Source: an uncultured beta proteobacterium
Lineage (GTDB): Bacteria; Pseudomonadota; Gammaproteobacteria; Burkholderiales; Rhodocyclaceae
DNA length: 61,542 nt
Direction of reading: 5' to 3'
NCBI GenBank assembly: GCA_903848955.1
Contig: CAINHS010000136.1
Coordinates: forward strand, 1 to 61,542
Position 1 is the first letter of the stretch. Each line of letters begins with the position of its first letter. Of the stretch, positions 1 through 61,542 are shown one piece after another. The position numbers and the translations under genes are program-made. The notes under the pieces are model-generated. The model searched no databases and had not been told where the DNA came from. It was given only the letters and a program-made list of their open reading frames with translations.

Positions 1-407
1 GCGGACAGGATTTGCGGACGCTCGACGCACGGATCGTGGATCAGGATGCGGTCACCGTCGATCCGGGCGACGACGATGAAGCGGCCCGCCGTGTCGACAG
101 CCAGCGCCGGCAGCGGTGTCTGCGGCAGACGGGAAAGGTCGGTGCGAACGTGGCGCGCCCTGAGACCGAGCTGTTTGGCGGCGAGCAGGATCTGCGGTAC
201 GGTCAGGTCACGGCCGGACTCACGGAAATCGTGCGCGAGTTGATCGGCATCTGCCGCGATGTTGTGGAATCTGGCAAGCATCACCAGGCCGATGAGTCCG
301 GTGTCCGCTCCGGGCAGATCCTTCGGAGCGTCGGGTTTTGGTCTGGAGTCGCCGCAAGCACCATCGCTTTCCGGTCCGGCCACCAGAGCTATGAGCGGGT
401 CATCCAT
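1..407 (-). CDS. Type I secretion system ATPase/permease, N-terminal part (cut by window edge)
   Basis: About 135 residues of an open frame that runs off the left edge. The start is ATG at 407 (MDDPLIALVAG). The sequence matches the N-terminal C39-peptidase-like domain of HlyB/LapB-type exporters: a helix LIGLVMLARFHN, then TVPQILLAAKQLGLRAR, then the strands PALAVDTAGRFIVVARID and ILIHDP. In true C39 peptidases this helix begins DCG; here it reads DTG (Thr about residue 36), so the domain should be a non-proteolytic C39-like domain that binds an RTX-type substrate. The membrane and ATPase domains would lie left of the window. Upstream (408-675) I see no gene. Family call good; substrate unknown. 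Confidence 0.75.
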   Translation of the reverse strand, partial: MDDPLIALVAGPESDGACGDSRPKPDAPKDLPGADTGLIGLVMLARFHNIAADADQLAHDFRESGRDLTVPQILLAAKQLGLRARHVRTDLSRLPQTPLPALAVDTAGRFIVVARIDGDRILIHDPCVERPQILS

Positions 408-675
408 CCTGACTTGGCAGCAGCCTTGATCCTCACGCGTTTGGCGGATGGATCGCGGCGCTGCCACCTGCGTTTTCCGGCTACGCCGAATACCCGCACT
501 GGAATAAGTGCCATTACGGTAGCATCGTCAGGCCAGGCAGTTCAAGCGGTCCTCGCCGAATACCACCTTCCGGATATGCCTTAAGACATATATCTAAAAG
601 TCGATATTGAGGCTGGCCATGGTTTTTCGGCGATACCGCGCATTGTGAAATATATTTTTCCGGCCGCCGCCGGCG

Positions 676-2472
676 TCAAAGCTCGAGTTGCAGTGTCGCC
701 AGCCGCGCGTAGAGGCCGCCCTGCTTGCGCAAGTCCTCCGGGGTGCCGGTCTCGACGATGCGTCCGCGCTCCATGACGATGATGCGGTCGGCATTCTGCA
801 CCGTTGCCAGGCGGTGGGCAATGATCAGCGTGGTGCGCCCTTCCATTGCCGCGTTGAGGCCCTTCTGCACCAGGATTTCGGATTCCGCATCGAGGGCGCT
901 GGTGGCTTCGTCGAGCAGCAGCAGGGGCGCGCCCTTGAGGATCGCCCGGGCAATGGCGATGCGCTGGCGCTGGCCGCCGGAAAGACGGGTGCCGCGCTCA
1001 CCGAGAAAAGTCTGATAGCCCTCGGGCAGGCGATCGATGAACTCGTCCACCAGAGCCGCCCCCGCCGCCTGCATCACCTCGGCATCGCTCGCCGTGGACC
1101 GCCCGTAGCGGATGTTCTCCAGGGCGTTGGCGGAAAAGATCACCGGGTCCTGCGGCACGATGGCGATGCCGCCGCGCAGGTCGTGCAGACTCAGTTGCCG
1201 CAGGTCCTGGCCGTTGAGGCGGATGCTGCCGGCCGAGACCTCGTAGTAGCGCAGCAGCAACTGGAACAGGCTGGTCTTGCCGGCGCCTGACGGCCCGACC
1301 AGGGCGACGCTCTCGCCCGGCGCGATCTCGAGGCAGATGTCGTCCAGCGCCGGGGTTTGCGGACGCGCCGGGTAGCTGAAGCAGACGTGATCGAAGCTGA
1401 TCGCCGCCTGCGCCGGATGCGCCGGCGTCTGCGGCGTCGCCACCTCGCGGATGGCGGATTCGGCGTGCAGTAGATCAAGCAGCCGCTCGGTCGCGCCGGC
1501 CGCGCGCATGACGTCGCCCCAGACTTCCGCCATGGTGCCGACGCCGCCGGCCACCAGCGCCGCGTAGAGGACGAAGGAGGTGAGTTGCCCCCCGGTCAGA
1601 ACGCCGTCATGGACCTGGCGCGCGCCGATCCACAGCACGAAGATGATGGTGCCCATCACGGCGCTGATGATCAGCACCGTCAGCGCGGCGCGCACCCGTG
1701 TGCGCCTGATGGCGGTGACGAAGCTCAGTTGCGTGCGCTCGTCGAAGCGACTGGTCTCGTGCCGTTCCTGCGTGTAGGCCTGCACCGTCGGCATGGCGTT
1801 GAGGATTTCGCCGGCCAGGGCGGAGGCGTCGGCGATCTTGTCCTGCGATTCACGGGAGAGTTTCTTGACCTTGCGGCCGATGGCGATGATGGGCAGGATC
1901 AGCAAGGCCATGAGGCCGAGGTTCAGCGAAAACAGATAGACGCTGGTGACGGCCAGCATGACCATGCCGCCGATGAACTGGAACAGGCTGCGCAGGCCCA
2001 TCGAAATCGAACTGCCGACCACGGTCTGGATCAGCGTCGTGTCGCCGGTCAGCCGCGACAGCACTTCGCCCGTCTGCAATGTCTCGAAGAACTGCGGCGA
2101 CTGCGCCAGGACACGCGCATAAACGGCGCTGCGCAGGTCGGCCGTCACCCGCTCGCCAACCCACGACACCGTGTAGTAGCGCGCCGCCACGGCCAGCGCC
2201 CAGAAGCACGCCAGTGCGAACAGTGCGATGAAATGCCCGTTCAGGCTCAGTGCGCCGAGCAGGCCGCCGGAGGGCTGCTCGCGTTCGCCGAAACCGAAAT
2301 CGATCAGGTCGCGAAATGCCAGCGGCACCAGCAGGATGGTCGCCGAACCCAGGCACAGCAGCACAAAGGCCAGCGCAATCCTGCTCCGGTACGGCCTCAG
2401 GAAGGGCCACAGACCCTTCAGGGGCGACAGGCGGCGCGGGCTTGCAGGCGGGTTCGGGGCGTCTTCGGGCAT
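676..2472 (-). CDS. MsbA-like ABC exporter (fused permease and ATPase)
   Basis: 598-residue half-transporter, the usual length for the ABCB/MsbA group. The N-terminal half has a six-helix ABC membrane domain (hydrophobic stretches near residues 33-55, 82-105, 160-205 and 260-330). The C-terminal half is the ATPase, with Walker A GPSGAGKT near residue 395, signature LSGGQRQR, Walker B LLLLDEATSALD and the H-loop IIAHRL. It probably works as a homodimer exporting a lipid or hydrophobic compound; the substrate cannot be read from sequence. I use ATG at 2472; an in-frame TTG lies two codons upstream. It is followed on the same strand by the type I secretion ATPase, with a gap of about 270 bases holding no gene. 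Confidence 0.88.
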   Translation of the reverse strand: MPEDAPNPPASPRRLSPLKGLWPFLRPYRSRIALAFVLLCLGSATILLVPLAFRDLIDFGFGEREQPSGGLLGALSLNGHFIALFALACFWALAVAARYYTVSWVGERVTADLRSAVYARVLAQSPQFFETLQTGEVLSRLTGDTTLIQTVVGSSISMGLRSLFQFIGGMVMLAVTSVYLFSLNLGLMALLILPIIAIGRKVKKLSRESQDKIADASALAGEILNAMPTVQAYTQERHETSRFDERTQLSFVTAIRRTRVRAALTVLIISAVMGTIIFVLWIGARQVHDGVLTGGQLTSFVLYAALVAGGVGTMAEVWGDVMRAAGATERLLDLLHAESAIREVATPQTPAHPAQAAISFDHVCFSYPARPQTPALDDICLEIAPGESVALVGPSGAGKTSLFQLLLRYYEVSAGSIRLNGQDLRQLSLHDLRGGIAIVPQDPVIFSANALENIRYGRSTASDAEVMQAAGAALVDEFIDRLPEGYQTFLGERGTRLSGGQRQRIAIARAILKGAPLLLLDEATSALDAESEILVQKGLNAAMEGRTTLIIAHRLATVQNADRIIVMERGRIVETGTPEDLRKQGGLYARLATLQLEL

Positions 2473-2586
2473 GCGCAATTATCGTTGGTCCCCGGGCTCT
2501 CTGCACCCGGCGCCAAACTATTTCGCGCCTTGGCGTCGCTGCGTGCCGGCACGGGGCTCGCAGTCAGCCGGCAGCAACGGCCGGCG

Positions 2587-4128
2587 CTATGCCGCTTCCT
2601 GTATTTCCACCACTTCGGTGATCGGCAGGGTCGAAATGTCGTTGAGCTTGGCGGCGCGGGTGCTGTCGCCTTCGATGAGGGCCGAGACGGTGGAAAAACT
2701 CGATGCAACAAAGATGTCGCGACCGTCGTGGCTGCGCCGTTGCACTCCGTAGCGCAAGCGTGCCCGCTCTTCGCTGCTCAGCTTCCCCACCAGGCTCTTG
2801 GTGGCCCAGATGGTTCCATGGCGGGCGAAGTCGGAAATGCGCGCGGCCTGGTTGATGGTGTCGCCCAGCACCACGAGTTCGACGCTGGTACTCGACTGGA
2901 AGGTGCCCAGCCACTCCTGCCCCTCGGTGATGCCGGTATTGAGGTAGAGCTCGTTGAGCCAGTTCTTGCGTATCTGCCACGCCTTGCTGATCCTTTGCAT
3001 TTCGCGGCGGGCTTCCTGCGCGCAAAGCAGAGCGTTCGAGAGGTAATTGCTGTCCGGTTGGGGGAAAAAGTAATAGACCATGCCGTCGCCGACGTGCTTG
3101 GCATAGGTACCGTGATAGCGCCTGAATATGGGTCCCATCGCGGCCCAGATTTCATTGATGAGTTCGAAGTACTCCTCGGGCGGCATTTCGGAACATATCC
3201 GCACCGAGCCTTGCAGGTCCGCCACCATCACGGCGAGGTGGGTCAATACCGGCAGGCGGCGCTTTAGCAGGCCACGGATCACTTCGTCGCGGCGCGCCAG
3301 GAAGTCCAGCAAAGAGTCCGAGTCGCTGCCTTCGGGGACGTCGACAATGAACACGCCCTCGCGGAAAAAAGAGGCGTAGGCAGTGTGTTCGCGCAAGCCG
3401 CCGTTTTCCGCCACGTCCGGCAGCATCAATGGCACGTGGAGCATTTGTCGCGGGGCATCGACCGGGGCATCGGCGAACAACTCCTGGAGATGTGCCGCAA
3501 GCGGAGCGGCGACACCCTGGCATAGCGTGGCGAAGTGGCTGGCCGGAATCCGGGCCTTGGCCAGCCGGACGTGGAAGCGCATCAGTTTCTCGGTCGCCTC
3601 GCTGTCGGCCTGGCCGGAAATCAGGCGGAACAGGTTGCGCTCGGCACTGGTTGCGGGAAGCGTCTCGATACCGCCGAATACGGCCTTCTGCGCGGCGGCG
3701 TTGAACCAGATCAGTTCGAAGTTGTAGTTCAGCATGTAGGCCGGATGCGCCAGTTCATCGACCGTCAATTGCAAACCGCCGCCCTGCAGAGCCAGGGAGC
3801 GATCGGCCAGGCACGGTTCGGTGTGCGCCAGGACGGGCCCGGTCTTCAGCGCGCCGGAGGAAAACTCCGGCTCGCCGGCGGCCGGCTTTGAAACGAATCG
3901 GGAAACGATCTCGACCATGCTCAAGCCCTCTCTCTTTAGCTGTCTAATCTGTCTAATCCGGTCTTCTACCATGTCCGGAAAGTAGCCCAGTTGGCGGGGT
4001 CCGTCACCCTCGCTCCCCGGGTTCATGACGAGCGGGCGCGCGACCAGCCCACTCTTGATGTAATTGTTTAATGTTGCTCTTGATATACCTGTTTTTTCAA
4101 GTAATATCTTGCTTGAAATCATGCTCAC
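2587..4128 (-). CDS. MerR-type HTH / PAS-like / class III adenylate cyclase fusion
   Basis: 513 residues in three parts. Residues about 6-75 look like a MerR-family winged HTH (KTGISRATLNNYIKSGL, then LGYFPDMVEDRIRQI). Residues about 115-235 contain HPAYMLNYNFELIWFNAAA, which resembles the PAS-like ligand domain of MmyB-type regulators. Residues about 295-490 are a class III nucleotide cyclase. Metal-binding aspartates are at about 304 (VADLQGS) and 348 (KHVGDG). The transition-state Asn426 and Arg430 sit in NQAARI. The Lys in AKHVGDG and Asp in LGDTIN fit ATP rather than GTP. All catalytic positions seem present, so it should make cAMP. A DNA-binding domain on a cyclase suggests a regulator that also makes, or is tuned by, a cyclic nucleotide; that is inference. 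Confidence 0.82.
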   Translation of the reverse strand: MSMISSKILLEKTGISRATLNNYIKSGLVARPLVMNPGSEGDGPRQLGYFPDMVEDRIRQIRQLKREGLSMVEIVSRFVSKPAAGEPEFSSGALKTGPVLAHTEPCLADRSLALQGGGLQLTVDELAHPAYMLNYNFELIWFNAAAQKAVFGGIETLPATSAERNLFRLISGQADSEATEKLMRFHVRLAKARIPASHFATLCQGVAAPLAAHLQELFADAPVDAPRQMLHVPLMLPDVAENGGLREHTAYASFFREGVFIVDVPEGSDSDSLLDFLARRDEVIRGLLKRRLPVLTHLAVMVADLQGSVRICSEMPPEEYFELINEIWAAMGPIFRRYHGTYAKHVGDGMVYYFFPQPDSNYLSNALLCAQEARREMQRISKAWQIRKNWLNELYLNTGITEGQEWLGTFQSSTSVELVVLGDTINQAARISDFARHGTIWATKSLVGKLSSEERARLRYGVQRRSHDGRDIFVASSFSTVSALIEGDSTRAAKLNDISTLPITEVVEIQEAA

Positions 4129-4171
4129 CAGGCTCCGTATCGCGCCGCATATTTACTCCACAAGCCATTAT

Positions 4172-4215
4172 TGGACTGTCCAGTTATTATTGTCAATCAA
4201 TTTATGGACTGTCTA
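4172..4215. promoter_or_regulatory. Putative double operator upstream of the HTH-cyclase gene
   Basis: An 11-bp odd palindrome TGGACTGTCCA at 4172-4182 is followed by a near-copy TGGACTGTCTA at 4205-4215. The spacing is 33 bp, close to three helical turns, and the sites lie 44-87 bp before the start codon at 4128 in a locally AT-rich stretch. The arrangement fits cooperative binding of a dimeric regulator, plausibly the MerR-type protein itself. The shorter word CTGTCTAAT also occurs twice in tandem inside the gene at 3940-3957. Confidence 0.45.
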
Positions 4216-4282
4216 ATTCATTTGTGGTGAAAAAGATTCAGTGCGGCACAGCCGCAGAGAGAACGGGCAGCGTACTGCCCGC

Positions 4283-4864
4283 TTATGCCGCGGGATCCGG
4301 CTGAAACCGGAAGCGCAGCGCTACCTCGCTGCGCTTGATGGCCTGTACCGGCAAGCCTCGCCAGAACACACCCTCGCGGCCGTTCATCGCAGCCAGCAAA
4401 GCGCCCTCCCCCGCCGCTTCTCCAGAGGCATCGCGGAACGCATCGGCAAAGCGGGGAAGATCCCTGTCGTCGAGGAGCCCGATGCCGAGAGCGGTATGCA
4501 GCAGGGCATTGCCTTCTTCATCGAGATAGACCCCGCTGACGGGGTCTGCGGCTGTACCGGTATGGGCTGTCAGCCGCTCATCGACCTCCAGCCGCAAGAC
4601 CATAGGCGTGTATTCGAGCGAGACGAATACCGTCTGCGCGCCGTTCCGCAAAATCCAGTTGCCCGAATCACCGGCGCCATAGTGGCGGTTGATGTAATTG
4701 ATCAGGCCGGCATGGCTGACGATTTGCCCCTTCAGTCGCCAGCATCCGCGGCGGTCGAGGGAAAGCCAGTCGTAGCAGGTGGCAAGTTCGGGCCATTTCA
4801 CCGCGGCGGAAAGATCGGCAGCGGACATGGCTGACGGCAGAGGGGGCGGTGGCTCCTTCGCCAT
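4283..4864 (-). CDS. Conserved hypothetical protein, 193 aa
   Basis: Soluble protein with no signal peptide or membrane segment. The N-terminus is proline-rich (KEPPPPLPSA). The middle has an aromatic region (CYDWLSLDRRGCWRL, then NWILRNGAQTVFVSLEYTPMVLRLEVDE) typical of a small beta-rich fold that I have seen as a conserved unknown in betaproteobacteria. I cannot name a function. ATG at 4864 is chosen because it is the first Met, with a purine-rich stretch (GGGGGCCAAGG) in front. It is 22 bp downstream of slyD on the same strand and may be the last gene of a bcp-slyD-unknown run. Confidence 0.65.
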   Translation of the reverse strand: MAKEPPPPLPSAMSAADLSAAVKWPELATCYDWLSLDRRGCWRLKGQIVSHAGLINYINRHYGAGDSGNWILRNGAQTVFVSLEYTPMVLRLEVDERLTAHTGTAADPVSGVYLDEEGNALLHTALGIGLLDDRDLPRFADAFRDASGEAAGEGALLAAMNGREGVFWRGLPVQAIKRSEVALRFRFQPDPAA

Positions 4865-4886
4865 CCTTGGCCCCCGTTACGCCGGT

Positions 4887-5369
4887 TCAGTGGTGATGCC
4901 CGTGCTCGCCATGGGTATGGCCGTGAGCAATTTCTTCGGCAGTCGCGGCGCGCACGCCGGTCACGGTGCAGGAAAACAGCAGCGCAATGCCGGCGAGCGG
5001 ATGGTTGCCGTCGACCACCACCTTGTCGTCGGCGATGTCGGTAATGGTGAACAGCGCATCATCGTCTTCGCCATCCTCGCTGCCGCGTTCGAACTGCATG
5101 CCGACTTCGATATTTTCCGGAAACAACTTGCGCGACTCGATGGCGACCAGGTCGGCGTCGTATTCACCGAAGGCATCTTCGGGTTCCAGTTTCACTTCCA
5201 GGACGTCGCCCTCGGTCTTGCCCTGGAGCTCTTCTTCAATGCGATCGAAAATGCCACCGTAGCCACCGTGCAAATAGACCAGCGGTGCCCCGCCTTCGTC
5301 GACGGACGAACCGTCTGTATCCTTGACGCTGTACTTGAGGGTGACGACGGTGTTTCTAGCGATGAGCAT
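4887..5369 (-). CDS. slyD: FKBP-type peptidyl-prolyl isomerase SlyD
   Basis: 160 residues. The FKBP core carries the usual SlyD N-terminus (VVTLKYSVKDTDG) and LVYLHGGYGGIFDRIEEELQG. An insert-in-flap chaperone domain lies at about residues 70-120, then the FKBP fold resumes (VDGNHPLAGIALLFSCTV). The C-terminus is a histidine-rich metal-binding tail (HGHTHGEHGHHH), shorter than in E. coli. It catalyses prolyl isomerisation, acts as a cytoplasmic folding helper and can carry nickel for hydrogenase maturation. The start overlaps the 3' end of the bcp gene by 14 bases, indicating one transcript. Confidence 0.93.
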   Translation of the reverse strand: MLIARNTVVTLKYSVKDTDGSSVDEGGAPLVYLHGGYGGIFDRIEEELQGKTEGDVLEVKLEPEDAFGEYDADLVAIESRKLFPENIEVGMQFERGSEDGEDDDALFTITDIADDKVVVDGNHPLAGIALLFSCTVTGVRAATAEEIAHGHTHGEHGHHH

Positions 5370-5850
5370 GTTGCCTTCCTTTGCCGTTGAGGCCTTTTAC
5401 CAGTTGATAGACCTCGGCGGCATGCCCTTTCGGATGCACATCGTAGAGGGCGTGACGCACTATGCCTTCCTTGTCGACGACGAACGTCGAGCGTATTACA
5501 CAGAGCTTCTTGTGGCCGTCCCGTTCGCGAAACTGGGACACGCCGAACTTGCGACAAACATCGCCTTCCTCATCCGACAACAGCCGCACCGACAGGCCGT
5601 GCTTGTCGCGAAAGTCCGCGTGAGAAAGACAATCGTCACGCGAGACACCGAGGATGACGCAATCGAGCCGGGCGAATTCGTTTTCGTGATCCGAGAAATC
5701 GGCCGCCTCCAGCGTGCAATAGGGCGTACCGTCGCGCGGATAGAAAAACAGCACGGCGTTCTGACGGCCGCGCAGCGAAGCAAAATCGAACAATTCCATA
5801 TCGGCGTCGGGCAGCGAAAACGCCGGCGCCAACTCCCCCTGATGCAGCAT
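5356..5850 (-). CDS. bcp: Thiol peroxidase of the Bcp/PrxQ family
   Basis: 164-residue peroxiredoxin with the thioredoxin-like fold. The peroxidatic cysteine is C45 in DGTPYCTLEA, where the family normally has TPGCTxEA; Gly is replaced by Tyr. E. coli Bcp has its resolving cysteine at position 50; here that residue is Ala. Other cysteines occur at about 64 and 74, so it may use an atypical resolving residue or act as a 1-Cys enzyme. It reduces hydrogen peroxide and organic hydroperoxides in the cytoplasm. It precedes and overlaps slyD by 14 bases. Confidence 0.88.
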   Translation of the reverse strand: MLHQGELAPAFSLPDADMELFDFASLRGRQNAVLFFYPRDGTPYCTLEAADFSDHENEFARLDCVILGVSRDDCLSHADFRDKHGLSVRLLSDEEGDVCRKFGVSQFRERDGHKKLCVIRSTFVVDKEGIVRHALYDVHPKGHAAEVYQLVKGLNGKGRQHAHR

Positions 5851-5907
5851 GCGGTTCTCCTTCTGCGGCGAACTCGATTCATTCTAACCGAGTCCGCGAC
5901 GAAGAAA

Positions 5908-7020
5908 TCAACTGCTGCCGGCGGCCTCTTCAATCGCCAGAACATCCTCGTGCCGGTGCGGGCTGGCGAGGTATTCGAGGGAGCGCATCTCGATCAGCCG
6001 ACTGACGGTACGTCGGAATTCGACGGCCTGGACACCCTGCGTGTAGAGATCTTCGGCCGCACATGCGGCGCCGATGATGAGCTTGACGCGGTGATCATAG
6101 AGCACGTCGACCAGCCAGGTGAAACGCCGCGCTTCGCTGGCCATGCCGGCATTCATTTTCGGCACCCCGGAAACAAACAGGGTGTGATGGCGGTTCGCCA
6201 GCCAGAGATAGTCGTTCTGCGAGCGCGGACCGCCGCACAGCGTGGCGAAATCGAACCAGATCACACCGGGCGCGCGATGCACTACCGGCAGCGAACGACC
6301 GAGCACCGTGACCGGCAGGGTGTGGCCGTGGCCGCCGGCGATCTGCTCGAAGGTGCGCTCGATGACAGCGCCGGCTGCGGCGTCGCCGGTGGTCAGAAAG
6401 ACCCGGGCCTGCTCCAAGGCGCGCAGTCGATAGTCGATGCCGGCATCGATCTCGATCACATCCAGCGTCTGCTGCAGCAGCGCTATGGTCGGCAGAAACA
6501 GTTCGCGCTGCAGGCCGTTCGGATACAAGCCTTGCGGTGGATAGTTGGAGGTAATGCAGAGCAGTACGCCGGCATCGAACAGGGCCTGCATCAGGCGGCC
6601 CAGCATCATGGCATCGGCGATGTCGGAAACGTGAAACTCGTCGAAACACATCAGTCGCGTCTGCCCGGCGATGCGGGCCGCGACCTTGGCCAGAGGATCG
6701 GGTTCCTTGCGGTACGTGCGCAGCGATTCGTGGACTTCTCGCATGAAGGCGTGGAAATGCACTCTGCGCTTGCGCTTGTAGGGAACTGCCGCAAAGAAGC
6801 AGTCCATCAGGAAACTCTTGCCGCGCCCGACTCCGCCCCAGAACCAGACGCCGCGCGGCAAATCGGGCCGCGCCAGCAGCTTTCTCAAGCGGCCGCGCCG
6901 CGCCGCCTTGAACGCCAGCAGTTCGTCATAGAACTTCTGCAGTCGCCGGGCGGCGATCTGCTGTGCAGGATCGGCCTCAATGCCGCGCACAGCCAGCGCG
7001 GCATTGAAGCCTTCGATCAT
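5908..7020 (-). CDS. zapE: Cell-division ATPase ZapE (AFG1 family)
   Basis: 370-residue AFG1-type AAA-like ATPase. Walker A is GGVGRGKSFLMD, followed by RVHFHAFMREVH and Walker B LMCFDEFHVSDIADAMML, then SNYPPQGLYPNGLQR, all family hallmarks. ZapE associates with the FtsZ ring at the inner membrane during constriction. I choose ATG at 7020 (MIEGFNAALAVRG) because AAGGA sits at good spacing before it; an alternative ATG at 7056 (MPHKILKV) has no clear ribosome binding site. It lies downstream of lpdA, separated by a strong hairpin, so it may be partly insulated from the TCA genes. Confidence 0.88.
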   Translation of the reverse strand: MIEGFNAALAVRGIEADPAQQIAARRLQKFYDELLAFKAARRGRLRKLLARPDLPRGVWFWGGVGRGKSFLMDCFFAAVPYKRKRRVHFHAFMREVHESLRTYRKEPDPLAKVAARIAGQTRLMCFDEFHVSDIADAMMLGRLMQALFDAGVLLCITSNYPPQGLYPNGLQRELFLPTIALLQQTLDVIEIDAGIDYRLRALEQARVFLTTGDAAAGAVIERTFEQIAGGHGHTLPVTVLGRSLPVVHRAPGVIWFDFATLCGGPRSQNDYLWLANRHHTLFVSGVPKMNAGMASEARRFTWLVDVLYDHRVKLIIGAACAAEDLYTQGVQAVEFRRTVSRLIEMRSLEYLASPHRHEDVLAIEEAAGSS

Positions 7021-7064
7021 GCCGTCCTTGGGAACTTTGAGGATTTTGTGGGGCATCAACAAGA

Positions 7065-7092
7065 AGGGCGGCCGGGTTGGCCCGGCCGCCCT
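7065..7092 (-). terminator. Hairpin after lpdA
   Basis: Perfect 12-bp inverted repeat (AGGGCGGCCGGG / CCCGGCCGCCCT) with a 4-base loop, 20 bases after the lpdA stop on the minus strand. It is followed only by TCTTGTTG, so it is an imperfect intrinsic terminator or an mRNA 3'-stabilising stem. Confidence 0.6.
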
Positions 7093-7111
7093 GCAGGAAC
7101 AGATGACAACC

Positions 7112-8539
7112 TTAGAAGTGCAGTGCGCGCTTGTCCACTGCCAGCGAGGCCTCATGCATCGCTTCCGAGAGCGTCGGATGGGCGTGGCAGATGCGGGCGA
7201 TGTCTTCCGACGAGGCATTGAACTCCATCGCCACGACGGCTTCGGCAATCAACTCCGAAGCATTGTTGCCGATGACATGGACGCCGAGAATGCGATCCGT
7301 TCTGGCGCAGGCGATCATCTTGACGAAGCCGGTGGTGTCGCCCTGCCCCAGTGCGCGACCGTTGGCGGCAAACGGAATCTGGCCGACGCGATACTCGACG
7401 CCTTCGTTCTTCAATTGCTGCTCGCTCTTGCCCACCCAGGCGATCTCAGGATGGGTGTAGATGACCCAGGGCACGGTGTCCAGGTTGACGTGGCCCTTCT
7501 GTCCCGCGATGCATTCCGCCACCATGACACCTTCTTCCATGCTCTTGTGCGCCAGCATCGGGCCGGGAACGACGTCACCGACGGCCCATACATTCGGCAG
7601 GTTGGTGCGGCAGTTGGCGTCGACGCCGATATAGCCGCGCGGATTGAGAGCGAGGCCGACATTCTCTGCGCCTAGACCGTCGGTATGCGGCACGCGACCG
7701 ACCGAGACGATCAGGCGGTCGCATTGCAGTGTCCTGACTTCGTCGCCCAGTTCGTACTCGACGCTGACGCCCTTCTTGCCGGTTTCGACCTTGATGATCT
7801 TCACCCCGAGTTGGATGTCGAGTCCCTGCTTCTGCGTGAATACCTTCCAGGCCTCCTTGGCCACGGCCTGATCGGCGGAACCGAGGAAATCCGGCAGAGC
7901 TTCGAGGATCGTCACTTCCGAGCCCAGGCGCTTCCATACCGAACCGAGTTCGAGGCCGATGACACCGGCGCCGATTACGCCGAGGCGCTTGGGCGTCGAA
8001 TCGAAAGCCAGGGCACCGACGTTGTCGCAAATCAGCTTGTTGTCGACGGGGATGCCGGGCAGATGCCTGGCCTTGGAACCGGTGGCAACGATGACATGCG
8101 TCGCCTCGACGGTGGCGCCGTTGACGTCGACCAGCCAACGCTCATCATCGCGACCGGCAAACTTGCCGTGGCCGGGGAGCAGGGTGACCTTGTTCTTCTT
8201 GAACAGCGCCTTGATGCCGCCGGTCAGTTGGCCGACGATGTTGTCCTTGCGCTTCATCATGGTCGCCACATCCATCTTCACCCCGGAGGTGGAAATGCCG
8301 TGCATGACGAAAGAATGACTGGCCTGCTGGAACAGTTCCGAGGACTGCAGCAACGCCTTGGACGGAATGCAGCCGACGTTGAGGCAGGTGCCGCCGAGAC
8401 GCACTTCACCCTTGGGGTCGGCGTAAGACTCCGATTCAATGCAAGCCGTTGACAGACCCAGCTGCGCGGCACGGATTGCCGCAACATAACCGCCGGGACC
8501 GCCGCCGATGACGACTACGTCGAATTGCTTGTTTGCCAT
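7112..8539 (-). CDS. lpdA: Dihydrolipoamide dehydrogenase (E3)
   Basis: 475-residue flavoprotein. The FAD-binding motif is [19 protein letters not shown]. The redox-active disulfide is in [16 protein letters not shown], the NAD-binding Rossmann motif in [16 protein letters not shown], and the C-terminal dimer-interface His-Glu pair in [12 protein letters not shown]. It reoxidises dihydrolipoamide on the E2 of 2-oxoglutarate dehydrogenase with NAD. It is third in odhA-odhB-lpdA, so it is probably the E3 of that complex, possibly shared with pyruvate dehydrogenase. The gap to odhB holds an inverted-repeat element. Confidence 0.96.
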
Positions 8540-8552
8540 GAGAAACCTTTCT

Positions 8553-8627
8553 TTGCCACAGAGTACGCAGAGACCGCAGAAACCACGCAGGGCCGCTCTC
8601 TGTGCCCTCTGTGATCTCTGTGGCTAA
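8553..8627. repeat. CCACAGAG-type intergenic palindromic element
   Basis: Between odhB and lpdA an inverted repeat has arms TTGCCACAGAGTACGCAGAG (8553-8572) and CTCTGTGATCTCTGTGGCTA (ending 8626). Several internal CAGAG/CTCTG copies can form a long stem. This CCACAGAG...CTCTGTGG word is a familiar dispersed intergenic element in beta- and gammaproteobacteria. It may stabilise or process the polycistronic odhAB-lpd message. Confidence 0.7.
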
Positions 8628-8632
8628 CGGGT

Positions 8633-9865
8633 TTAAACGTCGAGCAGCAGGCGCGCCGGATCTTCGAGCGCTTCCTTCATCGTCACCAGACCCAGCACCG
8701 CCTCGCGTCCGTCAATGATGCGGTGATCGTAGGACAGGGCGAGATAGTTGATCGGACGGATCACGATCTGGCCGTTTTCCACCACAGCGCGATCCTTGGT
8801 CGCATGCACACCGAGGATGGCCGACTGCGGCGGGTTGATGATCGGCGTCGACAGCATCGAGCCGAAGGTGCCGCCGTTGGAAATGGAGAAGGTGCCGCCG
8901 CTGAGATCTTCCAGCGAAAGCTTGCCATCCTTGGCCTTGGAGCCGAACTCGGCGATCTTCTTTTCGATCTGCGCCAGGCTCATCTGGTCGGCGTCGCGCA
9001 GGATTGGCACCACCAGGCCACGCGGGCTGCCGACGGCAATGCCGATGTCGAAATAACCGTGGTAGACGATGTCGTTGCCATCGACCGAGGAATTGATAAC
9101 GGGATATTTCTTCAGCGCCGCGACGGCAGCCTTGACGAAGAAGGACATGAAGCCGAGCTTGACGCCGTGCTCCTTCTCGAACTTTTCCTGATACTTCTTG
9201 CGCATTTCCATCACCGGGGCCATGTTGACCTCGTTGAAAGTGGTCAGGATGGCGTTGGTGGACTGGGACTGTACCAGGCGCTCGGCGACGCGGGCGCGCA
9301 GGCGGGACATCGGCACGCGCTGCTCGGGACGGTCGGCGACGATGGCATCCGCGCTGATTACGTTGGGCTGCGGCAGTGCCGGCCTTGCCGCCGCAGACGG
9401 TGCCATTACGGCGACCGGAGCGGCTGCAGGTGCAGCCTTGGCCGCACCGCTGACGTCTTCCTTGAGAATGCGCCCGTCGCGGCCGCTGCCCTTCACCTCG
9501 CTGGCAGAGATGCCTTTTTCCTCCATGATCTTGCGCGCCGCGGGCATTGCGCCGGGAGCCGCAACCGGGACCGCCGCTGCTGCCGCAGCCGGCTTGGGCT
9601 CCGCCGGAGTTGCCGCAGCGCCCTTGGCTTCGGTATCGAGATGGGCAATGACTTCGCCGGCGACAACGGACTCGCCGTTGCCCTTGATGATCTTGACGAT
9701 CACGCCGGCATCCGGCGCCGGCAGTTCAAGAACCACCTTGTCGGTTTCGATGTCGATCAGGTTCTGATCGCGGGCGACGGCGTCACCCTCCTTGAAATGC
9801 CAGGTCGATAGCGTGGCCTCGGCGACAGACTCTGAGAGTTGGGGAACTTTGACTTCGATCAGCAT
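8633..9865 (-). CDS. odhB: Dihydrolipoamide succinyltransferase (E2 of 2-oxoglutarate dehydrogenase)
   Basis: 410 residues. An N-terminal lipoyl domain has the lipoylated Lys in [11 protein letters not shown] (about residue 43). An Ala/Pro-rich linker follows, then an E3-binding domain ([29 protein letters not shown]), a second linker and the catalytic acyltransferase core ending in [13 protein letters not shown] with active-site His and Asp. It transfers succinyl groups from E1 to CoA. ATG at 9865 is set by GGAGAAA just upstream and gives the standard N-terminus [13 protein letters not shown]. It starts 10 bases after odhA. Confidence 0.96.
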
Positions 9866-9875
9866 GATTTCTCCA

Positions 9876-12704
9876 TTATTCCTTGATGCCCAGGGCGGCG
9901 TTGATGACTTCTTTCTGCTGCTGGGCGTGCCTGGCTGCATAGCCGACGGCGGGAGACGCCGAGGCGGGACGCGCAACCACGCCGAGGGTCTGTCCCTTCT
10001 TGATGAGTTCGGTCAGTCTGTGATGCTTGGCGTACCAGGCGCCCTGATTCAGGGGTTCCTCCTGGCACCAGATCAACTCCTTGAGGTTCGGATACTTCTT
10101 CATCTCTTCCGCCAACCGGCGATCGTCGAAGGGATAGAGTTGTTCGACGCGCACCAGAACAACGTTGTCGACCTGCTTCGCCCGCCGCGCCGCCAGCAGA
10201 TCGAAATAGACCTTGCCGGCACAGGTGACCATGCGCGTCACCTTCTTCGCCTCGACCTTGTCGATTTCGCCGATGATGGTCTGGAAGGTGCCCTTGGCCA
10301 GTTCGTCGATGGAACTGCTGGCGTCCTTGTGCCGCAGCAAGGATTTCGGCGTCATGACGATCAGCGGCTTGCGCTGCTTTCTCAGCATCTGCCGGCGCAG
10401 CATGTGATAGACCTGCGCCGCATTGGACGGTACGCAGACTTCCCAGTTGAACTCGGCCGAGAGTTGCATGTAGCGTTCGAGCCGCGCGGAGGAATGCTCC
10501 GGGCCCTGCCCTTCGTAACCGTGCGGCAACAGCAGCACGAGACCGCAACCGCGGCCCCACTTGGCTTCGCCGGAGGACAGAAACTGGTCAATGACCACCT
10601 GCGCGCCGTTGGCGAAGTCGCCGAACTGTGCCTCCCATACCACCAGTTCATTGGGCGCCGCCGTCGCAAAGCCGTATTCGAAAGCCAGCACAGCCTCCTC
10701 GGACAGCACCGAGTCGAAGCACATGAAACGTCCCTGCTTCTCCTGGATATTCTGCAACGGCCAGTAGATGCCCTCATCCCATTTCTCGCGGTTCTGGTCA
10801 TGCAGCGCGGCATGGCGGTGGAAGAAGGTGCCACGGCCGACATCCTCGCCGGAAACTCGAATGTTGAAGCCGGCGGCTACCAGTGTGGCATAGGCCAGGT
10901 TCTCGCCCATGCCCCAGTCGACGGCAGCCCTGCCCTCGCCCATCTGCTTGCGGTCGTCGATGATCTTTTGCACCCGCGAATGCAGGGTGAAATTGGCGGG
11001 AATGTCAGTCAGGCGCTTCGACAGGCGCTGCAGTTCGGCCTTGGATACCGTGGTGTCGCACTTCTCGTCGTAGGGGACGTTGATGAAGGGCGTCCAGTCG
11101 ATGGCAAACTTGCTTTGATAGTCGCTGATGACGGGGTCGATGAGATGCCGCCCCTCGTCGAGTGCGGCGCGGAAATTCTTGATCATCTGCTCGGCTTCGC
11201 CCTCGCCGATCACGCCCTGCGCCAGAAGTTTGTCGGCATACAGCTTGCGGGTTCCAGGGTGCTGGGCGATCTTTTTGTACATCAGCGGCTGCGTCACCAT
11301 CGGCTCGTCCTGCTCGTTGTGACCCAGCTTGCGGAAGCAGACGATGTCGATGACGACGTCCTTTTTGAACTCCTGACGGAACTCCATTGCAATCTGCGTC
11401 ACCAGCGCCACCGCTTCCGGATCGTCGCCGTTGACGTGGAAGATCGGCGCTTCGATCATCTTGAATATGTCGGTGCAATACAGCGAGGAGCGGTAGTCGC
11501 GCAGATCCGATGTGGTGAAGCCGATCTGGTTGTTCACCACGATATGCACCGTGCCGCCGGTACCATAGCCGCGGGTATTGGAGAAGTTGAGCATCTCCTG
11601 GTTAACCCCCTGGCCGGCGACGGCGGCGTCGCCGTGGATCAGCACCGGCAACGCCTGGCGCTTTCCATCCGCGCCGCGCCGCACCTGGCGGGCATAGACG
11701 GATCCGGCAACGACCGGGTTGACGATCTCGAGGTGAGACGGGTTGAAGGCCAGCGTCAGATGAACCGGGCCGCCCGGGGTACCGACGTCCGAGGAATAGC
11801 CGAGGTGGTACTTGACGTCACCCGCCGAAAGCGACTGCTTCTTCTTGCCTTCGAACTCCTCGAACAGCATCGAGGGCTGCTTGCCCAGCGTGTTGACCAG
11901 CACGTTGAGACGCCCGCGATGGGCCATGCCGATGACCATTTCCTGCACGCCGACCATGCCCGCGGTGCGGATCAGTTGATCCATGGCAAGGATCAGAGAC
12001 TCGCCGCCTTCGAGCGAAAAGCGCTTCTGACCGACATACTTGGTATGCAGGTAGCGCTCCAGCGTCTCGGCGTGGGTCAATTGCAGCAGAAAGCGCTTCT
12101 TGTCCTCGGCGGCAAAGGCCGGCGTCGAACGAATGGGCTCCAGTTTGCTCTGCAGCCAACGCTTCTGGCCGATGTCCGACAGGTACATGTACTCCGCACC
12201 AACCGTGCCGCAGAAGGTCTGCCGGCAGGCCTCGAGAATCTCGCGCAGGGTGGCGGATTCGGGCACGGCGGCAAAGGTGCGGGTGCGGTATACCTGCCCC
12301 AGATCGGCCTCGGTGAAGCCGTAGTGGGACGGTTCCAGTTCCGAAATCGAAGGACGCTCGCTGCGTTTCAGCGGATCGAGTTGCGCCCAGCGGTTACCGA
12401 GGAAACGGTAGGCATTGATCAACTGCATCACCTTGCCATGCTTGCCGTCAGGACCGGCGGCGCGCGACGATGCCTGCAGCGTGCCTTCCTTGGCGCGGAC
12501 GGCGAAGGAGGTGATGATGGGGAAGTGCGCAACATCCGGACCGGTGTAGTTGCCGGCGCCCGGCAAGGTTCCCAGCTTGTCGAAATAATCCCGCCAGGCC
12601 GGCTCAACGGAAGCTGGATTGGCGAGATACGCGTCGTACAGCCCCTCTATGTACGGCGTATTGGTGCCGAAGAGATATGAGTTGGACAGCATCTGCTTCA
12701 TCAT
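9876..12704 (-). CDS. odhA: 2-oxoglutarate dehydrogenase E1 component
   Basis: 942-residue thiamine-diphosphate enzyme, standard length. Recognisable blocks are [24 protein letters not shown], the TPP/Mg segment [34 protein letters not shown] and the C-terminal EEPLNQGAW. It decarboxylates 2-oxoglutarate and succinylates the E2 lipoyl group. AGGTGA precedes ATG at 12704; a second ATG follows immediately. It is separated from gltA by an intrinsic terminator, so odhAB-lpd probably has its own promoter or depends on read-through. Confidence 0.97.
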
Positions 12705-12730
12705 TGCATCACCTGATCCTGGTTGGAATC

Positions 12731-12761
12731 AAAAAAACGAGGGGCGTCTGCCGCCCCTCGT
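12731..12761 (-). terminator. Intrinsic terminator after gltA
   Basis: 10-bp stem ACGAGGGGCG / CGCCCCTCGT with a 5-base loop. It is followed on the minus strand by a run of T (A-tract 12731-12737 on the plus strand). It lies 17 bases after the gltA stop. Confidence 0.85.
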
Positions 12762-12777
12762 ACGACTCGGAGAAAGA

Positions 12778-14070
12778 TCAACGCTGGCCAAGCGGCCTGA
12801 CGTCGCGGCGGGCAGCGCCGATATACAACTGACGCGGACGACCGATCTTGTATTCGGGATCGGTAATCATTTCCTCCCACTGCGTCATCCAGCCCACCGT
12901 GCGTGCCAGCGAGAAGATGCAGGTGAACATCGAGGTCGGGATGCCGAGCGCCTTCTGCACGATGCCGGAATAGAAGTCGACGTTCGGGTACAGTTTCTTC
13001 TCGACGAAGTAAGGATCTTCCAACGCGATCTTTTCCAGTTCCTTGGCCAGTTTGAACAGCCGGTCATTTTCCAGGCCGAGTTCGCTCAGCACATCGGCGC
13101 AGACCTTGCTCATCAGTTTGGCGCGGGGATCGAAGTTCTTGTAGACGCGGTGGCCGAATCCCATCAATTTGAAGCTGTCGTTCTTGTCCTTGGCGCGCTT
13201 GATGTACTCGCCGACACGCGACACGTCGCCGATTTCCTCGAGCATTTCGAGACAGGCTTCATTGGCCCCGCCGTGCGCCGGGCCCCACAGACAGGCAATA
13301 CCCGCCGACATGCAGGCGAAGGGATTGGCGCCGGACGATCCGGCCAGACGCACGGTCGAGGTCGAAGCATTCTGCTCGTGGTCGGCATGCAGGGTGAAGA
13401 TGGTATCCAGTGCATGGGTCAGCACCGGGTTCGGCTTGTATTCCTCGCACGGGGTGCCGAACATCATGTGCATGAAGTTGTCGGTGTAATCGAGATCGTT
13501 GCGCGGATACATGAAGGGCTGGCCGGTGTTGTACTTGTATGTCATCGCCACGATGGTCGGCAATTTCGCGACCAGACGAATGAACGAGACATTGCGGTCG
13601 GCCGGATCGGCAAAATCGGTGACATCGTGATAGAAGGCCGCCAGAGCGCCTACGACGCCGACCATGACCGCCATCGGATGGGCATCACGACGGAAACCCT
13701 GATAGAACTTCACCAGTTGCTCATGCACCATGGTGTGTTTCTTGATCGTCTGCTCGAACGTCGTCTTCTGCCCCTTGTCCGGCAACTCGCCGTTCTTCAG
13801 CAGGTAGGCAACCTCAAGAAAATTGCAGTTCTCGGCCAATTGTTCGATCGGGTAGCCGCGATACAGCAGTTCCCCCTTGTCGCCGTCGATGAAGGTCACC
13901 TTTGACTGGCAACTGCCGGTGGAAAGAAAACCGGAGTCATAGGTAAACAGTCCCGTCTTGGCGCCGAGTGTGCGGATGTCGATGACATCATTGCCATGCG
14001 TTCCCACCATGACGGGAAACTCGAATGTCTTGCCATCTATGGTCAGGGTTGCCGTGCGATTCGTGCTCAT
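12778..14070 (-). CDS. gltA: Citrate synthase (type II, hexameric class)
   Basis: 430 residues, the length of NADH-sensitive Gram-negative citrate synthases. It has the N-terminal beta domain ([14 protein letters not shown]) and the active-site regions [28 protein letters not shown] and [14 protein letters not shown] with catalytic His residues. It condenses oxaloacetate with acetyl-CoA as the entry step of the TCA cycle. It follows sdhE on the same strand and is ended by a clear terminator. Confidence 0.97.
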
Positions 14071-14131
14071 AGTCAGTTCCTTTTCCAGGTCGATTGAAGT
14101 ACTGCCGTTTCTTGAAAACTGTGGCTACCGG

Positions 14132-14380
14132 TCAAACCTCCTGTAGCCGCGCAATTATTGCTATCAGTTGTTGATCCCCGGTGACTTCCCTGCCGATCAC
14201 CAGGGCCCAAAGATCGTGGTCTTGCAGTTCCAGCAAACGTTCCAGGGCTGCTTCGCCCTGCACATCGAGATCGTCTTCATGGCGCTGCCAGAAGCGGTCA
14301 AAAGCCAGATCCAGTTCCAGCAGAGAACGCCTGCAATGCCATTTCAGGCGGTTGATTCGCGCCTTGCGATCCTCCTCCAT
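14132..14380 (-). CDS. sdhE: Succinate dehydrogenase flavinylation/assembly factor SdhE
   Basis: 82-residue helical protein of the SdhE/YgfY family, needed for covalent attachment of FAD to SdhA. It begins with RINRLKWHCRRSLLELD. The family signature is RGxxExD; here the Gly is Ser (codon TCT), so the motif reads R-S-L-L-E-L-D. The Arg, Glu and Asp are kept. It lies 7 bp after sdhB, the expected place. Whether the Gly-to-Ser change weakens flavinylation is unknown. Confidence 0.92.
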   Translation of the reverse strand: MEEDRKARINRLKWHCRRSLLELDLAFDRFWQRHEDDLDVQGEAALERLLELQDHDLWALVIGREVTGDQQLIAIIARLQEV

Positions 14381-14387
14381 TATTCGC

Positions 14388-15122
14388 TCAGACCGCCCGC
14401 CGCACCATCATTTCCTTGATCTTGCCTATCGCCTTGGTCGGATTCAGACCCTTGGGACAGACGTCGACGCAGTTCATGATCGTGTGGCAACGGAACAGGC
14501 GGTAGGGATCGTCAAGATCGTCGAGGCGTTCGCCGGTCGCCTGGTCGCGGGTATCGGCGATGAACCGGTAGGCGGCGAGCAGGCCGGCCGGGCCGACGAA
14601 CTTGTCCGGGTTCCACCAGAAGGACGGGCAGGCGGTGGAGCAGCAGGCACAAAGAATGCACTCATACAGACCGTTCAACTCCTCGCGATCCTCCGGCGAC
14701 TGCAGGCGCTCGCGCTCGGGCGGCGGATCGTTGTTGATAAGGTAGGGCTTGATCGAATTGTACTGCTTGAAGAACTGGGTCATGTCCACGATCAGGTCGC
14801 GAATCACCGGCAGGCCCGGCAGCGGCCGCAGAACGATGGGTTTGCCCGGCGGGAAGCTGTCCATGGCTGTCAGGCACGCCAACCCGTTCTTGCCGTTGAT
14901 GTTCATGGCGTCGGAACCGCAGACGCCTTCCCGACAGGAGCGGCGGAAGGAGATGGAGTCATCCTGCGCCTTCAGTTTCACCATGGCATCGAGCAACTTG
15001 CGGTCGGTGGAATCGAGTTCGACCGAGATGTCCTGCATGTACGGCTTTGCATCCTGATCCGGATCGTAACGATAGATCTTGAAGCGGACGGTATGTGTGG
15101 CGTTGGGCATCGTCTGTTCCAT
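14388..15122 (-). CDS. sdhB: Succinate dehydrogenase iron-sulfur subunit
   Basis: 244 residues. The N-terminal [2Fe-2S] ferredoxin domain has SCREGVCGSDAMNINGKNGLAC. C-terminal cysteine clusters CILCACCSTACP and CVDVCPKGLNP hold the [4Fe-4S] and [3Fe-4S] centres. It passes electrons from SdhA to ubiquinone at the SdhCD membrane anchor. ATG at 15122 lies one base after the sdhA stop; a second Met four codons in is an alternative. Confidence 0.97.
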   Translation of the reverse strand: MEQTMPNATHTVRFKIYRYDPDQDAKPYMQDISVELDSTDRKLLDAMVKLKAQDDSISFRRSCREGVCGSDAMNINGKNGLACLTAMDSFPPGKPIVLRPLPGLPVIRDLIVDMTQFFKQYNSIKPYLINNDPPPERERLQSPEDREELNGLYECILCACCSTACPSFWWNPDKFVGPAGLLAAYRFIADTRDQATGERLDDLDDPYRLFRCHTIMNCVDVCPKGLNPTKAIGKIKEMMVRRAV

Positions 15123-15123
15123 G

Positions 15124-16911
15124 TCAGTAGGCGCGCTTTTTCAGTTCGATGGTTTCCACGCTCATCGGCTTCATCTGCACCGGCTTGTAGTCGAGCCGAT
15201 CGCCTTCGCGGTACCACAGCGTGTGCTTCAGCCAGTTCTTGTCGTCGCGTCCGTCGGGCGTTTGCGGCGTATCCGTGGCATCGTCGCGGACGTGAGCGCC
15301 GCGCGACTCTGTGCGGGCATTGGCCGAAACAATGGTGGCCTTGGCAACCTCAATCAGGTTGTCGAGTTCCAGCGCCTCGATGCGCGCGGTGTTGAACACC
15401 TGCGACTTGTCCTTGATCTGCGTCTGCGCGACCTGCTCGGCGATTTCAGCCATGCGCTCGACACCCTCGGCCAGCATGCCCTTGAAGCGGAACACGCCGG
15501 CGTGTTTCTGCATGGTGCGCTGCATGCTCAAACGGGTCTGATGCACGTCGGCGCCGTCTTTCTGATGATTGAGACGGTCGAGGCGCGCCAGCGTCCTGTC
15601 AATCGATTCCTGCGGCAATGGCTTGTGCGCCTTGACGCTGGCCTTGAGATCGGCGACGGCGGTTTCTCCGGCCGACTTGCCGAATACGAGAAGGTCGAGC
15701 AGCGAATTGGTGCCGAGCCGGTTCGCCCCGTGCACCGAGGCGCAGGCGCATTCGCCGGCGGCATAGAAACCGGCTACCGGGGTGCTCTGGTTGCCGTCTT
15801 TCGGCACCACAACCTGGCCCAGATAATTGGTCGGAATGCCGCCCATCTGGTAATGACAGGTCGGCACCACGGGCAACGGCTCCTTGAGGCAATCGACACC
15901 GGCAAACTGGATCCCTATCTCGTGAATGCCCGGCAGGCGCTTCATGATGGTTTCCGGCGGCAGATGCGTGATGTCGAGCAGCACGTAATCCCCGTTCGGC
16001 CCGCAGCCGCGGCCTTCGTTGATCTCGGTAGTCATGGCGCGCGACACCACGTCGCGCGATGCCAGGTCCTTGGCGTTGGGCGCATAGCGCTCCATGAAGC
16101 GTTCCCCGGCCGAGTTGCGCAGGATGCCGCCTTCGCCGCGCACGCCCTCGGTGATCAGCACCCCGGCACCGGCCACGCCGGTCGGGTGAAACTGCCAGAA
16201 CTCCATGTCTTCCAGAGGAATGCCGGCACGCGCCGCCATCCCCAGTCCGTCACCGGTATTGATGAAGGCGTTGGTCGAAGAATAATAGATGCGGCCCGAA
16301 CCGCCGGTGGCGAAAATCGTCGCCTTGGCGTGGAACACCACGATTTCGCCGGTTTCCATGTCCATGGCCGTGACGCCCAGCACGTCGCCCTCGGCATCGC
16401 GCACCAGATCCAGCGCCTGCCATTCGACGAAGAATTGGGTATTGACCTTTATGTTGCGCTGATACATCGCATGCAGCATGGCATGACCGGTGCGGTCGGC
16501 CGCGGCACAGGAACGGCGCACCGGCTTTTCGCCGAAATTCGACATATGGCCGCCAAAGGGCCGCTGATAAATCTTGCCGTTGTCGAGGCGGTCGAAAGGC
16601 ATGCCGTAGTGTTCGAGTTCAACCACCACCTCATTGGCCTTGCGGCACATGAATTCGATGGCATCCTGGTCGCCGAGCCAGTCCGAGCCCTTGACCGTGT
16701 CATACATGTGCCAGTGCCAGTGGTCTTCCTCTGAGTTGCCCAGACTGGCGGCGACACCGCCCTGCGCCGCTACCGTATGGGAGCGGGTCGGAAACACCTT
16801 GGTCAGCACGGCGGTCTTGAAGCCTGCCTCGGAGAGCTGAATTGCCGCACGCAAGCCGGCGCCGCCGGCACCGACGATCACTGCGTCAAATTTACGAACC
16901 GTATAAGTCAC
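15124..16911 (-). CDS. sdhA: Succinate dehydrogenase flavoprotein subunit
   Basis: 595 residues. It has the FAD motif FDAVIVGAGGAGLRAAIQ, the flavinylated His in TRSHTVAAQGG, the substrate-binding HPTGVAGAGVL and the catalytic RGEGGILRN region. I place the start at GTG 16911 (reads VTYTVRKF), with GGAG 9 bases upstream. No ATG is available in frame near the family N-terminus; longer frames extend across sdhD and are not real. It starts 2 bp after the sdhD stop. Confidence 0.95.
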   Translation of the reverse strand: MTYTVRKFDAVIVGAGGAGLRAAIQLSEAGFKTAVLTKVFPTRSHTVAAQGGVAASLGNSEEDHWHWHMYDTVKGSDWLGDQDAIEFMCRKANEVVVELEHYGMPFDRLDNGKIYQRPFGGHMSNFGEKPVRRSCAAADRTGHAMLHAMYQRNIKVNTQFFVEWQALDLVRDAEGDVLGVTAMDMETGEIVVFHAKATIFATGGSGRIYYSSTNAFINTGDGLGMAARAGIPLEDMEFWQFHPTGVAGAGVLITEGVRGEGGILRNSAGERFMERYAPNAKDLASRDVVSRAMTTEINEGRGCGPNGDYVLLDITHLPPETIMKRLPGIHEIGIQFAGVDCLKEPLPVVPTCHYQMGGIPTNYLGQVVVPKDGNQSTPVAGFYAAGECACASVHGANRLGTNSLLDLLVFGKSAGETAVADLKASVKAHKPLPQESIDRTLARLDRLNHQKDGADVHQTRLSMQRTMQKHAGVFRFKGMLAEGVERMAEIAEQVAQTQIKDKSQVFNTARIEALELDNLIEVAKATIVSANARTESRGAHVRDDATDTPQTPDGRDDKNWLKHTLWYREGDRLDYKPVQMKPMSVETIELKKRAY

Positions 16912-16913
16912 TG

Positions 16914-17258
16914 TTACAGTCTCCAGAGGATCTGAACGGCCCAGCCGGCATAGCCGGTCAGAGCGAGGAGCGTCAGCACATGCAGCGTAACGCGGATGGC
17001 CGCGGGCTGGACGTAATCCATCCATATGTCGCGGACACCGACCCAGGCGTGGTAGCAAAGGCTGAGGATGAACAGGAAGCTGACGAAACGGATGAAGCCG
17101 TTTGCCATGAAGTCATGCCAAGCCTGGCGGGAAGCCGCAGCACCGCCCAGCATTGCGGCGAACATCAGCAGGGTATAGGCCGCCATGACGATTCCTGTTA
17201 TGCGCTGCGCCAGCCAGTCCATGAGGCCGTAATGAGCACCGACGACAAGACGCTTCAT
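16914..17258 (-). CDS. sdhD: Succinate dehydrogenase membrane anchor SdhD
   Basis: 114 residues with three membrane helices (about residues 17-38, 55-75, 88-110). It contains GLMDWLAQRITGIVMAAYTLL and the HAWVGVRDIWMDYV motif of the quinone/heme-binding anchor. With SdhC it anchors SdhAB and forms the ubiquinone site. It is sandwiched between sdhC (1-bp gap) and sdhA. Confidence 0.93.
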   Translation of the reverse strand: MKRLVVGAHYGLMDWLAQRITGIVMAAYTLLMFAAMLGGAAASRQAWHDFMANGFIRFVSFLFILSLCYHAWVGVRDIWMDYVQPAAIRVTLHVLTLLALTGYAGWAVQILWRL

Positions 17259-17259
17259 G

Positions 17260-17655
17260 TCAGTAGGCCCCCATCAACTTGAGGCCGAAGATCAGCGTCA
17301 TGGTCAGACTGACGAGCATTACCGCAACGGCCGAAGCATTCGCCTGTTGCTTCTCGACGCCGACGTGAATGTCAATCAGAAGAATGCGGATACCCATGCA
17401 GAAGTGATGCAGGAAAGCCCACAGCAAGCCCAGAAGGATCAGTTTGACGAGCAAATTGCCGGTCACAGCGCTGAATGTCGCGGCGCTTTCCGTGGTGAAG
17501 CCGAGCGACAATTGAAGCAGCCAGATCAGCAAGGGAAGCATGAGGAACAGCCCGGCACCGCTGACGCGGTGCAATATCGATGCGTAGCCCGCCAGGGGCA
17601 GCCTGATTTCATGCAGCGCCAGGTACTTCGGGCGCTTTTTCTTCATCTCTGGCAT
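17260..17655 (-). CDS. sdhC: Succinate dehydrogenase cytochrome b556 subunit SdhC
   Basis: 131 residues with three membrane helices. The quinone-site segment ASILHRVSG is intact. The heme-ligand region reads LHHFCMGIRILLID: the His equivalent to E. coli His84 is present, while the second His of the usual GIRH motif is Ile. GGAGA lies 9 bases before ATG at 17655. It is the first gene of sdhCDAB-sdhE-gltA. The 144-base gap before it has a possible promoter (TTGTGG, 16-base spacer, TATCAT, minus strand). Confidence 0.94.
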   Translation of the reverse strand: MPEMKKKRPKYLALHEIRLPLAGYASILHRVSGAGLFLMLPLLIWLLQLSLGFTTESAATFSAVTGNLLVKLILLGLLWAFLHHFCMGIRILLIDIHVGVEKQQANASAVAVMLVSLTMTLIFGLKLMGAY

Positions 17656-17799
17656 AAAAAGAATTCTCCGGTTCCGGTTTCCGCGTAGCGACTTCCGTGG
17701 CAGGGTTTGGCCTGCACTGAAACTCCACTACGCTGCGTTTTGACGCGGTGCACTATATGATAAGTCGGCTCAGCTTGGCCACAATACTTGCGATCACCG

Positions 17800-18600
17800 C
17801 TAACCGAGTTGATTGAAATAGCAATGAGCATTGGTCGAATACAGGCCGCGCCGCCACTCGACCGGCTTGTCGCCGTAGGAAAAGCTGACGCGCTCGACAG
17901 ACAGCAGCGGGCTGCCTTCCGCCACGTTCAGCAATTCCGCGCTGGCCCGGTCTGCAGGGACGGCGCGCAAGCGCTCTTCGGCACGGATCATGCGGATACC
18001 GAAACGGTTTTCAAAGAAACTGTAAAGGGAGCCCTGGTAGTCCCGCAACATTTCCAGGGTGACCGTGCCGAAGATTCCGCCCGGCAGATAAATTTCATCA
18101 ACCACCACGGGCTTTCCCGCAAAGTGCAGCAGGCGGCGCACGATGTTGATCGGATCACCCAGATTCAACGCCAGCATCCGCGCCACTTCCGGGCCGGCCT
18201 TGGCGCGCCAGCACTCGAGCGGGATGCTCTGCGACTGCTCTATGCCGCCGGCCAGCGGAACCAGGCGCAAGAAGCGGAAGAAGGCACGCGGATCGTCGTG
18301 AGAGGCGACAAAAGTGCCTTTGCCCTGCCGCCGTAGCAGGAGATTCTCGGCAGCCATCTCATCAATGGCCTTGCGCACGGTGCCCTGACTGACGTTGAAC
18401 CGCGTGGCGAGTTCCGACTCGCTGGGAATAGCCTCGCCGGGACGCCACTCGCCGAATTCCAGTCGCTGCAGAAGCAGACTCTTGATCTGGCGGTAGAGGG
18501 GACTGAATGTGGGCGAGGACGAACCGGAGGGGCCGCTCGTGGCGTGCGCATCGGAGGAAGTCCCCTTGGGGGATGCGGCAGAATGCGACATGGACGCCAT
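17800..18600 (-). CDS. GntR/HutC (UTRA) family transcriptional regulator
   Basis: 266 residues. An N-terminal Ser/Pro-rich leader is followed by a winged HTH (about residues 33-100: PLYRQIKSLLLQRLEFGEWRPGEAIPSESELATRFNVSQGTVRKAIDEMAAENLL, RRQGKGTFV). A UTRA ligand domain follows (PINIVRRLLHFAGKPVVVDEIYLPG...). It sits between the sdh and mdh arms of the TCA cluster, transcribed with sdh and divergent from mdh, so local control of TCA genes is likely. The palindromes at 18642-18659 are the obvious operator candidate. The effector is unknown. Confidence 0.88.
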   Translation of the reverse strand: MASMSHSAASPKGTSSDAHATSGPSGSSSPTFSPLYRQIKSLLLQRLEFGEWRPGEAIPSESELATRFNVSQGTVRKAIDEMAAENLLLRRQGKGTFVASHDDPRAFFRFLRLVPLAGGIEQSQSIPLECWRAKAGPEVARMLALNLGDPINIVRRLLHFAGKPVVVDEIYLPGGIFGTVTLEMLRDYQGSLYSFFENRFGIRMIRAEERLRAVPADRASAELLNVAEGSPLLSVERVSFSYGDKPVEWRRGLYSTNAHCYFNQLG

Positions 18601-18641
18601 TTGAACATATTTTTTCAGACCCGTCCACAGTATGTCTTATG

Positions 18642-18695
18642 TCTTATATAAGATATCTTACTCATATTGACACAGCGCAGCATTGGGGCTAGGAT
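18642..18695 (+). promoter_or_regulatory. mdh promoter with adjoining palindromic operator candidates
   Basis: The promoter is TTGACA (18667-18672), a 17-base spacer and TAGGAT (18690-18695), driving mdh. Immediately upstream lie overlapping perfect palindromes TCTTATATAAGA (18642-18653) and AAGATATCTT (18650-18659), preceded by a direct repeat of GTCTTAT. The site is placed to control both mdh and the divergent gntR gene. Confidence 0.6.
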
Positions 18696-18815
18696 TTCGC
18701 GTCCTTCGGCATGGCGTATCATGAGCAAAGTCGCCGCCATGCAGCGCACCGACCGTGCGGCTCCGATTCTTGCAGTCATGTCCAATCGATTCAAACTGAT
18801 ACAGGAGTTATACAA

Positions 18816-19805
18816 ATGGCAAAAGCCCCCGTACGTGTTGCAGTGACCGGCGCTGCCGGCCAAATCGGTTACGCGCTGGTTTTTCGCATCGCTGCCGGCG
18901 AAATGCTCGGCAAGGACCAGCCCGTGATCCTGCAGATGCTGGAACTGCCGATGGAAAAAGCGCAGGCGGCCCTCAAGGGCGTGATGATGGAACTTGATGA
19001 TTGCGCCTTCCCGACGCTGGCCGGCATGATCGGCACCGACGATCCGCGAGTCGCCTTCAAGGACGCGGACTATGCGCTGCTGGTGGGCGCCAAACCGCGC
19101 GGCCCGGGCATGGAGCGCAAGGATCTGCTCATGGAAAATGCCAAGATCTTCATCGAGCAGGGCAAGGCATTGAACGATGTCGCCTCGCGCAATGTCAAGG
19201 TGCTGGTAGTCGGCAATCCGGCCAACACCAATGCCTATATCGCCATGAAATCAGCGCCCGGACTGCCGGCGAAAAACTTCACGGCAATGCTGCGCCTCGA
19301 CCACAATCGCGCCATTTCGCAACTTGCAACGCGCACCGGCAAGACGGTTGCCGATGTCGAAAAGATGATCGTCTGGGGCAACCACTCGCCCACCATGTAC
19401 CCGGATCTGCGCTTCTGCACCGTGGCCGGCACCGCTGCTCCCGCGGCTGTCAATGACGATGCCTGGTACAAGGACTCCTACATCCCGACCGTCGGCAAAC
19501 GTGGCGCCGCCATCATCGCCGCACGCGGCGCGTCGTCTGCCGCATCGGCCGCCAACGCCGCGATCGGTCACATGCACGACTGGGCGCTCGGCACCAACGG
19601 CAAATGGGTCACCATGGGCGTGCCTTCCGACGGCAGCTATGGCATTCAGAAAGACATCATCTACGGCGTACCGGTCACCTGTGACGGAGGCGAGTACAAG
19701 CGTGTGGAAGGCCTGGCCATCGACGACTATTCACGCAGCATGATGAACAAGACGCTCGCCGAACTGCAGGAAGAGCAAGCCGGCGTCGCCAGCCTCCTCG
19801 GCTGA
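18816..19805 (+). CDS. mdh: Malate dehydrogenase
   Basis: 329-residue NAD-dependent malate dehydrogenase of the long cytosolic-like type found in betaproteobacteria. It has the NAD motif [17 protein letters not shown], the substrate-binding [25 protein letters not shown] and the catalytic His in [18 protein letters not shown] precedes ATG at 18816. It oxidises malate to oxaloacetate. It is the first gene of mdh-citE-like-acnB, 16 bases before the next gene. Confidence 0.97.
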
Positions 19806-19821
19806 TGACCGGCAACAGGAT

Positions 19822-20874
19822 GTGGCAGAGCAAGCGCACGTGAGCCTGCCGCTGCATCCTGCCGCCGTTCTGTACCAGGGGGCCAGGCCGTTTCCGGCGC
19901 TGGCTGCCTGCGAGCACTTTGCCGGGTCGGACAAGACCATCCGCAAGGCGCTCGGTTTGCAATCCGAATTGCTGGTCGATGAGCGCCCGATGTTCGATAT
20001 CACCGCCGACTGCGAAGACGGCGCCGAGCCGGGCCGCGAAGCGGAGCATGCCGCAATGATCGCCGGCCTGCTGCTCGATCCGGCAAACCGCTACCGGCGC
20101 CTCGGTGCCCGCATCCATGATGTGACGCATCCGCACTGGCGCGAGGAACTGCAAATCATCGTCGGTCGCGCCGGCCGCGAGCTTGCCTACATCGTCCTGC
20201 CAAAAGTCACCAATGCCGACGATGCGCTGACCCAGATTGCCGCTCTCGATGAAGTACGCAGCCGCAGCGGCATCGAGCGCGAAATTCCGGTCCACGTGCT
20301 GATCGAGACTCCCGGCGCACTGCACGAGGTCTGGCAGATCGCTGCTCTGCCCCATGTCGAATCGATCGACTTCGGCCTGATGGATTTCGTCAGCGCCCAT
20401 CACGGCGCCATTCCCGGCACCGCGATGCGCTCGCCGGGACAGTTTTCCCATCCGCTGATTACCCGCGCCAAATGCGAAATTGCAGCGGCAGCACTGGGCA
20501 ATGGCGTGATTCCCAGCCACAACGTGACCACAGACCTCAACGATCCGGGTGTGGCGCACGACGATGCCCGCCGCGCCCGCAACGAGTTCGGCTTCCTGCG
20601 CATGTGGAGCATTCACCCGCGCCAGATCCAGCCCATCGTCGAGGCCATGCGGCCTGACTTTACCGAAGTGGCCGAAGCCGCAGGTATCCTGTTGGCGGCG
20701 CAAAACGCCAACTGGAAACCGATCGCCTGGGAAGGCAAACTGCATGACCGCGCTTCCTACCGCTACTACTGGGAACTGCTGCGCCGGGCTCACGCCACCG
20801 GGGCCGCCCTGCCGCCCGAAGCAAGGCACCGCTTTTTCCACGCCGAACAAGCCACCACTACCGTTTCCCACTGA
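19822..20874 (+). CDS. CitE-like HpcH/HpaI aldolase family lyase
   Basis: 350 residues of the HpcH/HpaI/CitE superfamily (TIM barrel). It shows FDITADCEDGA, the metal- and CoA-ester-binding IETPGALHEVWQIA, LDFVSAHHGAIPG and a C-terminal WSIHPRQIQPIVEAM typical of malyl-CoA/citramalyl-CoA/beta-methylmalyl-CoA lyases. The start is GTG at 19822 with CAACAGGA upstream. There is no citrate lyase alpha or gamma subunit nearby, so it is not a classical citrate lyase. A CoA-ester (malyl-, citramalyl-) lyase or thioesterase role is more likely; the exact substrate is unresolved. Confidence 0.8.
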   Translation: MAEQAHVSLPLHPAAVLYQGARPFPALAACEHFAGSDKTIRKALGLQSELLVDERPMFDITADCEDGAEPGREAEHAAMIAGLLLDPANRYRRLGARIHDVTHPHWREELQIIVGRAGRELAYIVLPKVTNADDALTQIAALDEVRSRSGIEREIPVHVLIETPGALHEVWQIAALPHVESIDFGLMDFVSAHHGAIPGTAMRSPGQFSHPLITRAKCEIAAAALGNGVIPSHNVTTDLNDPGVAHDDARRARNEFGFLRMWSIHPRQIQPIVEAMRPDFTEVAEAAGILLAAQNANWKPIAWEGKLHDRASYRYYWELLRRAHATGAALPPEARHRFFHAEQATTTVSH

Positions 20875-20895
20875 TCGCAACAAGAGGACATCATC

Positions 20896-23493
20896 ATGCT
20901 TGAAGCCTATCGCCAACACGTCGCCGAACGCGGCAACCTCGGTATTCCCCCGCTGCCGCTGACCAAGCAGCAGACCGAAGAACTGGTCGCCCTGCTCAAG
21001 AGCCCGCCCAAGGGCGAGGAGACCTTCCTGCTTGACCTGATCATCCATCGCGTTCCCGCCGGCGTGGATGACGCTGCCAAGGTCAAGGCCGAGTTTCTCG
21101 CGAAACTGGCCAAGGGAGAAGACAAGTGCGCGCTGATTTCGCGCGAAAAGGCCACCGAACTGCTCGGCACCATGGTCGGCGGCTACAACGTCAAGCCCTT
21201 GATTGACGTGCTCGACGATGCCGTGGTCGGCGCCGTGGCCGCCAAGGCGCTGAAATCCACGCTGCTGATGTTCGACTTCTTCCACGATGTCGCCGAAAAG
21301 GCCAAGGCCGGCAGCGCCAATGCCAAGTCCGTGTTGCAGTCCTGGGCCGATGCCGAGTGGTTCACCCAACGACCCGAAGTGCCGAAGAAAATCAGTGTCA
21401 CCGTGTTCAAGGTCACCGGCGAAACCAATACCGACGATCTGTCGCCGGCGCCTGATGCATGGAGCCGGCCGGACATCCCGCTGCACGGTCTGGCGATGCT
21501 GAAGAATGCCCGCGACGGCATTACGCCGGACAATCCGGGCAACGTCGGCCCCATGAACCTGATCGTCGAACTGAAGAAGAAGGGCCATGCGGTGGCCTAC
21601 GTCGGCGACGTGGTCGGCACCGGTTCTTCGCGCAAGTCGGCCACCAATTCGGTGCTGTGGTGGACCGGCGACGACATCCCCTTCGTTCCCAACAAGCGCT
21701 TTGGCGGCTTCTGCCTCGGCAGCAAGATCGCCCCGATCTTCTTCAATACCCAGGAAGATGCCGGCGCCTTTCCCATCGAGTGCGATGTTGCGCAGATGAA
21801 CATGGGCGACGTCATCGACATCTATCCCTATGACAGGAAGATCGAGAAGAACGGCGCGGTGGTGTCGAAATTCGACTACAAGTCCGAGGTGCTGCTCGAC
21901 GAAGTACGTGCCGGCGGCCGCATCAACCTGATCATCGGCCGCGGTCTCACCACCAAGGCGCGCGAGTTCCTCGGCCTGCCCGTCTCGACCCTGTTCCGTC
22001 TGCCGCAGCCCCCGGTCGATTCCGGCAAGGGATTCTCGCTGGCGCAGAAGATGGTCGGCCGCGCCTGCGGCCTGCCCGAACTCAGGGGACAACAGCGGGG
22101 CATCCGCCCGGGAACCTACTGCGAACCGAAGATGACCTCGGTCGGCAGCCAGGACACCACCGGCCCGATGACCCGCGACGAACTGAAGGACCTGGCCTGC
22201 CTCGGCTTCTCCGCCGACCTGGTGATGCAGTCCTTCTGCCATACCGCCGCCTACCCGAAGCTGGTCGACGTCAAGACCCATCGCACCCTGCCCTCCTTCA
22301 TCACGGCGCGCGGCGGCATCAGCCTGCGCCCCGGCGACGGCGTCATCCACTCCTGGCTCAACCGCCTGCTGCTGCCGGATACGGTCGGTACCGGCGGCGA
22401 CAGCCACACCCGTTTCCCTATCGGCATTTCCTTCCCGGCAGGCTCCGGCCTGGTCGCCTTCGCCGCCGCCACCGGCGTCATGCCGCTGGACATGCCGGAG
22501 TCGGTGCTGGTGCGCTTCAAGGGCAAGCTGCAGCCCGGCATCACGCTGCGCGACCTGGTCAACGCCATCCCCCTCTACGCCATCAAGGCGGGACTGCTGA
22601 CGGTATCCAAGCAGGGCAAGAAGAACATCTTCTCGGGACGCATCCTTGAAATCGAAGGCCTGCCCGACCTCAAGGTGGAACAGGCCTTCGAACTCACCGA
22701 CGCCTCGGCCGAACGCTCCGCCGCCGGCTGTGCCGTGCGCCTGAACAAGGAACCGGTCGTCGAGTACATGCGCTCCAACATCACCCTGATGAAGTGGATG
22801 ATCGCCGAAGGCTACGACGACAAGCGCGCCCTGGGGCGTCGCGTCAAGGCCATGGAAGCCTGGATCGCCAACGGCACCCTGCTGACACCGGATGCCGACG
22901 CCGAATATGCCGCCGTGATCGAGATCGACCTGGCCGATGTCAAGGAGCCGATCCTCGCCTGCCCCAACGATCCGGATGACGTCAAGGTACTCTCGGAAGT
23001 CGCCGGCGAGAAGATCGACGAGGTCTTCATCGGCAGTTGCATGACCAACATCGGCCACTTCCGCGCCGCCGGCAAGGTGCTCGAAGGCAAGACCGACATC
23101 CCGACGCGCCTGTGGATCGCCCCGCCGACCAAGATGGACGCCATGATCCTCAACGAGGAAGGCTACTACGCCATCCTCGGCAAGTCCGGCGCGCGCATGG
23201 AAATGCCGGGCTGCTCGTTGTGCATGGGCAACCAGGCGCAGGTCAGGAAAGGCAGCACCGCCATATCGACGTCGACGCGCAACTTCCCCAATCGTCTGGG
23301 CATCGATACCCGCGTGTATCTGAGTTCAGCCGAGCTGGCAGCTGTGACCGCGCTGATGGGCAGGATCCCGACCGTGGCCGAATACATGGAGCAGGTGCAG
23401 GCGGTGAATGCCAAGGCAGCCGAAGTCTATCGCTACATGTCGTTCGACAAGATACCTATGTTCGCTGAAATTGCAGCAGAAGTTGAGGTTTAA
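20896..23493 (+). CDS. acnB: Aconitate hydratase B
   Basis: 865 residues with the AcnB domain order: N-terminal HEAT-like domain, swivel domain ([20 protein letters not shown]), then the catalytic core. Cluster-ligating cysteines are in SFCHTAAYP and the downstream [24 protein letters not shown] and [17 protein letters not shown] complete the active site. It interconverts citrate and isocitrate, and the apo-form of AcnB can bind mRNA in other bacteria. It ends in a strong terminator and is the last gene of the mdh arm. Confidence 0.97.
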
Positions 23494-23525
23494 CGCCTAA
23501 GAAAGTTTGGCAGTTCATCGCCCGG

Positions 23526-23561
23526 AAACCCGCATGCTTACTCATGCGGGTTTTTCGTTTT
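23526..23561 (+). terminator. Intrinsic terminator after acnB
   Basis: 11-bp stem AAACCCGCATG / CATGCGGGTTT, 6-base loop, followed by TTTTTCGTTTT. It is 33 bases past the acnB stop and also faces the convergent ferritin-like gene. Confidence 0.9.
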
Positions 23562-23603
23562 GAAGGCTTGGAACACGGGTCCCGATCCTGAACTGCTTGA
23601 CCA

Positions 23604-24059
23604 TCAATATGGCTTTAGCCCCATGAATCGCTCCAGCGCAAGGACGTGCCTGCGGTCCTCAGTTGCGAATTCCTGCGCCAATACCCGCACCTGCGAATCT
23701 GTTGATGACTGAGCCGCCTCTTCGTAAAACACCACTGCACGGCGCTCGGCGTCCAACGCTCTGGTCATGGCGCTATCGAGGTCGATGATTTCGCCGGGAA
23801 CTGGAATTGGACTCATGGTTTCCGGTGCAGAATGATTGCCCCACAGGTATGCGCGTTGCGGAAGTTCTGAGACATCCTTGTACCCGGCGCGCGCCATGAC
23901 GTCACTGAGATGCATATCTGCATACCCGGCCATCTCGCGGAAGAAAGCTACAGCCTCCCGGTTCTCTGCTGCGGCGACCACCTCGGCCGATTTCGCATAA
24001 ATTAATGCCGCCTCGTGTTCGAGTTTGACAGCATGGGCAAGAAAAGTGTCGAGGTTCAT
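23604..24059 (-). CDS. Ferritin-like (rubrerythrin-type) di-iron protein
   Basis: 151 residues, all-helical, with two internally similar halves: KLEHEAALIYAKSAEVV...FFREMAGYADMHLSDVM and DAERRAVVFYEEAAQSS...ATEDRRHVLALERFM. The ExxxxxxY and ExxxH spacing fits a ferritin-like four-helix bundle with a carboxylate/histidine di-iron site. No rubredoxin domain is present. Role unknown; oxidative-stress or iron-handling functions are typical for the group. It is convergent with acnB and divergent from the stress-protein gene. Confidence 0.75.
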   Translation of the reverse strand: MNLDTFLAHAVKLEHEAALIYAKSAEVVAAAENREAVAFFREMAGYADMHLSDVMARAGYKDVSELPQRAYLWGNHSAPETMSPIPVPGEIIDLDSAMTRALDAERRAVVFYEEAAQSSTDSQVRVLAQEFATEDRRHVLALERFMGLKPY

Positions 24060-24062
24060 GGT

Positions 24063-24155
24063 TTGAATAAGGACTATGCCGCGTTGCGGGAAGACACATT
24101 CTCCACCGATGATGGATTGCCACGCAAGCCCTATCTGACGCAGATTCCCGGATAA
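24063..24155 (+). other. Short open frame, possible gene remnant
   Basis: A 30-codon frame from TTG 24063 reads LNKDYAALREDTFSTDDG and ends at TAA 24153-24155. Its composition is protein-like but too short to name. It may be the tail of a lost gene or chance. The rest of 24060-24353, between the two divergent genes, shows no other feature I can name. Confidence 0.2.
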
Positions 24156-24353
24156 AGCCCGGCGCCGATAGCCGGAACCGGATTGCCTTCATACCGAGGA
24201 AATCTGAGCTTCCCCCTGTGCCCCGCCAAAGGAAAGCGGATACCAACAGCACGGTCATTGCGGGCGCAGCAAGCCTTATACTTTACCCCGCCGAAACGGG
24301 CCGTTTGCAGGAAACTGCCTAACGTTCTTTTAGCACGAAGCGGGGAACTGACA

Positions 24354-25172
24354 ATGAACATGCCGTTGAAGAACCTGATGGTGCACCTGGATCAATGCGA
24401 ACGCAGTGCCGTCAGGCTCGATCTGGCGATATCGCTGGCGCGCCGGCACCAGGCGCGACTGGTGGGTGTGTTCGGACAACGGGCTCATGCCCGGCAGGTG
24501 GGGGTGGTTGCCTCCTGGCCCAGCCAGGAGTACGTCGCTGCCCGTGACGCCAGCAAGGCCGCGTTCGAGAAAGCCACTGCCGGCTTGCCCGAAGCCGAAT
24601 GGCGCGACATAAACCGCGGCAGCGACGCCGAGGTGGTGCGCCACATAATCAACCTTGCCCGCCATGCCGATTTGGTGCTGCTCGGACAGCATGACGACAG
24701 GATCAAGGCTTGCGTACCGGAAGAACTGGCCATGGAGGTGATTCTGGATTGCGGCCGCCCCGTGCTGATTCTGCCCTACGCCGGCGACTTCAGCGAAGTC
24801 GGCAGGCATCCGCTGATCGCCTGGAGCGACGCCCGCGAGGCGGCCCATGCGCTCAACGATGCACTGCCCCTGATCGGCGGCTGCGACGAGGCCATGGTCT
24901 TGTCTTTTTCGGCTCACCACGCGGAAGGCGACGCATCCTGCGCCGAAGTCGCACGCCACCTGGCGACGCACGGTATCAAGGCCAGGACCGAAGTGATGCT
25001 GGTGCAGGACTTCGGCATCATGGACATGCTGCTTAACCGGGTCACTGACCGCGGCGCCGACCTGCTGGTAATGGGTGCCCACGGCCAACTCGGCTTTCCC
25101 TTTTTCAGCGGCGGCGCCGGCACCCGTTACATTCTCAAGCATATGACCGTACCGGTGCTGATGTCCAACTAA
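24354..25172 (+). CDS. Tandem-domain universal stress protein
   Basis: 272 residues with two UspA folds. The first (about 1-140) starts LKNLMVHLDQCERS and ends GRPVLILPYAG. The second (about 145-272) contains ADLLVMGAHGQLGFPFFSGGAGTRYILKHMTVPVLMSN with the G-x2-G-x9-G(S/T) type nucleotide loop. ATG at 24354 follows a GGGGAA; a second ATG is two codons later. It lies upstream of the acetyl-phosphate genes; UspA pairs often respond to carbon and oxygen limitation. No partner can be inferred directly. Confidence 0.85.
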   Translation: MNMPLKNLMVHLDQCERSAVRLDLAISLARRHQARLVGVFGQRAHARQVGVVASWPSQEYVAARDASKAAFEKATAGLPEAEWRDINRGSDAEVVRHIINLARHADLVLLGQHDDRIKACVPEELAMEVILDCGRPVLILPYAGDFSEVGRHPLIAWSDAREAAHALNDALPLIGGCDEAMVLSFSAHHAEGDASCAEVARHLATHGIKARTEVMLVQDFGIMDMLLNRVTDRGADLLVMGAHGQLGFPFFSGGAGTRYILKHMTVPVLMSN

Positions 25173-25331
25173 GCCCCCCGGGGCGAAAATGCGGTTGGTC
25201 TGGCCAGCACTGCAACACGCTGGTTCCGCCGCCCCGCAAGCGGTTCGCCAAGCCACCGAATTGCTGATGCCTGTTACTGCATCGCAGCAATTCCGCGCTA
25301 AGATAACGCTGCCGGCTAAGGGAGAGCGCGC

Positions 25332-26750
25332 ATGATCCAGCTTCAAGCCATCAATTCGGAATACATCGAGAACCGCACCTTCGACGAAATAGCCGTCGGC
25401 GACAGCGCTACCCTGGTCCGCACGCTGCGCCATGAAGATATCCAGATGTACGCCATCATGTCCGGCGACATCAATCCTTCCCACGTCGATCCCGAGTATG
25501 CCCACTCCTCCCTGCTGCGCGAGGTAATCGCCCACGGCATGTGGGGCGGTGCGCTCATCTCCACGGTGCTGGGCACCCGGTTTCCCGGGCCGGGTACCGT
25601 CTACGTCGATCAGACGCTGCACTTCGCGCTGCCGGTGCGGGTCGGCGATACGCTGACGGCCACCGTCACCTGCCAGCAAAAGTTCCCGCGCAACAAACAT
25701 ATGCTTCTTGATTGCCTGTGCACCAACCAGGACGGCCAGAAAGTGATCAGCGGCACCGCCGAGGTACTGGCGCCGACCGAAAAGATCAGGCGCCTGAAAG
25801 CCAATCTGCCGGACTTCAAACTATCGGAAACCCGCAAGGCGCGCTTCGAGCACCTGCTCGAAATCACCCGCGGGCTCACTCCGATATCAATGGCCGTGGC
25901 ACATCCCTGCGATACCGAATCGCTGAAAGGGGCGCTGCTCGCGCGCGATCGCGGCCTGATCATTCCCACCCTGGTCGGCCCCGAGGAGAAGATCCGCCAG
26001 ATCGCCGCTGCCAACCAGCTCGACCTCTACGGCTGCACCCTGATCAACGTCGCCCACAGCCACGCCGCCGCCGAGATTGCGGTGTCGCTGGCGCGCGAAG
26101 GCCAGGTCGAAGCGCTGATGAAGGGCTCGCTGCATACCGACGAACTGATGAGCGAGGTGATCGACAAGGTCACCGGTCTGCGCACCGAGCGACGCATCAG
26201 CCACGTATTCCTGATGGACGTGCCGACCTATCCGCGCCTGTTGTTCATTACCGATGCCGCCGTCAATGTCGCGCCCGATCTCGAGGCCAAGGTCGACATC
26301 GTGCAGAACGCGATTGATCTGGCGCACATGCTGAACATCGCCGACCCCAAGGTGGCGATTCTGGCCGCAGTGGAAACCGTCAACCTCAAGATGCAGGCCA
26401 CGCTCGACGCCGCAGCGCTGTGCAAGATGGCCGACCGCGGCCAGATCACCGGCGCCCTGCTCGACGGCCCGCTGGCCTTCGACAATGCCATCTCGCTGGT
26501 CGCGGCGCGCACCAAGGGCATCAAGTCTGCCGTCGCCGGCCAGGCCGACATCCTGCTGGTGCCCGACATCGAATCCGGCAACATGCTGGCCAAGCAGTTG
26601 GAGTATCTGGCCGATGCCCTGACCTCCGGCATCGTCCTCGGCGCCCGGGTGCCGATCGTCCTGACCAGCCGCGCCGATTCCGCCGAAACCCGCACCGCCT
26701 CGACCGCCGTGGCCATGGTCATGGCTCATGCCAAACGCAAGAAGGTCTGA
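25332..26750 (+). CDS. Bifunctional enoyl-CoA hydratase / phosphate acetyltransferase
   Basis: 472 residues. The N-terminal MaoC-like hot-dog domain (about 1-145) has the hydratase motif MSGDINPSHVDPEYAHSS and HGMWGGAL. The C-terminal phosphate acetyl/butyryltransferase domain (about 160-472) runs through RGLIIPTLVGPEEKIR, MKGSLHTDELM and ILLVPDIESGNMLAKQL. This fusion is common in proteobacteria and is usually followed by acetate kinase, as here with a 1-base gap. It would convert acyl-CoA to acyl phosphate; the hydratase may act on crotonyl-type CoA esters in short-chain fatty acid or PHA metabolism. Confidence 0.9.
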   Translation: MIQLQAINSEYIENRTFDEIAVGDSATLVRTLRHEDIQMYAIMSGDINPSHVDPEYAHSSLLREVIAHGMWGGALISTVLGTRFPGPGTVYVDQTLHFALPVRVGDTLTATVTCQQKFPRNKHMLLDCLCTNQDGQKVISGTAEVLAPTEKIRRLKANLPDFKLSETRKARFEHLLEITRGLTPISMAVAHPCDTESLKGALLARDRGLIIPTLVGPEEKIRQIAAANQLDLYGCTLINVAHSHAAAEIAVSLAREGQVEALMKGSLHTDELMSEVIDKVTGLRTERRISHVFLMDVPTYPRLLFITDAAVNVAPDLEAKVDIVQNAIDLAHMLNIADPKVAILAAVETVNLKMQATLDAAALCKMADRGQITGALLDGPLAFDNAISLVAARTKGIKSAVAGQADILLVPDIESGNMLAKQLEYLADALTSGIVLGARVPIVLTSRADSAETRTASTAVAMVMAHAKRKKV

Positions 26751-26751
26751 T

Positions 26752-27954
26752 ATGGCAAATGCAATCCTCACCCTCAATGCCGGCTCTTCCTCGATCAAGT
26801 TTGCCTTGTTCGCCAACGGCGCAAGCATTCCGCAGCAGCCCGAACTGGTCGGCCAGATCGATGGCATCGGCGCCGCCGGCGGGCAGAAGGCGCACCTCAA
26901 GGCCGTCAGCGCCGGCAATCAGCTGCTGGACAACATCGATCTCGATCTCGCAGGTCCGGCCGAATCCCAGCACAAGCTGGCCCTGAATTTCCTGGTCGAC
27001 TGGCTGCACCGGCACGAAGCGGGCTGGCGCATTTGCGGTGTCGGCCATCGCGTGGTGCACGGCGCGCAGAAGTTCTCGCAACCCATCGTGCTCGACGCGG
27101 CCATCACCGACGCCTTGCGCGGTTTCATCCCGCTGGCGCCGCTGCACCAGCCGCACAATCTTGCCGGCATCGACGCACTTGCCGCAGCGCTGCCGGGCAT
27201 ACCGCAGGTGGCCTGCTTCGATACCGCCTTTCATCGCAGCCAGCCGGAAGTCGCGCAACTCTTTGCCCTGCCCCGCGCCATCACCGCGCAAGGCGTGCGC
27301 CGCTACGGTTTCCACGGGCTGTCCTACGAATACATTGCCGAGGTCCTGCCGCAGCACCTCGATGCCAGCCGCGCCAGGGGCCGTGTCGTCGTCGCGCACC
27401 TGGGCAATGGCGCGTCGATGTGCGCCATGAAGGACCTCAAGAGCCAGGCGTCGACCATGGGCTTCACCGCCGTCGATGGCCTGATGATGGGCACCCGCAC
27501 CGGCAACCTCGATCCCGGGGTGCTGCTGTATCTGATGGACTATCAGCAGATGGACGCCAAGGCCCTGACCCGGCTGCTGTACAAGGAATCCGGCCTGCTC
27601 GGCGTATCCGGCATCAGCCAGGACATGCGCGTCCTGCTCGATTCCCCGGCGGCAGAAGCGCGCGAAGCGGTCGATCTGTTCTGTTACCGCATCGTGCGCG
27701 AAATCGGCTCGCTGGCAGCCGCGCTTGAGGGGCTCGATGCGCTGATATTCACCGGCGGCATCGGCGAACATGGCGCGCGGGTGCGGCAGCAGGTCTGCAC
27801 CCGGTTCGACTGGCTCGGACTGAGGCTCGATGCGGCTGCCAACGCGGCCAATGCATCGACAATTTCGGCAGCGGACAGCCGGATTGCTGTCTGCGTCATA
27901 CCCACAAATGAAGAATGGATCATCGCGCGACACACCGCGAAACTCATCGCCTGA
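26752..27954 (+). CDS. ackA: Acetate kinase
   Basis: 400 residues of the acetate/butyrate kinase family (ASKHA fold). It has ILTLNAGSSSIKFALF, VGHRVVHG, CFDTAFHRSQPE, RRYGFHGLSYEY, AHLGNGASMCAMKDLKS and FTGGIGEHGARVRQQ. It makes ATP and acetate from acetyl phosphate, or the reverse. ATG at 26752 directly abuts the preceding stop, so translation is coupled. The partner specificity (acetate, propionate or butyrate) cannot be fixed from sequence. Confidence 0.93.
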   Translation: MANAILTLNAGSSSIKFALFANGASIPQQPELVGQIDGIGAAGGQKAHLKAVSAGNQLLDNIDLDLAGPAESQHKLALNFLVDWLHRHEAGWRICGVGHRVVHGAQKFSQPIVLDAAITDALRGFIPLAPLHQPHNLAGIDALAAALPGIPQVACFDTAFHRSQPEVAQLFALPRAITAQGVRRYGFHGLSYEYIAEVLPQHLDASRARGRVVVAHLGNGASMCAMKDLKSQASTMGFTAVDGLMMGTRTGNLDPGVLLYLMDYQQMDAKALTRLLYKESGLLGVSGISQDMRVLLDSPAAEAREAVDLFCYRIVREIGSLAAALEGLDALIFTGGIGEHGARVRQQVCTRFDWLGLRLDAAANAANASTISAADSRIAVCVIPTNEEWIIARHTAKLIA

Positions 27955-28002
27955 CCCCGCCCGCGTCCCGCCAGGGCAAGCTCTTTCGTTCACGGCGAGG
28001 GC

Positions 28003-28023
28003 GTGAAAAGTGGTCACTTTCAC
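28003..28023. repeat. Inverted repeat in the ackA-nrdJ gap
   Basis: GTGAAAAGTG / CACTTTCAC arms around a GT centre, with one unpaired base in the left arm. It lies 49 bases after the ackA stop. No T-run follows, so it is more likely an operator or mRNA stem than a terminator. Apart from this and the NrdR-like box, the 27955-28330 gap is non-coding and becomes AT-rich after about 28170. Confidence 0.35.
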
Positions 28024-28170
28024 CGGCTGCAAGTCCTGTCAAGCCTGTCAACCCCCTGAAAAACATCTGTCGAATCGTCCTAGCAAAAAGCATCCCAGAG
28101 CGCTCTCAAGCCAAGTCTCGAAAAGCAGCGCCATCCTCCTGTTTTTCTTCCCATTTCATCCTGCCAAAAC

Positions 28171-28186
28171 ATACTATATCTAGTAG
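28171..28186. promoter_or_regulatory. NrdR box upstream of nrdJ
   Basis: ATACTATATCTAGTAG fits the NrdR consensus acaCwAtATaTwGtgt at 12-13 of 16 positions and is centred about 150 bp before nrdJ. A second palindrome CACTAGTG lies at 28204-28211 but does not match the box. NrdR normally uses two boxes, so only one is clear here. The repressor senses dATP/ATP. Confidence 0.55.
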
Positions 28187-28330
28187 GGAGCACCTACCAC
28201 CTCCACTAGTGAGATTCGTAACCCATTGTTTTGTTAAATGTAAATATTTTCTGCTTTTCACCTTATCGAGCCGGGGGTATGCTTCCCCGCTCACTGGACA
28301 TCTAAACGGCTATCGTCTTCGGAAGAGACC

Positions 28331-31225
28331 ATGACTACGACAACAAATAATACTGAGGAATCAACAAGCTACGAACATACAGGGCAGATGGGTCTGCCTC
28401 TGCCACAGGAGATTTCAGGCGAAGTGCTGCTTGAAAAATATGCAAAAGGCACCGAACGCGACGTGCGCGACGTACGTGGCCGCGTGGCCCGCGCGCTGGC
28501 CTCGATCGAGGCCGAAGACAAACGCAGTTATTGGGAGGCGCGCTTCCTCGAAGCTCAGGAAAACGGCTTCGTTCCCGCCGGTCGCATCAACTCCGCCGCC
28601 GGCACCGACTTGTGCGCCACGCTCATCAACTGTTTCGTGCAACCGGTGGGCGATTCGATTTCCGAGATCGTCGACGGTCGCCCCGGTATCTATACGGCAT
28701 TACTGCAGGCCGCCGAGACCATGCGCCGCGGCGGCGGTGTCGGCTACGACTTTTCTTCCATCCGTCCGATCGGCGCCCACGTCAAAGGTACGCAATCGCG
28801 TGCCTCCGGCCCGGTCTCCTACATGCGCGTCTTCGACCGTTCCTGCGAGACGGTGGAATCCGCCGGCAGCCGCCGCGGCGCGCAAATGGGCGTTCTGCGC
28901 TGCGACCACCCGGACATCGAAGAATTCATCCACGCCAAGGATGCCGGCGACCTGACCAACTTCAACATCTCGGTCGGCGTCACCGACCAGTTCATGCAGG
29001 CGGTGGAGGCGGATGGCGAAATCGAACTTTCGCATCGCGCCACGCCCTCGGCCGATATCAAGGCGGACGGCGCCTATCAGCGTGGCGACGGCATCTGGGT
29101 CTATCGCAAGGTACGCGCCCGCGATCTGTGGGAGCAGGTCATGCGCTCCACCTACGATCACGCCGAGCCGGGCATCCTGTTCCTCGACCGCATGAACAAG
29201 GACAACAACCTCTACTACTGCGAGACCATCGAAGCCACCAACCCCTGTGCCGAACAGCCGCTGCCACCCTACGGCTGCTGCTGCCTCGGCTCGATCAACC
29301 TGACGCTGTTCGTCACGGAAGCCTTCAGCAAGAAGGCCAGCTTCGATTTCGTCGCCTTCGGCAAGACCATCGACACCTCGGTGCGCATGCTCGACAACGT
29401 GCTCGACGCCACGCACTGGCCGCTGGAACAGCAACTCAAGGAGGCGCAGAACAAGCGCCGTGTCGGCTTGGGCTTCACCGGCCTCGGCGACGCGCTGATC
29501 ATGCTCAAATTGCGCTACGACACCGATGCCGCGCGCGACATGGCGACCCGGATCTCCGAGTTCATGCGCGACCGCGCCTACCTGTACTCGGTCGAACTGG
29601 CCAGGGAGCGCGGCGCCTTTCCGCTGTTCAACGCCGACATGTATCTCTCCGGCGGCAATTTCGCTTCGCGCCTGCCGCAGGAAGTCAAGGACTCGATCCG
29701 CAAGTACGGCCTGCGCAACTCGCACCTGCTGTCCATCGCGCCCACCGGCACCATCAGCCTGGCCTTCGCCGACAATGCCAGCAACGGCATCGAGCCGCCC
29801 TTCTCCTGGACCTACACGCGCAAGAAGCGCATGGCCGACGGCACCTTCAAGGAGTACGCGGTAGAAGACTACGCCTGGCGCCTCTACAAGCACCAGGGCG
29901 GGGATATTTCCAAGCTGCCGGACTACTTCGTCACCGCCCTGGAAATCTCGGCACAGGCCCACGAAAAGATGGTCGCCGCCGTGGCGCCGCATGTCGACAC
30001 TTCGATTTCCAAGACCGTAAACGTTCCCGCCGACTACCCCTACTCGGAATTCGAGGACCTCTACATGGTGGCCTGGAAATCCGGCCTCAAGGGGCTCGCC
30101 ACCTACCGGCCCAACTCGGTGCTGGGCAGTGTGCTCTCGGTCACGCCGACACCGGCGGAAAGCGCCCAGAAACAGCCGCATGACGTCACCATCGACAACG
30201 CCAACCGCCGCCTTTCCATCGGCGCCCTGCCTGCCCCGGTGCTCGCCTCGCTGCGCTGGCCGGGCCGCCCGCGCATGACCGACGGCAATGCGGCATGGAC
30301 CTACATGGTCGAAGCGCCGCAAGGCGAGTTCGCCCTCTTCGTCGGCCAGATCGAAAACGATCTGGGACGCGACGTACCCTTCGAAGTCTGGGTCAACGGT
30401 GCCGAGCAGCCGCGCGGCATCGGCGCCGTGGCCAAGACGCTGTCGATGGACATGCGCGCCAACGACAAGGCCTGGCTCAAGCTCAAGCTCGACGCCCTGG
30501 CCAGGACGCAGGACGACAACGCCTTTGAACTGCCCCTGCCGCCCAATGGCGAACGCAAACTGGTCCCCGGCGTAGTCTCGGCGCTGGCCCAGGTAGTGCG
30601 CTACCGCTGCGAGAAGCTCGGCGCTCTGGAAGGCTCCGAAGCCACCCCGGTGATCGACTGCATGTTCAGCCGCGACGAGCCCAAAACCGGCACCGACGGC
30701 ACGCTGTCATGGACCGTCGATGTGGTCAATCCGGCCTCGGGCGAAGAGTTCGTCCTGGGCCTCAAGGAAATCACCCTGCCCGACGGCGTGACGCGACCCT
30801 ATTCGGTATGGCTCTCCGGCCACTACCCGCGCGCCCTGGACGGCCTGACGCGCCTGCTCTCGCTCGACATGCGCGTGCTCGACCCGGCCTGGATCGGCAT
30901 GAAGCTGAGGAAACTCCTGAACTACGCCGAACCGCTGGGCGATTTCATGGCCCGCGTCCCCGGCTCCAACAAGCAGCAGAACTGGCCCTCCACCGTCGCC
31001 TACATCGCCCGCCTGATCATGCATCGCTATGCCATGTTGCGCATTCTCGACGAGAACGGCTACCCGACCCGCGAGATGGGCATCCTCGAAGTCCCCGAGC
31101 AGAAGAGCGGCGGTGTCAAGGTGATGCAGGGTTCGCTGTGCGCTGAATGCGGCAATTACACCGTGATCCGCAAGGACGGTTGCGATTTTTGTTCGGCCTG
31201 CGGCGCAGTCGGTAGTTGCGGCTGA
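28331..31225 (+). CDS. nrdJ: Adenosylcobalamin-dependent (class II) ribonucleotide reductase
   Basis: 964 residues. The catalytic barrel covers about residues 25-600: [63 protein letters not shown] and [24 protein letters not shown]. Two related C-terminal modules follow (about 655-755 and 795-900, each with FEVWVNG or YSVWLSG and LSMDMRA or LSLDMRV), probably TSCPD-type domains. A terminal Cys-rich tail ([16 protein letters not shown]) supplies the reducing thiols. It reduces ribonucleotides using B12 without oxygen dependence. I see no cobalamin riboswitch upstream; an NrdR-like box is present. Confidence 0.94.
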
Positions 31226-31314
31226 AGGTTGTCACCAACATACGTGTCGTTTCCCTGAAATAGCCGCCCGGGATGACGATAATCAGACGGGCTGGCAACT
31301 GAAAGGAAAATGGG

Positions 31315-31349
31315 AAAGCCCCAAGAAATTCAATTCTTGGGGCTTTTTT
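31315..31349 (+). terminator. Intrinsic terminator after nrdJ
   Basis: 13-bp stem AAAGCCCCAAGAA / TTCTTGGGGCTTT, 6-base loop, ending in a run of six T (31344-31349). Confidence 0.92.
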
Positions 31350-31422
31350 GTCAACACGCTTTTGCTGTATCAGGAAAAGAAACGGCTGTTTGCTTTCCCG
31401 GTTGATTCAGTGCGGCGCAGCG

Positions 31423-31704
31423 TCACTTGGCCGGACACTTGATCTTCACGCGCGATTTTTCAGTCACCGGGCTGAAATACGTTTTCCCTTCGTAGCAAGC
31501 CTCGACCATTTTCTCAACGGTCGTTTCCCTGTAACAGCGGCGCCCCTCCTTGATGATTTTCTCGACTGGCCTGGGCGATGAATTCCTTGGGTCGAACCCG
31601 TCTGCAGCAGAAGATCCGGCCTTCAAGTCGTCGGCCATTGCCGGATCACATGTGCTGGCGAGAACTATCAATCCTGCCGCTGCTACAAGAACCTTAACGT
31701 CCAT
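31423..31704 (-). CDS. Small exported hypothetical protein
   Basis: 93 residues with a plausible Sec signal peptide (MDVKVLVAAAGLIVLASTCDPAMA, cut before DD). The mature part has three cysteines (RRCYRET, EACYEGK, IKCPAK) in a compact basic domain and no recognisable family. Probably periplasmic. It is alone between the nrdJ terminator and prmB. Function unknown. Confidence 0.5.
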   Translation of the reverse strand: MDVKVLVAAAGLIVLASTCDPAMADDLKAGSSAADGFDPRNSSPRPVEKIIKEGRRCYRETTVEKMVEACYEGKTYFSPVTEKSRVKIKCPAK

Positions 31705-31846
31705 ACCGAATTCTCCGAAGGCAACTTAACTTAGATCGCGCTGAGCCGTGAAAGTCTTTCTTGCGCTGACGGTCTGCAGACGGGCTCACGGCGCCCGGCC
31801 ATGGGCGCCGGCCGCCGCAGCTTCAGGCTGCCGCACAGGGCGCATT

Positions 31847-32761
31847 TCAGACCGGCTTTCTGCCGGCGCCCGGCAGGTCGTCCCGGGTGACGAGGAAGAC
31901 CTTGTTCTCCGCATGCGCGGTATCCAGCCAGACTGCCGGCAAGTCGGGGAAGGCGGCTTCGACCAGTTCCTGATTGTGGCCGACTTCGACGGCCAGCACG
32001 CCGCCGGGGTTGAGGTGTTCGCGCGCCTCGCCGAGGATGCGCCGCACCAGGTCCAGTCCGTCACGGCCGGCAGCCAGTGCCAGCGCCGGTTCGTGGCGGT
32101 ATTCGGCCGGCAGGGCGTCCATTGCCGCGCTGGTGACGTAGGGCGGGTTGCTGACGATGAGGTCGTAGCGCCGGCCCTTGACTGCCGCGAACAGATCGGA
32201 CTCGATCGCCTGAACCCGATCCTCGAGCGCGTAATCGGCAATATTGCGACGCGCAACGCTGAGGGCTTCGGCAGAGATGTCGATTGCATCTACCGTGGCG
32301 TTGGCGAAGGCGTGGGCCATCAGAATGGCCAGGCAGCCCGAGCCGGTACACAGATCGAGGGTCGCCGTAACGGCGTGCGGATCGTCGATCCATGGCGCGA
32401 AACCGTTTTCCAGAAGTTCGGCGAAGTAGGAGCGCGGCACGATGACGCGTTGATCAACGTAAAAGCGGAACGGCCCCAACCAGGCTTCCTGCACCACATA
32501 GGCGGTCGGCAGGCGCTGCACGACACGCTGCTGCAGGTTGTTCAGCAGTGTCAGCCGTTCGCTCTTGGTCAGGCGCGCGTCGAGCCAGGGTTCGAGCGTG
32601 TCTCGCGGCAGATGCAGGCTGGCGAGGATCAGCCAGACTGCCTCGTCCCAGGCGTTGTCCGTACCGTGGCCGAAAAACAGCCCGGCCTCGTTGAAGCGGC
32701 TGACCGCCCAGCGCAACCAGTCGCGGATGGTGAGAAGTTCGTCGGTGGCGCTGTTGATCAC
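31847..32761 (-). CDS. prmB: Ribosomal protein L3 N5-glutamine methyltransferase
   Basis: 304 residues. The N-terminal helical substrate domain is followed by a SAM-dependent methyltransferase fold with [12 protein letters not shown] and the catalytic NPPYV motif. The long N-terminal region and [13 protein letters not shown] favour PrmB over PrmC. It methylates a Gln of ribosomal protein L3. The start is GTG at 32761, overlapping the dapE stop by 4 bases (GTGA); longer in-frame extensions into dapE are shadows. Confidence 0.9.
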
Positions 32762-33897
32762 TCGGAAACCAATCGTTCGAAGGTGTGCTCGTAGATGCGC
32801 GCCAGCGGTTCGAGATCGGCCACGGCGATGCGTTCGTTTACCTGGTGAATGCTGCTGCCGACCGGGCCGAATTCCACGAGTTGCGGGCAGATGTCGGCGA
32901 TGAAACGGCCGTCGGAAGTGCCGCCGCTGGTCGACAGTCCGGCGGCAACACCGACCTCGGTGGCGATGGCGTCGATCAGCGCCGCGCACAGATCGCCGCG
33001 CGCCGTGATGAATGGTCGCGCCCCCAGCGTCCAGCGGATGTCGTATTCGACGGCGTGGCGATCGAGCAGCGCATGCACCCTGGACTGAAGGCCGTCCACC
33101 GTGCTGGCGGTCGAGAAGCGGAAGTTGAACATGACCTCGATGCTGCCCGGCACCACGTTGCCGGCGCCGGTTCCGGCATGGATGTTGGAAATCTGGAAGG
33201 TGGTGGGCGGAAAATATTCGTTGCCGGCATCCCATGCGCTTGTCGCCAGTTCCGCCAGTGCCGGCGCCGCCAGATGCACCGGGTTCTTCACCAGGTGCGG
33301 GTAGGCGACGTGGCCCTGCACGCCTCTGATGGTGAGTTTGGCCGACAGCGAACCGCGGCGCCCGTTCTTCATGGTGTCGCCCAGACGGCTGACGCAGGTC
33401 GGTTCGCCGACGATGCAGAAGTCGATGGCTTCCTTGCGCGCCTGGAGTGTTTCCACCACGCGCACCGTGCCATCCACGGCATCACCCTCCTCGTCGGAGG
33501 TCAGCAGCAGCGCGAAAGAATCGGTGCCGGCGGGCCGGCGCGAGATAAGGCGTTCGAGGGCAACGACACAGGCCGCTATCGAACTCTTCATGTCGGCCGC
33601 GCCGCGACCGTACAGGTAGCCGTCGCGCACTGCCGGTTCAAAGGGCGGTGATGTCCATTCGTCGAGCGGCCCGGGGGGTACCACGTCGGTGTGCCCGGCG
33701 AAGCAGATCAGGCGGCTGCCGGGTTTCCCGCCCGGGTCGCGTCGCGCCCAGAGATTCGAGACGCCGGCGACATCCATGCGTTCGATGCGAAAACCCAGTG
33801 GCATCAGCCACAAGGCGATCAGGTCGAGACAGCCGGCATCGTCGGGGCTTAGCGAAGGACGCGCGATCAGCGCCCGCGCTTTTTCGAGGACGGGCAT
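32758..33897 (-). CDS. dapE: Succinyl-diaminopimelate desuccinylase
   Basis: 379-residue M20 metallohydrolase. Metal ligands appear in [33 protein letters not shown] and the C-terminal [12 protein letters not shown] and the dimerisation lid are present. It removes succinate from N-succinyl-LL-DAP in the acylated lysine/peptidoglycan route. ATG at 33897 overlaps the pilU stop by one base (TGATG), so pilU-dapE-prmB look translationally coupled. Confidence 0.95.
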
Positions 33898-35072
33898 CAG
33901 TTGTCCATCTTCAGCGTGAATTCGCTGAAGGATCCGGGTGCAAGCGACTTGGTAAAGTTGGGGGCGGCCGACTTGGTTTGATCGACCGCATCTCCCTCCG
34001 CCGGAGCCTCCGCCGCGGCATTGTTGATCACCTGCTGCAGATTGTTGGCCGAGTCGGCGCTGGCGAGCGCTTCTTCGAGCGTGATGGTGTTGCTCTTGTA
34101 GAGTTGGAAAAGAGCCTGCTCGAAGGTCTGGCTGCCCGGCACCATGCTGCTTTCCATGGCGTCCTTGATCTCGTTGAGGTCGCCCTTTTCGATCAGTTCG
34201 GCGATGTGGCGCGAATTCAGCAGCACTTCCACCGCGGCGACACGGCCGCCGGCCGGCGTCTTGATCAGGCGCTGGGAGATCACGCATTTCAGCGTCACGG
34301 CAAGGTCGGCCAACAGGGCCGGGCGGTTGTCGAGAGGATAGAAGCTGATGATCCGGCTCATGGCGTGGTAGCTGTTGTTGGCATGCAGCGTCGCCATGCA
34401 CAGGTGTCCTGACTGGGCATAGGCGATCGCCTGGGTCATGGTGTCCTTGTCGCGGATTTCACCGATGAAGATCACGTCCGGCGCCTGGCGCAGGGCATTC
34501 TTCAGGGCGACCTGGAAGGCTTTGGTGTCGGTGCCGACCTCGCGTTGATTGACGATCGACTTCTTGTTCTTGAAAAGAAACTCCAGCGGGTCTTCCAGCG
34601 TAAGGATGTGCCCCGAGACATTCTCGTTGCGGTAGTCGATCATCGAAGTCAGCGTGGTGGACTTGCCGGAGCCCGTGGCACCGACCATCAGGATCAGCCC
34701 CCGCTTTTCCATGATCACGTCCTTGAGGACAGGGGGCAGGAAAAGGGAATCAAACTTCGGGATGTCCACCGGAATGTAGCGTGCCACTATCGCCGGTGTG
34801 CCGCGCTGGAAAAAGCAGGAGAGACGATAGACGCCGACATCGCGCGCCACAACGCGGGTCTGCAGTTCCTTTTCCCGCTCGAATTCCTCGATCTGTTCCG
34901 GCTTGAGAACTTCCTCCAGCAGGCTCTTCACCGTGGCCATGTCGAGGATGGTCGGATTGACCGGCACCGCGTTGCCCTGCATCTTGATGGTGATCGGAGC
35001 GCCGACCGAAAGAAACAGGTCGGTTGCCTTCTTGTCGGCCATCAGCCGGAACAGCTTGTCCATGGTTCCCAT
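33897..35072 (-). CDS. pilU: Type IV pilus retraction ATPase PilU
   Basis: 391-residue PilT/PilU-type hexameric ATPase. Walker A is [15 protein letters not shown], then the Asp box [16 protein letters not shown], Walker [13 protein letters not shown] and the His box [14 protein letters not shown]. The ending VINNAAAE...[11 protein letters not shown] is long, as in PilU rather than PilT. It works with PilT to retract type IV pili. GAGGGGGAT precedes ATG at 35072. It is embedded between dapC and dapE and coupled to dapE; no pilT lies in the window. Confidence 0.9.
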
Positions 35073-35099
35073 ATTGCGATCCCCCTCGGATTTCTGCGT

Positions 35100-35171
35100 T
35101 CAGTTGCGCAGCAGTTCGTTGATGCCCTTCTTGGCCCGGGCCAGTCCTATGACCTGCCGGAGTTCGTTCAT
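35100..35171 (-). CDS. Possible 23-aa small ORF between dapC and pilU
   Basis: ATG at 35171 to TGA at 35102-35100 reads MNELRQVIGLARAKKGINELLRN. It is amphipathic and basic, starts 10 bases after the dapC stop and ends 27 bases before pilU. The upstream GAGAAA is a weak ribosome binding site. It could be a coupling peptide or chance. Confidence 0.25.
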   Translation of the reverse strand: MNELRQVIGLARAKKGINELLRN

Positions 35172-35180
35172 GGCGGTTTC

Positions 35181-36386
35181 TCAGAGAGTCAGGCAAAAAT
35201 CGTTGATCCGTCGCGCGGCTTCGACACATTCATCGTGTGCCGCGACCAGCGCTATGCGGATGAAGTTGGCACCGGGATTGATCCCGCCCGATTCGCGAGC
35301 AATGTAGCTGCCCGGCAAGACCACTACATTCTTCTGCCGCAGCAGTTCGCGGGCGAACTCGGTATCGGCGACGGGCGTCCTCGCCCACAGGTAGAAACCG
35401 GCCTCCGGCACCCGGCAATCAAGGTGGCGGGCAATCAGCGGTGTCACTTCATGAAACTTCTCGGCGTACCGGCGGCGATTGTCGCGGACATGAGCTTCAT
35501 CCGACCAGGCAGCGATGCTGGCCGCCTGTACCGCGAGACTCATGGCGCCGCCGCTGTAGGTCCGGTAGAGCAGGAATTTCTTGAGGATGGCGTCATCGCC
35601 GGCGACAAAACCGGAGCGCAATCCGGGCACGTTGGAGCGCTTGGACAGGCTGGAGAAGACCACCAGTCTGCGGTAGTCGCAGCGCCCCAGTTGCGCCGCT
35701 GCGCTCAGGCCGCCCAGAGGAGGTGCGGCTTCGTCAAAAAATATCTCCGAGTAGCACTCGTCGGAGGCGATGACAAAGTCGTAACGGTCGGCAAGCTCGA
35801 ACAAGGTTTTCCAGGCGGCCAGGCTCATGACCTTGCCGGTCGGATTGGCCGGCGAACAGACATACACCAGTTGCACGTCGCGCCATGTGCTTTCCGCAAT
35901 CGTGTCCCACTGCAGTTCGAAACCATCGTGGGGCAGGGTATTCAGGTAGATCGGCTGCGCTCCGGCCAGCAGCGTTGCGCCCTCGTAGATCTGGTAAAAG
36001 GGGTTGGGGCAGACCACCTTGGCGCCGCCGGTGCCACCATTGCCGCAGCGGTTGATCACGGTCTGGGCAAAGGCGAACAGCGCTTCGCGCGAACCATTCA
36101 CCGGCAGCACCTGGGTCATCGGGTCGGGCGTTGCCACGGCGTAGCGGCGCGCGATCCAGGCGGCGATCGTCTGGCGCAGTTCGTCCGAGCCCTGCGTGGT
36201 CGGATAATTGGCTAGCCGGTCGAGCTTGTCTGCCAGTGCGCGCTGGATGAAGGGAGGCGTTTCATGTTGCGGCTCGCCGATCGACAGCTTGATCTCGCCA
36301 AAAGCCGGCGCCGGCGAAACACCGGCAAACAGGTGGCGCAGCTTTTCGAACGGATAGGGCTGCAGATGGTCCAGATCGGAATTCAC
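35181..36386 (-). CDS. dapC: Succinyldiaminopimelate transaminase
   Basis: 401-residue fold-type I PLP aminotransferase. It begins with the betaproteobacterial DapC N-terminus NSDLDHLQPYPFEKLRHLF. It has SPANPTGKV, the PLP-Lys region FSSLSKRSNVPGLRSGF and the C-terminal FIRIALV. It makes N-succinyl-LL-DAP from N-succinyl-2-amino-6-ketopimelate. I take GTG at 36386 as start because the protein family begins there. ATGs at 36419 and 36443 would add a non-conserved extension, but no strong ribosome binding site settles the choice. dapD is not adjacent. Confidence 0.87.
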   Translation of the reverse strand: MNSDLDHLQPYPFEKLRHLFAGVSPAPAFGEIKLSIGEPQHETPPFIQRALADKLDRLANYPTTQGSDELRQTIAAWIARRYAVATPDPMTQVLPVNGSREALFAFAQTVINRCGNGGTGGAKVVCPNPFYQIYEGATLLAGAQPIYLNTLPHDGFELQWDTIAESTWRDVQLVYVCSPANPTGKVMSLAAWKTLFELADRYDFVIASDECYSEIFFDEAAPPLGGLSAAAQLGRCDYRRLVVFSSLSKRSNVPGLRSGFVAGDDAILKKFLLYRTYSGGAMSLAVQAASIAAWSDEAHVRDNRRRYAEKFHEVTPLIARHLDCRVPEAGFYLWARTPVADTEFARELLRQKNVVVLPGSYIARESGGINPGANFIRIALVAAHDECVEAARRINDFCLTL

Positions 36387-36496
36387 GGTGCGCTGACAGG
36401 CGAACGGAAATGAAACCATTATACGAGAGGGCTTGCGCGTCAATGACCGCGGAATTCCGGTAAATTAGCAGGCCGGCAGTGCATGAGGAGGCAGAC

Positions 36497-37165
36497 GTGG
36501 GACAAATCATCGAATTCAAGCGACCGGACGGCAGCGCCTGTCGCGGTTATCTCGCCAGTGCGGCTCAGGGCCTTCCCGGCGTGGTGGTAATTCAGGAATG
36601 GTGGGGGCTCAACGACCAGATCTGCGGTGTTGCCGACCGTTTCGCCCGTGCCGGTTTCAACGCGCTGGCACCCGACCTTTTCAAGGGACGGGTGACCCAG
36701 GAAGCCGACGAGGCCAGCCACTTGATGAACGGTCTCGACTTCCCGGGAGCCACCCATCAGGACATTCGCGGCGCCGTCGATCATCTGCGCCGCCTGGGCA
36801 GCGCCAAGGTCGCCGCGATGGGCTTTTGCATGGGCGGCGCGCTGACCATCGCCGCCGCCGTGCACGTGCCGGATCTTGCCGCCGGCGTGTGTTTCTACGG
36901 CATTCCGCCCGCGGATTTTGCCGATCCGGCGAACATCCGCATTCCATTCCAGGGGCATTTCGCCGGCAAGGACGACTGGTGCACGCCGGCGGCGGTTGAT
37001 GCGCTTGAAGCCTCCATGCTGGCCGGGGGTGCGACGCCGGAAATCTATCGCTACGCTGCCGACCATGCCTTCTTCAACCAGGCGCGCGGCGAAGTCTATG
37101 ATGCGGCCTGCGCCAACGCAGCGTGGGAGCGTAGCATCGCGTTTCTTCGCCGACATCTCGCCTGA
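36497..37165 (+). CDS. Dienelactone hydrolase family protein
   Basis: 222-residue alpha/beta hydrolase. The catalytic triad is the Cys nucleophile in MGFCMGG, Asp in GKDDWCTP and His in AADHAFFN. VVVIQEWWGLNDQI matches the oxyanion region of dienelactone hydrolases. No aromatic-degradation genes are nearby, so it is likely one of the many homologues of unknown substrate. The start is GTG 36497 with AGGAGG six bases upstream; an upstream in-frame GTG at 36479 is less likely. Confidence 0.87.
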   Translation: MGQIIEFKRPDGSACRGYLASAAQGLPGVVVIQEWWGLNDQICGVADRFARAGFNALAPDLFKGRVTQEADEASHLMNGLDFPGATHQDIRGAVDHLRRLGSAKVAAMGFCMGGALTIAAAVHVPDLAAGVCFYGIPPADFADPANIRIPFQGHFAGKDDWCTPAAVDALEASMLAGGATPEIYRYAADHAFFNQARGEVYDAACANAAWERSIAFLRRHLA

Positions 37166-37176
37166 GGCGCACAGCC

Positions 37177-37623
37177 ATGGACCTGACACCCGCCGACTGG
37201 GTCAACCTCAGCGTCACCGAGGCTCTGCTTTCCCGCGAGGGGCCACCGCTGTACGTGGCCGCCAAGCTCGGCTGTGTTGCCGCGGTACGGATGATGACCG
37301 AGGCCGGCACCAACCTTGAGGTTCTCGGCCCAAGGAAGGAGCGCCCGTTGCACGCGGCGGCTGCCGGCGGCCATGATGCCATTGCAGCGACGCTGGTCAG
37401 CGCCGGCTGCGAAATCGATGCGCAGGACGAGGACGGCAATACGCCGCTGGTTACGGCGGTTCTCAACGGCCAGGCCGGACCGGTGGAACTGCTGCTGGCA
37501 GTGGGCGCCGATATTGAAATTGCGCGCCTCGATGGCCTCACCGCAATTCACGTGGCGCAATTACCCGGCACGCCGAAGGGCATACAGGAACTGATTCTGC
37601 TCGGCCAGGACGAGTTGATTTGA
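37177..37623 (+). CDS. Ankyrin-repeat protein
   Basis: 148 residues with about three ankyrin repeats: PPLYVAAKLGCVAAVRMMTEAGTNLEV, RPLHAAAAGGHDAIAATLVSAGCEIDAQ and TPLVTAVLNGQAGPVELLLAVGADIEI, then a partial fourth. No signal peptide, so probably cytoplasmic and protein-binding. It starts 11 bases after the dienelactone hydrolase gene, probably in one transcript with it. Partner unknown. Confidence 0.8.
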   Translation: MDLTPADWVNLSVTEALLSREGPPLYVAAKLGCVAAVRMMTEAGTNLEVLGPRKERPLHAAAAGGHDAIAATLVSAGCEIDAQDEDGNTPLVTAVLNGQAGPVELLLAVGADIEIARLDGLTAIHVAQLPGTPKGIQELILLGQDELI

Positions 37624-37671
37624 CCGCAAGCACGCCGCTCCAGGTCCCGGCCGGCACACCAGGAAAATGAC

Positions 37672-38139
37672 ATGAAGCTGTATCTTGCCGGTCCCGACGT
37701 GTTTCGTCCGGATGCACTGCAATGGGCCGAACGCGTCCGCGCCCTTCTCCGCCGTGCCGGCCATGAAGCCCTGATCCCGCTGGATGGCGAGCAAACCACT
37801 GCCGCCGCAATCTATCGCAACAATCTGCGCCTGATCGGGGAGGCCGATGGCGTGCTGGCCAACCTCAATCCGTTTCGCGGCACCGAGCCGGATTCAGGCA
37901 CCTGCGTCGAAATCGGCTACGCGCTGGCGCTCGGCAAGCCGGTGATCGGTTATGCCGACACGCTGGTGCCCATGCGTGAGCGCCTGCAGGCGGATGGCCC
38001 CGGCGCAGATGGCCGCTATCGTGATTCTGCAGGCCGGATGGTGGAGGATTTCGGGCTGGCCCTGAACCTCATGCTGTCAGTCCCGGTGCGACTGGAACAG
38101 GGCGGAATCGAAGAAGCGCTGCGCGCAGTGAGCGCCTGA
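37672..38139 (+). CDS. Nucleoside 2-deoxyribosyltransferase family protein
   Basis: 155 residues with the N-deoxyribosyltransferase core: MKLYLAGPDVFRPDA, the acidic NLNPFRGTEPDSGTCVEIGYALALGKPVIGY containing the catalytic Glu, and a C-terminal EDFGLALNLML. Such enzymes exchange or hydrolyse deoxyribonucleoside bases in salvage or pool sanitation. It ends directly against the convergent yaeQ. Confidence 0.85.
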   Translation: MKLYLAGPDVFRPDALQWAERVRALLRRAGHEALIPLDGEQTTAAAIYRNNLRLIGEADGVLANLNPFRGTEPDSGTCVEIGYALALGKPVIGYADTLVPMRERLQADGPGADGRYRDSAGRMVEDFGLALNLMLSVPVRLEQGGIEEALRAVSA

Positions 38140-38697
38140 TCAGTTCTTTCGCAGCGGCGGCTTCAGCCTGAATTCCGGAGCGATCCGCGTATTCTCGCCG
38201 TCGACGATCAACCACAGTTCGGCGTCCTGCAGCGTGCATTGCAACTGCATGCCGCGCTCGGCCAGCGCCGCCAGCGAGCGGGACTCCTCGGCCGACAGAT
38301 TGATGATCGTGAGATTGTCCTGGCGCAGCAGTGCCGCCTTGTTCTGCTGCCACCACATGTCGGCGACACGGCCGCCGTAGGTGACTACCACCACCTGTCG
38401 CGCCCGTCCGCAGGCGCGCCGGATGCGCCTTTCCTCAGGCAGGCCGACTTCGATCCAGAGTTCGATGGCGCCGGTCAGGTCCTTGCGCCACAGGTCGGGC
38501 TCGTCCTCGGACGCCAAGCCCTTGCCGAAGCTAAGGGCCGCGTCGGCATACATGGCGAAGGCCAGCACCCGCACCATCATGCGTTCATCGGTCTCCGACG
38601 GATGCCGGGCGACGGTCAGCGCATGGTTCTGATAGTAGTTGCGCTCCAGATCGGCGATCTGGAGTTCGACTTTGAAGATGGTGGACTTGAGGGCCAG
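38140..38697 (-). CDS. yaeQ: YaeQ family protein, probable CTG start
   Basis: 185 residues of the YaeQ fold (PD-(D/E)XK-like). The family begins MALKSTIFKVELQIAD; here the DNA encodes L-A-L-K-S-T-I-F with CTG where ATG is expected. GGAAAG lies 5 bases before it and there is no in-frame ATG, GTG or TTG close by. I therefore call CTG 38697 as the start. RHPSETDERMMVRVLAFA and the acidic patch EDEPDLW are typical. Function is unknown; an old link to RfaH was withdrawn for homologues. Confidence 0.8.
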   Translation of the reverse strand: MALKSTIFKVELQIADLERNYYQNHALTVARHPSETDERMMVRVLAFAMYADAALSFGKGLASEDEPDLWRKDLTGAIELWIEVGLPEERRIRRACGRARQVVVVTYGGRVADMWWQQNKAALLRQDNLTIINLSAEESRSLAALAERGMQLQCTLQDAELWLIVDGENTRIAPEFRLKPPLRKN

Positions 38698-38725
38698 AAA
38701 AACTTTCCGTGGCTTGGGCTCGGTA

Positions 38726-38860
38726 CTACTTTTTGACCGGTGTCGGAATCGACGACTTCCCCTGCGCGCCGCCGAAAGGCAGAGCCGGTGCGGCAGGCTG
38801 GGTCTTGTCCTTCTTGGGTTTTTTCTGCTCGCGATTGCTGCGCATTTGTCCCTTGGCCAT
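38726..38860 (-). CDS. Small basic conserved protein (44 aa)
   Basis: MAKGQMRSNREQKKPKKDKTQPAAPALPFGG and a short tail. The MAKGQxRSNxExKKPKxDK start is a recurring small protein in beta- and gammaproteobacteria. CAGGAGAA lies 7 bases before ATG 38860, a strong ribosome binding site. It lies upstream of and probably cotranscribed with yaeQ. Very Lys/Arg-rich, possibly nucleic-acid or ribosome associated; unknown. Confidence 0.75.
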   Translation of the reverse strand: MAKGQMRSNREQKKPKKDKTQPAAPALPFGGAQGKSSIPTPVKK

Positions 38861-39079
38861 TTGAGTTCTCCTGAAAGTAAAAAGTGCCGGCAGTTCATAC
38901 GAGCAGATCTGCAAGGCTGTTGAACCGGGGAGCCGGCCTTGCCCGGGATCTGCAGCCCTGATCAGACGTTGGCGGGCCGCGGCGAATGGTACTCCCAATC
39001 GGAAAATAGTTTGGCGAATCTGCCATACGGCGACGTCGACGGGTGGCTGAATTCATCCTCCGCTTGGTAAAATACGCCC

Positions 39080-40363
39080 ATGAATGAAAAAACCTTCCCC
39101 CTCGACGCCGCGGCCCTGCGCCAGTTGGCCGAACGTTTCCCCACGCCCTTCTACCTTTACGACGAGGCAGCGATACGCGCCAACGCCAGGCACATCCGCC
39201 AGGCGTTCGCGATCTTCCCCGACTTCCACGAGCACTATGCGGTCAAGGCCCTGCCCAACCCCTTTGTCCTCAAGATTCTTGCCGACGAGGGTTTTGGCGC
39301 CGACTGCGCCAGTATCCCCGAACTGATCCTGGCCGAGAAGGCGGGCATGAGGGGCGAGGACGTGATGCTGACCTCGAACGCGACGCTGGGGCAGGAGTTC
39401 GCCACCGCCCGCCAACAAGGCGCCGTGATCAACCTCGACGACATCAGCCACATCGACTTTCTGCAGAAGACCGCCGGCCTTCCCGAACTGGTCTCTTGCC
39501 GCTACAACCCAGGCCCGCTCAAGGATGGCAACGTCATCATCGGCAAGCCCGAGGAGGCCAAGTACGGCTTCACCCGGCAACAGATTCTTGACGGGCTCGT
39601 CCTCCTGCGCAGCAAGGGCGTCACGCGCTTCGGCCTGCACACCATGGTGGCGTCGAACGAGCTGAATGCCGACTACCACATCGAGACCGCCCGCATCCTG
39701 TTCGAACTCGCGGTCGAGGTGAAGGAGAAGACCGGCATCCGGGTCGAGTTCGTCAACCTTGGCGGCGGTGCCGGCATCCCCTACCGTCCGGAGCAGACGC
39801 CGCTCGATTACAAGGACCTGGCACGCGGCATCCGCGCCGCTTATGACGAAGTTATCATTCCTGCAGGCCTCGACCCCCTCGGCCTGCACCTGGAATGGGG
39901 CCGCATCATCACCGGTCCCTACGGCTGGCTGGTGACCACGGCGGTGCGCAGCAAGAGCATCTATCGCGAATACGTCGGCGTCGACGCCTCGATGGCCGAT
40001 CTCATGCGCCCGGGCATGTACGGCGCCTACCACCACCTGACCGTGGCCGGCAAGGAGCACGCCGCGTCGACCGAGACCTATGACGTGGTCGGCAGCCTGT
40101 GCGAGAACAACGACAAGTTCGCGGTTCAGCGGAAACTGCCAAAAATCGATGTCGGCGACCTCGTGATCATCCACGATGCCGGCGCCCACGGCCGGGCCAT
40201 GGGATTCAACTACAACGGCAAGCTGCGCTGCGGCGAACTGCTGCTGCGTGCGGACGGCACGGTGACCCAGATCCGCCGCACCGAGAGCATCGACGACTAC
40301 TTCATCACCCTGGATTTCGCGGCGCTGGAAAGCTTCGACGCGACCGCGAAAGGAACCTCATGA
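39080..40363 (+). CDS. lysA: Diaminopimelate decarboxylase (variant)
   Basis: 427-residue fold-type III PLP decarboxylase. The PLP lysine is in HYAVKALPNP; FVNLGGGAGIPY is the phosphate-binding glycine loop; SLCENNDKF carries the cysteine of the second active-site strand. The usual EPGR motif reads EWGR (HLEWGRIITGPYG), unusual for LysA, so a related amino-acid or carboxynorspermidine-type decarboxylase should be kept in mind. The overlap with dapL (ATGA) supports a lysine-pathway role. TAAAAT lies 7 bases before ATG, suggesting a very short leader. Confidence 0.83.
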   Translation: MNEKTFPLDAAALRQLAERFPTPFYLYDEAAIRANARHIRQAFAIFPDFHEHYAVKALPNPFVLKILADEGFGADCASIPELILAEKAGMRGEDVMLTSNATLGQEFATARQQGAVINLDDISHIDFLQKTAGLPELVSCRYNPGPLKDGNVIIGKPEEAKYGFTRQQILDGLVLLRSKGVTRFGLHTMVASNELNADYHIETARILFELAVEVKEKTGIRVEFVNLGGGAGIPYRPEQTPLDYKDLARGIRAAYDEVIIPAGLDPLGLHLEWGRIITGPYGWLVTTAVRSKSIYREYVGVDASMADLMRPGMYGAYHHLTVAGKEHAASTETYDVVGSLCENNDKFAVQRKLPKIDVGDLVIIHDAGAHGRAMGFNYNGKLRCGELLLRADGTVTQIRRTESIDDYFITLDFAALESFDATAKGTS

Positions 40364-41568
40364 TCAAGCGCAACCAAGGCCTCGCCAACCTCACGGCCGG
40401 CTACCTGTTCCCCGAGATCGGCCGCCGCCGCCGCGAGTTCGCCGCCGCCCATCCCGAGGCCAAAATCATCAGCCTGGGCATCGGCAACACTACCGAGGCA
40501 CTGACTCCGCACATCGATGCCGGACTCGTCGCCGGCGCCCGCCGCCTGGGCACCCTGGAGGGCTACTCCGGTTACGGCGACGAGCAGGGCCTCACCGAGC
40601 TGCGCGAGCGCATCGCCGCGGTGTTTTACGACGGCAAGATGGCCGCCGATGAGGTCTTCGTCTCCGACGGCGCCAAATGCGACATAGGCCGGCTGCAGCT
40701 CCTGTTCGGCGGCAAGGTCGAGGTGGCGGTGCAGGATCCGTCCTACCCGGTCTACGTCGACGGCTCGGTGCTTATCGGCGCCGGCGGCGCCTGGCAGGGC
40801 ACCGGCTATGCCGGCATCCGCTACCTGCCGTGCACCGCCGCCAACGACTACTTCCCCGACCTCGCCCTGCTGCCGACCGACGGTCTGTTCTACTTTTGCT
40901 CGCCGAACAACCCGACCGGTGCTGTCGCCAGCCGCGCCCAGCTCACCGCCCTGGTCGAGGCTGCCCGTCAGCGTGGCACGGTCATCGTGTTCGACGCCGC
41001 CTATGCCGAATACATTCGCGACCCGACCCTGCCGAAGTCGATCTTCGAGATCCCCGGCGCCCGGGAATGCGCGATCGAGGTGAACTCGTTCTCGAAACCG
41101 ATCGGCTTCACCGGCGTCCGCCTCGGCTGGACGGTGGTGCCGAAGGATCTGAAATACGCTTCCGGCGAGACGGTCTGGGCCGACTGGAACCGCATCTGCA
41201 CCACCGTGTTCAACGGCGCCTCCAACGTCGCCCAGTTCGGCGGCCTGGCCGCACTCGAAGCGGCCGGCCTCAAGGAGATGCGCGAGCTGACCGACTTCTA
41301 CCTCGGCAACGCCGCCCTGATCCGCGCTGCCCTCGGCGAACTGGGCATCTCCTGCATCGGCGGCGTCAACGCACCCTACCTGTGGGCGCACTTTCCCGGC
41401 CAGGCCAGTTGGGATGTCTTCGCGCAGATCCTCGAGAAGTGCCACGTGGTGACCACTCCCGGTTCGGGCTTCGGACCGGCCGGCGAGGGATTCGTCCGCT
41501 TCTCCGCCTTCGGCCACCGCGCCGACGTGGAAGAGGCCTGCCGCCGCCTGGTCGAACGCCTGCGCTGA
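40360..41568 (+). CDS. dapL: LL-diaminopimelate aminotransferase
   Basis: 402-residue fold-type I aminotransferase of the DapL family. It has SLGIGNTTEALTPHI, GYSGYGDEQGLTELRERIA, SDGAKCDIGRLQLLFG, SPNNPTGAVASR and PLP Lys in NSFSKPIGFTGVRLGW. It converts tetrahydrodipicolinate directly to LL-DAP in one step, bypassing succinylation. The start ATG overlaps the lysA stop by 4 bases, so the two are coupled. DapL is unusual in a betaproteobacterium that also carries dapC and dapE 3-9 kb away. Confidence 0.88.
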   Translation: MIKRNQGLANLTAGYLFPEIGRRRREFAAAHPEAKIISLGIGNTTEALTPHIDAGLVAGARRLGTLEGYSGYGDEQGLTELRERIAAVFYDGKMAADEVFVSDGAKCDIGRLQLLFGGKVEVAVQDPSYPVYVDGSVLIGAGGAWQGTGYAGIRYLPCTAANDYFPDLALLPTDGLFYFCSPNNPTGAVASRAQLTALVEAARQRGTVIVFDAAYAEYIRDPTLPKSIFEIPGARECAIEVNSFSKPIGFTGVRLGWTVVPKDLKYASGETVWADWNRICTTVFNGASNVAQFGGLAALEAAGLKEMRELTDFYLGNAALIRAALGELGISCIGGVNAPYLWAHFPGQASWDVFAQILEKCHVVTTPGSGFGPAGEGFVRFSAFGHRADVEEACRRLVERLR

Positions 41569-41629
41569 CAGAAGGGCGTGCCATCCAACTCGCCGCGTTC
41601 TCTGTGTCAAATGAGGTTTCAAGCTTTAT

Positions 41630-41870
41630 TTGACTTTGCCGATAGCGAGGCATAGAGTGAATCTGCTTTCTGTTCGAAGGCATTTTCGGGAGGAACTTAG
41701 CGCTGAACAAACGTCCGCGAAGTATCGTTCTACCCTTTGACCAGGAGTCTTCCGGACTCCAGCCCTGATGGGCAGCGCCGATTTGAGGTTCAGCTTGCGG
41801 GCGCATTACAAGTGCCGCTAAAGAGATAAGCAGGAAGCCCGTTCTGGCAAGTTGCCGCAACGGGCTTTTT
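41630..41870 (+). ncRNA. Candidate structured small RNA with own promoter and terminator
   Basis: In the 460-base gap after dapL: TTGACT (41630-41635), a 17-base spacer, TAGAGT (41653-41658), then about 205 bases without a convincing gene. It ends in a terminator stem AAGCCCGTT / AACGGGCTT (41835-41843 / 41859-41867) followed by T. The interior has hairpins GGAGTC-loop-GACTCC, GCCC-TGAT-GGGC and GCGCC/GGCGC, and CTGCTT near the 5' end can pair with AAGCAG before the terminator. It does not resemble tmRNA, and I could not match 6S RNA. The gap after it (41871-42028) shows nothing clear. Confidence 0.4.
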
Positions 41871-42028
41871 GCCGTCTGGTGCCTTTGATGGCGCGGCACG
41901 ACAGGTAGAACACTGCCCGCGCCCGGGTGGCGGAACAGCCCTGACGCTACAATTCGAGGGCTTGCCCTCCCGTCGCGTTGCCGCCGCGGTGCCGGCGCCT
42001 ATATACCTTGTAAGGACCAATAGTCCGG

Positions 42029-42868
42029 ATGGAAACATTCACTGCCGATGACGGCGAACGCCTGCACTTGCGGATTTCGGGCAGCGGTTCGCCGCTGCTC
42101 CTGCTCCATGGCTGGACATCCAGTCATGCGACATGGGATCCGCTATTGGCGAATCTGGTGGCAGGCTGCACCGTGTACCGGCCGGATGCCCGGGGCCATG
42201 GCGGCCATGCGCTGCGCGTGAGCAGGCCACCCGATGTGCAACGGCTGGCGCGCGACGTGCTCAACCTGCTGGACCATTACGGGTTGGAGAAGGCAGACGT
42301 CGTCGGCCATTCGATGGGCGCGCTGACGCTCTGGCAGTTCATTCGCGACAACGGCTGCCGGCGCCTGTCGCGGATCTGCATCATCGACCAGTCGCCGAAA
42401 CTGGTGACCGATGCCGGTTGGGCCAATGGCATCTACGGCGATTTCGACACCGCGGCTTCGCAGCAACTGATAGCCGACATGGAATCCGATTTTGCCGAAA
42501 CGGTGCTGCGATTGGCAGCCCACGGCCGCAACGCCAGGGCGCGCGAAACCTACGATCGCGACAGTTCCGGCTGGCGTCAGTCCCGGCAAGACCTCCGCCG
42601 TCTTGATCCGCAGCCGCTGATCGCCATCTGGAAATCCCTGGTCGCCGCCGATTACCGCGACGTGCTGAGCGGGATCGATGTGCCGACGCTGCTGGTTTGG
42701 GGTGCCGAGAGCAATTTCTACACGATTGCCACAGCGCAGTTCCTGCTTTCCAGGATTGCAAGGCTTAGCCTGAGTTGCTACGAGGGTGCCGATCACTGTC
42801 CGCAGTTGATGCAGGCCCAGCGTTTCACTGCGGAGTTAAAGGAGTTTCTCTCTGACAGGGAAATTTGA
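42029..42868 (+). CDS. Alpha/beta hydrolase
   Basis: 279 residues with the canonical fold: the oxyanion LLLHGWTSS, nucleophile Ser in VVGHSMGALT and catalytic His in GADHCPQLM. At the usual acid position (VWGAESNFY) there is no Asp, so the acid may be Glu or lie elsewhere. There is no signal peptide. Substrate unknown; similarity is to small-ester or haloperoxidase-like hydrolases. The start is ATG 42029; AAGGA lies rather far upstream. Confidence 0.8.
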   Translation: METFTADDGERLHLRISGSGSPLLLLHGWTSSHATWDPLLANLVAGCTVYRPDARGHGGHALRVSRPPDVQRLARDVLNLLDHYGLEKADVVGHSMGALTLWQFIRDNGCRRLSRICIIDQSPKLVTDAGWANGIYGDFDTAASQQLIADMESDFAETVLRLAAHGRNARARETYDRDSSGWRQSRQDLRRLDPQPLIAIWKSLVAADYRDVLSGIDVPTLLVWGAESNFYTIATAQFLLSRIARLSLSCYEGADHCPQLMQAQRFTAELKEFLSDREI

Positions 42869-42961
42869 CCGGCGCCGCGCCTGCTCAAACGATGCCGCCG
42901 CGGACTGCCGCAGACAGGACTCGCGCCCACCGCCGCTGCTCTGTTGCTGGCATCGGGCGGT

Positions 42962-42967
42962 TATAAT
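42962..42967 (+). promoter_or_regulatory. -10 box of the tRNA-Arg gene
   Basis: A perfect TATAAT lies 16 bases before the tRNA 5' end. I see no good -35 at 16-18 bases. Confidence 0.6.
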
Positions 42968-42983
42968 ATTGGCTCTTCGGCAT

Positions 42984-43059
42984 GCCCCGGTAGCTCAGTG
43001 GATAGAGCACTCCCCTCCTAAGGGAGTGGTCGGACGTTCGATTCGTCTTCGGGGCGCCA
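42984..43059 (+). tRNA. tRNA-Arg (anticodon CCU)
   Basis: 76 bases including encoded CCA. The acceptor stem GCCCCGG pairs with TCGGGGC (one G-U). The D-arm is TAGCTCAGTGGATAGAGCA. The anticodon stem-loop CTCCC-CTCCTAA-GGGAG has anticodon CCT for codon AGG. The T-arm contains the standard GTTCGATTC. Confidence 0.97.
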
Positions 43060-43151
43060 CTTCTTTCCGTCCAGGAATCCAGCTTGCATCCGGCTTGTCT
43101 CAGATGTCATTTTCCGTGTGCAGCTAACCGGCCTTTACCGGCCTTGAGTCC

Positions 43152-45077
43152 GTGCCAGTCATAAGTATTGATCGCGCTTGTCTTGCCTACGGGCATGTCG
43201 CCCTGCTGGACCACGCCGCGATGCAGATCGATGCCGGCGAACGTGTGGGGCTCATCGGCCGCAACGGCAGCGGCAAATCGAGCCTGCTCAAGGCTCTCGC
43301 CGGGCTCGGTTCGCTGGATGACGGCGAGGTCTGGCGCCAGCCCGGCCTGAGCATTGCCTACGTGCCGCAGGAGCCGGATTTCGCCACCCATGACACGGTT
43401 TTCGAAGCCGTCGCGGCCGGCCTGGGCGAGGTTGCGCGCGTGCTTGCGGAGTACCACGAGGTCACGCACAAGGTCGGCGCCGGTGATGCGGCGACCATGG
43501 ACCGCCTGGAGGCATTGCAGGCACAACTCGAAGCGAACAATGGCTGGACCCTCAACTCGCGCGTCGAACAGGCCATCTCCCGCCTTGCGCTGGATGGCGA
43601 TGCTCGTGTCGATGCCTTGTCCGGCGGCGGCAAGAAGCGCGTCGCCCTGGCCCGCGCCCTGGTCGCCGAGCCGGAACTGCTGCTGCTCGACGAGCCGACC
43701 AACCATCTCGATGTGGATGGCATACTCTGGCTGGAGGATCTGCTGCGCGGCTATCCGGGCGCGATCATGGTCATCACCCACGACCGCGTGTTTCTCGACG
43801 GCGTGGCGACGCGCATCGTCGAACTGGATCGCGGCAATCTGGTGAGCTTTCCCGGCAGCTTCGTCGAGTACCAGCAGCGCAAGGAATTCATGCTCAACGA
43901 AGAGGCGCTGGCCAACGCCCGCGCCGACAAGATGCTGGCGCAGGAGGAGGTCTGGATCAGGAAGGGCGTCGAAGCCCGGCGCACGCGCAGCGTCGGCCGC
44001 GTGCAGCGCCTCGAAACCCTGCGCGCGGCCCGTGCGGCGCGGCGCGAGCAGTTGGGGAAGGTCGATTTCCGCGTAGTGCGCGGCGATGCTTCCGGCAAGC
44101 TGGTGGCCGAACTGGAAGGCGTCAGCAAGTCCTTCGGCGACAAGGCGGTGGTGGGCAACTTTTCCTGTCGCATCCAGCGCGGCGACAAGGTAGGCCTGAT
44201 CGGCGCCAACGGCACCGGCAAAACCACCCTGCTGCGCCTGATTCTCGGCGAGATCGAGGCCGACGCCGGCAAGGTACAGCTGGGCAGCCGGATCGAGGTC
44301 GCCTACTTCGACCAGTTCCGCGCCCAACTCGATCCCGAGGCGCCGCTGTGCGAAGTGATCAGTCCGGGTTCCGACTATGTCGAGATCGGCGGCTCGAAAA
44401 AGCACGTGATCGGGTACCTGGAGGATTTCCTCTTCGCTCCCCAACGCGCGCGTTCGCCGGTGAAGTCCCTGTCCGGCGGCGAACGCAACCGCCTGCTGCT
44501 GGCGCGCCTTTTCGCGCGGCCCGCCAACGTGCTGGTGCTGGACGAGCCGACCAATGACCTCGACATCGAAACCCTGGAGCTGCTCGAGGCCCTGTTGCAG
44601 GACTATGCGGGCACGGTCTTCCTGGTCAGCCATGACCGGGCCTTTCTCGACACCGTGGTAACCCAGACCATCGCCAGCGAGGGCGGCGGTCAGTGGAAGG
44701 AGTACGTCGGCGGCTACAGCGACTGGCAGCGGCAGCGCCCCGCCGCTGCCGCACGCTTCGATCCAAGCGGAGGCGCAGCGGGACAAAGACCGGGTGTCGG
44801 CGGCGCCACGAAAGACACTTCCACGGCCGCGGCGAAAGCAAAATCAGCCGAACGAAAGAAGCTCAGCTTCAAGGAACAGCGCGAACTCGAACAATTGCCC
44901 GATCGCATCGCTGCGCTGGAAGCCGAGCAAGGTCTCCTGCACAAACGGCTGGCCGATCCGGCCTTCTATCAGGGGCCGCCCGAGGCCGTGCGCGAACTGC
45001 AAACACGGCTGGCGGCCATCGATGTCGAGACGGATGCCGCCCTGCAGCGCTGGGAACGTCTCGAAGCAAAGTCCTGA
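43152..45077 (+). CDS. uup: ABC-F family ATPase Uup
   Basis: 641 residues with two ABC ATPase domains and no membrane part. First domain: Walker A GRNGSGKSS, signature LSGGGKKR, Walker B LLLDEPTNHLD. The linker is FMLNEEALANARADKMLAQEEVWIRKG. Second domain: GANGTGKTT, LSGGERNR, VLDEPTNDLD. The C-terminal coiled coil after residue about 555 is typical of Uup, which binds DNA or ribosomes and affects precise transposon excision. The start is GTG 43152; no strong ribosome binding site is visible. It follows the tRNA gene. Confidence 0.92.
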   Translation: MPVISIDRACLAYGHVALLDHAAMQIDAGERVGLIGRNGSGKSSLLKALAGLGSLDDGEVWRQPGLSIAYVPQEPDFATHDTVFEAVAAGLGEVARVLAEYHEVTHKVGAGDAATMDRLEALQAQLEANNGWTLNSRVEQAISRLALDGDARVDALSGGGKKRVALARALVAEPELLLLDEPTNHLDVDGILWLEDLLRGYPGAIMVITHDRVFLDGVATRIVELDRGNLVSFPGSFVEYQQRKEFMLNEEALANARADKMLAQEEVWIRKGVEARRTRSVGRVQRLETLRAARAARREQLGKVDFRVVRGDASGKLVAELEGVSKSFGDKAVVGNFSCRIQRGDKVGLIGANGTGKTTLLRLILGEIEADAGKVQLGSRIEVAYFDQFRAQLDPEAPLCEVISPGSDYVEIGGSKKHVIGYLEDFLFAPQRARSPVKSLSGGERNRLLLARLFARPANVLVLDEPTNDLDIETLELLEALLQDYAGTVFLVSHDRAFLDTVVTQTIASEGGGQWKEYVGGYSDWQRQRPAAAARFDPSGGAAGQRPGVGGATKDTSTAAAKAKSAERKKLSFKEQRELEQLPDRIAALEAEQGLLHKRLADPAFYQGPPEAVRELQTRLAAIDVETDAALQRWERLEAKS

Positions 45078-45193
45078 AAGCCATTGCAGGCCGACAAAAG
45101 GGCATGTATTCAATGTGTTGCTTCTGATCGCCCGGATATAGCCTGATCCACGTGGATCATGCGGCTACTACTATGCCGCGAAAGGACTGTAAC

Positions 45194-46069
45194 TTGGACT
45201 CGTGGAAGAAGCACTGGGGAGTCGGACAATGGGCCGCGTTCTTCGAGAACCATGAACTCCCCGTGATGTCGCGCACCAAGAAGATGCTGAGACTGGTTGA
45301 GGCGGAAAAGGGCGAACTGCTGGCGCCGAAAGAGTTGTCAGCCATCGTCCTGCTCGACCCGCTGCTGTGCCTGCGCCTGCTGCGCCAAGCCGAACGCACC
45401 AAGTCGCATCGTCTCGACCACGAGACCACCACCGCGCTGGCCGCCATCATGCAACTGGGCATCGATGAATTCAGGACCCTGCTGCTGTCGAGCGGTGAAA
45501 TCGAAGAAGCCAACGCCGGCCTGCTGGAACTCGAAGCGCGCGCCACCGCCGCGGCGCAGGCGGCTCAGCGCTGGGCCTCCGGCAGGATGGACCTCAATCC
45601 CGAAGAAGTCGCCGTGGCGGCACTGCTGGCAGATGCCGGAGAACTCCTGCTCTGGGTGTATGAGCCGGAGGTGCCGCAGGCGGCCAAGGATGAACTGCTT
45701 TCCGGTCGTGCAACGCGCAGTTCGCAAGCGCAGATACAGGCCTGCGGCTTCGATTTCAAGCAACTGACGATGCGTTGCGTCGAACTCTGGCAACTGCCCC
45801 TGCTGGTGGTCCAGCTGCTGCGCGGAGTGGATTCGCCGCGCGCCAACCTGACGCGAATCTGCTCGAACACGGCGCGTCATCTTGTCGAATCCTCGACGAC
45901 ATCCAACCTAGCGCTGGCCAGCGACCTGATCGAAGTCCATGAACTCATGCCGACCGTCAGTCTCGAGTGGGTGGTCGAAGGCCTGGTGATGCTGCCGGAC
46001 GAGCGCAAGGCAGAACTGATCGTGATGGCCAACGAATTGATGGCCAGGAAATCGAACGCCTCAACATGA
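45194..46069 (+). CDS. HDOD-domain signalling protein
   Basis: About 291 residues. The HDOD region (about 10-210) starts WAAFFENHELPVMSRTKKML and shows LDPLLCLRLLRQAERTK and VAALLADAGELLLWVYEP. The HD metal residues appear absent, as is normal for HDOD. I use TTG 45194 because AAAGGA sits 7 bases before it; ATG 45173 and GTG 45152 are in frame but lack a ribosome binding site. HDOD proteins are linked to signal transduction and cell-cycle or motility control; the partner is unknown. Confidence 0.75.
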   Translation: MDSWKKHWGVGQWAAFFENHELPVMSRTKKMLRLVEAEKGELLAPKELSAIVLLDPLLCLRLLRQAERTKSHRLDHETTTALAAIMQLGIDEFRTLLLSSGEIEEANAGLLELEARATAAAQAAQRWASGRMDLNPEEVAVAALLADAGELLLWVYEPEVPQAAKDELLSGRATRSSQAQIQACGFDFKQLTMRCVELWQLPLLVVQLLRGVDSPRANLTRICSNTARHLVESSTTSNLALASDLIEVHELMPTVSLEWVVEGLVMLPDERKAELIVMANELMARKSNAST

Positions 46070-46175
46070 TGGTTCGCGTCGCACCAACCGGCGGCGAAAC
46101 ATGGCGCGGCAAAGGCTTGCCGCCGAATTGCAGGTGTCGCTTCGAACCGGGTCGCATCAACTGCGGGAGATTCAT

Positions 46176-46451
46176 GTGATTGTCATCAACGGAAACCGGA
46201 CCACGGCGATAGTGATCCGTCATCGCGGCGACAGCGTAACGCTGGTGCCGATGAAAAGCGGCCGGCTGTCGGCGAAGACGGTCGGTTTTGACGAGTTCCG
46301 CCGCGACTGGAAGGAAACCGGCTATGCACTGTCGCAGGGGCTCACCACTTTCCTGGCGCACATCATGAAATGGGGCGCATCGCTGGAAGTCGTCAAGGGA
46401 CTGGAAAAGCTTGCAGCGCGCGACCGTTTCGTCGTCGCCAGCCTGTTCTGA
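46176..46451 (+). CDS. Conserved hypothetical protein (91 aa)
   Basis: Small soluble protein: VIVINGNRTTAIVIRHRGDSVTLVPM, then a helical part (FDEFRRDWKETGYAL, FLAHIMKWGASLEVVKGLEKLAARD). The start is GTG 46176 with GGGAGA six bases upstream; a longer frame from 46101 is possible. No family recognised. It follows the HDOD gene on the same strand. Confidence 0.55.
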   Translation: MIVINGNRTTAIVIRHRGDSVTLVPMKSGRLSAKTVGFDEFRRDWKETGYALSQGLTTFLAHIMKWGASLEVVKGLEKLAARDRFVVASLF

Positions 46452-46478
46452 CTTCCGCCTCCATCGCGCGCCGGAAGC

Positions 46479-46820
46479 TCAGGCGCCGGGCTGCCCCTGA
46501 GCTATCGGCCGGGTCTTGCCCGGTACCGCAGCGGACACATTCGGCGAGGACAGCGGGTTGGCCATCATGCGGGCCGCGCAGGCCCGCTTTTCAGCGGGCG
46601 ACAACTGCTTGATGCGGTACTCGGCCCTGGACGCCGCCGAGCGATCCGCATGCGCTTCCGCCGCCAACATGAGCAGGGGCGGATGCAATCTCATGTAGCG
46701 CGCGCCACGCCCCTCGCAGTGGGCCTTGAAGCGCGCCGCGAGATCGACCGTGATCCCCGTGTAGAGACTGCCGTCGGTGCATTCGATCAGGTAGACGAAC
46801 CAGGTCTTGTGCGATGACAT
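46479..46820 (-). CDS. GIY-YIG domain nuclease-like protein
   Basis: 113 residues. The GIY-YIG motif reads VYLIECTDGSLYTGIT, followed by DLAARFKAHCEGRGARYMRLHPP (the conserved helix Arg is present) and EYRIKQLSPAEKRA. These small UPF0213-type proteins are single-domain putative endonucleases of unclear role. ATG 46820 gives MSSHKTWFVYLIEC; the longer upstream frame lies in the neighbouring gene. Confidence 0.85.
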   Translation of the reverse strand: MSSHKTWFVYLIECTDGSLYTGITVDLAARFKAHCEGRGARYMRLHPPLLMLAAEAHADRSAASRAEYRIKQLSPAEKRACAARMMANPLSSPNVSAAVPGKTRPIAQGQPGA

Positions 46821-46840
46821 CGGTTCAAGCGCAAGCCGGT

Positions 46841-47275
46841 TCAGGTCAGCAATGGATGCATCCAGACGAACAGCACCTGGCCCTGGGATTCGGCAAGCCG
46901 CGCCAGATCGGCCAGGTCCATCACCAGCGTCAGCACCTCCTCGGCATCCCACTGTTCCATTTCATACTCTTCGGTAGCCGCCAGTTCCCCGGCAACAAGT
47001 TCGAGCGCTTCCTCGTCAAGCGTCGCCAGGCGCTCCATGACCTCGTCGGCAATGCGCAGCACCACGGCACCTTCTTCCGTCACATAGACGGGCTCGTAGG
47101 CGCCGATGGCTTCTTCGAATTCGTCGCCGGTGAGCAGGCAATGCAGCGTGGCTATCTTGGCCGTATCGATGCCGCGGCGCTCGATGCCGCTCCATTCGTC
47201 TACAGGCCGCTGGGATTCGCCGATGGCGGCGGATTCATCCTCTTCGGCGGCGACGATGTTGGTCAGTATTGCCAA
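46841..47275 (-). CDS. Conserved hypothetical acidic protein
   Basis: About 144 residues, very acidic, starting (TTG 47275) ILTNIVAAEEDESAAIGESQRPVDEWSGIERRGIDTAKIATLHCLLTG and ending in an amphipathic helix LTLVMDLADLARLAESQ. It looks like a conserved betaproteobacterial unknown. The start is uncertain: AAAGGGG precedes the TTG; an ATG at 47311 is an alternative. It is convergent with nothing and lies 20 bases upstream of the GIY-YIG gene, same strand. Confidence 0.55.
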   Translation of the reverse strand: MAILTNIVAAEEDESAAIGESQRPVDEWSGIERRGIDTAKIATLHCLLTGDEFEEAIGAYEPVYVTEEGAVVLRIADEVMERLATLDEEALELVAGELAATEEYEMEQWDAEEVLTLVMDLADLARLAESQGQVLFVWMHPLLT

Positions 47276-47478
47276 ACCACTACCCCTTTGCTTTAAGTGT
47301 CGGCCGATCATAGCGGAAACCAAGGTCAGCCGTGCCCGGCGGGTGGCGGACTGACTTGACGACAACAATCAATAGTACGCTTGGACTTCCGCCATTCTGA
47401 TACTTCGCCCGATCGTCAAAGTAGAATTGCCTTCGGTCTGAACCATCCGCACACCACCCATCGAGAGTTAGCCCAACC

Positions 47479-48306
47479 ATGACCTACTGTATTGGCATCC
47501 GCCTCAATGCCGGCCTCGTGTTCTTGTCCGATTCCAGAACCAACGCGGGCATCGACCAGATCAGTACCTTTCGCAAGATGATCGTCTACGAGAAACCCGA
47601 CGACCGCTTCATGGTGCTTCTGTCGGCCGGCAACCTGAGCATTAGTCAATCCGTGCGCGAGATCCTGCAACTTGAGAGCATCGACCGTGGCCACAACCGG
47701 CCGGCGCTGACAATCTGGAATGCTGAAAGCATGTTTGATGCGGCACGCGTCCTCGGCGCAGCCGTGCGCCGGGTCTACCAGCAGGACGGCCCCGCGTTGC
47801 AAGCCGCAGGCGTCGACTTCAATGCCTCGATGATTTTCGGCGGTCAGATCAAGGGCGAGGCGATGCGTTTGTTCCTGGTGTATTCGGCCGGCAATTTCAT
47901 CGAGGCCACACGCGAGACCTGTTTTATGCAGGCCGGCGAAAGCAAGTACGGAAAGCCGATTCTCGATCGCATGCTGACACCGACCACCCCGCTCGACGAA
48001 GCCGCCAAGTGTGCGCTGGTATCGATGGATTCGACGCTGAAATCCAACCTGAGCGTAGGTCTGCCATTGGACCTTCTGGTCTACCGGGAAGGCGAGTTCC
48101 GCAGTGAGCAAATCGTATGCATCGATGAGCGCAACCCCTACTTCCAGATGATCTGCAGTTCCTGGGGCCAGCGACTGCAGGAGGTCTTCAAAGGCATTCC
48201 GGATCCGGTGTGGGACGGTGGCGCCACGGAGCATCCGCTTTGCACCCCCAGCGATCGCTACGAGTTGATGCGAAAGCTTGCGCGACCGGAAGATCGCATC
48301 GTCTGA
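47479..48306 (+). CDS. Anbu-type proteasome-related peptidase
   Basis: 275 residues of the Ntn-hydrolase Anbu family (ancestral beta subunit). After Met removal the N-terminus is Thr-Tyr-Cys-Ile-Gly-Ile, with the Thr as candidate nucleophile. DSRTNAGIDQISTFRKM and LLSAGNLSISQSVREIL are typical. Anbu assembles into open lock-washer or helical rings. In most genomes it sits with genes for an ATP-grasp protein, an alpha-E protein and a transglutaminase-like protein. None of these is adjacent here, so this copy is isolated. Confidence 0.88.
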   Translation: MTYCIGIRLNAGLVFLSDSRTNAGIDQISTFRKMIVYEKPDDRFMVLLSAGNLSISQSVREILQLESIDRGHNRPALTIWNAESMFDAARVLGAAVRRVYQQDGPALQAAGVDFNASMIFGGQIKGEAMRLFLVYSAGNFIEATRETCFMQAGESKYGKPILDRMLTPTTPLDEAAKCALVSMDSTLKSNLSVGLPLDLLVYREGEFRSEQIVCIDERNPYFQMICSSWGQRLQEVFKGIPDPVWDGGATEHPLCTPSDRYELMRKLARPEDRIV

Positions 48307-48370
48307 CGCGCCAGCATCGACTCAGGAGGCCGAAGGCTCGCCGGGGTCGATGAATACGTCGTAAGCGGCT

Positions 48371-48389
48371 GTCACTCCCACTCAATTGT
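48371..48389. other. guaA-type attachment-core-like site, copy 1
   Basis: GTCACTCCCACTCAATTGT; on the minus strand this reads ACA ATT GAG TGG GAG TGA (T-I-E-W-E-stop), like the 3' end of guaA used as attB by many integrative elements. No guaA body is attached. A second copy at 51975-51993 matches at 17 of 19 positions in the same orientation. Confidence 0.5.
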
Positions 48390-48645
48390 GCACGAGCTTT
48401 TCATGCAGTTGATTTGCAAAGGATAAACGCTTTTCTGGTGAAAATTTACCATCAGGTTTACCATCGACATGTTGTTGCTTATCAGTTCTAGAAGTTGCCA
48501 GACGTTGCCTGAAAAATAAATTTTCGCCGTATTTGGCACCGAGTTTTCCATCTATGCCAATTGGATGATGGTATACGCATCCTGAAAGGCTTTCAGGCAC
48601 TGCATCGGCAGCGTTTTTGATTGGCTTGCCCAGCCGAAACTTCAT
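48382..48645 (-). pseudogene. Truncated or recombined toxin partner of the DUF1778 antitoxin
   Basis: An 87-codon frame starting MKFRLGKPIKNAADAV overlaps the antitoxin stop by 4 bases (ATGA), the usual coupling in DUF1778-GNAT acetyltransferase toxin modules. Only the first dozen residues look toxin-like. The rest (YHHPIGIDGKLGAKYGENLFF...) shows no acetyl-CoA motif, is much too short and is AT-richer, as if an unrelated fragment had been joined. It ends at the attachment-like site. Probably non-functional. Confidence 0.45.
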
Positions 48646-48916
48646 TTGATCTCGAAGACGCTGGTGTTCTTGAGCAGTTCTCTGAGACGCGGTATCGATT
48701 TTGCCGGTTGATCGAGGGCGGCATAGAAGGCCTTCATCTGAGCGTCAGGCAGAACGAAACGCGTCTGCGCCGCAATCGTCTCGTCGGCTAAGGTACCGCA
48801 CGAAGAACGAATTCGCTTACGTTCTGGTGCGCCAGGATGACAGCCTGGCGAATGCGATCCTTCTCGGTTGACGCGAGACGGATTTCGATACGTTCTTCCT
48901 TGACAGTAGCGCCCAT
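48642..48916 (-). pseudogene. Frameshifted DUF1778 (TacA-like) antitoxin
   Basis: From ATG 48916 the frame reads MGATVKEERIEIRLASTEKDRIRQAVILAHQN and then VSEFVLRAVP-stop. In another frame it continues ADETIAAQTRFVLPDAQMKAFYAALDQ to KNTSVFEIK-stop at 48642. Together these make a normal length DUF1778 ribbon-helix-helix antitoxin broken by a one-base deletion near the GCGGTACCTTAGCC sequence. The intact module would neutralise a GNAT toxin and repress its own operon. A sequencing error must be excluded. Confidence 0.75.
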
Positions 48917-48974
48917 GGTGTCAATCCTTGTATTGTCCGGACAGTATTCGGATTACACGGGCGTCGCAAGTAGG

Positions 48975-50234
48975 CTAATGCTTCAGAGCTGCAAAGGCAC
49001 TGGCCGATAGTTCGATATCGGCGGCAGAAATCTTTGCTCGCCGGGCGACGGTATGCCATTCAGTCACTACCGAGACAAGCTCATCGATAATTTCCTTGGC
49101 ACGTTGGGGTGTCAGGCGATAGAACGCCGCCGTTGCAAACACCGCCCCGAGTGAAGGGCGGTTGTCGACATCATCGATATTGAGCACATGCGTCGATTTA
49201 TCGATACTTGGATTCACATCAAACGCGGGTGACAACCTCCAGCCACGTTTGCCCAGGATGAATCCATGGTTTCGCAGATGGTCATCACGATTACCGACAG
49301 CGACATTGAATGCCACCCGTCGGAACAGCTGTTCGAGATCAACCTGAATGTGATCGGGGTCGCCTCGCCGAGCGAGAAACTCCGCCAGTTCCAGATAGCT
49401 AGTCCCTTCGCTGACATCCTTGCCGAGCAGGGTCATCGCCGATGCGTAAAAACGTCGCCGTCCCGGTTTTTCGTTATTTACAGTTGTGCGATCAAAACGC
49501 TGGACACAAAAGGTATGGTGCCCGCCCTGCCCCAGGCGTTCTACTTTCGCAACCGGCATATCAATGCCAGCCTGCCTTGCCAACCACCAAGTCACGCCTT
49601 CCCAGGCACCGATATCGCGGTCATCCTCTGCGGCAGGAAACTTGGCAATCCACAGTGCCCCGGTCTTGTCGCAAAAATTCGCTTTGGGGCGGGCACCTCC
49701 CAGTGACGCCCCGGGTGCAACCAGCACGGCAAGCCAGCGCCTGAGTTGATCCAGGTTGTCGATATGCTTGCGCGTCAATTCTTTGGCGATTGCCGCCAGT
49801 TCAGCCAGGCTCGTTATCGGCGGGGCTGCCAGTGCTTCGTTGGCTAGAAAGGTATCGCTGTCTGTGAAGCGGAAGCGAAGGGCTCCCTGCCGGGTGATGT
49901 CTTGCACCCCCAACAGGAAGTCCCAGGAATACAGTGTCCGGGCAGTACGCTTTTCGTCCTTGGCTTGCAGTGTCTCCCTGCGCCGCATCAGGGTTTGCCC
50001 CCATCGATCCGGAGATGAGTCGAGAAAGACGCCGAAGTTCCCTGCCTCGGGCTTGGGAAAGAACGGACCGGCGTCAAGGGTCAGTTGCGGATCGATGGCA
50101 AAGGCGATGTCCTGCTGTGTCAGCCAGGTCTTGTCGTAATGGAAGCGGACCTGGCCACGATCATGGGCCAACGTTCCCAATCGCTGCAATGGGCAGAGGT
50201 CGCAATCGAGCCAGACTTCCAGGGACCTGCTCAT
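48975..50234 (-). CDS. hipA: HipA-family serine/threonine kinase toxin
   Basis: 419 residues. The N-terminal HipA_N domain has FGVFLDSSPDRWGQTLM. The kinase core has the Gly/Ser-rich loop PGASLGGARPKA, the catalytic VGNRDDHLRNHGF and the metal-binding SPAFDVNPS. All key kinase residues look intact. HipA kinases phosphorylate aminoacyl-tRNA synthetases and induce dormancy. It overlaps hipB by 4 bases (ATGA), giving coupled expression from the hipB promoter. Confidence 0.92.
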   Translation of the reverse strand: MSRSLEVWLDCDLCPLQRLGTLAHDRGQVRFHYDKTWLTQQDIAFAIDPQLTLDAGPFFPKPEAGNFGVFLDSSPDRWGQTLMRRRETLQAKDEKRTARTLYSWDFLLGVQDITRQGALRFRFTDSDTFLANEALAAPPITSLAELAAIAKELTRKHIDNLDQLRRWLAVLVAPGASLGGARPKANFCDKTGALWIAKFPAAEDDRDIGAWEGVTWWLARQAGIDMPVAKVERLGQGGHHTFCVQRFDRTTVNNEKPGRRRFYASAMTLLGKDVSEGTSYLELAEFLARRGDPDHIQVDLEQLFRRVAFNVAVGNRDDHLRNHGFILGKRGWRLSPAFDVNPSIDKSTHVLNIDDVDNRPSLGAVFATAAFYRLTPQRAKEIIDELVSVVTEWHTVARRAKISAADIELSASAFAALKH

Positions 50235-50539
50235 TTCCGTGTCTTTCTCGGAGCAGGCAATGCGAGGTCTTGAAGGCGGCGCCCGAGAACATCGTCCCCC
50301 GCCACAATGGAGAGATCGTTTTCCAGCCCGTATATGGCAAGGATGCGTAAATATGTACCCAAGGTAACCGAGGGGTCACCCCGTTCAACCTTGGCCAGCG
50401 TGGGTCGGGAGATATTGGCACGCTCGGTGACGACCACCGCCGTCAGGCGACGGCGCAGTCGAGCAAGACGCAGTCGCTCACCGAAATCGGCCAGCAATTT
50501 AGCTTCGGACGGGAATGCAAGGGGTGCTTTGCTCGGCAT
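50231..50539 (-). CDS. hipB: HipB-type XRE antitoxin
   Basis: 102 residues with an XRE-family HTH (LLADFGERLRLARLRRRLTAVVVTERANISRPTLAKVERGDPSVTLGTYLRILAIYGLENDL). It should neutralise HipA and repress the operon. The -10 box ends about 10 bases before the ATG and there is no ribosome binding site, so the mRNA is predicted to be nearly leaderless. No alternative start lies before the HTH. Confidence 0.9.
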   Translation of the reverse strand: MPSKAPLAFPSEAKLLADFGERLRLARLRRRLTAVVVTERANISRPTLAKVERGDPSVTLGTYLRILAIYGLENDLSIVAGDDVLGRRLQDLALPAPRKTRK

Positions 50540-50543
50540 AGTG

Positions 50544-50586
50544 AAATCATTATCAACACCAGAAGTCTATATGTCAATAATGATTT
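50544..50586 (-). promoter_or_regulatory. hipBA promoter overlapped by an inverted-repeat operator
   Basis: Minus-strand promoter TTGACA (50572-50577), 17-base spacer, GATAAT (50549-50554). Arms AAATCATTATCAA (50544-50556) and TCAATAATGATTT (50574-50586) are inverted with 11 of 13 matching and cover the -10 and -35. This is the expected layout for HipB autorepression. Confidence 0.7.
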
Positions 50587-50622
50587 ACATTAAAACATTG
50601 ATGCAGATGCCTTCACTATTGC

Positions 50623-50775
50623 CTAATGCACCTCAACGATGAGCTGAGAGTTGAATTTCGGATTCTCATACTCGCCAGTAATTCGGTTGATCGGATACCC
50701 GCCATTCCAACCGCGGTCCCTGTTCCGAACGGCAGTCACGCCAACAACCGGCCCTGGCGGTTGATCTGCGTAGTC
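50623..50775 (-). pseudogene. Remnant reading frame upstream of hipB
   Basis: A 51-codon open frame with protein-like composition (PPGPVVGVTAVRNRDRGWNG, then GEYENPKFNSQLIVEVH, stop TAG at 50623-50625). It is bounded by a stop upstream and has no good start. It looks like the C-terminus of a lost gene. Family not recognised. The remainder of 50587-50833 has no other feature I can name. Confidence 0.3.
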
Positions 50776-50833
50776 TCATATGTCCAATGAAAGCGAACAC
50801 AGCCAATCGCAATGGTGCGACTCACAATTTTCA

Positions 50834-50876
50834 TTGACATTGTTCTATTCAAACCTATAATTGCTGCAGTGCAGCA
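50834..50876 (+). promoter_or_regulatory. Phasin promoter with PhaR-like palindrome
   Basis: TTGACA (50834-50839), 16-base spacer, TATAAT (50856-50861), immediately followed by the perfect palindrome TGCTGCA-G-TGCAGCA (50862-50876). PhaR repressors of PHA metabolism bind TGC-rich palindromes of this kind, so repression relieved by PHA is likely. Confidence 0.7.
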
Positions 50877-50959
50877 TTTTACTTCCTGCGAGTTAATGGG
50901 TCAGGGAGGGTGCTCAACACCAGTCCAACCCAATCTCGTCAAAATTCAAGGAGCCCCAT

Positions 50960-51517
50960 ATGTTTGCCCAATTGAAGAACTTTACCGCTGAAAACCCGTT
51001 CAATTTCGAAGCCAGTCTGACTCTCGCCAACACCGTTTTTGCCAGTGCCGAGCGCCTCGCCGCGCTCAACCTGAATACCGCCCGTAGCCTGCTTGAGCAT
51101 TCTGTCGCCAACATCACTGCTCTGCAGGGAGCCAAGGATGCCCAGTCCTTCATCACCCTGCAATCTGCCCAAGCGCAGCCGACGGTCGAACTCGCCGTCG
51201 CTTACTCACGCGGTTTCTACGAAATCGCTACCGGAACCAAGGCGGAGATTGCCAAGATCGTTGAGGCACAACTTTCCGACACGAAAGAAAAGGTCTCCGG
51301 CCTTGTGAATAACGCGCTCAAAAACGCACCAGAAGGTTCGGACGCTGCCGTTGCCGGCGTCCGTAAAGTCATCAATATGGTCAACTCTGCTTACGACAGC
51401 ATGAACCAGGCCGCCAAACAGGCGACTAAGATGGCTGAAGCCAACGTAGCCGCGGCAAGCGACGCTGCTCTGAAGGCCACAACGAACGCAACAACGAAGG
51501 CAAAGAAAGCTGCCTGA
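50960..51517 (+). CDS. phaP: Phasin family protein (PHA granule-associated)
   Basis: 185 residues, helical, beginning MFAQLKNFTAENPFNFEASLTLANTVFASAERLAALNLNTAR, the standard phasin family start. The C-terminus is Ala/Lys-rich (ATTNATTKAKKAA). Phasins coat polyhydroxyalkanoate granules and control their size. CAAGGAG precedes ATG 50960. It has its own consensus promoter, a PhaR-like operator and a terminator, so it is a monocistronic unit sitting inside an otherwise decayed accessory patch. Confidence 0.9.
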   Translation: MFAQLKNFTAENPFNFEASLTLANTVFASAERLAALNLNTARSLLEHSVANITALQGAKDAQSFITLQSAQAQPTVELAVAYSRGFYEIATGTKAEIAKIVEAQLSDTKEKVSGLVNNALKNAPEGSDAAVAGVRKVINMVNSAYDSMNQAAKQATKMAEANVAAASDAALKATTNATTKAKKAA

Positions 51518-51565
51518 TAGACGGAGCTGTTTGTTTCTCCGCCGGTTCCGTCAGGATTCGGACTC

Positions 51566-51593
51566 AATCCCGGCCTTGCGCCGGGATTTTTTT
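51566..51593 (+). terminator. Intrinsic terminator after phaP
   Basis: 9-bp stem AATCCCGGC / GCCGGGATT, 5-base loop, then a run of seven T. Confidence 0.92.
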
Positions 51594-51670
51594 GTGTGGG
51601 TGTAAGGATATGGAATGGGGCGGGCTGATGACGAAATCATGGTCAACGACCGTTGACGCTTCAACTGCGG

Positions 51671-51823
51671 TCATTCAACGAATGGGAGAACCACATTTAC
51701 CCTTGCCAACTCGTCGCGCATCTGGTTAATGGATTGCTCCAGCCTTGAGATCGGCTCATCGGTTGGGGTGCCATCATGCAAGACGGATTTCGGCGAATCG
51801 AATATGTCCCACTGGATCGGCGT
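51671..51823 (-). pseudogene. Remnant reading frame (C-terminal fragment)
   Basis: A 50-codon open frame on the minus strand reading TPIQWDIFDSPKSVLHDGTP, then SRLEQSINQMRDELARVNVV...FVE-stop. It is clearly protein-like with a short coiled coil, but no ATG or GTG start is available and a stop lies just upstream. Probably the tail of a gene lost during rearrangement. Family unknown. Confidence 0.35.
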
Positions 51824-51886
51824 TCATTCGCGCGTGCCGAGATGCGTACCATGATCGGGTCGTTGCTTAACATTGCTCGGCCTTGC

Positions 51887-52128
51887 CAGACAATGCCAGT
51901 AGCTCATTTCCTTCACCAGTGGTTCGGGTTTCCCCTATTTGCCAGACGTTGCCAGATATTGCTCGTCGTTGCCAGTCACTCCCACTCTATAGTAAATAGC
52001 ACGTCTATCGAATTGATTTCATGACGGTTTTTCATGTTACACCTTGCTGATACCATTGAAAATACCATGATCAAAGCTTGCTTGGCGTTGCTCGTCATAG
52101 CCCGTTGATGCCAGTTGCTGCCAGACAG
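51887..52128. repeat. TGCCAG arm-like repeats around attachment-like core copy 2
   Basis: Direct repeats of (T)TGCCAG(A/T) at about 51887, 51896, 51940, 51950, 51970, 52105 and 52116, on both sides of the core at 51975. The 15-mer TTGCCAGACGTTGCC (51939-51953) also occurs at 48495-48509, next to core copy 1, and TTGCTCGTC occurs twice here. The layout resembles integrase arm sites flanking a core. The rest of 51594-52218 holds the remnant frame at 51671-51823 and no intact gene. Confidence 0.45.
51975..51993. other. guaA-type attachment-core-like site, copy 2
   Basis: GTCACTCCCACTCTATAGT; on the minus strand ACT ATA GAG TGG GAG TGA again encodes T-I-E-W-E-stop. It is a direct repeat of 48371-48389 and lies among TGCCAG repeats. 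No guaA coding sequence is attached. Confidence 0.5.
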
Positions 52129-52218
52129 AGAATTTTCCTATATTTGCGCAACTGAAACGGCATTTCATTGCGAACATCTCTCATTCGGCATACCTGATTT
52201 CCGCCGCAAAACCCCATC

Positions 52219-53334
52219 TCACTTTACCGGCACCACCAGATCATAGTGCGTGCTACGCCCTACCCCCTCTGCTTTTTTGAGCGCACCCAATTCGATCAGT
52301 GCCAGGATGTCTCGATAAGCCGTGTCCTGGGAACATTTAGAAAGCTTCGCCCATTTGCTGGTGGTCAGCTTACCTTCAAAGCCATCCAGTAGTCGATTGA
52401 GAACCTTGATCTGTCGCTCGTTCATCGGCGATGTGGCGAATCGATCCCAGAATCTGGCCTTCTCCAAAACCACTGACAAGGTTTCTTCGGCTCGCCCTAT
52501 CGCACGTTGCAGGCAGGCCAAGAACCACAGCAGCCAATCAGTGACAACCATATCCCCCTTTTGGGTGCGTTCCAGGACGTTGTAATACTCGTTGCGTTCG
52601 TGTTGAATCTGCGCCGAGAGGCTGTAGAAACGCTGATGGGTTTGTTCTGACCGAGCCAAAGCCATGTCGCCAACGGCCCGTGCAATCCGCCCATTGCCAT
52701 CGTCAAACGGGTGCAGGGTAACGAGCCAGAGGTGCGCCAAGCCGGCTTTGATCACCCCATCGAGCTCGACTTCAACGTTCTCGAACCGGCTTAAGAACGT
52801 CTTGATCTCAGCGCCGAGTTGCTCGGCAGGTGGGGCAGTGAAATGAACTGTCTCACGGCCAATCGGCCCCGAGATAACTTGCATGGGTCCGGCGGAGTCG
52901 TTCCGCCACTTGGCAACACGAATCTTCGATAGGCCGCTGCGCCCGGTTGGAAACAGTGCGCCATGCCAACCGAACAATCGCTTGACGGTAAGTGGCTTCG
53001 CGCAGTTTTGTGTCGCATCCAGCATCACTTCGACGATGCCTTCAACGTTCCGATCGACGGCAGCTAGTGCTCCGATGTCCATGCCAAGGCGACGAGCAAT
53101 GGATGAACGTACTTGATCGGTATCGAGACGCTCTCCCTCGATCTCACTGGTCTTGATGACGTCCTGCGTGAGAGTTTGCAGCCAGGCTTCATCGCGCAGT
53201 CTGAACCCGAGTGATTCCATTCGCCCAATCAGTCTGCCTTGGGCATGACGTACCGTGGCCAGAGGTACAGATAGCTTTGACGAGTCAATGCGCCAGCTTG
53301 GCCAATCAGCGCGCTGCCAGATATAGGTGGTCAC
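52219..53334 (-). CDS. Fic family AMPylase-like protein with HTH
   Basis: 371 residues. The N-terminal domain (TYIWQRADWPSWRID, DUF4172-like) carries the inhibitory (S/T)xxxE(G/N) motif as TSEIEG near residue 63, so it is a class II self-inhibited Fic. The Fic core has the intact catalytic motif HPFDDGNGRIAR near residue 209. A C-terminal winged HTH (LTTSKWAKLSKCSQDTAYRDILALIELGALKK) suggests DNA binding. Fic proteins transfer AMP to target proteins. The start is GTG 53334 with GGAG upstream. A dense repeat array precedes the gene. Confidence 0.9.
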   Translation of the reverse strand: MTTYIWQRADWPSWRIDSSKLSVPLATVRHAQGRLIGRMESLGFRLRDEAWLQTLTQDVIKTSEIEGERLDTDQVRSSIARRLGMDIGALAAVDRNVEGIVEVMLDATQNCAKPLTVKRLFGWHGALFPTGRSGLSKIRVAKWRNDSAGPMQVISGPIGRETVHFTAPPAEQLGAEIKTFLSRFENVEVELDGVIKAGLAHLWLVTLHPFDDGNGRIARAVGDMALARSEQTHQRFYSLSAQIQHERNEYYNVLERTQKGDMVVTDWLLWFLACLQRAIGRAEETLSVVLEKARFWDRFATSPMNERQIKVLNRLLDGFEGKLTTSKWAKLSKCSQDTAYRDILALIELGALKKAEGVGRSTHYDLVVPVK

Positions 53335-53341
53335 AACTTAC

Positions 53342-53413
53342 TCCGCAATAGATGCGGATATTCTTGCGGATAATCTCCGCAAGCGCAAGCATTATCTCCG
53401 CACTTTACGCGGA
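53342..53413. promoter_or_regulatory. TGCGGA repeat array upstream of fic
   Basis: Six half-sites in 72 bp form three inverted pairs: CCGCA-N5-TGCGG (53343-53357), CTTGCGG-N7-CCGCAAG (53363-53383) and CCGC-N7-GCGG (53398-53412). Five half-sites are exact TGCGGA/TCCGCA. They lie directly before the fic start at 53334 and are a natural target for the protein's own HTH. Confidence 0.6.
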
Positions 53414-53460
53414 CATATCCAGATCAAATCTCAGCAAGGCCACCCAGAAGAGGCGCTCAA

Positions 53461-54087
53461 CTAGCCAATTGCCTCGAGATAGGGGCGCATTACGTTGGCG
53501 ACACGACAAATCTTGGCGAAGTGCCAGAGGTCATCAGCGGAAGCCTTTTTCTGCGCGCGTGCATTCTTCAGTGCCTCCAGTGCCACATCAAGTCCGATCT
53601 TGTTTCGGTGTTTGAAGCAATCGGCGATCGCCTTGGCAACGCCATAGACCCGAAGCTTCACCTTGTCACGTACGAAAACTTCAACTCCGTCCTCATAGGC
53701 GTCGCCAGAAAACTGAACCATCTTCAGCGGTGGATAGTCGATCTTGGGTGCATGACTGCCACGCGGCATGCCAATCCAGACTTGGCGAGGTAGTTGAGTG
53801 GTCAGTTCATGAAACTGGAGTGCGGTCATCAGGCAGAAAACCGCTTGGGGAACACGCGTCGCGATGGTGACCATGCTCTCGTGTTCCGACATGGGCGCTG
53901 AAGGCAGTCGATAAAGCCCTCGCCCTGCCCTTTCCAGTTGGCCCGTGGCGATCAAACGTGAAAGATAGATTCGGGGTATGGCGGTTGTGTGTAGTTCGCG
54001 GGAGCGCATTACGCCTTTCTGGCGCACCAGACGAAGGAGTTTTCGGGTGTGGTTGTCGGATTGCATGGCCGTGCCAGTATGTTCCAT
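53461..54087 (-). CDS. AbiEi-type antitoxin/transcriptional regulator
   Basis: 208 residues. The N-terminal winged HTH (KLLRLVRQKGVMRSRELHTTAIPRIYLSRLIATGQLERAGRGLYRLP) is the AbiEi_4 antitoxin domain. The AbiEi C-terminal region follows (PQAVFCLMTALQFHELTTQLPRQVWIGMP, VYGVAKAIADCFKHRNKIGLDVALEALKNA). In complete type IV systems an AbiEii nucleotidyltransferase toxin gene follows directly; here only a short frame is left before the fic gene, so the antitoxin looks orphaned. Its start overlaps an upstream frame (TAATG). Confidence 0.85.
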   Translation of the reverse strand: MEHTGTAMQSDNHTRKLLRLVRQKGVMRSRELHTTAIPRIYLSRLIATGQLERAGRGLYRLPSAPMSEHESMVTIATRVPQAVFCLMTALQFHELTTQLPRQVWIGMPRGSHAPKIDYPPLKMVQFSGDAYEDGVEVFVRDKVKLRVYGVAKAIADCFKHRNKIGLDVALEALKNARAQKKASADDLWHFAKICRVANVMRPYLEAIG

Positions 54088-54248
54088 TATCTCGCCTGAC
54101 TCAAATAAGTGACGTATTTATGGAACGCCGTGTCACCCACTTGCTGATTTCCACAGTACCAATACTTCCTGCGTTGCCATCTCGGTGACCGCTGTTTGGG
54201 AATCCGACTGAGTGCTCGGTGCCTATAAGCGACACATGACTTCGCCAT
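54087..54248 (-). CDS. Possible small ORF coupled to the AbiEi gene
   Basis: A 53-codon frame from ATG 54248 (MAKSCVAYRHRALSRIPKQ, then KYWYCGNQQVGDTAFHKYVTYLSQAR) ends in TAA whose last A begins the AbiEi ATG (TAATG). The frame stays open further upstream, so the true start may be earlier. The composition is protein-like, basic and aromatic. No family recognised. 54249-54402 holds nothing else I can name. Confidence 0.35.
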   Translation of the reverse strand: MAKSCVAYRHRALSRIPKQRSPRWQRRKYWYCGNQQVGDTAFHKYVTYLSQAR

Positions 54249-54402
54249 ACTGACGGGCTGCTTCGAGTCATGAACCAGCCCTTCGAAAAACTGGAATAGG
54301 GTACGAATGCCCGACGAGTGACACCTATCTCGCACGTCCCCAAACACTGCGCCCCCGTTTCGGCGGGCAGCAGATGTTTGAGGAATACGGGAAAGGATTA
54401 AC

Positions 54403-54846
54403 TCAGGCGGCAATAGCCTTGCACTGTTTAATACACTCGGTGCAGGATTCACGGCAGGCCTTGCATTCGGCATGCTTGTCCTCATGCTTCTTGCATTCAT
54501 TCTCGCATTCGGTGCAGGCGTCCAGCGCGACCTTGGCTAGACCTGGTGTGAGCCTGGAACCCTGCGCCGCCAGGTTTTGCAGCGCACCACATAGCGCCAG
54601 CATCTGGTTGACCGCCTTGGAGCAGCCGGCCATGGTCTTGTCGCCATCGCCGAGCAGGACCAGGCAGTGGGCGAGACAGGCCTCGCCTTTGGCGACACAG
54701 TCGCCAGTCGCGGCGATCAGTCCTTGGTACTTGGACCCGCTACCGTGACCGTGATGATGGCTGTGATCTTCGGCGGCTGAAGCGGACACCGCCACAGCGG
54801 CAAGGGCAATAGCAGCGGCAGATTGAAGCAGTTCGCGACGGTCCAT
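54403..54846 (-). CDS. Csp1-type copper storage protein (Tat-exported, 13 Cys)
   Basis: 147 residues. The twin-arginine signal MDRRELLQSAAAIALAAVAVSASAA is probably cut before ED. A His-rich stretch (HSHHHGHG) comes next, then a four-helix bundle with exactly 13 cysteines in CxxC/CxxxC spacing (CVAKGEACLAHC, CTECENEC, CKACRESCTECIKQC). This is the layout of methanotroph Csp1, whose cysteines point into the bundle and hold many Cu(I) ions. CCAGGAGAA precedes ATG 54846. It is the last gene after oprC-like-tonB-exbB-exbD, so it probably stores copper brought in by that uptake system. Confidence 0.87.
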   Translation of the reverse strand: MDRRELLQSAAAIALAAVAVSASAAEDHSHHHGHGSGSKYQGLIAATGDCVAKGEACLAHCLVLLGDGDKTMAGCSKAVNQMLALCGALQNLAAQGSRLTPGLAKVALDACTECENECKKHEDKHAECKACRESCTECIKQCKAIAA

Positions 54847-54988
54847 GGTAGTTCTCCTGGTAAATGAGCGAATACATCTCTTGCAATTTTGCGCCAACGG
54901 TATGCTTCTGGCCATACCCATCGCGCACTGGCGCCACGCATTGATTCCTGGGGACACAGGCATTACGCTCTTGGCCCCTTGGTTTCTA

Positions 54989-55396
54989 TTATTTGGCTGG
55001 GTCAGTTATGAAACCGATCCGCACCAGACCGCTCTTGGCGGCCAACGACATGACCTGCGCCACAATTTGATAGCGCGCATTGCCGTCAGCACGAATGTGC
55101 AATTCCGGTTGCGGCTGCCGCTGTGCCTCTGCCGCAAAACGCGGTGGCAAGTCCTTCAGCAACACTTTCTCACCGCTCCAGAACAGTTCGCCCCCTTCAC
55201 GAATACCAAACTCGATGTGCTCCGGCTTGGTGATGTTGGCGTTGCTCGACGCCTTGGACAGATCTATCTTCACGGCATGGGTCAGCAGCGGTGCCGTGAC
55301 AATGAAGATCACCAGAAGCACAAGCATGACATCCACCAGCGGCACCACGTTCATGTCTGCCATTGGTGTCTGGCGGCGATATTTGTTGAATGCCAT
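54989..55396 (-). CDS. exbD: ExbD/TolR-type biopolymer transport protein
   Basis: 135 residues: one N-terminal membrane helix (MADMNVVPLVDVMLVLLVIFIVTAPLL) with the essential proton-path Asp (VPLVDVML), then a periplasmic domain (IRADGNARYQIVAQVMSLAAKSGLVRIGFIT). With ExbB it couples the proton gradient to TonB. ATG 55396 follows a TTG in frame and lies 9 bases after exbB. It is dedicated to the adjacent receptor by context. Confidence 0.9.
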   Translation of the reverse strand: MAFNKYRRQTPMADMNVVPLVDVMLVLLVIFIVTAPLLTHAVKIDLSKASSNANITKPEHIEFGIREGGELFWSGEKVLLKDLPPRFAAEAQRQPQPELHIRADGNARYQIVAQVMSLAAKSGLVRIGFITDPAK

Positions 55397-55405
55397 CAAG
55401 CGCTC

Positions 55406-56110
55406 CTAGCGTTGCGCAGCGGAAGGTTTGATCGATTCGCCCTTGCCTGCCCTGACCGTCAACAGCACGTACAGATCGTGGGCAAAGGATTCCAGGCGAG
55501 AGAGCCACATGCGGTTGCGCCGGTTGAAGGCGTTGTAGGCCAATACCGCCGGGATCGCTACGGCCAATCCAAGAGCAGTCATGATCAGCGCCTCTCCCAC
55601 CGGTCCGGCCACCTTGTCCAGGGTGCCCTGCCCGCTCATGGCGATCTGCACCAGGGCATGGTAGATGCCCCAGACGGTGCCGAATAGGCCGACATATGGT
55701 GCGGCAGACCCCGCCGAGGCAAGTATCGTCAGCCCGTACTCAGATGCGGCGGCTTCCTGATCCACTTCGTTGCTCAAGGTGCGCGTCAGATACTCCCCCA
55801 TACCTCCAGCCAAGGCCAGGTTTTCCTTACCGCTATCACCCAGTGCCTCAAGGGATTTCTGCACCAGTGCCGCAAAGACGTTGTCGACCGGTTGCGCGCC
55901 CAAGGTCGCCTCAACCTCGGTCAGCGATGAGGCCGCCCAAAAGTGTTTGAGGAAGGTGTCCGCCCGCCGTTGAGCGAGCGTATTGGCCAACGCCCGGGTG
56001 ACAATGAGATACCAACTCGCCATTGAAAGCAGCAGAAGCACTCCCAGCACCGCCTTGCCCACGCCGTCGGTCTGGGTGAGAAAGTGGGCAAAGCCGAGTC
56101 CTTGATCCAT
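55406..56110 (-). CDS. exbB: ExbB/TolQ-type proton channel protein
   Basis: 234 residues with three membrane helices (about 17-38, 130-155, 175-200). The conserved core LASAGSAAPYVGLFGTVWGIYHAL and GPVGEALIMTALGLAVAIPAVLAYNAF is present. It forms the pentameric channel of the TonB motor. GGAAAC precedes ATG 56110, four bases after the tonB stop. An upstream in-frame extension lies inside tonB and is rejected. Confidence 0.92.
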   Translation of the reverse strand: MDQGLGFAHFLTQTDGVGKAVLGVLLLLSMASWYLIVTRALANTLAQRRADTFLKHFWAASSLTEVEATLGAQPVDNVFAALVQKSLEALGDSGKENLALAGGMGEYLTRTLSNEVDQEAAASEYGLTILASAGSAAPYVGLFGTVWGIYHALVQIAMSGQGTLDKVAGPVGEALIMTALGLAVAIPAVLAYNAFNRRNRMWLSRLESFAHDLYVLLTVRAGKGESIKPSAAQR

Positions 56111-56114
56111 GAGT

Positions 56115-56765
56115 TCAGTTTCCTTGCAGGATGAATTTGAAGGGTTGCAGTGCGATGGCGCGAACAGGTTGGCCATTGCGGCTGGCGGGAGTGCAGCGCC
56201 AAGTTCGCACTGCCGCCATGCCTGCGTCATCGAGACGGGGATGGCCGCTGCTGCTGACGATGTTGGCAGATCCAACGCGTCCTTGTTCGTCAAGTTCGAC
56301 ACGAAGAATCACGGTCCCCTCTTCGCCTAGCCGGCGTGAAATGGAAGGATAGTCGGGCGGTGTCCGGTCCGGGCAGGAAACGGAGAGTTCGGCGCCGAGG
56401 GTGACCGAGCCAACCTGCCTCGGAGCGGCGATTAGTGGCGCCTCAATTACCGGGGCAGGCTGAGGCTGCGGTAGGGCGACGTAATCTGCAGGAGCGATAG
56501 TTGGCGTTTCGGCTTCAAGTTGCCGCGGTTGGGGCATCTCAACCGGGCGAGGTTTGGGTGGCGAGGGTTTGTGTGGCTCGTCCACCTGGGGATCCGACGG
56601 AGCAATCAAATCGACGAACAGCGTCATGGCATCATGCGGGGTTGGGATCAGACGGTGCTGCCATAGAGCCCACAGGATTGCGACGTGAAGGACCAGCACG
56701 ATTACCAGTCCCACCGCGCCTACTCCACGATCAGTTGTTTGGTCGCCCAGCATTCTGCGGATCAT
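56115..56765 (-). CDS. tonB: TonB-type energy transducer
   Basis: 216 residues from ATG 56765 (MIRRMLGDQTTDRG). It has one membrane anchor (VGAVGLVIVLVLHVAILWALW), a Pro-rich periplasmic spacer (PHKPSPPKPRPVEMPQPRQ) and the TonB C-terminal domain (CPDRTPPDYPSISRRLGEEGTVILRVELDEQGRV...AAVRTWRCTPASRNGQPV). It transmits energy to the receptor. The start is uncertain: ATG 56753 is also possible and neither has a strong ribosome binding site. It lies 140 bases after the receptor gene. Confidence 0.9.
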   Translation of the reverse strand: MIRRMLGDQTTDRGVGAVGLVIVLVLHVAILWALWQHRLIPTPHDAMTLFVDLIAPSDPQVDEPHKPSPPKPRPVEMPQPRQLEAETPTIAPADYVALPQPQPAPVIEAPLIAAPRQVGSVTLGAELSVSCPDRTPPDYPSISRRLGEEGTVILRVELDEQGRVGSANIVSSSGHPRLDDAGMAAVRTWRCTPASRNGQPVRAIALQPFKFILQGN

Positions 56766-56905
56766 TCTATGGGCATAGAGCGTAGATATTCGATCTCGGA
56801 ACGGGAATACCGAATGCCGTCTCGTCGGCGCCGACTCTTTGATAGGTCGCAAAAGAGCGCCGGCGCAGGGCCAGCGTCAAGACCACGCTATTCAAAAGAA
56901 CTCGT

Positions 56906-59137
56906 TCAGAACTTGTAGTTGACTCCAGCGTAGAGTGAGTGGCCCATTCCGGGCACGGAGACGTTCCAGGGCAAGGCAAGGCCCATGGTCGTACCTTGAC
57001 CGGTATAGGCGCCGCCAAGCGGTAGGGAATAGAACTTGTTGAACAGGTTTTCGATGCCGAAATCGACCCGGGCCTGCTTCCATGAATAGCTTGCGCGCAG
57101 ATTGACCAGGCTATAGCCCGGCGTCTTGATTTCGTTGCGCGCGTCGGAGACCTTGTTCTTGGCATCCACCATCACCAGCTCGACGCCGTTATCCCATCCT
57201 CCCAGCTTCTGTGTCAGCGTCAGCTTGGCGTTGAGCGGCATGATGTTGTAGAGCTCGTCGCCGGTATCGCGGTTCTTGCCGTTGGTGTAATTCAGCAAGC
57301 CCTTCAGCCCCAGTTCGCCCAGGCCGGTCTTGGCTAGGGGCATGCGGCCGGAGAGGTCGATGCCATAGAGACGCGCCGACTGGTTGGTGTATATGAGTAC
57401 GACGAACTGGTTCGTCAGCATGGGGCTGCGCGCGACGTTGGTAGTGCCATTCCATTGCACGGCATCGATGTAGTCGGTGACCCGCGTGTAGTAGGGCGTG
57501 GCCTTGAATTCCCAGTCGCGGTTGGCTGCGTGCCAGTCGAAAGTCGCCGAAAGGGTGTGCGCCTTTTCCGGCTTCAGATTGACGTCGCCGAGGTAGCCAT
57601 TGCCGTCGCCGACATAGTTGTTCATGATCGCCATCATGTCCGCGGTGGACCAGGAATAGCGTTCATACAGGTTAGGCGAGCGCACCTTGCGCGCAAAGCC
57701 GAACTCAATATCTTGCGTGGTGTTCGCTGTATAACGTGCGAGCGCCGTCAGATCCCAGTTGTTGTCGGTCTTGTCGCGATTGGCGTTGTTGAAATTGGAC
57801 GCATCACGTTTTTGACTCATCATGTCCATGCCAACGATGCTGGTCGGGAAATAGGCGGTGTTGTAGCCGCGGATGGGGCCGGCATTTGTTTCCACCCGCT
57901 CGAAGCGAATGCCCAGCAGCGCCAGCCACTCCTTGCTCAGGCGCTGTTCCCATTCGCCGAACAGCGAGGTGCGGTTGCGCTCACCGTTGTTGATGTTGAG
58001 AAAATCGTTCGGTCCCATCATCATGGCGCCAACTACAGCCGGCCACCAGTCGTTGAGGCGGTATTGTTGCCATTCCCCGCCGACGCGCAGGATGTCCTGT
58101 TTGCTCAGATCGATGTTCGCCTTGATGGTGGCACCGGTGGTCTTGCCTTCGGTTTTCATCGGCATGCCCTGGGAGGTATTGCCGGCGGTGTAGGCGAACT
58201 TCTTGTCGGGGCCAAACTCCATGAAATGCTTGACGTTCTCGTTATAAATGCGCGCATCCAGCGTGCCCCAGGCGAGCTGTCCCAGATAGCGCAGGTTCAG
58301 GCTTCGCTGCTCGTTGTCGAGCAGGTCCATGCGCTGGTTGGGATAGAGCTGCTTTGGCATGTCCTGCAATCCCAATTTGGCCTCGATTAAATGGTTGGTG
58401 CCCTTGAAGGCGACGCCCAGAGTCTGGTTGGTGGTTTTGTAGGCGCTGGATCCGACCTCGTTGAGCGGCAGGGTCTCGGTGCCCCGGCCGGTAGCGGAAA
58501 AGGTCTTGAAGTCGGCGGCCGCCTTGTAGTTGTCAGCCGCGCTGGTCGCCCCGCTATAGGTGATGTTGAAGGAATCGGTGGCGTAGGTTCCCGCGAGATT
58601 GCCGCCGCTTGCCTTGTTGTTGCTACGATAGAAGGCGCCGGCTTCTCCCTTGAACAGGCTGGCCTGACCCGCAGCGGCAAACTCGGGCGCCGGCGTCTCG
58701 GCAACGATGGTGCCGCCGATGCTGTCGCCACCGACGCTGACCGGCGTGATGCCGGCATATACCTTGATCGTTCCCACATTGGTCGGATCGATATAGGACA
58801 GCGCCGGATTCATGTGGTTGGGGCAAGATGAAATCAGGTCCATGCCGTCGAGCTTGACGCGCACCCGGTCGTCGGCCATGCCATGGATCGCCGGCAGGCT
58901 GGAAACCGCACCGGCACCGTAGAGGCTGACACCGGGGATGTCGCGCAGCAGGCTCGCCGTGTCGCTGGTGGCGGCACGCTGGGCTGATAAGCGCTTGCTC
59001 CCCACGTCCGCGCCATCAAAGCGTTCGGTGCTGCGTTGGCCGACGACGACAACGGCATCCAGAGTATTGGCCTCGCCTGCTGCAAAGGTAATGCACGGTA
59101 GGGCCGCCAGGGTGGCAGACAGAATCTTGCGTTTCAT
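56906..59137 (-). CDS. TonB-dependent copper receptor, OprC/NosA-like
   Basis: 743 residues. The signal peptide is MKRKILSATLAALPCITFAA. A TonB box-like LDAVVVVG follows, then the plug domain (SLLRDIPGVSLYGAGAVSSLPAIHGMADDRVRVKLDGMDLISSCPNHMNPAL) and a 22-strand-type barrel ending in an aromatic Phe (GVNYKF). Residues 105-109 read C-P-N-H-M, the CxxxM copper-binding motif of OprC; this plus methionine-rich loops (GAMMMGPND, VGMDMMSQ, TADMMAIMNN) marks it as a copper porin. The neighbouring tonB-exbBD and Csp1 genes support copper uptake. Confidence 0.88.
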   Translation of the reverse strand: MKRKILSATLAALPCITFAAGEANTLDAVVVVGQRSTERFDGADVGSKRLSAQRAATSDTASLLRDIPGVSLYGAGAVSSLPAIHGMADDRVRVKLDGMDLISSCPNHMNPALSYIDPTNVGTIKVYAGITPVSVGGDSIGGTIVAETPAPEFAAAGQASLFKGEAGAFYRSNNKASGGNLAGTYATDSFNITYSGATSAADNYKAAADFKTFSATGRGTETLPLNEVGSSAYKTTNQTLGVAFKGTNHLIEAKLGLQDMPKQLYPNQRMDLLDNEQRSLNLRYLGQLAWGTLDARIYNENVKHFMEFGPDKKFAYTAGNTSQGMPMKTEGKTTGATIKANIDLSKQDILRVGGEWQQYRLNDWWPAVVGAMMMGPNDFLNINNGERNRTSLFGEWEQRLSKEWLALLGIRFERVETNAGPIRGYNTAYFPTSIVGMDMMSQKRDASNFNNANRDKTDNNWDLTALARYTANTTQDIEFGFARKVRSPNLYERYSWSTADMMAIMNNYVGDGNGYLGDVNLKPEKAHTLSATFDWHAANRDWEFKATPYYTRVTDYIDAVQWNGTTNVARSPMLTNQFVVLIYTNQSARLYGIDLSGRMPLAKTGLGELGLKGLLNYTNGKNRDTGDELYNIMPLNAKLTLTQKLGGWDNGVELVMVDAKNKVSDARNEIKTPGYSLVNLRASYSWKQARVDFGIENLFNKFYSLPLGGAYTGQGTTMGLALPWNVSVPGMGHSLYAGVNYKF

Positions 59138-59216
59138 AGGAGTTGATCCAGAAGTAATGGAAATGGTATGCAGAATTTGGTGCGCGCAATGTTAGGGGCA
59201 GACGATCGCGCGGCAG

Positions 59217-59265
59217 TGCGACAAAGAGTCGCATGCGGCGATATGTCGCGCGACATGGTGTCGCG
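59217..59265. promoter_or_regulatory. Three tandem RegA/PrrA-like boxes in the divergent promoter
   Basis: TGCGAC-AAAGA-GTCGCA (59217-59233), TGCGGC-GATAT-GTCGCG (59234-59250) and CGCGAC-ATGGT-GTCGCG (59249-59265). All fit YGCGRC-N5-GTCGC, close to published RegA/PrrA binding patterns. They lie 80-128 bp before the copper receptor and about 210-255 bp before the divergent gene at 59472. A RegA-like regulator is encoded within 1.3 kb. Apart from these sites, 59138-59471 has no gene. Confidence 0.65.
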
Positions 59266-59471
59266 CTATCGCACCGATTGGAATACCTCTTGACGGCAAT
59301 CAAGGACTAGCCACCTGCCCAGACGTACAACGGCGCCCGCCGAGTTCGACAAGAAAGACGTAGCGGACTCCTTTCTCAACGCCTAAGATTGCAGCGCATT
59401 TCTCATTCTCCACAGAGGACATCATTGGTAGCCGCGAAGCCCTCAAGGGGCTGCTGCGGCGAGGCGCAGCC

Positions 59472-59942
59472 ATGAAATTCAGCAAATCTCACTGGGTCAG
59501 CTTGGCGATGTTGGTGGCTCTCTTGGCCACAGGGGTCATAGCACGTCATTTCTCGCCGCTTCTCCTTCCCGTATCCGACGTGACAGGAGTGGTGGACTCA
59601 GGATGCGACTTGCAGCGGCGAGCTTGCGCGGCAAGGCTAGCAGACGAGGGGAGTCTGGAATTCTCGATCACGCCTCGTCCAATCCCGCTTCTTCAACCAT
59701 TGCGTGTTGAAGTCACCGTCAGCGGAATCAAACCCAAGAAAGTCGAAGTCGATTTTGCCGGGGAGAGCATGAGCATGGGCTACAACCGACCCGAACTCCG
59801 GGCCAGCGGCCCCGGCCGTTACGCCGGAGAAATCTCGTTGCCGGTCTGCTCGTCGGGAGGCATGGCATGGGTGGCAACGGTAATGGTCGAAACCGATCAC
59901 CAGCGTATCTCGGTACCCTTTCGCTTCGACACGGGGCACTGA
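59472..59942 (+). CDS. Small membrane-anchored periplasmic protein, possible metal binder
   Basis: 156 residues. One N-terminal membrane helix (WVSLAMLVALLATGVIA) is followed by a periplasmic Ig-like beta domain (LRVEVTVSGIKPKKVEVDFAGESMSMGYNRPELRASGPGRYAGEISLPVCSSGGMAWVATVMVE). The fold resembles FixH/YtkA-like domains. Met100 and Met102 in SMSMG, three cysteines (about 45, 52, 126) and a Met-rich end could bind copper. It is transcribed divergently from the copper receptor across the RegA-like boxes. Function not established. Confidence 0.65.
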   Translation: MKFSKSHWVSLAMLVALLATGVIARHFSPLLLPVSDVTGVVDSGCDLQRRACAARLADEGSLEFSITPRPIPLLQPLRVEVTVSGIKPKKVEVDFAGESMSMGYNRPELRASGPGRYAGEISLPVCSSGGMAWVATVMVETDHQRISVPFRFDTGH

Positions 59943-59975
59943 GTCAGCGCAAGCTTACCCTGCGCTGCTCACGCC

Positions 59976-60530
59976 CTACCGGCTGGCGGGGCGTTTCAGA
60001 AGCTTGCGTTGCAAGGTGCGCCGATGCATGTTGAGCGCCCTCGCAGTAGCTGAAATGTTTCCCTTGTGCTCGCGCAACACGCGCTGGATGTGCTCCCATT
60101 CCAATCGGTCTACGGACATTGGCGCATGCGCAGTGGCTGCCGGCGTACTTGTTGCCAGTGAGTTTTCGTCGGCATGAAGTGCGTGATCAAATGCATCCAG
60201 CAATGTAGCCACGTCCACGGGCTTGGCCAGATACTGAACGGCGCCCAGTTTTATCGCGTCGACGGCCGTGGTGATGCTGGCGTAGCCGGTCAGTACGACG
60301 ATTCGGCAGGCAGGGTTGAACTCCAGCAGACGGGGAATCAGGTTCAGGCCCGACTCGCCGGCGAGGTTCAGGTCCAGGACCACTCTGTCTGGGGCAGATG
60401 TCTGCGCTTGGCTGAGCGCCTCAGCCACGCTCTTCGCCGCAACAGCGGCGTAGCCACGCCGCTTCAGAGCACGCAACAGTGCTGCGCTGAACGTGTCGTC
60501 GTCCTCGATGATCAATATGGTTTCGCTCAT
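59976..60530 (-). CDS. RegA/ActR/PrrA-like redox response regulator
   Basis: 184 residues. The receiver domain has acidic pocket EDDD, phospho-acceptor Asp53 (VVLDLNL), the Thr switch in VLTGYAS and Lys in AKPVD. A Fis-type HTH follows (WEHIQRVLREHKGNISATARALNMHRRTLQRKLLKR), nearly the invariant RegA helix. RegA proteins switch respiratory, carbon and nitrogen genes with redox state. The start overlaps the sensor gene stop by 4 bases (ATGA). The nearby YGCGRC-N5-GTCGC sites suggest it controls the copper locus. Confidence 0.9.
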   Translation of the reverse strand: MSETILIIEDDDTFSAALLRALKRRGYAAVAAKSVAEALSQAQTSAPDRVVLDLNLAGESGLNLIPRLLEFNPACRIVVLTGYASITTAVDAIKLGAVQYLAKPVDVATLLDAFDHALHADENSLATSTPAATAHAPMSVDRLEWEHIQRVLREHKGNISATARALNMHRRTLQRKLLKRPASR

Positions 60531-61542
60531 GCTGCTCCCGCTTTCATCTGCTCAGCTTGGCTGGCAATCGGCAGTTCGATGCTGACCCGCCCGCCGCCGT
60601 CAGCCGGATTGTCCAGCACGATACGTCCGCCCAATCGCTCGACGGCTGAGAACGCCAGCAACAGGCCTATACCGGCGCCGCCGTTGCGTGTGGACAAGGG
60701 CACGCGCCCAGCCCGGCTAAGCACTATGGCCGAGAAGCCGGGCCCCGTGTCCCTGATCACAATCCTCAGTTTGTTTTCTTCCCAGCCGAGTTTGATTTCA
60801 ATCTCGCCATTACTGGCATCGGCTGCATTGTTGAGTACATTGGCCAGGGCCTGCTCCAGCGTAGCCTCGGTGACAATCCGTGGCATGCAGACGCAACTTT
60901 CGAATGTCAGCCGGCTGGTCGCTCGTGGCCGCATCGCCTGCCAGCGAGCCCGAACACCCTCCAACCAGACTAAGGCATCCTGTACCTGAACCTGCTCCGG
61001 TCGCAACAATCCGGCACGCGCCACCATGCTGCTGATGATGCTCTTGCACAGCGCTATCTGGTTTCCCACCAAACCAAGGTCCTCGCGTGCCTCGGCATCA
61101 AGATGGGCATCCCTCTCCAGTTCACCGACAACTACGGCCATGGTTGCCAGCGGCGTACCCAATTCATGCGCAGCACCGGCGGCCAGTGCGCCGAGCGCCA
61201 CCATGCGTTCATCGCGCAGTGCCTGCTCGCGGGCAGCAGCCAGACGACTATCGCGTTCGTGGATCGATGCCGTCATGCGCGCCACGAACCAGGCGATCAT
61301 GGTCGCGGACACCACGAAGGTCAGCCACATCCCGGCCAAGTGCAGGCGTGCTGCACGCTCGGCATCGGCAAGGCGAAGCGGCAGAAACTGCCACATCAGC
61401 AGCGAATAGAGCGCGATGGCCATCAACGCCACGGCAGCGGTCAGGGTTCCGGGCAAGGACAACGCTGCCACGGCAACGGGCACAAGTAGGAAGGAAATCA
61501 GCGGATTGGCTGCCCCACCCGACAGATATAACAGGATCGCCA
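60527..61542 (-). CDS. RegB/PrrB-like redox sensor histidine kinase (N-terminus beyond window)
   Basis: About 338 residues visible, open at the right edge. At the edge lies SGGAANPLISF, matching the RegB quinone-binding GGxxNPF motif (Leu for Phe). Two or three membrane helices follow, then the H-box GAAHELGTPLAT, a Cys in QIALCKSII near the position of the RegB redox cysteine, N-box NVLNNAADAS and G-boxes DTGPGFS and GGAGIGLLLA. It senses the redox state of the quinone pool and phosphorylates the adjoining regulator. Confidence 0.9.
   Translation of the reverse strand, partial: AILLYLSGGAANPLISFLLVPVAVAALSLPGTLTAAVALMAIALYSLLMWQFLPLRLADAERAARLHLAGMWLTFVVSATMIAWFVARMTASIHERDSRLAAAREQALRDERMVALGALAAGAAHELGTPLATMAVVVGELERDAHLDAEAREDLGLVGNQIALCKSIISSMVARAGLLRPEQVQVQDALVWLEGVRARWQAMRPRATSRLTFESCVCMPRIVTEATLEQALANVLNNAADASNGEIEIKLGWEENKLRIVIRDTGPGFSAIVLSRAGRVPLSTRNGGAGIGLLLAFSAVERLGGRIVLDNPADGGGRVSIELPIASQAEQMKAGAA

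Follow-up and report, generated by a model that had tools for sequence, protein, structure and literature searches.

One end of a 61,542-nucleotide stretch of DNA from an uncultured beta proteobacterium (contig CAINHS010000136.1; the whole stretch is called the window here) carries genes for a TonB-dependent receptor, TonB, ExbB, ExbD and Csp1, and the best reading of this locus, which we hold to be probable, is redox-controlled, TonB-driven import of copper that is stored or buffered by Csp1. The receptor would capture copper at a CxxxM-HxM site, the adjoining TonB-ExbB-ExbD would power its passage into the periplasm, and Tat-exported Csp1 would take up the incoming copper as Cu(I), in a form both harmless and still available to cuproenzymes, most likely haem-copper oxidases including cbb3. 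RegBA, a sensor of the quinone pool, would control the receptor gene through three adjacent inverted-repeat boxes. The identities of the genes, the conservation of the metal-site residues, the repeated linkage of the genes and the conservation of the boxes were observed directly.

Gene content of the locus

Translation of the open reading frames (ORFs) in the window confirmed what the initial annotation had described, namely that receptor, tonB, exbB, exbD and csp1 run in one direction; all five are open, on the minus strand (Table 1). Neighbouring genes were typed by profile searches in all six frames, as longest-ORF calling hid genes on the opposite strand. The tonB gene has an alternative, also open, TTG start at 56852. 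TonB_C, MotA_ExbB and ExbD domains all score above the Pfam gathering thresholds (PF03544, PF01618 and PF02472), and the window proteins miss the NCBIfam equivalog cut-offs for exbB and ExbD. For the initial description of this energy module as dedicated, linkage is the only ground; the genome contains eight TonB_C matches, of which the window tonB is the best.

Table 1. Features of the locus in window coordinates. Bit scores of the boxes come from a matrix built without the window sites.
Feature	Position	Strand	Profile or score
csp1, 147 aa, twin-arginine start, His-rich stretch, 13 Cys	54403..54846	-	TIGR04401
exbD, 135 aa	54989..55396	-	PF02472
exbB, 234 aa	55406..56110	-	PF01618 (MotA_ExbB)
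tonB, 216 aa from ATG	56115..56765	-	PF03544
TonB-dependent receptor, 743 aa, C105-P-N-H-M109 and H304-F-M306	56906..59137	-	PF00593/PF07715 (TonB_dep_Rec, Plug)
Box GCGAC-N5-GTCGC, nearest receptor start	59218..59232	.	18.4 bits
Box GCGGC-N5-GTCGC, middle	59235..59249	.	19.5 bits
Box GCGAC-N5-GTCGC, farthest from receptor start	59250..59264	.	16.7 bits
Divergent ORF, 156 aa, no assigned family; upstream region common with receptor	59472..59942	+	
regA-like response regulator, 184 aa	59976..60530	-	NF033791, score below cut-off
regB-like histidine kinase, 5' end past contig end, frame open there	60527..61540	-	NF033792, score below cut-off

Csp1

The identification of a 13-Cys Csp1 was borne out: the protein scores 171.4 bits against TIGR04401 (curated cut-off 100), it is matched by Csp1 of Methylosinus trichosporium OB3b (PDB 5fjd) with an E value of 2.6e-25, and it has 13 Cys when read from the ATG at 54846 (16 in the longer ORF from 54963). 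R3, R4 and all 13 Cys are invariant in 16 Csp1 sequences, and the N-terminal twin arginine predicts Tat export. If imported copper reaches this protein, it could serve mainly as a safety buffer that mops up excess Cu(I) arising from active uptake rather than as a store for later. The gene linkage described below fits this explanation equally, and the source of the Cu(I) of the gonococcal Csp is called unclear in the literature (PMC12510493); however, the typed genes of the window include none for efflux or detoxification, and we regard a mainly protective role as unlikely.

The receptor and its predicted metal site

The initial annotation had called the receptor OprC-like, a description that applies to its metal-site residues and not to its family. 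CPNHM occupies residues 105-109, and neither CxNHM (a CxxxM-type motif) nor HxM varies among the 29 aligned members of the receptor family. A profile of this family aligned to the OprC structure 6fok (E 8.9e-39), with CxxxM and HxM falling on the CPNRM and HIM of OprC, whose copper ligands are Cys143, Met147, His323 and Met325 (PMC8610252). The comparison supports a receptor with a predicted OprC-type metal site. Against TIGR01778, the OprC/NosA equivalog, the receptor scores 121.8 bits with a cut-off of 472.45; membership in OprC/NosA is therefore ruled out, and the receptor belongs to a separate family. An AlphaFold2 model from 8 sequences, meant to show whether the four site residues come together in space, was set aside because its mean pLDDT was 47.8.

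The receptor might instead carry another cargo (haem, zinc or a metallophore complex), with Csp1 as a neighbour that handles copper separately. Its highest NCBIfam scores are to haem-receptor models, which outscore TIGR01778 and are themselves below cut-off; at one locus (L065) the genes flanking csp1 and the receptor gene include a ZnuABC-like set and a FecCD transporter accompanied by a binding protein; and at another (L189) there is a weak ZnuD match (32 bits, cut-off 950). Set against these observations are the invariant Cys, Met, His and Met at the OprC ligand positions, the ranking of solved relatives, in which OprC comes first and the haem receptor PhuR follows at 3.6e-21, and linkage to Csp1 beyond chance, which together make a different cargo improbable.

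Linkage of Csp1 to the uptake genes across genomes

In 8 of 42 genomes ExbD is encoded no more than 5 kb from Csp1, against an expectation of 0.55, so the linkage exceeds chance. Overall, ExbD lies at this distance from Csp1 in 16 of 80 loci, every time on the Csp1 strand, and the synteny search that the initial annotation had proposed recovered the five-gene order in 11 of the 80 Csp1 loci. One of these 11 (L189) is the only one with a CxNHM receptor, from the same family as that of the window; the other 10 use another receptor group. Receptors of other groups that are encoded whole, on the same strand and no more than 6 kb from Csp1 number 23, and none of them has CxxxM in residues 61-220. 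The linkage also occurs in a cultured environmental relative, Aquitalea magnusonii DSM 25134 (L170). The receptor is also more frequent in genomes with Csp1 (16 of 29) than in others (58 of 370).

These counts recast the claim that receptor, energy module and Csp1 form one unit. Similar gene sets recur in related bacteria but follow no fixed rule: a search out to 6 kb from the receptor detected no Csp1 at 40 loci chosen by receptor in other genomes (some of these stretches end at a contig edge), and in 10 of the 11 loci that share the five-gene order the receptor is from another group. That the receptor gene, tonB-exbB-exbD and csp1 are instead three independent transcription units, chance neighbours with no shared physiology, would suit the two longer intergenic gaps of 140 and 142 bp (the four gaps being 140, 4, 9 and 142 bp in gene order), the terminator-like stem 3' of the receptor gene (56876-56858, of a kind no commoner in the window than in shuffles, 7 versus a mean of 6.0) and a csp1 without a box of its own, but the same-strand and same-order recurrence makes it very improbable. 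Copper import with storage, as originally put forward, draws on the identity of Csp1, the OprC-type site, the linked TonB-ExbBD and the tie across genomes, from which we infer copper binding and transport.

Inverted-repeat boxes and RegBA

Three GCGRC-N5-GYCGC boxes lie upstream of the receptor gene, an observation new to this analysis. Such a box precedes 22 of 49 receptor genes of the family (30 sites), versus 20 of 416 other upstream regions (21 sites); it also precedes regB in 10 of 12 loci, versus 4 of 74 other long ORFs, and 13 of 25 other receptor genes. Boxes are rare upstream of csp1 (11 of 110 upstream regions), and the window csp1 has none. Across the window genome the simple pattern is not commoner than its reversed control (226 versus 458 places), and the paired pattern occurs 3 times versus 2 for the control.

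The RegBA pair noted alongside the uptake genes is present upstream as homologues, which are not contiguous with the five-gene set because the divergent plus-strand ORF intervenes. For this ORF Pfam gives nothing up to E 10 and NCBIfam gives no match; a single homologue is encoded close to a different receptor (L124; E 5.5e-12). The window RegA scores 175.8 bits against NF033791, missing the cut-off of 250 and covering profile positions 2-170 of 173, with the next-best match in the genome at 54 bits; its single Cys is residue 75. RegB, with its 5' end missing, scores 192.5 bits against NF033792 (cut-off 350) over profile positions 85-419 of 423, and has GGAANPL where the quinone motif, defined as GGxxNPF (PMC8191878), is expected.

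RegA is the likely reader of the box, judging from the occurrence of the box before both family receptor genes and regB, and the locus is probably switched by a respiration-sensing regulator. Of the redox control proposed initially, the conserved box before receptor genes and regB lends it substance, and binding by RegA is the inferred part. Weighing against such binding, PrrA/RegA sites are described as degenerate (PMC4263372), and in Methylomonas the promoters of tbdr and tonB are described as RegA-dependent, yet unbound in ChIP (PMC13274454), so strain DH-1 was ruled out as a case of direct RegA control of these genes.

Proposed destination of the copper

Nitrous oxide reductase, one purpose suggested for the copper, is unsupported because NosZ was not found in the window genome (reported as 99.97% complete) with TIGR04246, which is not the clade I model; PF18764 was silent here and in the controls alike. 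The best TIGR04246 match scores 40 bits over profile positions 498-577 only and is likely a cupredoxin-type domain, versus 925-926 bits for NosZ in two Azospira control genomes. Genes for cbb3 are present, and the oxidases are likelier to be the copper sink than NosZ.

Implications and comparison with known systems

According to the literature, it is unclear where periplasmic Csp1 obtains its Cu(I) (PMC12510493), and the copper transporters of the outer membrane identified so far are few (PMC12914433). A directly testable supply route for this Cu(I) is offered by the genes linked to Csp1, namely an energy module and a receptor whose site is of the OprC type. In a previous survey of betaproteobacterial copper proteins, TonB receptors are described as omitted because they lacked a signature (PMC6769254); CxNHM with HxM could be one. 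Through the box that regB and receptor genes have in common, the uptake of copper would be coupled to the redox state of respiration. A broader scheme, unlikely when taken whole, is a RegBA-run regulon of Betaproteobacteria that acts as a copper bank: the quinone pool would signal a need for high-affinity oxidases, RegA would activate TonB-driven metal import through receptors of unrelated groups that have the box in common, and periplasmic Csp1 would hold the banked copper. Loci of the Gallionella type also encode, in the same run of genes, a ferredoxin-type membrane protein and a DsbD_2 protein, which in this scheme would provide the electrons that the periplasm otherwise lacks for making the Cu(I) of Csp1.

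Judging by titles and abstracts, the combination of receptor, TonB-ExbBD and Csp1 was not found described in the literature, and the examined passages of a review that includes Csp, exbB and exbD (PMC7558416) describe no such cluster. Each of its parts has known counterparts. OprC of Pseudomonas aeruginosa and NosA of P. stutzeri are also TonB-dependent receptors with CxxxM and HxM copper-site motifs; unlike theirs, the window receptor gene sits beside those for TonB-ExbBD and Csp1. CrtA (BfrG of Bordetella pertussis, OptJ) is described as a TonB-dependent copper receptor tied to respiration, with ExbBD and TonB genes in some crtA loci, as in the window (PMC12914433). According to the same source, however, CrtA lacks conserved Cys and Met, and a PepSY_TM gene lies downstream in more than 75% of its loci, whereas one Cys and several Met are invariant in the window family, and tonB-exbB-exbD-csp1 follows the receptor gene; with C105 and several Met conserved, the receptor was ruled out as a CrtA.

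Csp1 of M. trichosporium OB3b shares the Tat leader and 13 Cys with the window protein, but its context is given as methanobactin and pMMO (PMC7558416), whereas the window Csp1 lies beside a TonB uptake set. Like RegBA, PrrBA and ActSR, the window pair consists of a kinase and a Fis-type regulator; unlike them, the window RegA falls under the NF033791 cut-off and has the lone Cys 75, and the box has a spacer fixed at 5.

Gene organization and identification of Csp1

The five genes for the receptor, TonB, ExbB, ExbD and Csp1 lie on one strand with intergenic gaps of 140, 4, 9 and 142 bp, in that order. Beyond the divergent ORF are a RegA-like gene and then a RegB-like gene that is ended by the contig edge (both from Pfam/NCBIfam). 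The initial annotation took the 13-cysteine, Tat-type protein to be Csp1, and model TIGR04401 confirms this (171.4 bits, cut-off 100); the twin arginines, all 13 cysteines and His60 are invariant in an alignment of 16 sequences. The divergent ORF had no match in a Pfam search; its one homologue, in locus L124, is close to another receptor, and it has a boxed upstream region in common with the window's receptor. Past csp1 are an AbiEi-like antitoxin ORF and ORFs that we take to resemble HipA and its HTH partner (53461-54087 and 48975-50539).

Features of the locus and its boxes (inverted repeat GCGRC-N5-GYCGC)
Feature	Coordinates	Strand	Basis or remark
TonB-dependent receptor	59137-56906	-	Pfam/NCBIfam
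tonB	56765-56115	-	Pfam/NCBIfam
exbB	56110-55406	-	Pfam/NCBIfam
exbD	55396-54989	-	Pfam/NCBIfam
csp1 (147 aa, twin-arginine start, 13 Cys)	54846-54403	-	TIGR04401
Divergent ORF (156 aa)	59472-59942	+	upstream of receptor
Box	59218-59232		upstream of receptor; 18.4 bits
Box	59235-59249		upstream of receptor; 19.5 bits
Box	59250-59264		upstream of receptor; 16.7 bits

The receptor has the residues of an OprC-type metal site

The receptor had been called OprC-like, a description that holds for its metal site but not for membership of the TonB-copper model TIGR01778, against which it scored 121.8 bits, well under the cut-off of 472.45. Two haem-receptor models scored it higher (162 and 157 bits), both below their own cut-offs. 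Among solved structures, its only relatives at E 0.001 were OprC chains (six distinct sequences; best E 9.1e-17), and a search with the receptor-family profile (14 sequences) placed OprC first (E 8.9e-39; PhuR, E 3.6e-21). Cys105, Asn107, His108, Met109, His304 and Met306 are invariant in a 29-member alignment, the CxNHM motif occurs in 50 of 51 receptor-family ORFs from all loci, and profile alignment places CxxxM on CPNRM and HxM on HIM of OprC, whose ligands are described as Cys143, Met147, His323 and Met325 (PMC8610252). The failed TIGR01778 cut-off, together with invariant motifs aligned to OprC ligands, marks a receptor family that is separate from OprC and has an OprC-like site. CrtA, described in PMC12914433 as having no conserved Cys and Met, is ruled out as the identity of this receptor, since Cys and Met are invariant in its family.

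Linkage to csp1 recurs, in varying form

Among 399 genomes of the same order, Csp1 (above cut-off) was found in 29 and the receptor (E 1e-50 or better) in 74; of the 29 genomes with Csp1, 16 also had the receptor, versus 58 of the 370 others (Fisher test uncorrected for kinship, P = 4e-6, rising to 1e-5 once the window's genome is left out). In a first sample of 29 Csp1 loci from 28 other genomes, three contained TonB, ExbB and ExbD (L051, L061, L062) and three a CxNHM receptor (L052, L063, L065; one partial). A second sample comprised the best 80 of 149 confirmed Csp1 relatives in named genomes; at least 11 of the 80 contigs, matched by their length, are also in the first sample, so the two are not independent, and a few families supply many of the loci. 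Within these best 80, ExbD lay within 5 kb of csp1 in 16, always on the same strand (10 within 500 bp), and the one-strand order receptor-TonB-ExbB-ExbD-Csp1, with extra genes allowed between, occurred in 11. For the 42 loci with genome-wide ExbD-family counts, such proximity was observed in 8 cases versus 0.55 expected. Eight of the best 80 had a CxNHM receptor (L149, L152 [partial], L158, L160, L170, L183, L189 and L203), and L189 has it in the window's five-gene order.

The proposal that these genes form one unit stands as recurrent linkage, but not as a fixed pairing: csp1 was found within 6 kb of the receptor in none of 40 receptor-chosen loci from other genomes (roughly the higher-scoring half of receptor matches, a few stretches being shortened by contig ends, with the Csp1-linked receptors of L052 and L065 outside this sample). 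L189 is also the only one of the 11 five-gene-order loci with a CxNHM receptor; L182 and L190 have receptor fragments only, and the other eight have whole receptors without CxxxM in residues 61-220, suggesting either a different cargo or a different form of copper at those loci.

Other gene sets accompany these genes elsewhere. In L062 (1363-8441) and L061 (717-8459), csp1 adjoins a gene run that encodes a TonB receptor, TonB-ExbB-ExbD, a DsbD_2 protein and a membrane protein of 4Fe-4S type, which scores 63 bits as NapH/MauN-like (cut-off 213); this set could possibly supply electrons to the periplasm for Cu(II) reduction. L102, L105, L113, L114 and L117, in which csp1 was not found, have comparable genes for Fe-S, DsbD_2 and TonB-ExbBD proteins near CxNHM receptors (Pfam run on one member per cluster). 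In L065 (3819-11537), csp1 is next to a CxNHM receptor and is flanked by two transporters, one ZnuABC-like and the other, on the opposite side, of FecCD type and accompanied by a binding protein.

A box shared by receptor and regB genes

The window holds five matches to the pattern GCGRC-N5-GYCGC (shuffle mean 2.1), and its genome shows no enrichment (226 places versus 458 for the reversed control); two neighbouring boxes occur at three places, two in the window and one on contig C89 (control 2), and a stricter form at four, one at the window (control 0). The case for the box rests on relatives. The pattern precedes 22 of 49 receptors, whose upstream regions (14.7 kb) contain 30 sites; among 416 other upstream regions of these loci (118.9 kb), 20 have it, with 21 sites. 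Of the 49 receptors, 41 come from the 40 receptor-chosen loci, seven from Csp1-chosen loci and one from the window, some being close kin with an identical site. Markov shuffles gave a mean of 0.31 and a maximum of 3, the reversed pattern gave 0, and among spacers of 2-9, a spacer of 5 gave 30 sites and the seven others 1 in total.

Further boxes were scored with a matrix built from 20 distinct sites that did not include those of the window (highest possible score 28.4 bits). A box of at least 12 bits lies within 200 bp of 10 of 12 regB genes, 43-66 bp ahead of the called start (three being Methylotenera with identical sequence), versus 4 of 74 other long ORFs of the same loci (not receptor, csp1 or regB). 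Of 25 receptors from other groups that lie up to 6 kb from Csp1 and on its strand, 13 have a box within 300 bp. Boxes were found in 11 of 110 csp1 upstream regions (overlapping samples counted twice); the window's csp1 upstream region has none. Pairs 15 bp apart are common (L159, L164, L169, L173, L189, L192, L196 and the window, whose pairs are spaced 15 and 17 bp), as if regulator dimers bound side by side.

RegA is the natural candidate for binding the box. RegBA homologues are in 7 of 41 receptor loci, window included, and regB in 6 of the best 80 of 149 Csp1 loci; besides the RegA of the window, no RegA-type regulator was found in its genome (next match 54 bits). The spacing of RegR boxes in Bradyrhizobium is reported as variable (PMC4064962). 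In Methylomonas, regA deletion is reported to lower tbdr and tonB expression, the promoters showing no appreciable RegA binding (PMC13274454). The copper-binding RegA of R. capsulatus is described as working via Cys156 (PMC9147068), whereas the sole Cys of the window's RegA is residue 75, so that mechanism is not transferable as such.

Proposed function and relation to known systems

The gene identities, metal-site conservation, linkage and boxes are best read as a locus in which the receptor would bind copper and bring it into the periplasm, driven by TonB, Csp1 would store or buffer it there, and RegBA would exert control, with RegA as the proposed binder of the boxes. Of the two destinations first suggested for this copper, nitrous oxide reductase loses ground, profile searches having found no NosZ in the window's genome (3.62 Mb, 151 contigs, reported completeness 99.97%). 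Oxidase supply would be the likelier purpose, since four COX1-family genes are present, one barely above cut-off, and one adjoins a FixP-type cbb3 subunit gene. Another candidate locus for copper uptake lies on contig C80 of the same genome (L239, 3388-6508), where a further TonB receptor gene comes after one for the copper chaperone PCuAC.

For the joining of these parts with a shared box, we found no description in a search of open-access literature. Each part belongs to a known kind, namely OprC/NosA, CrtA, Csp1 and RegBA.
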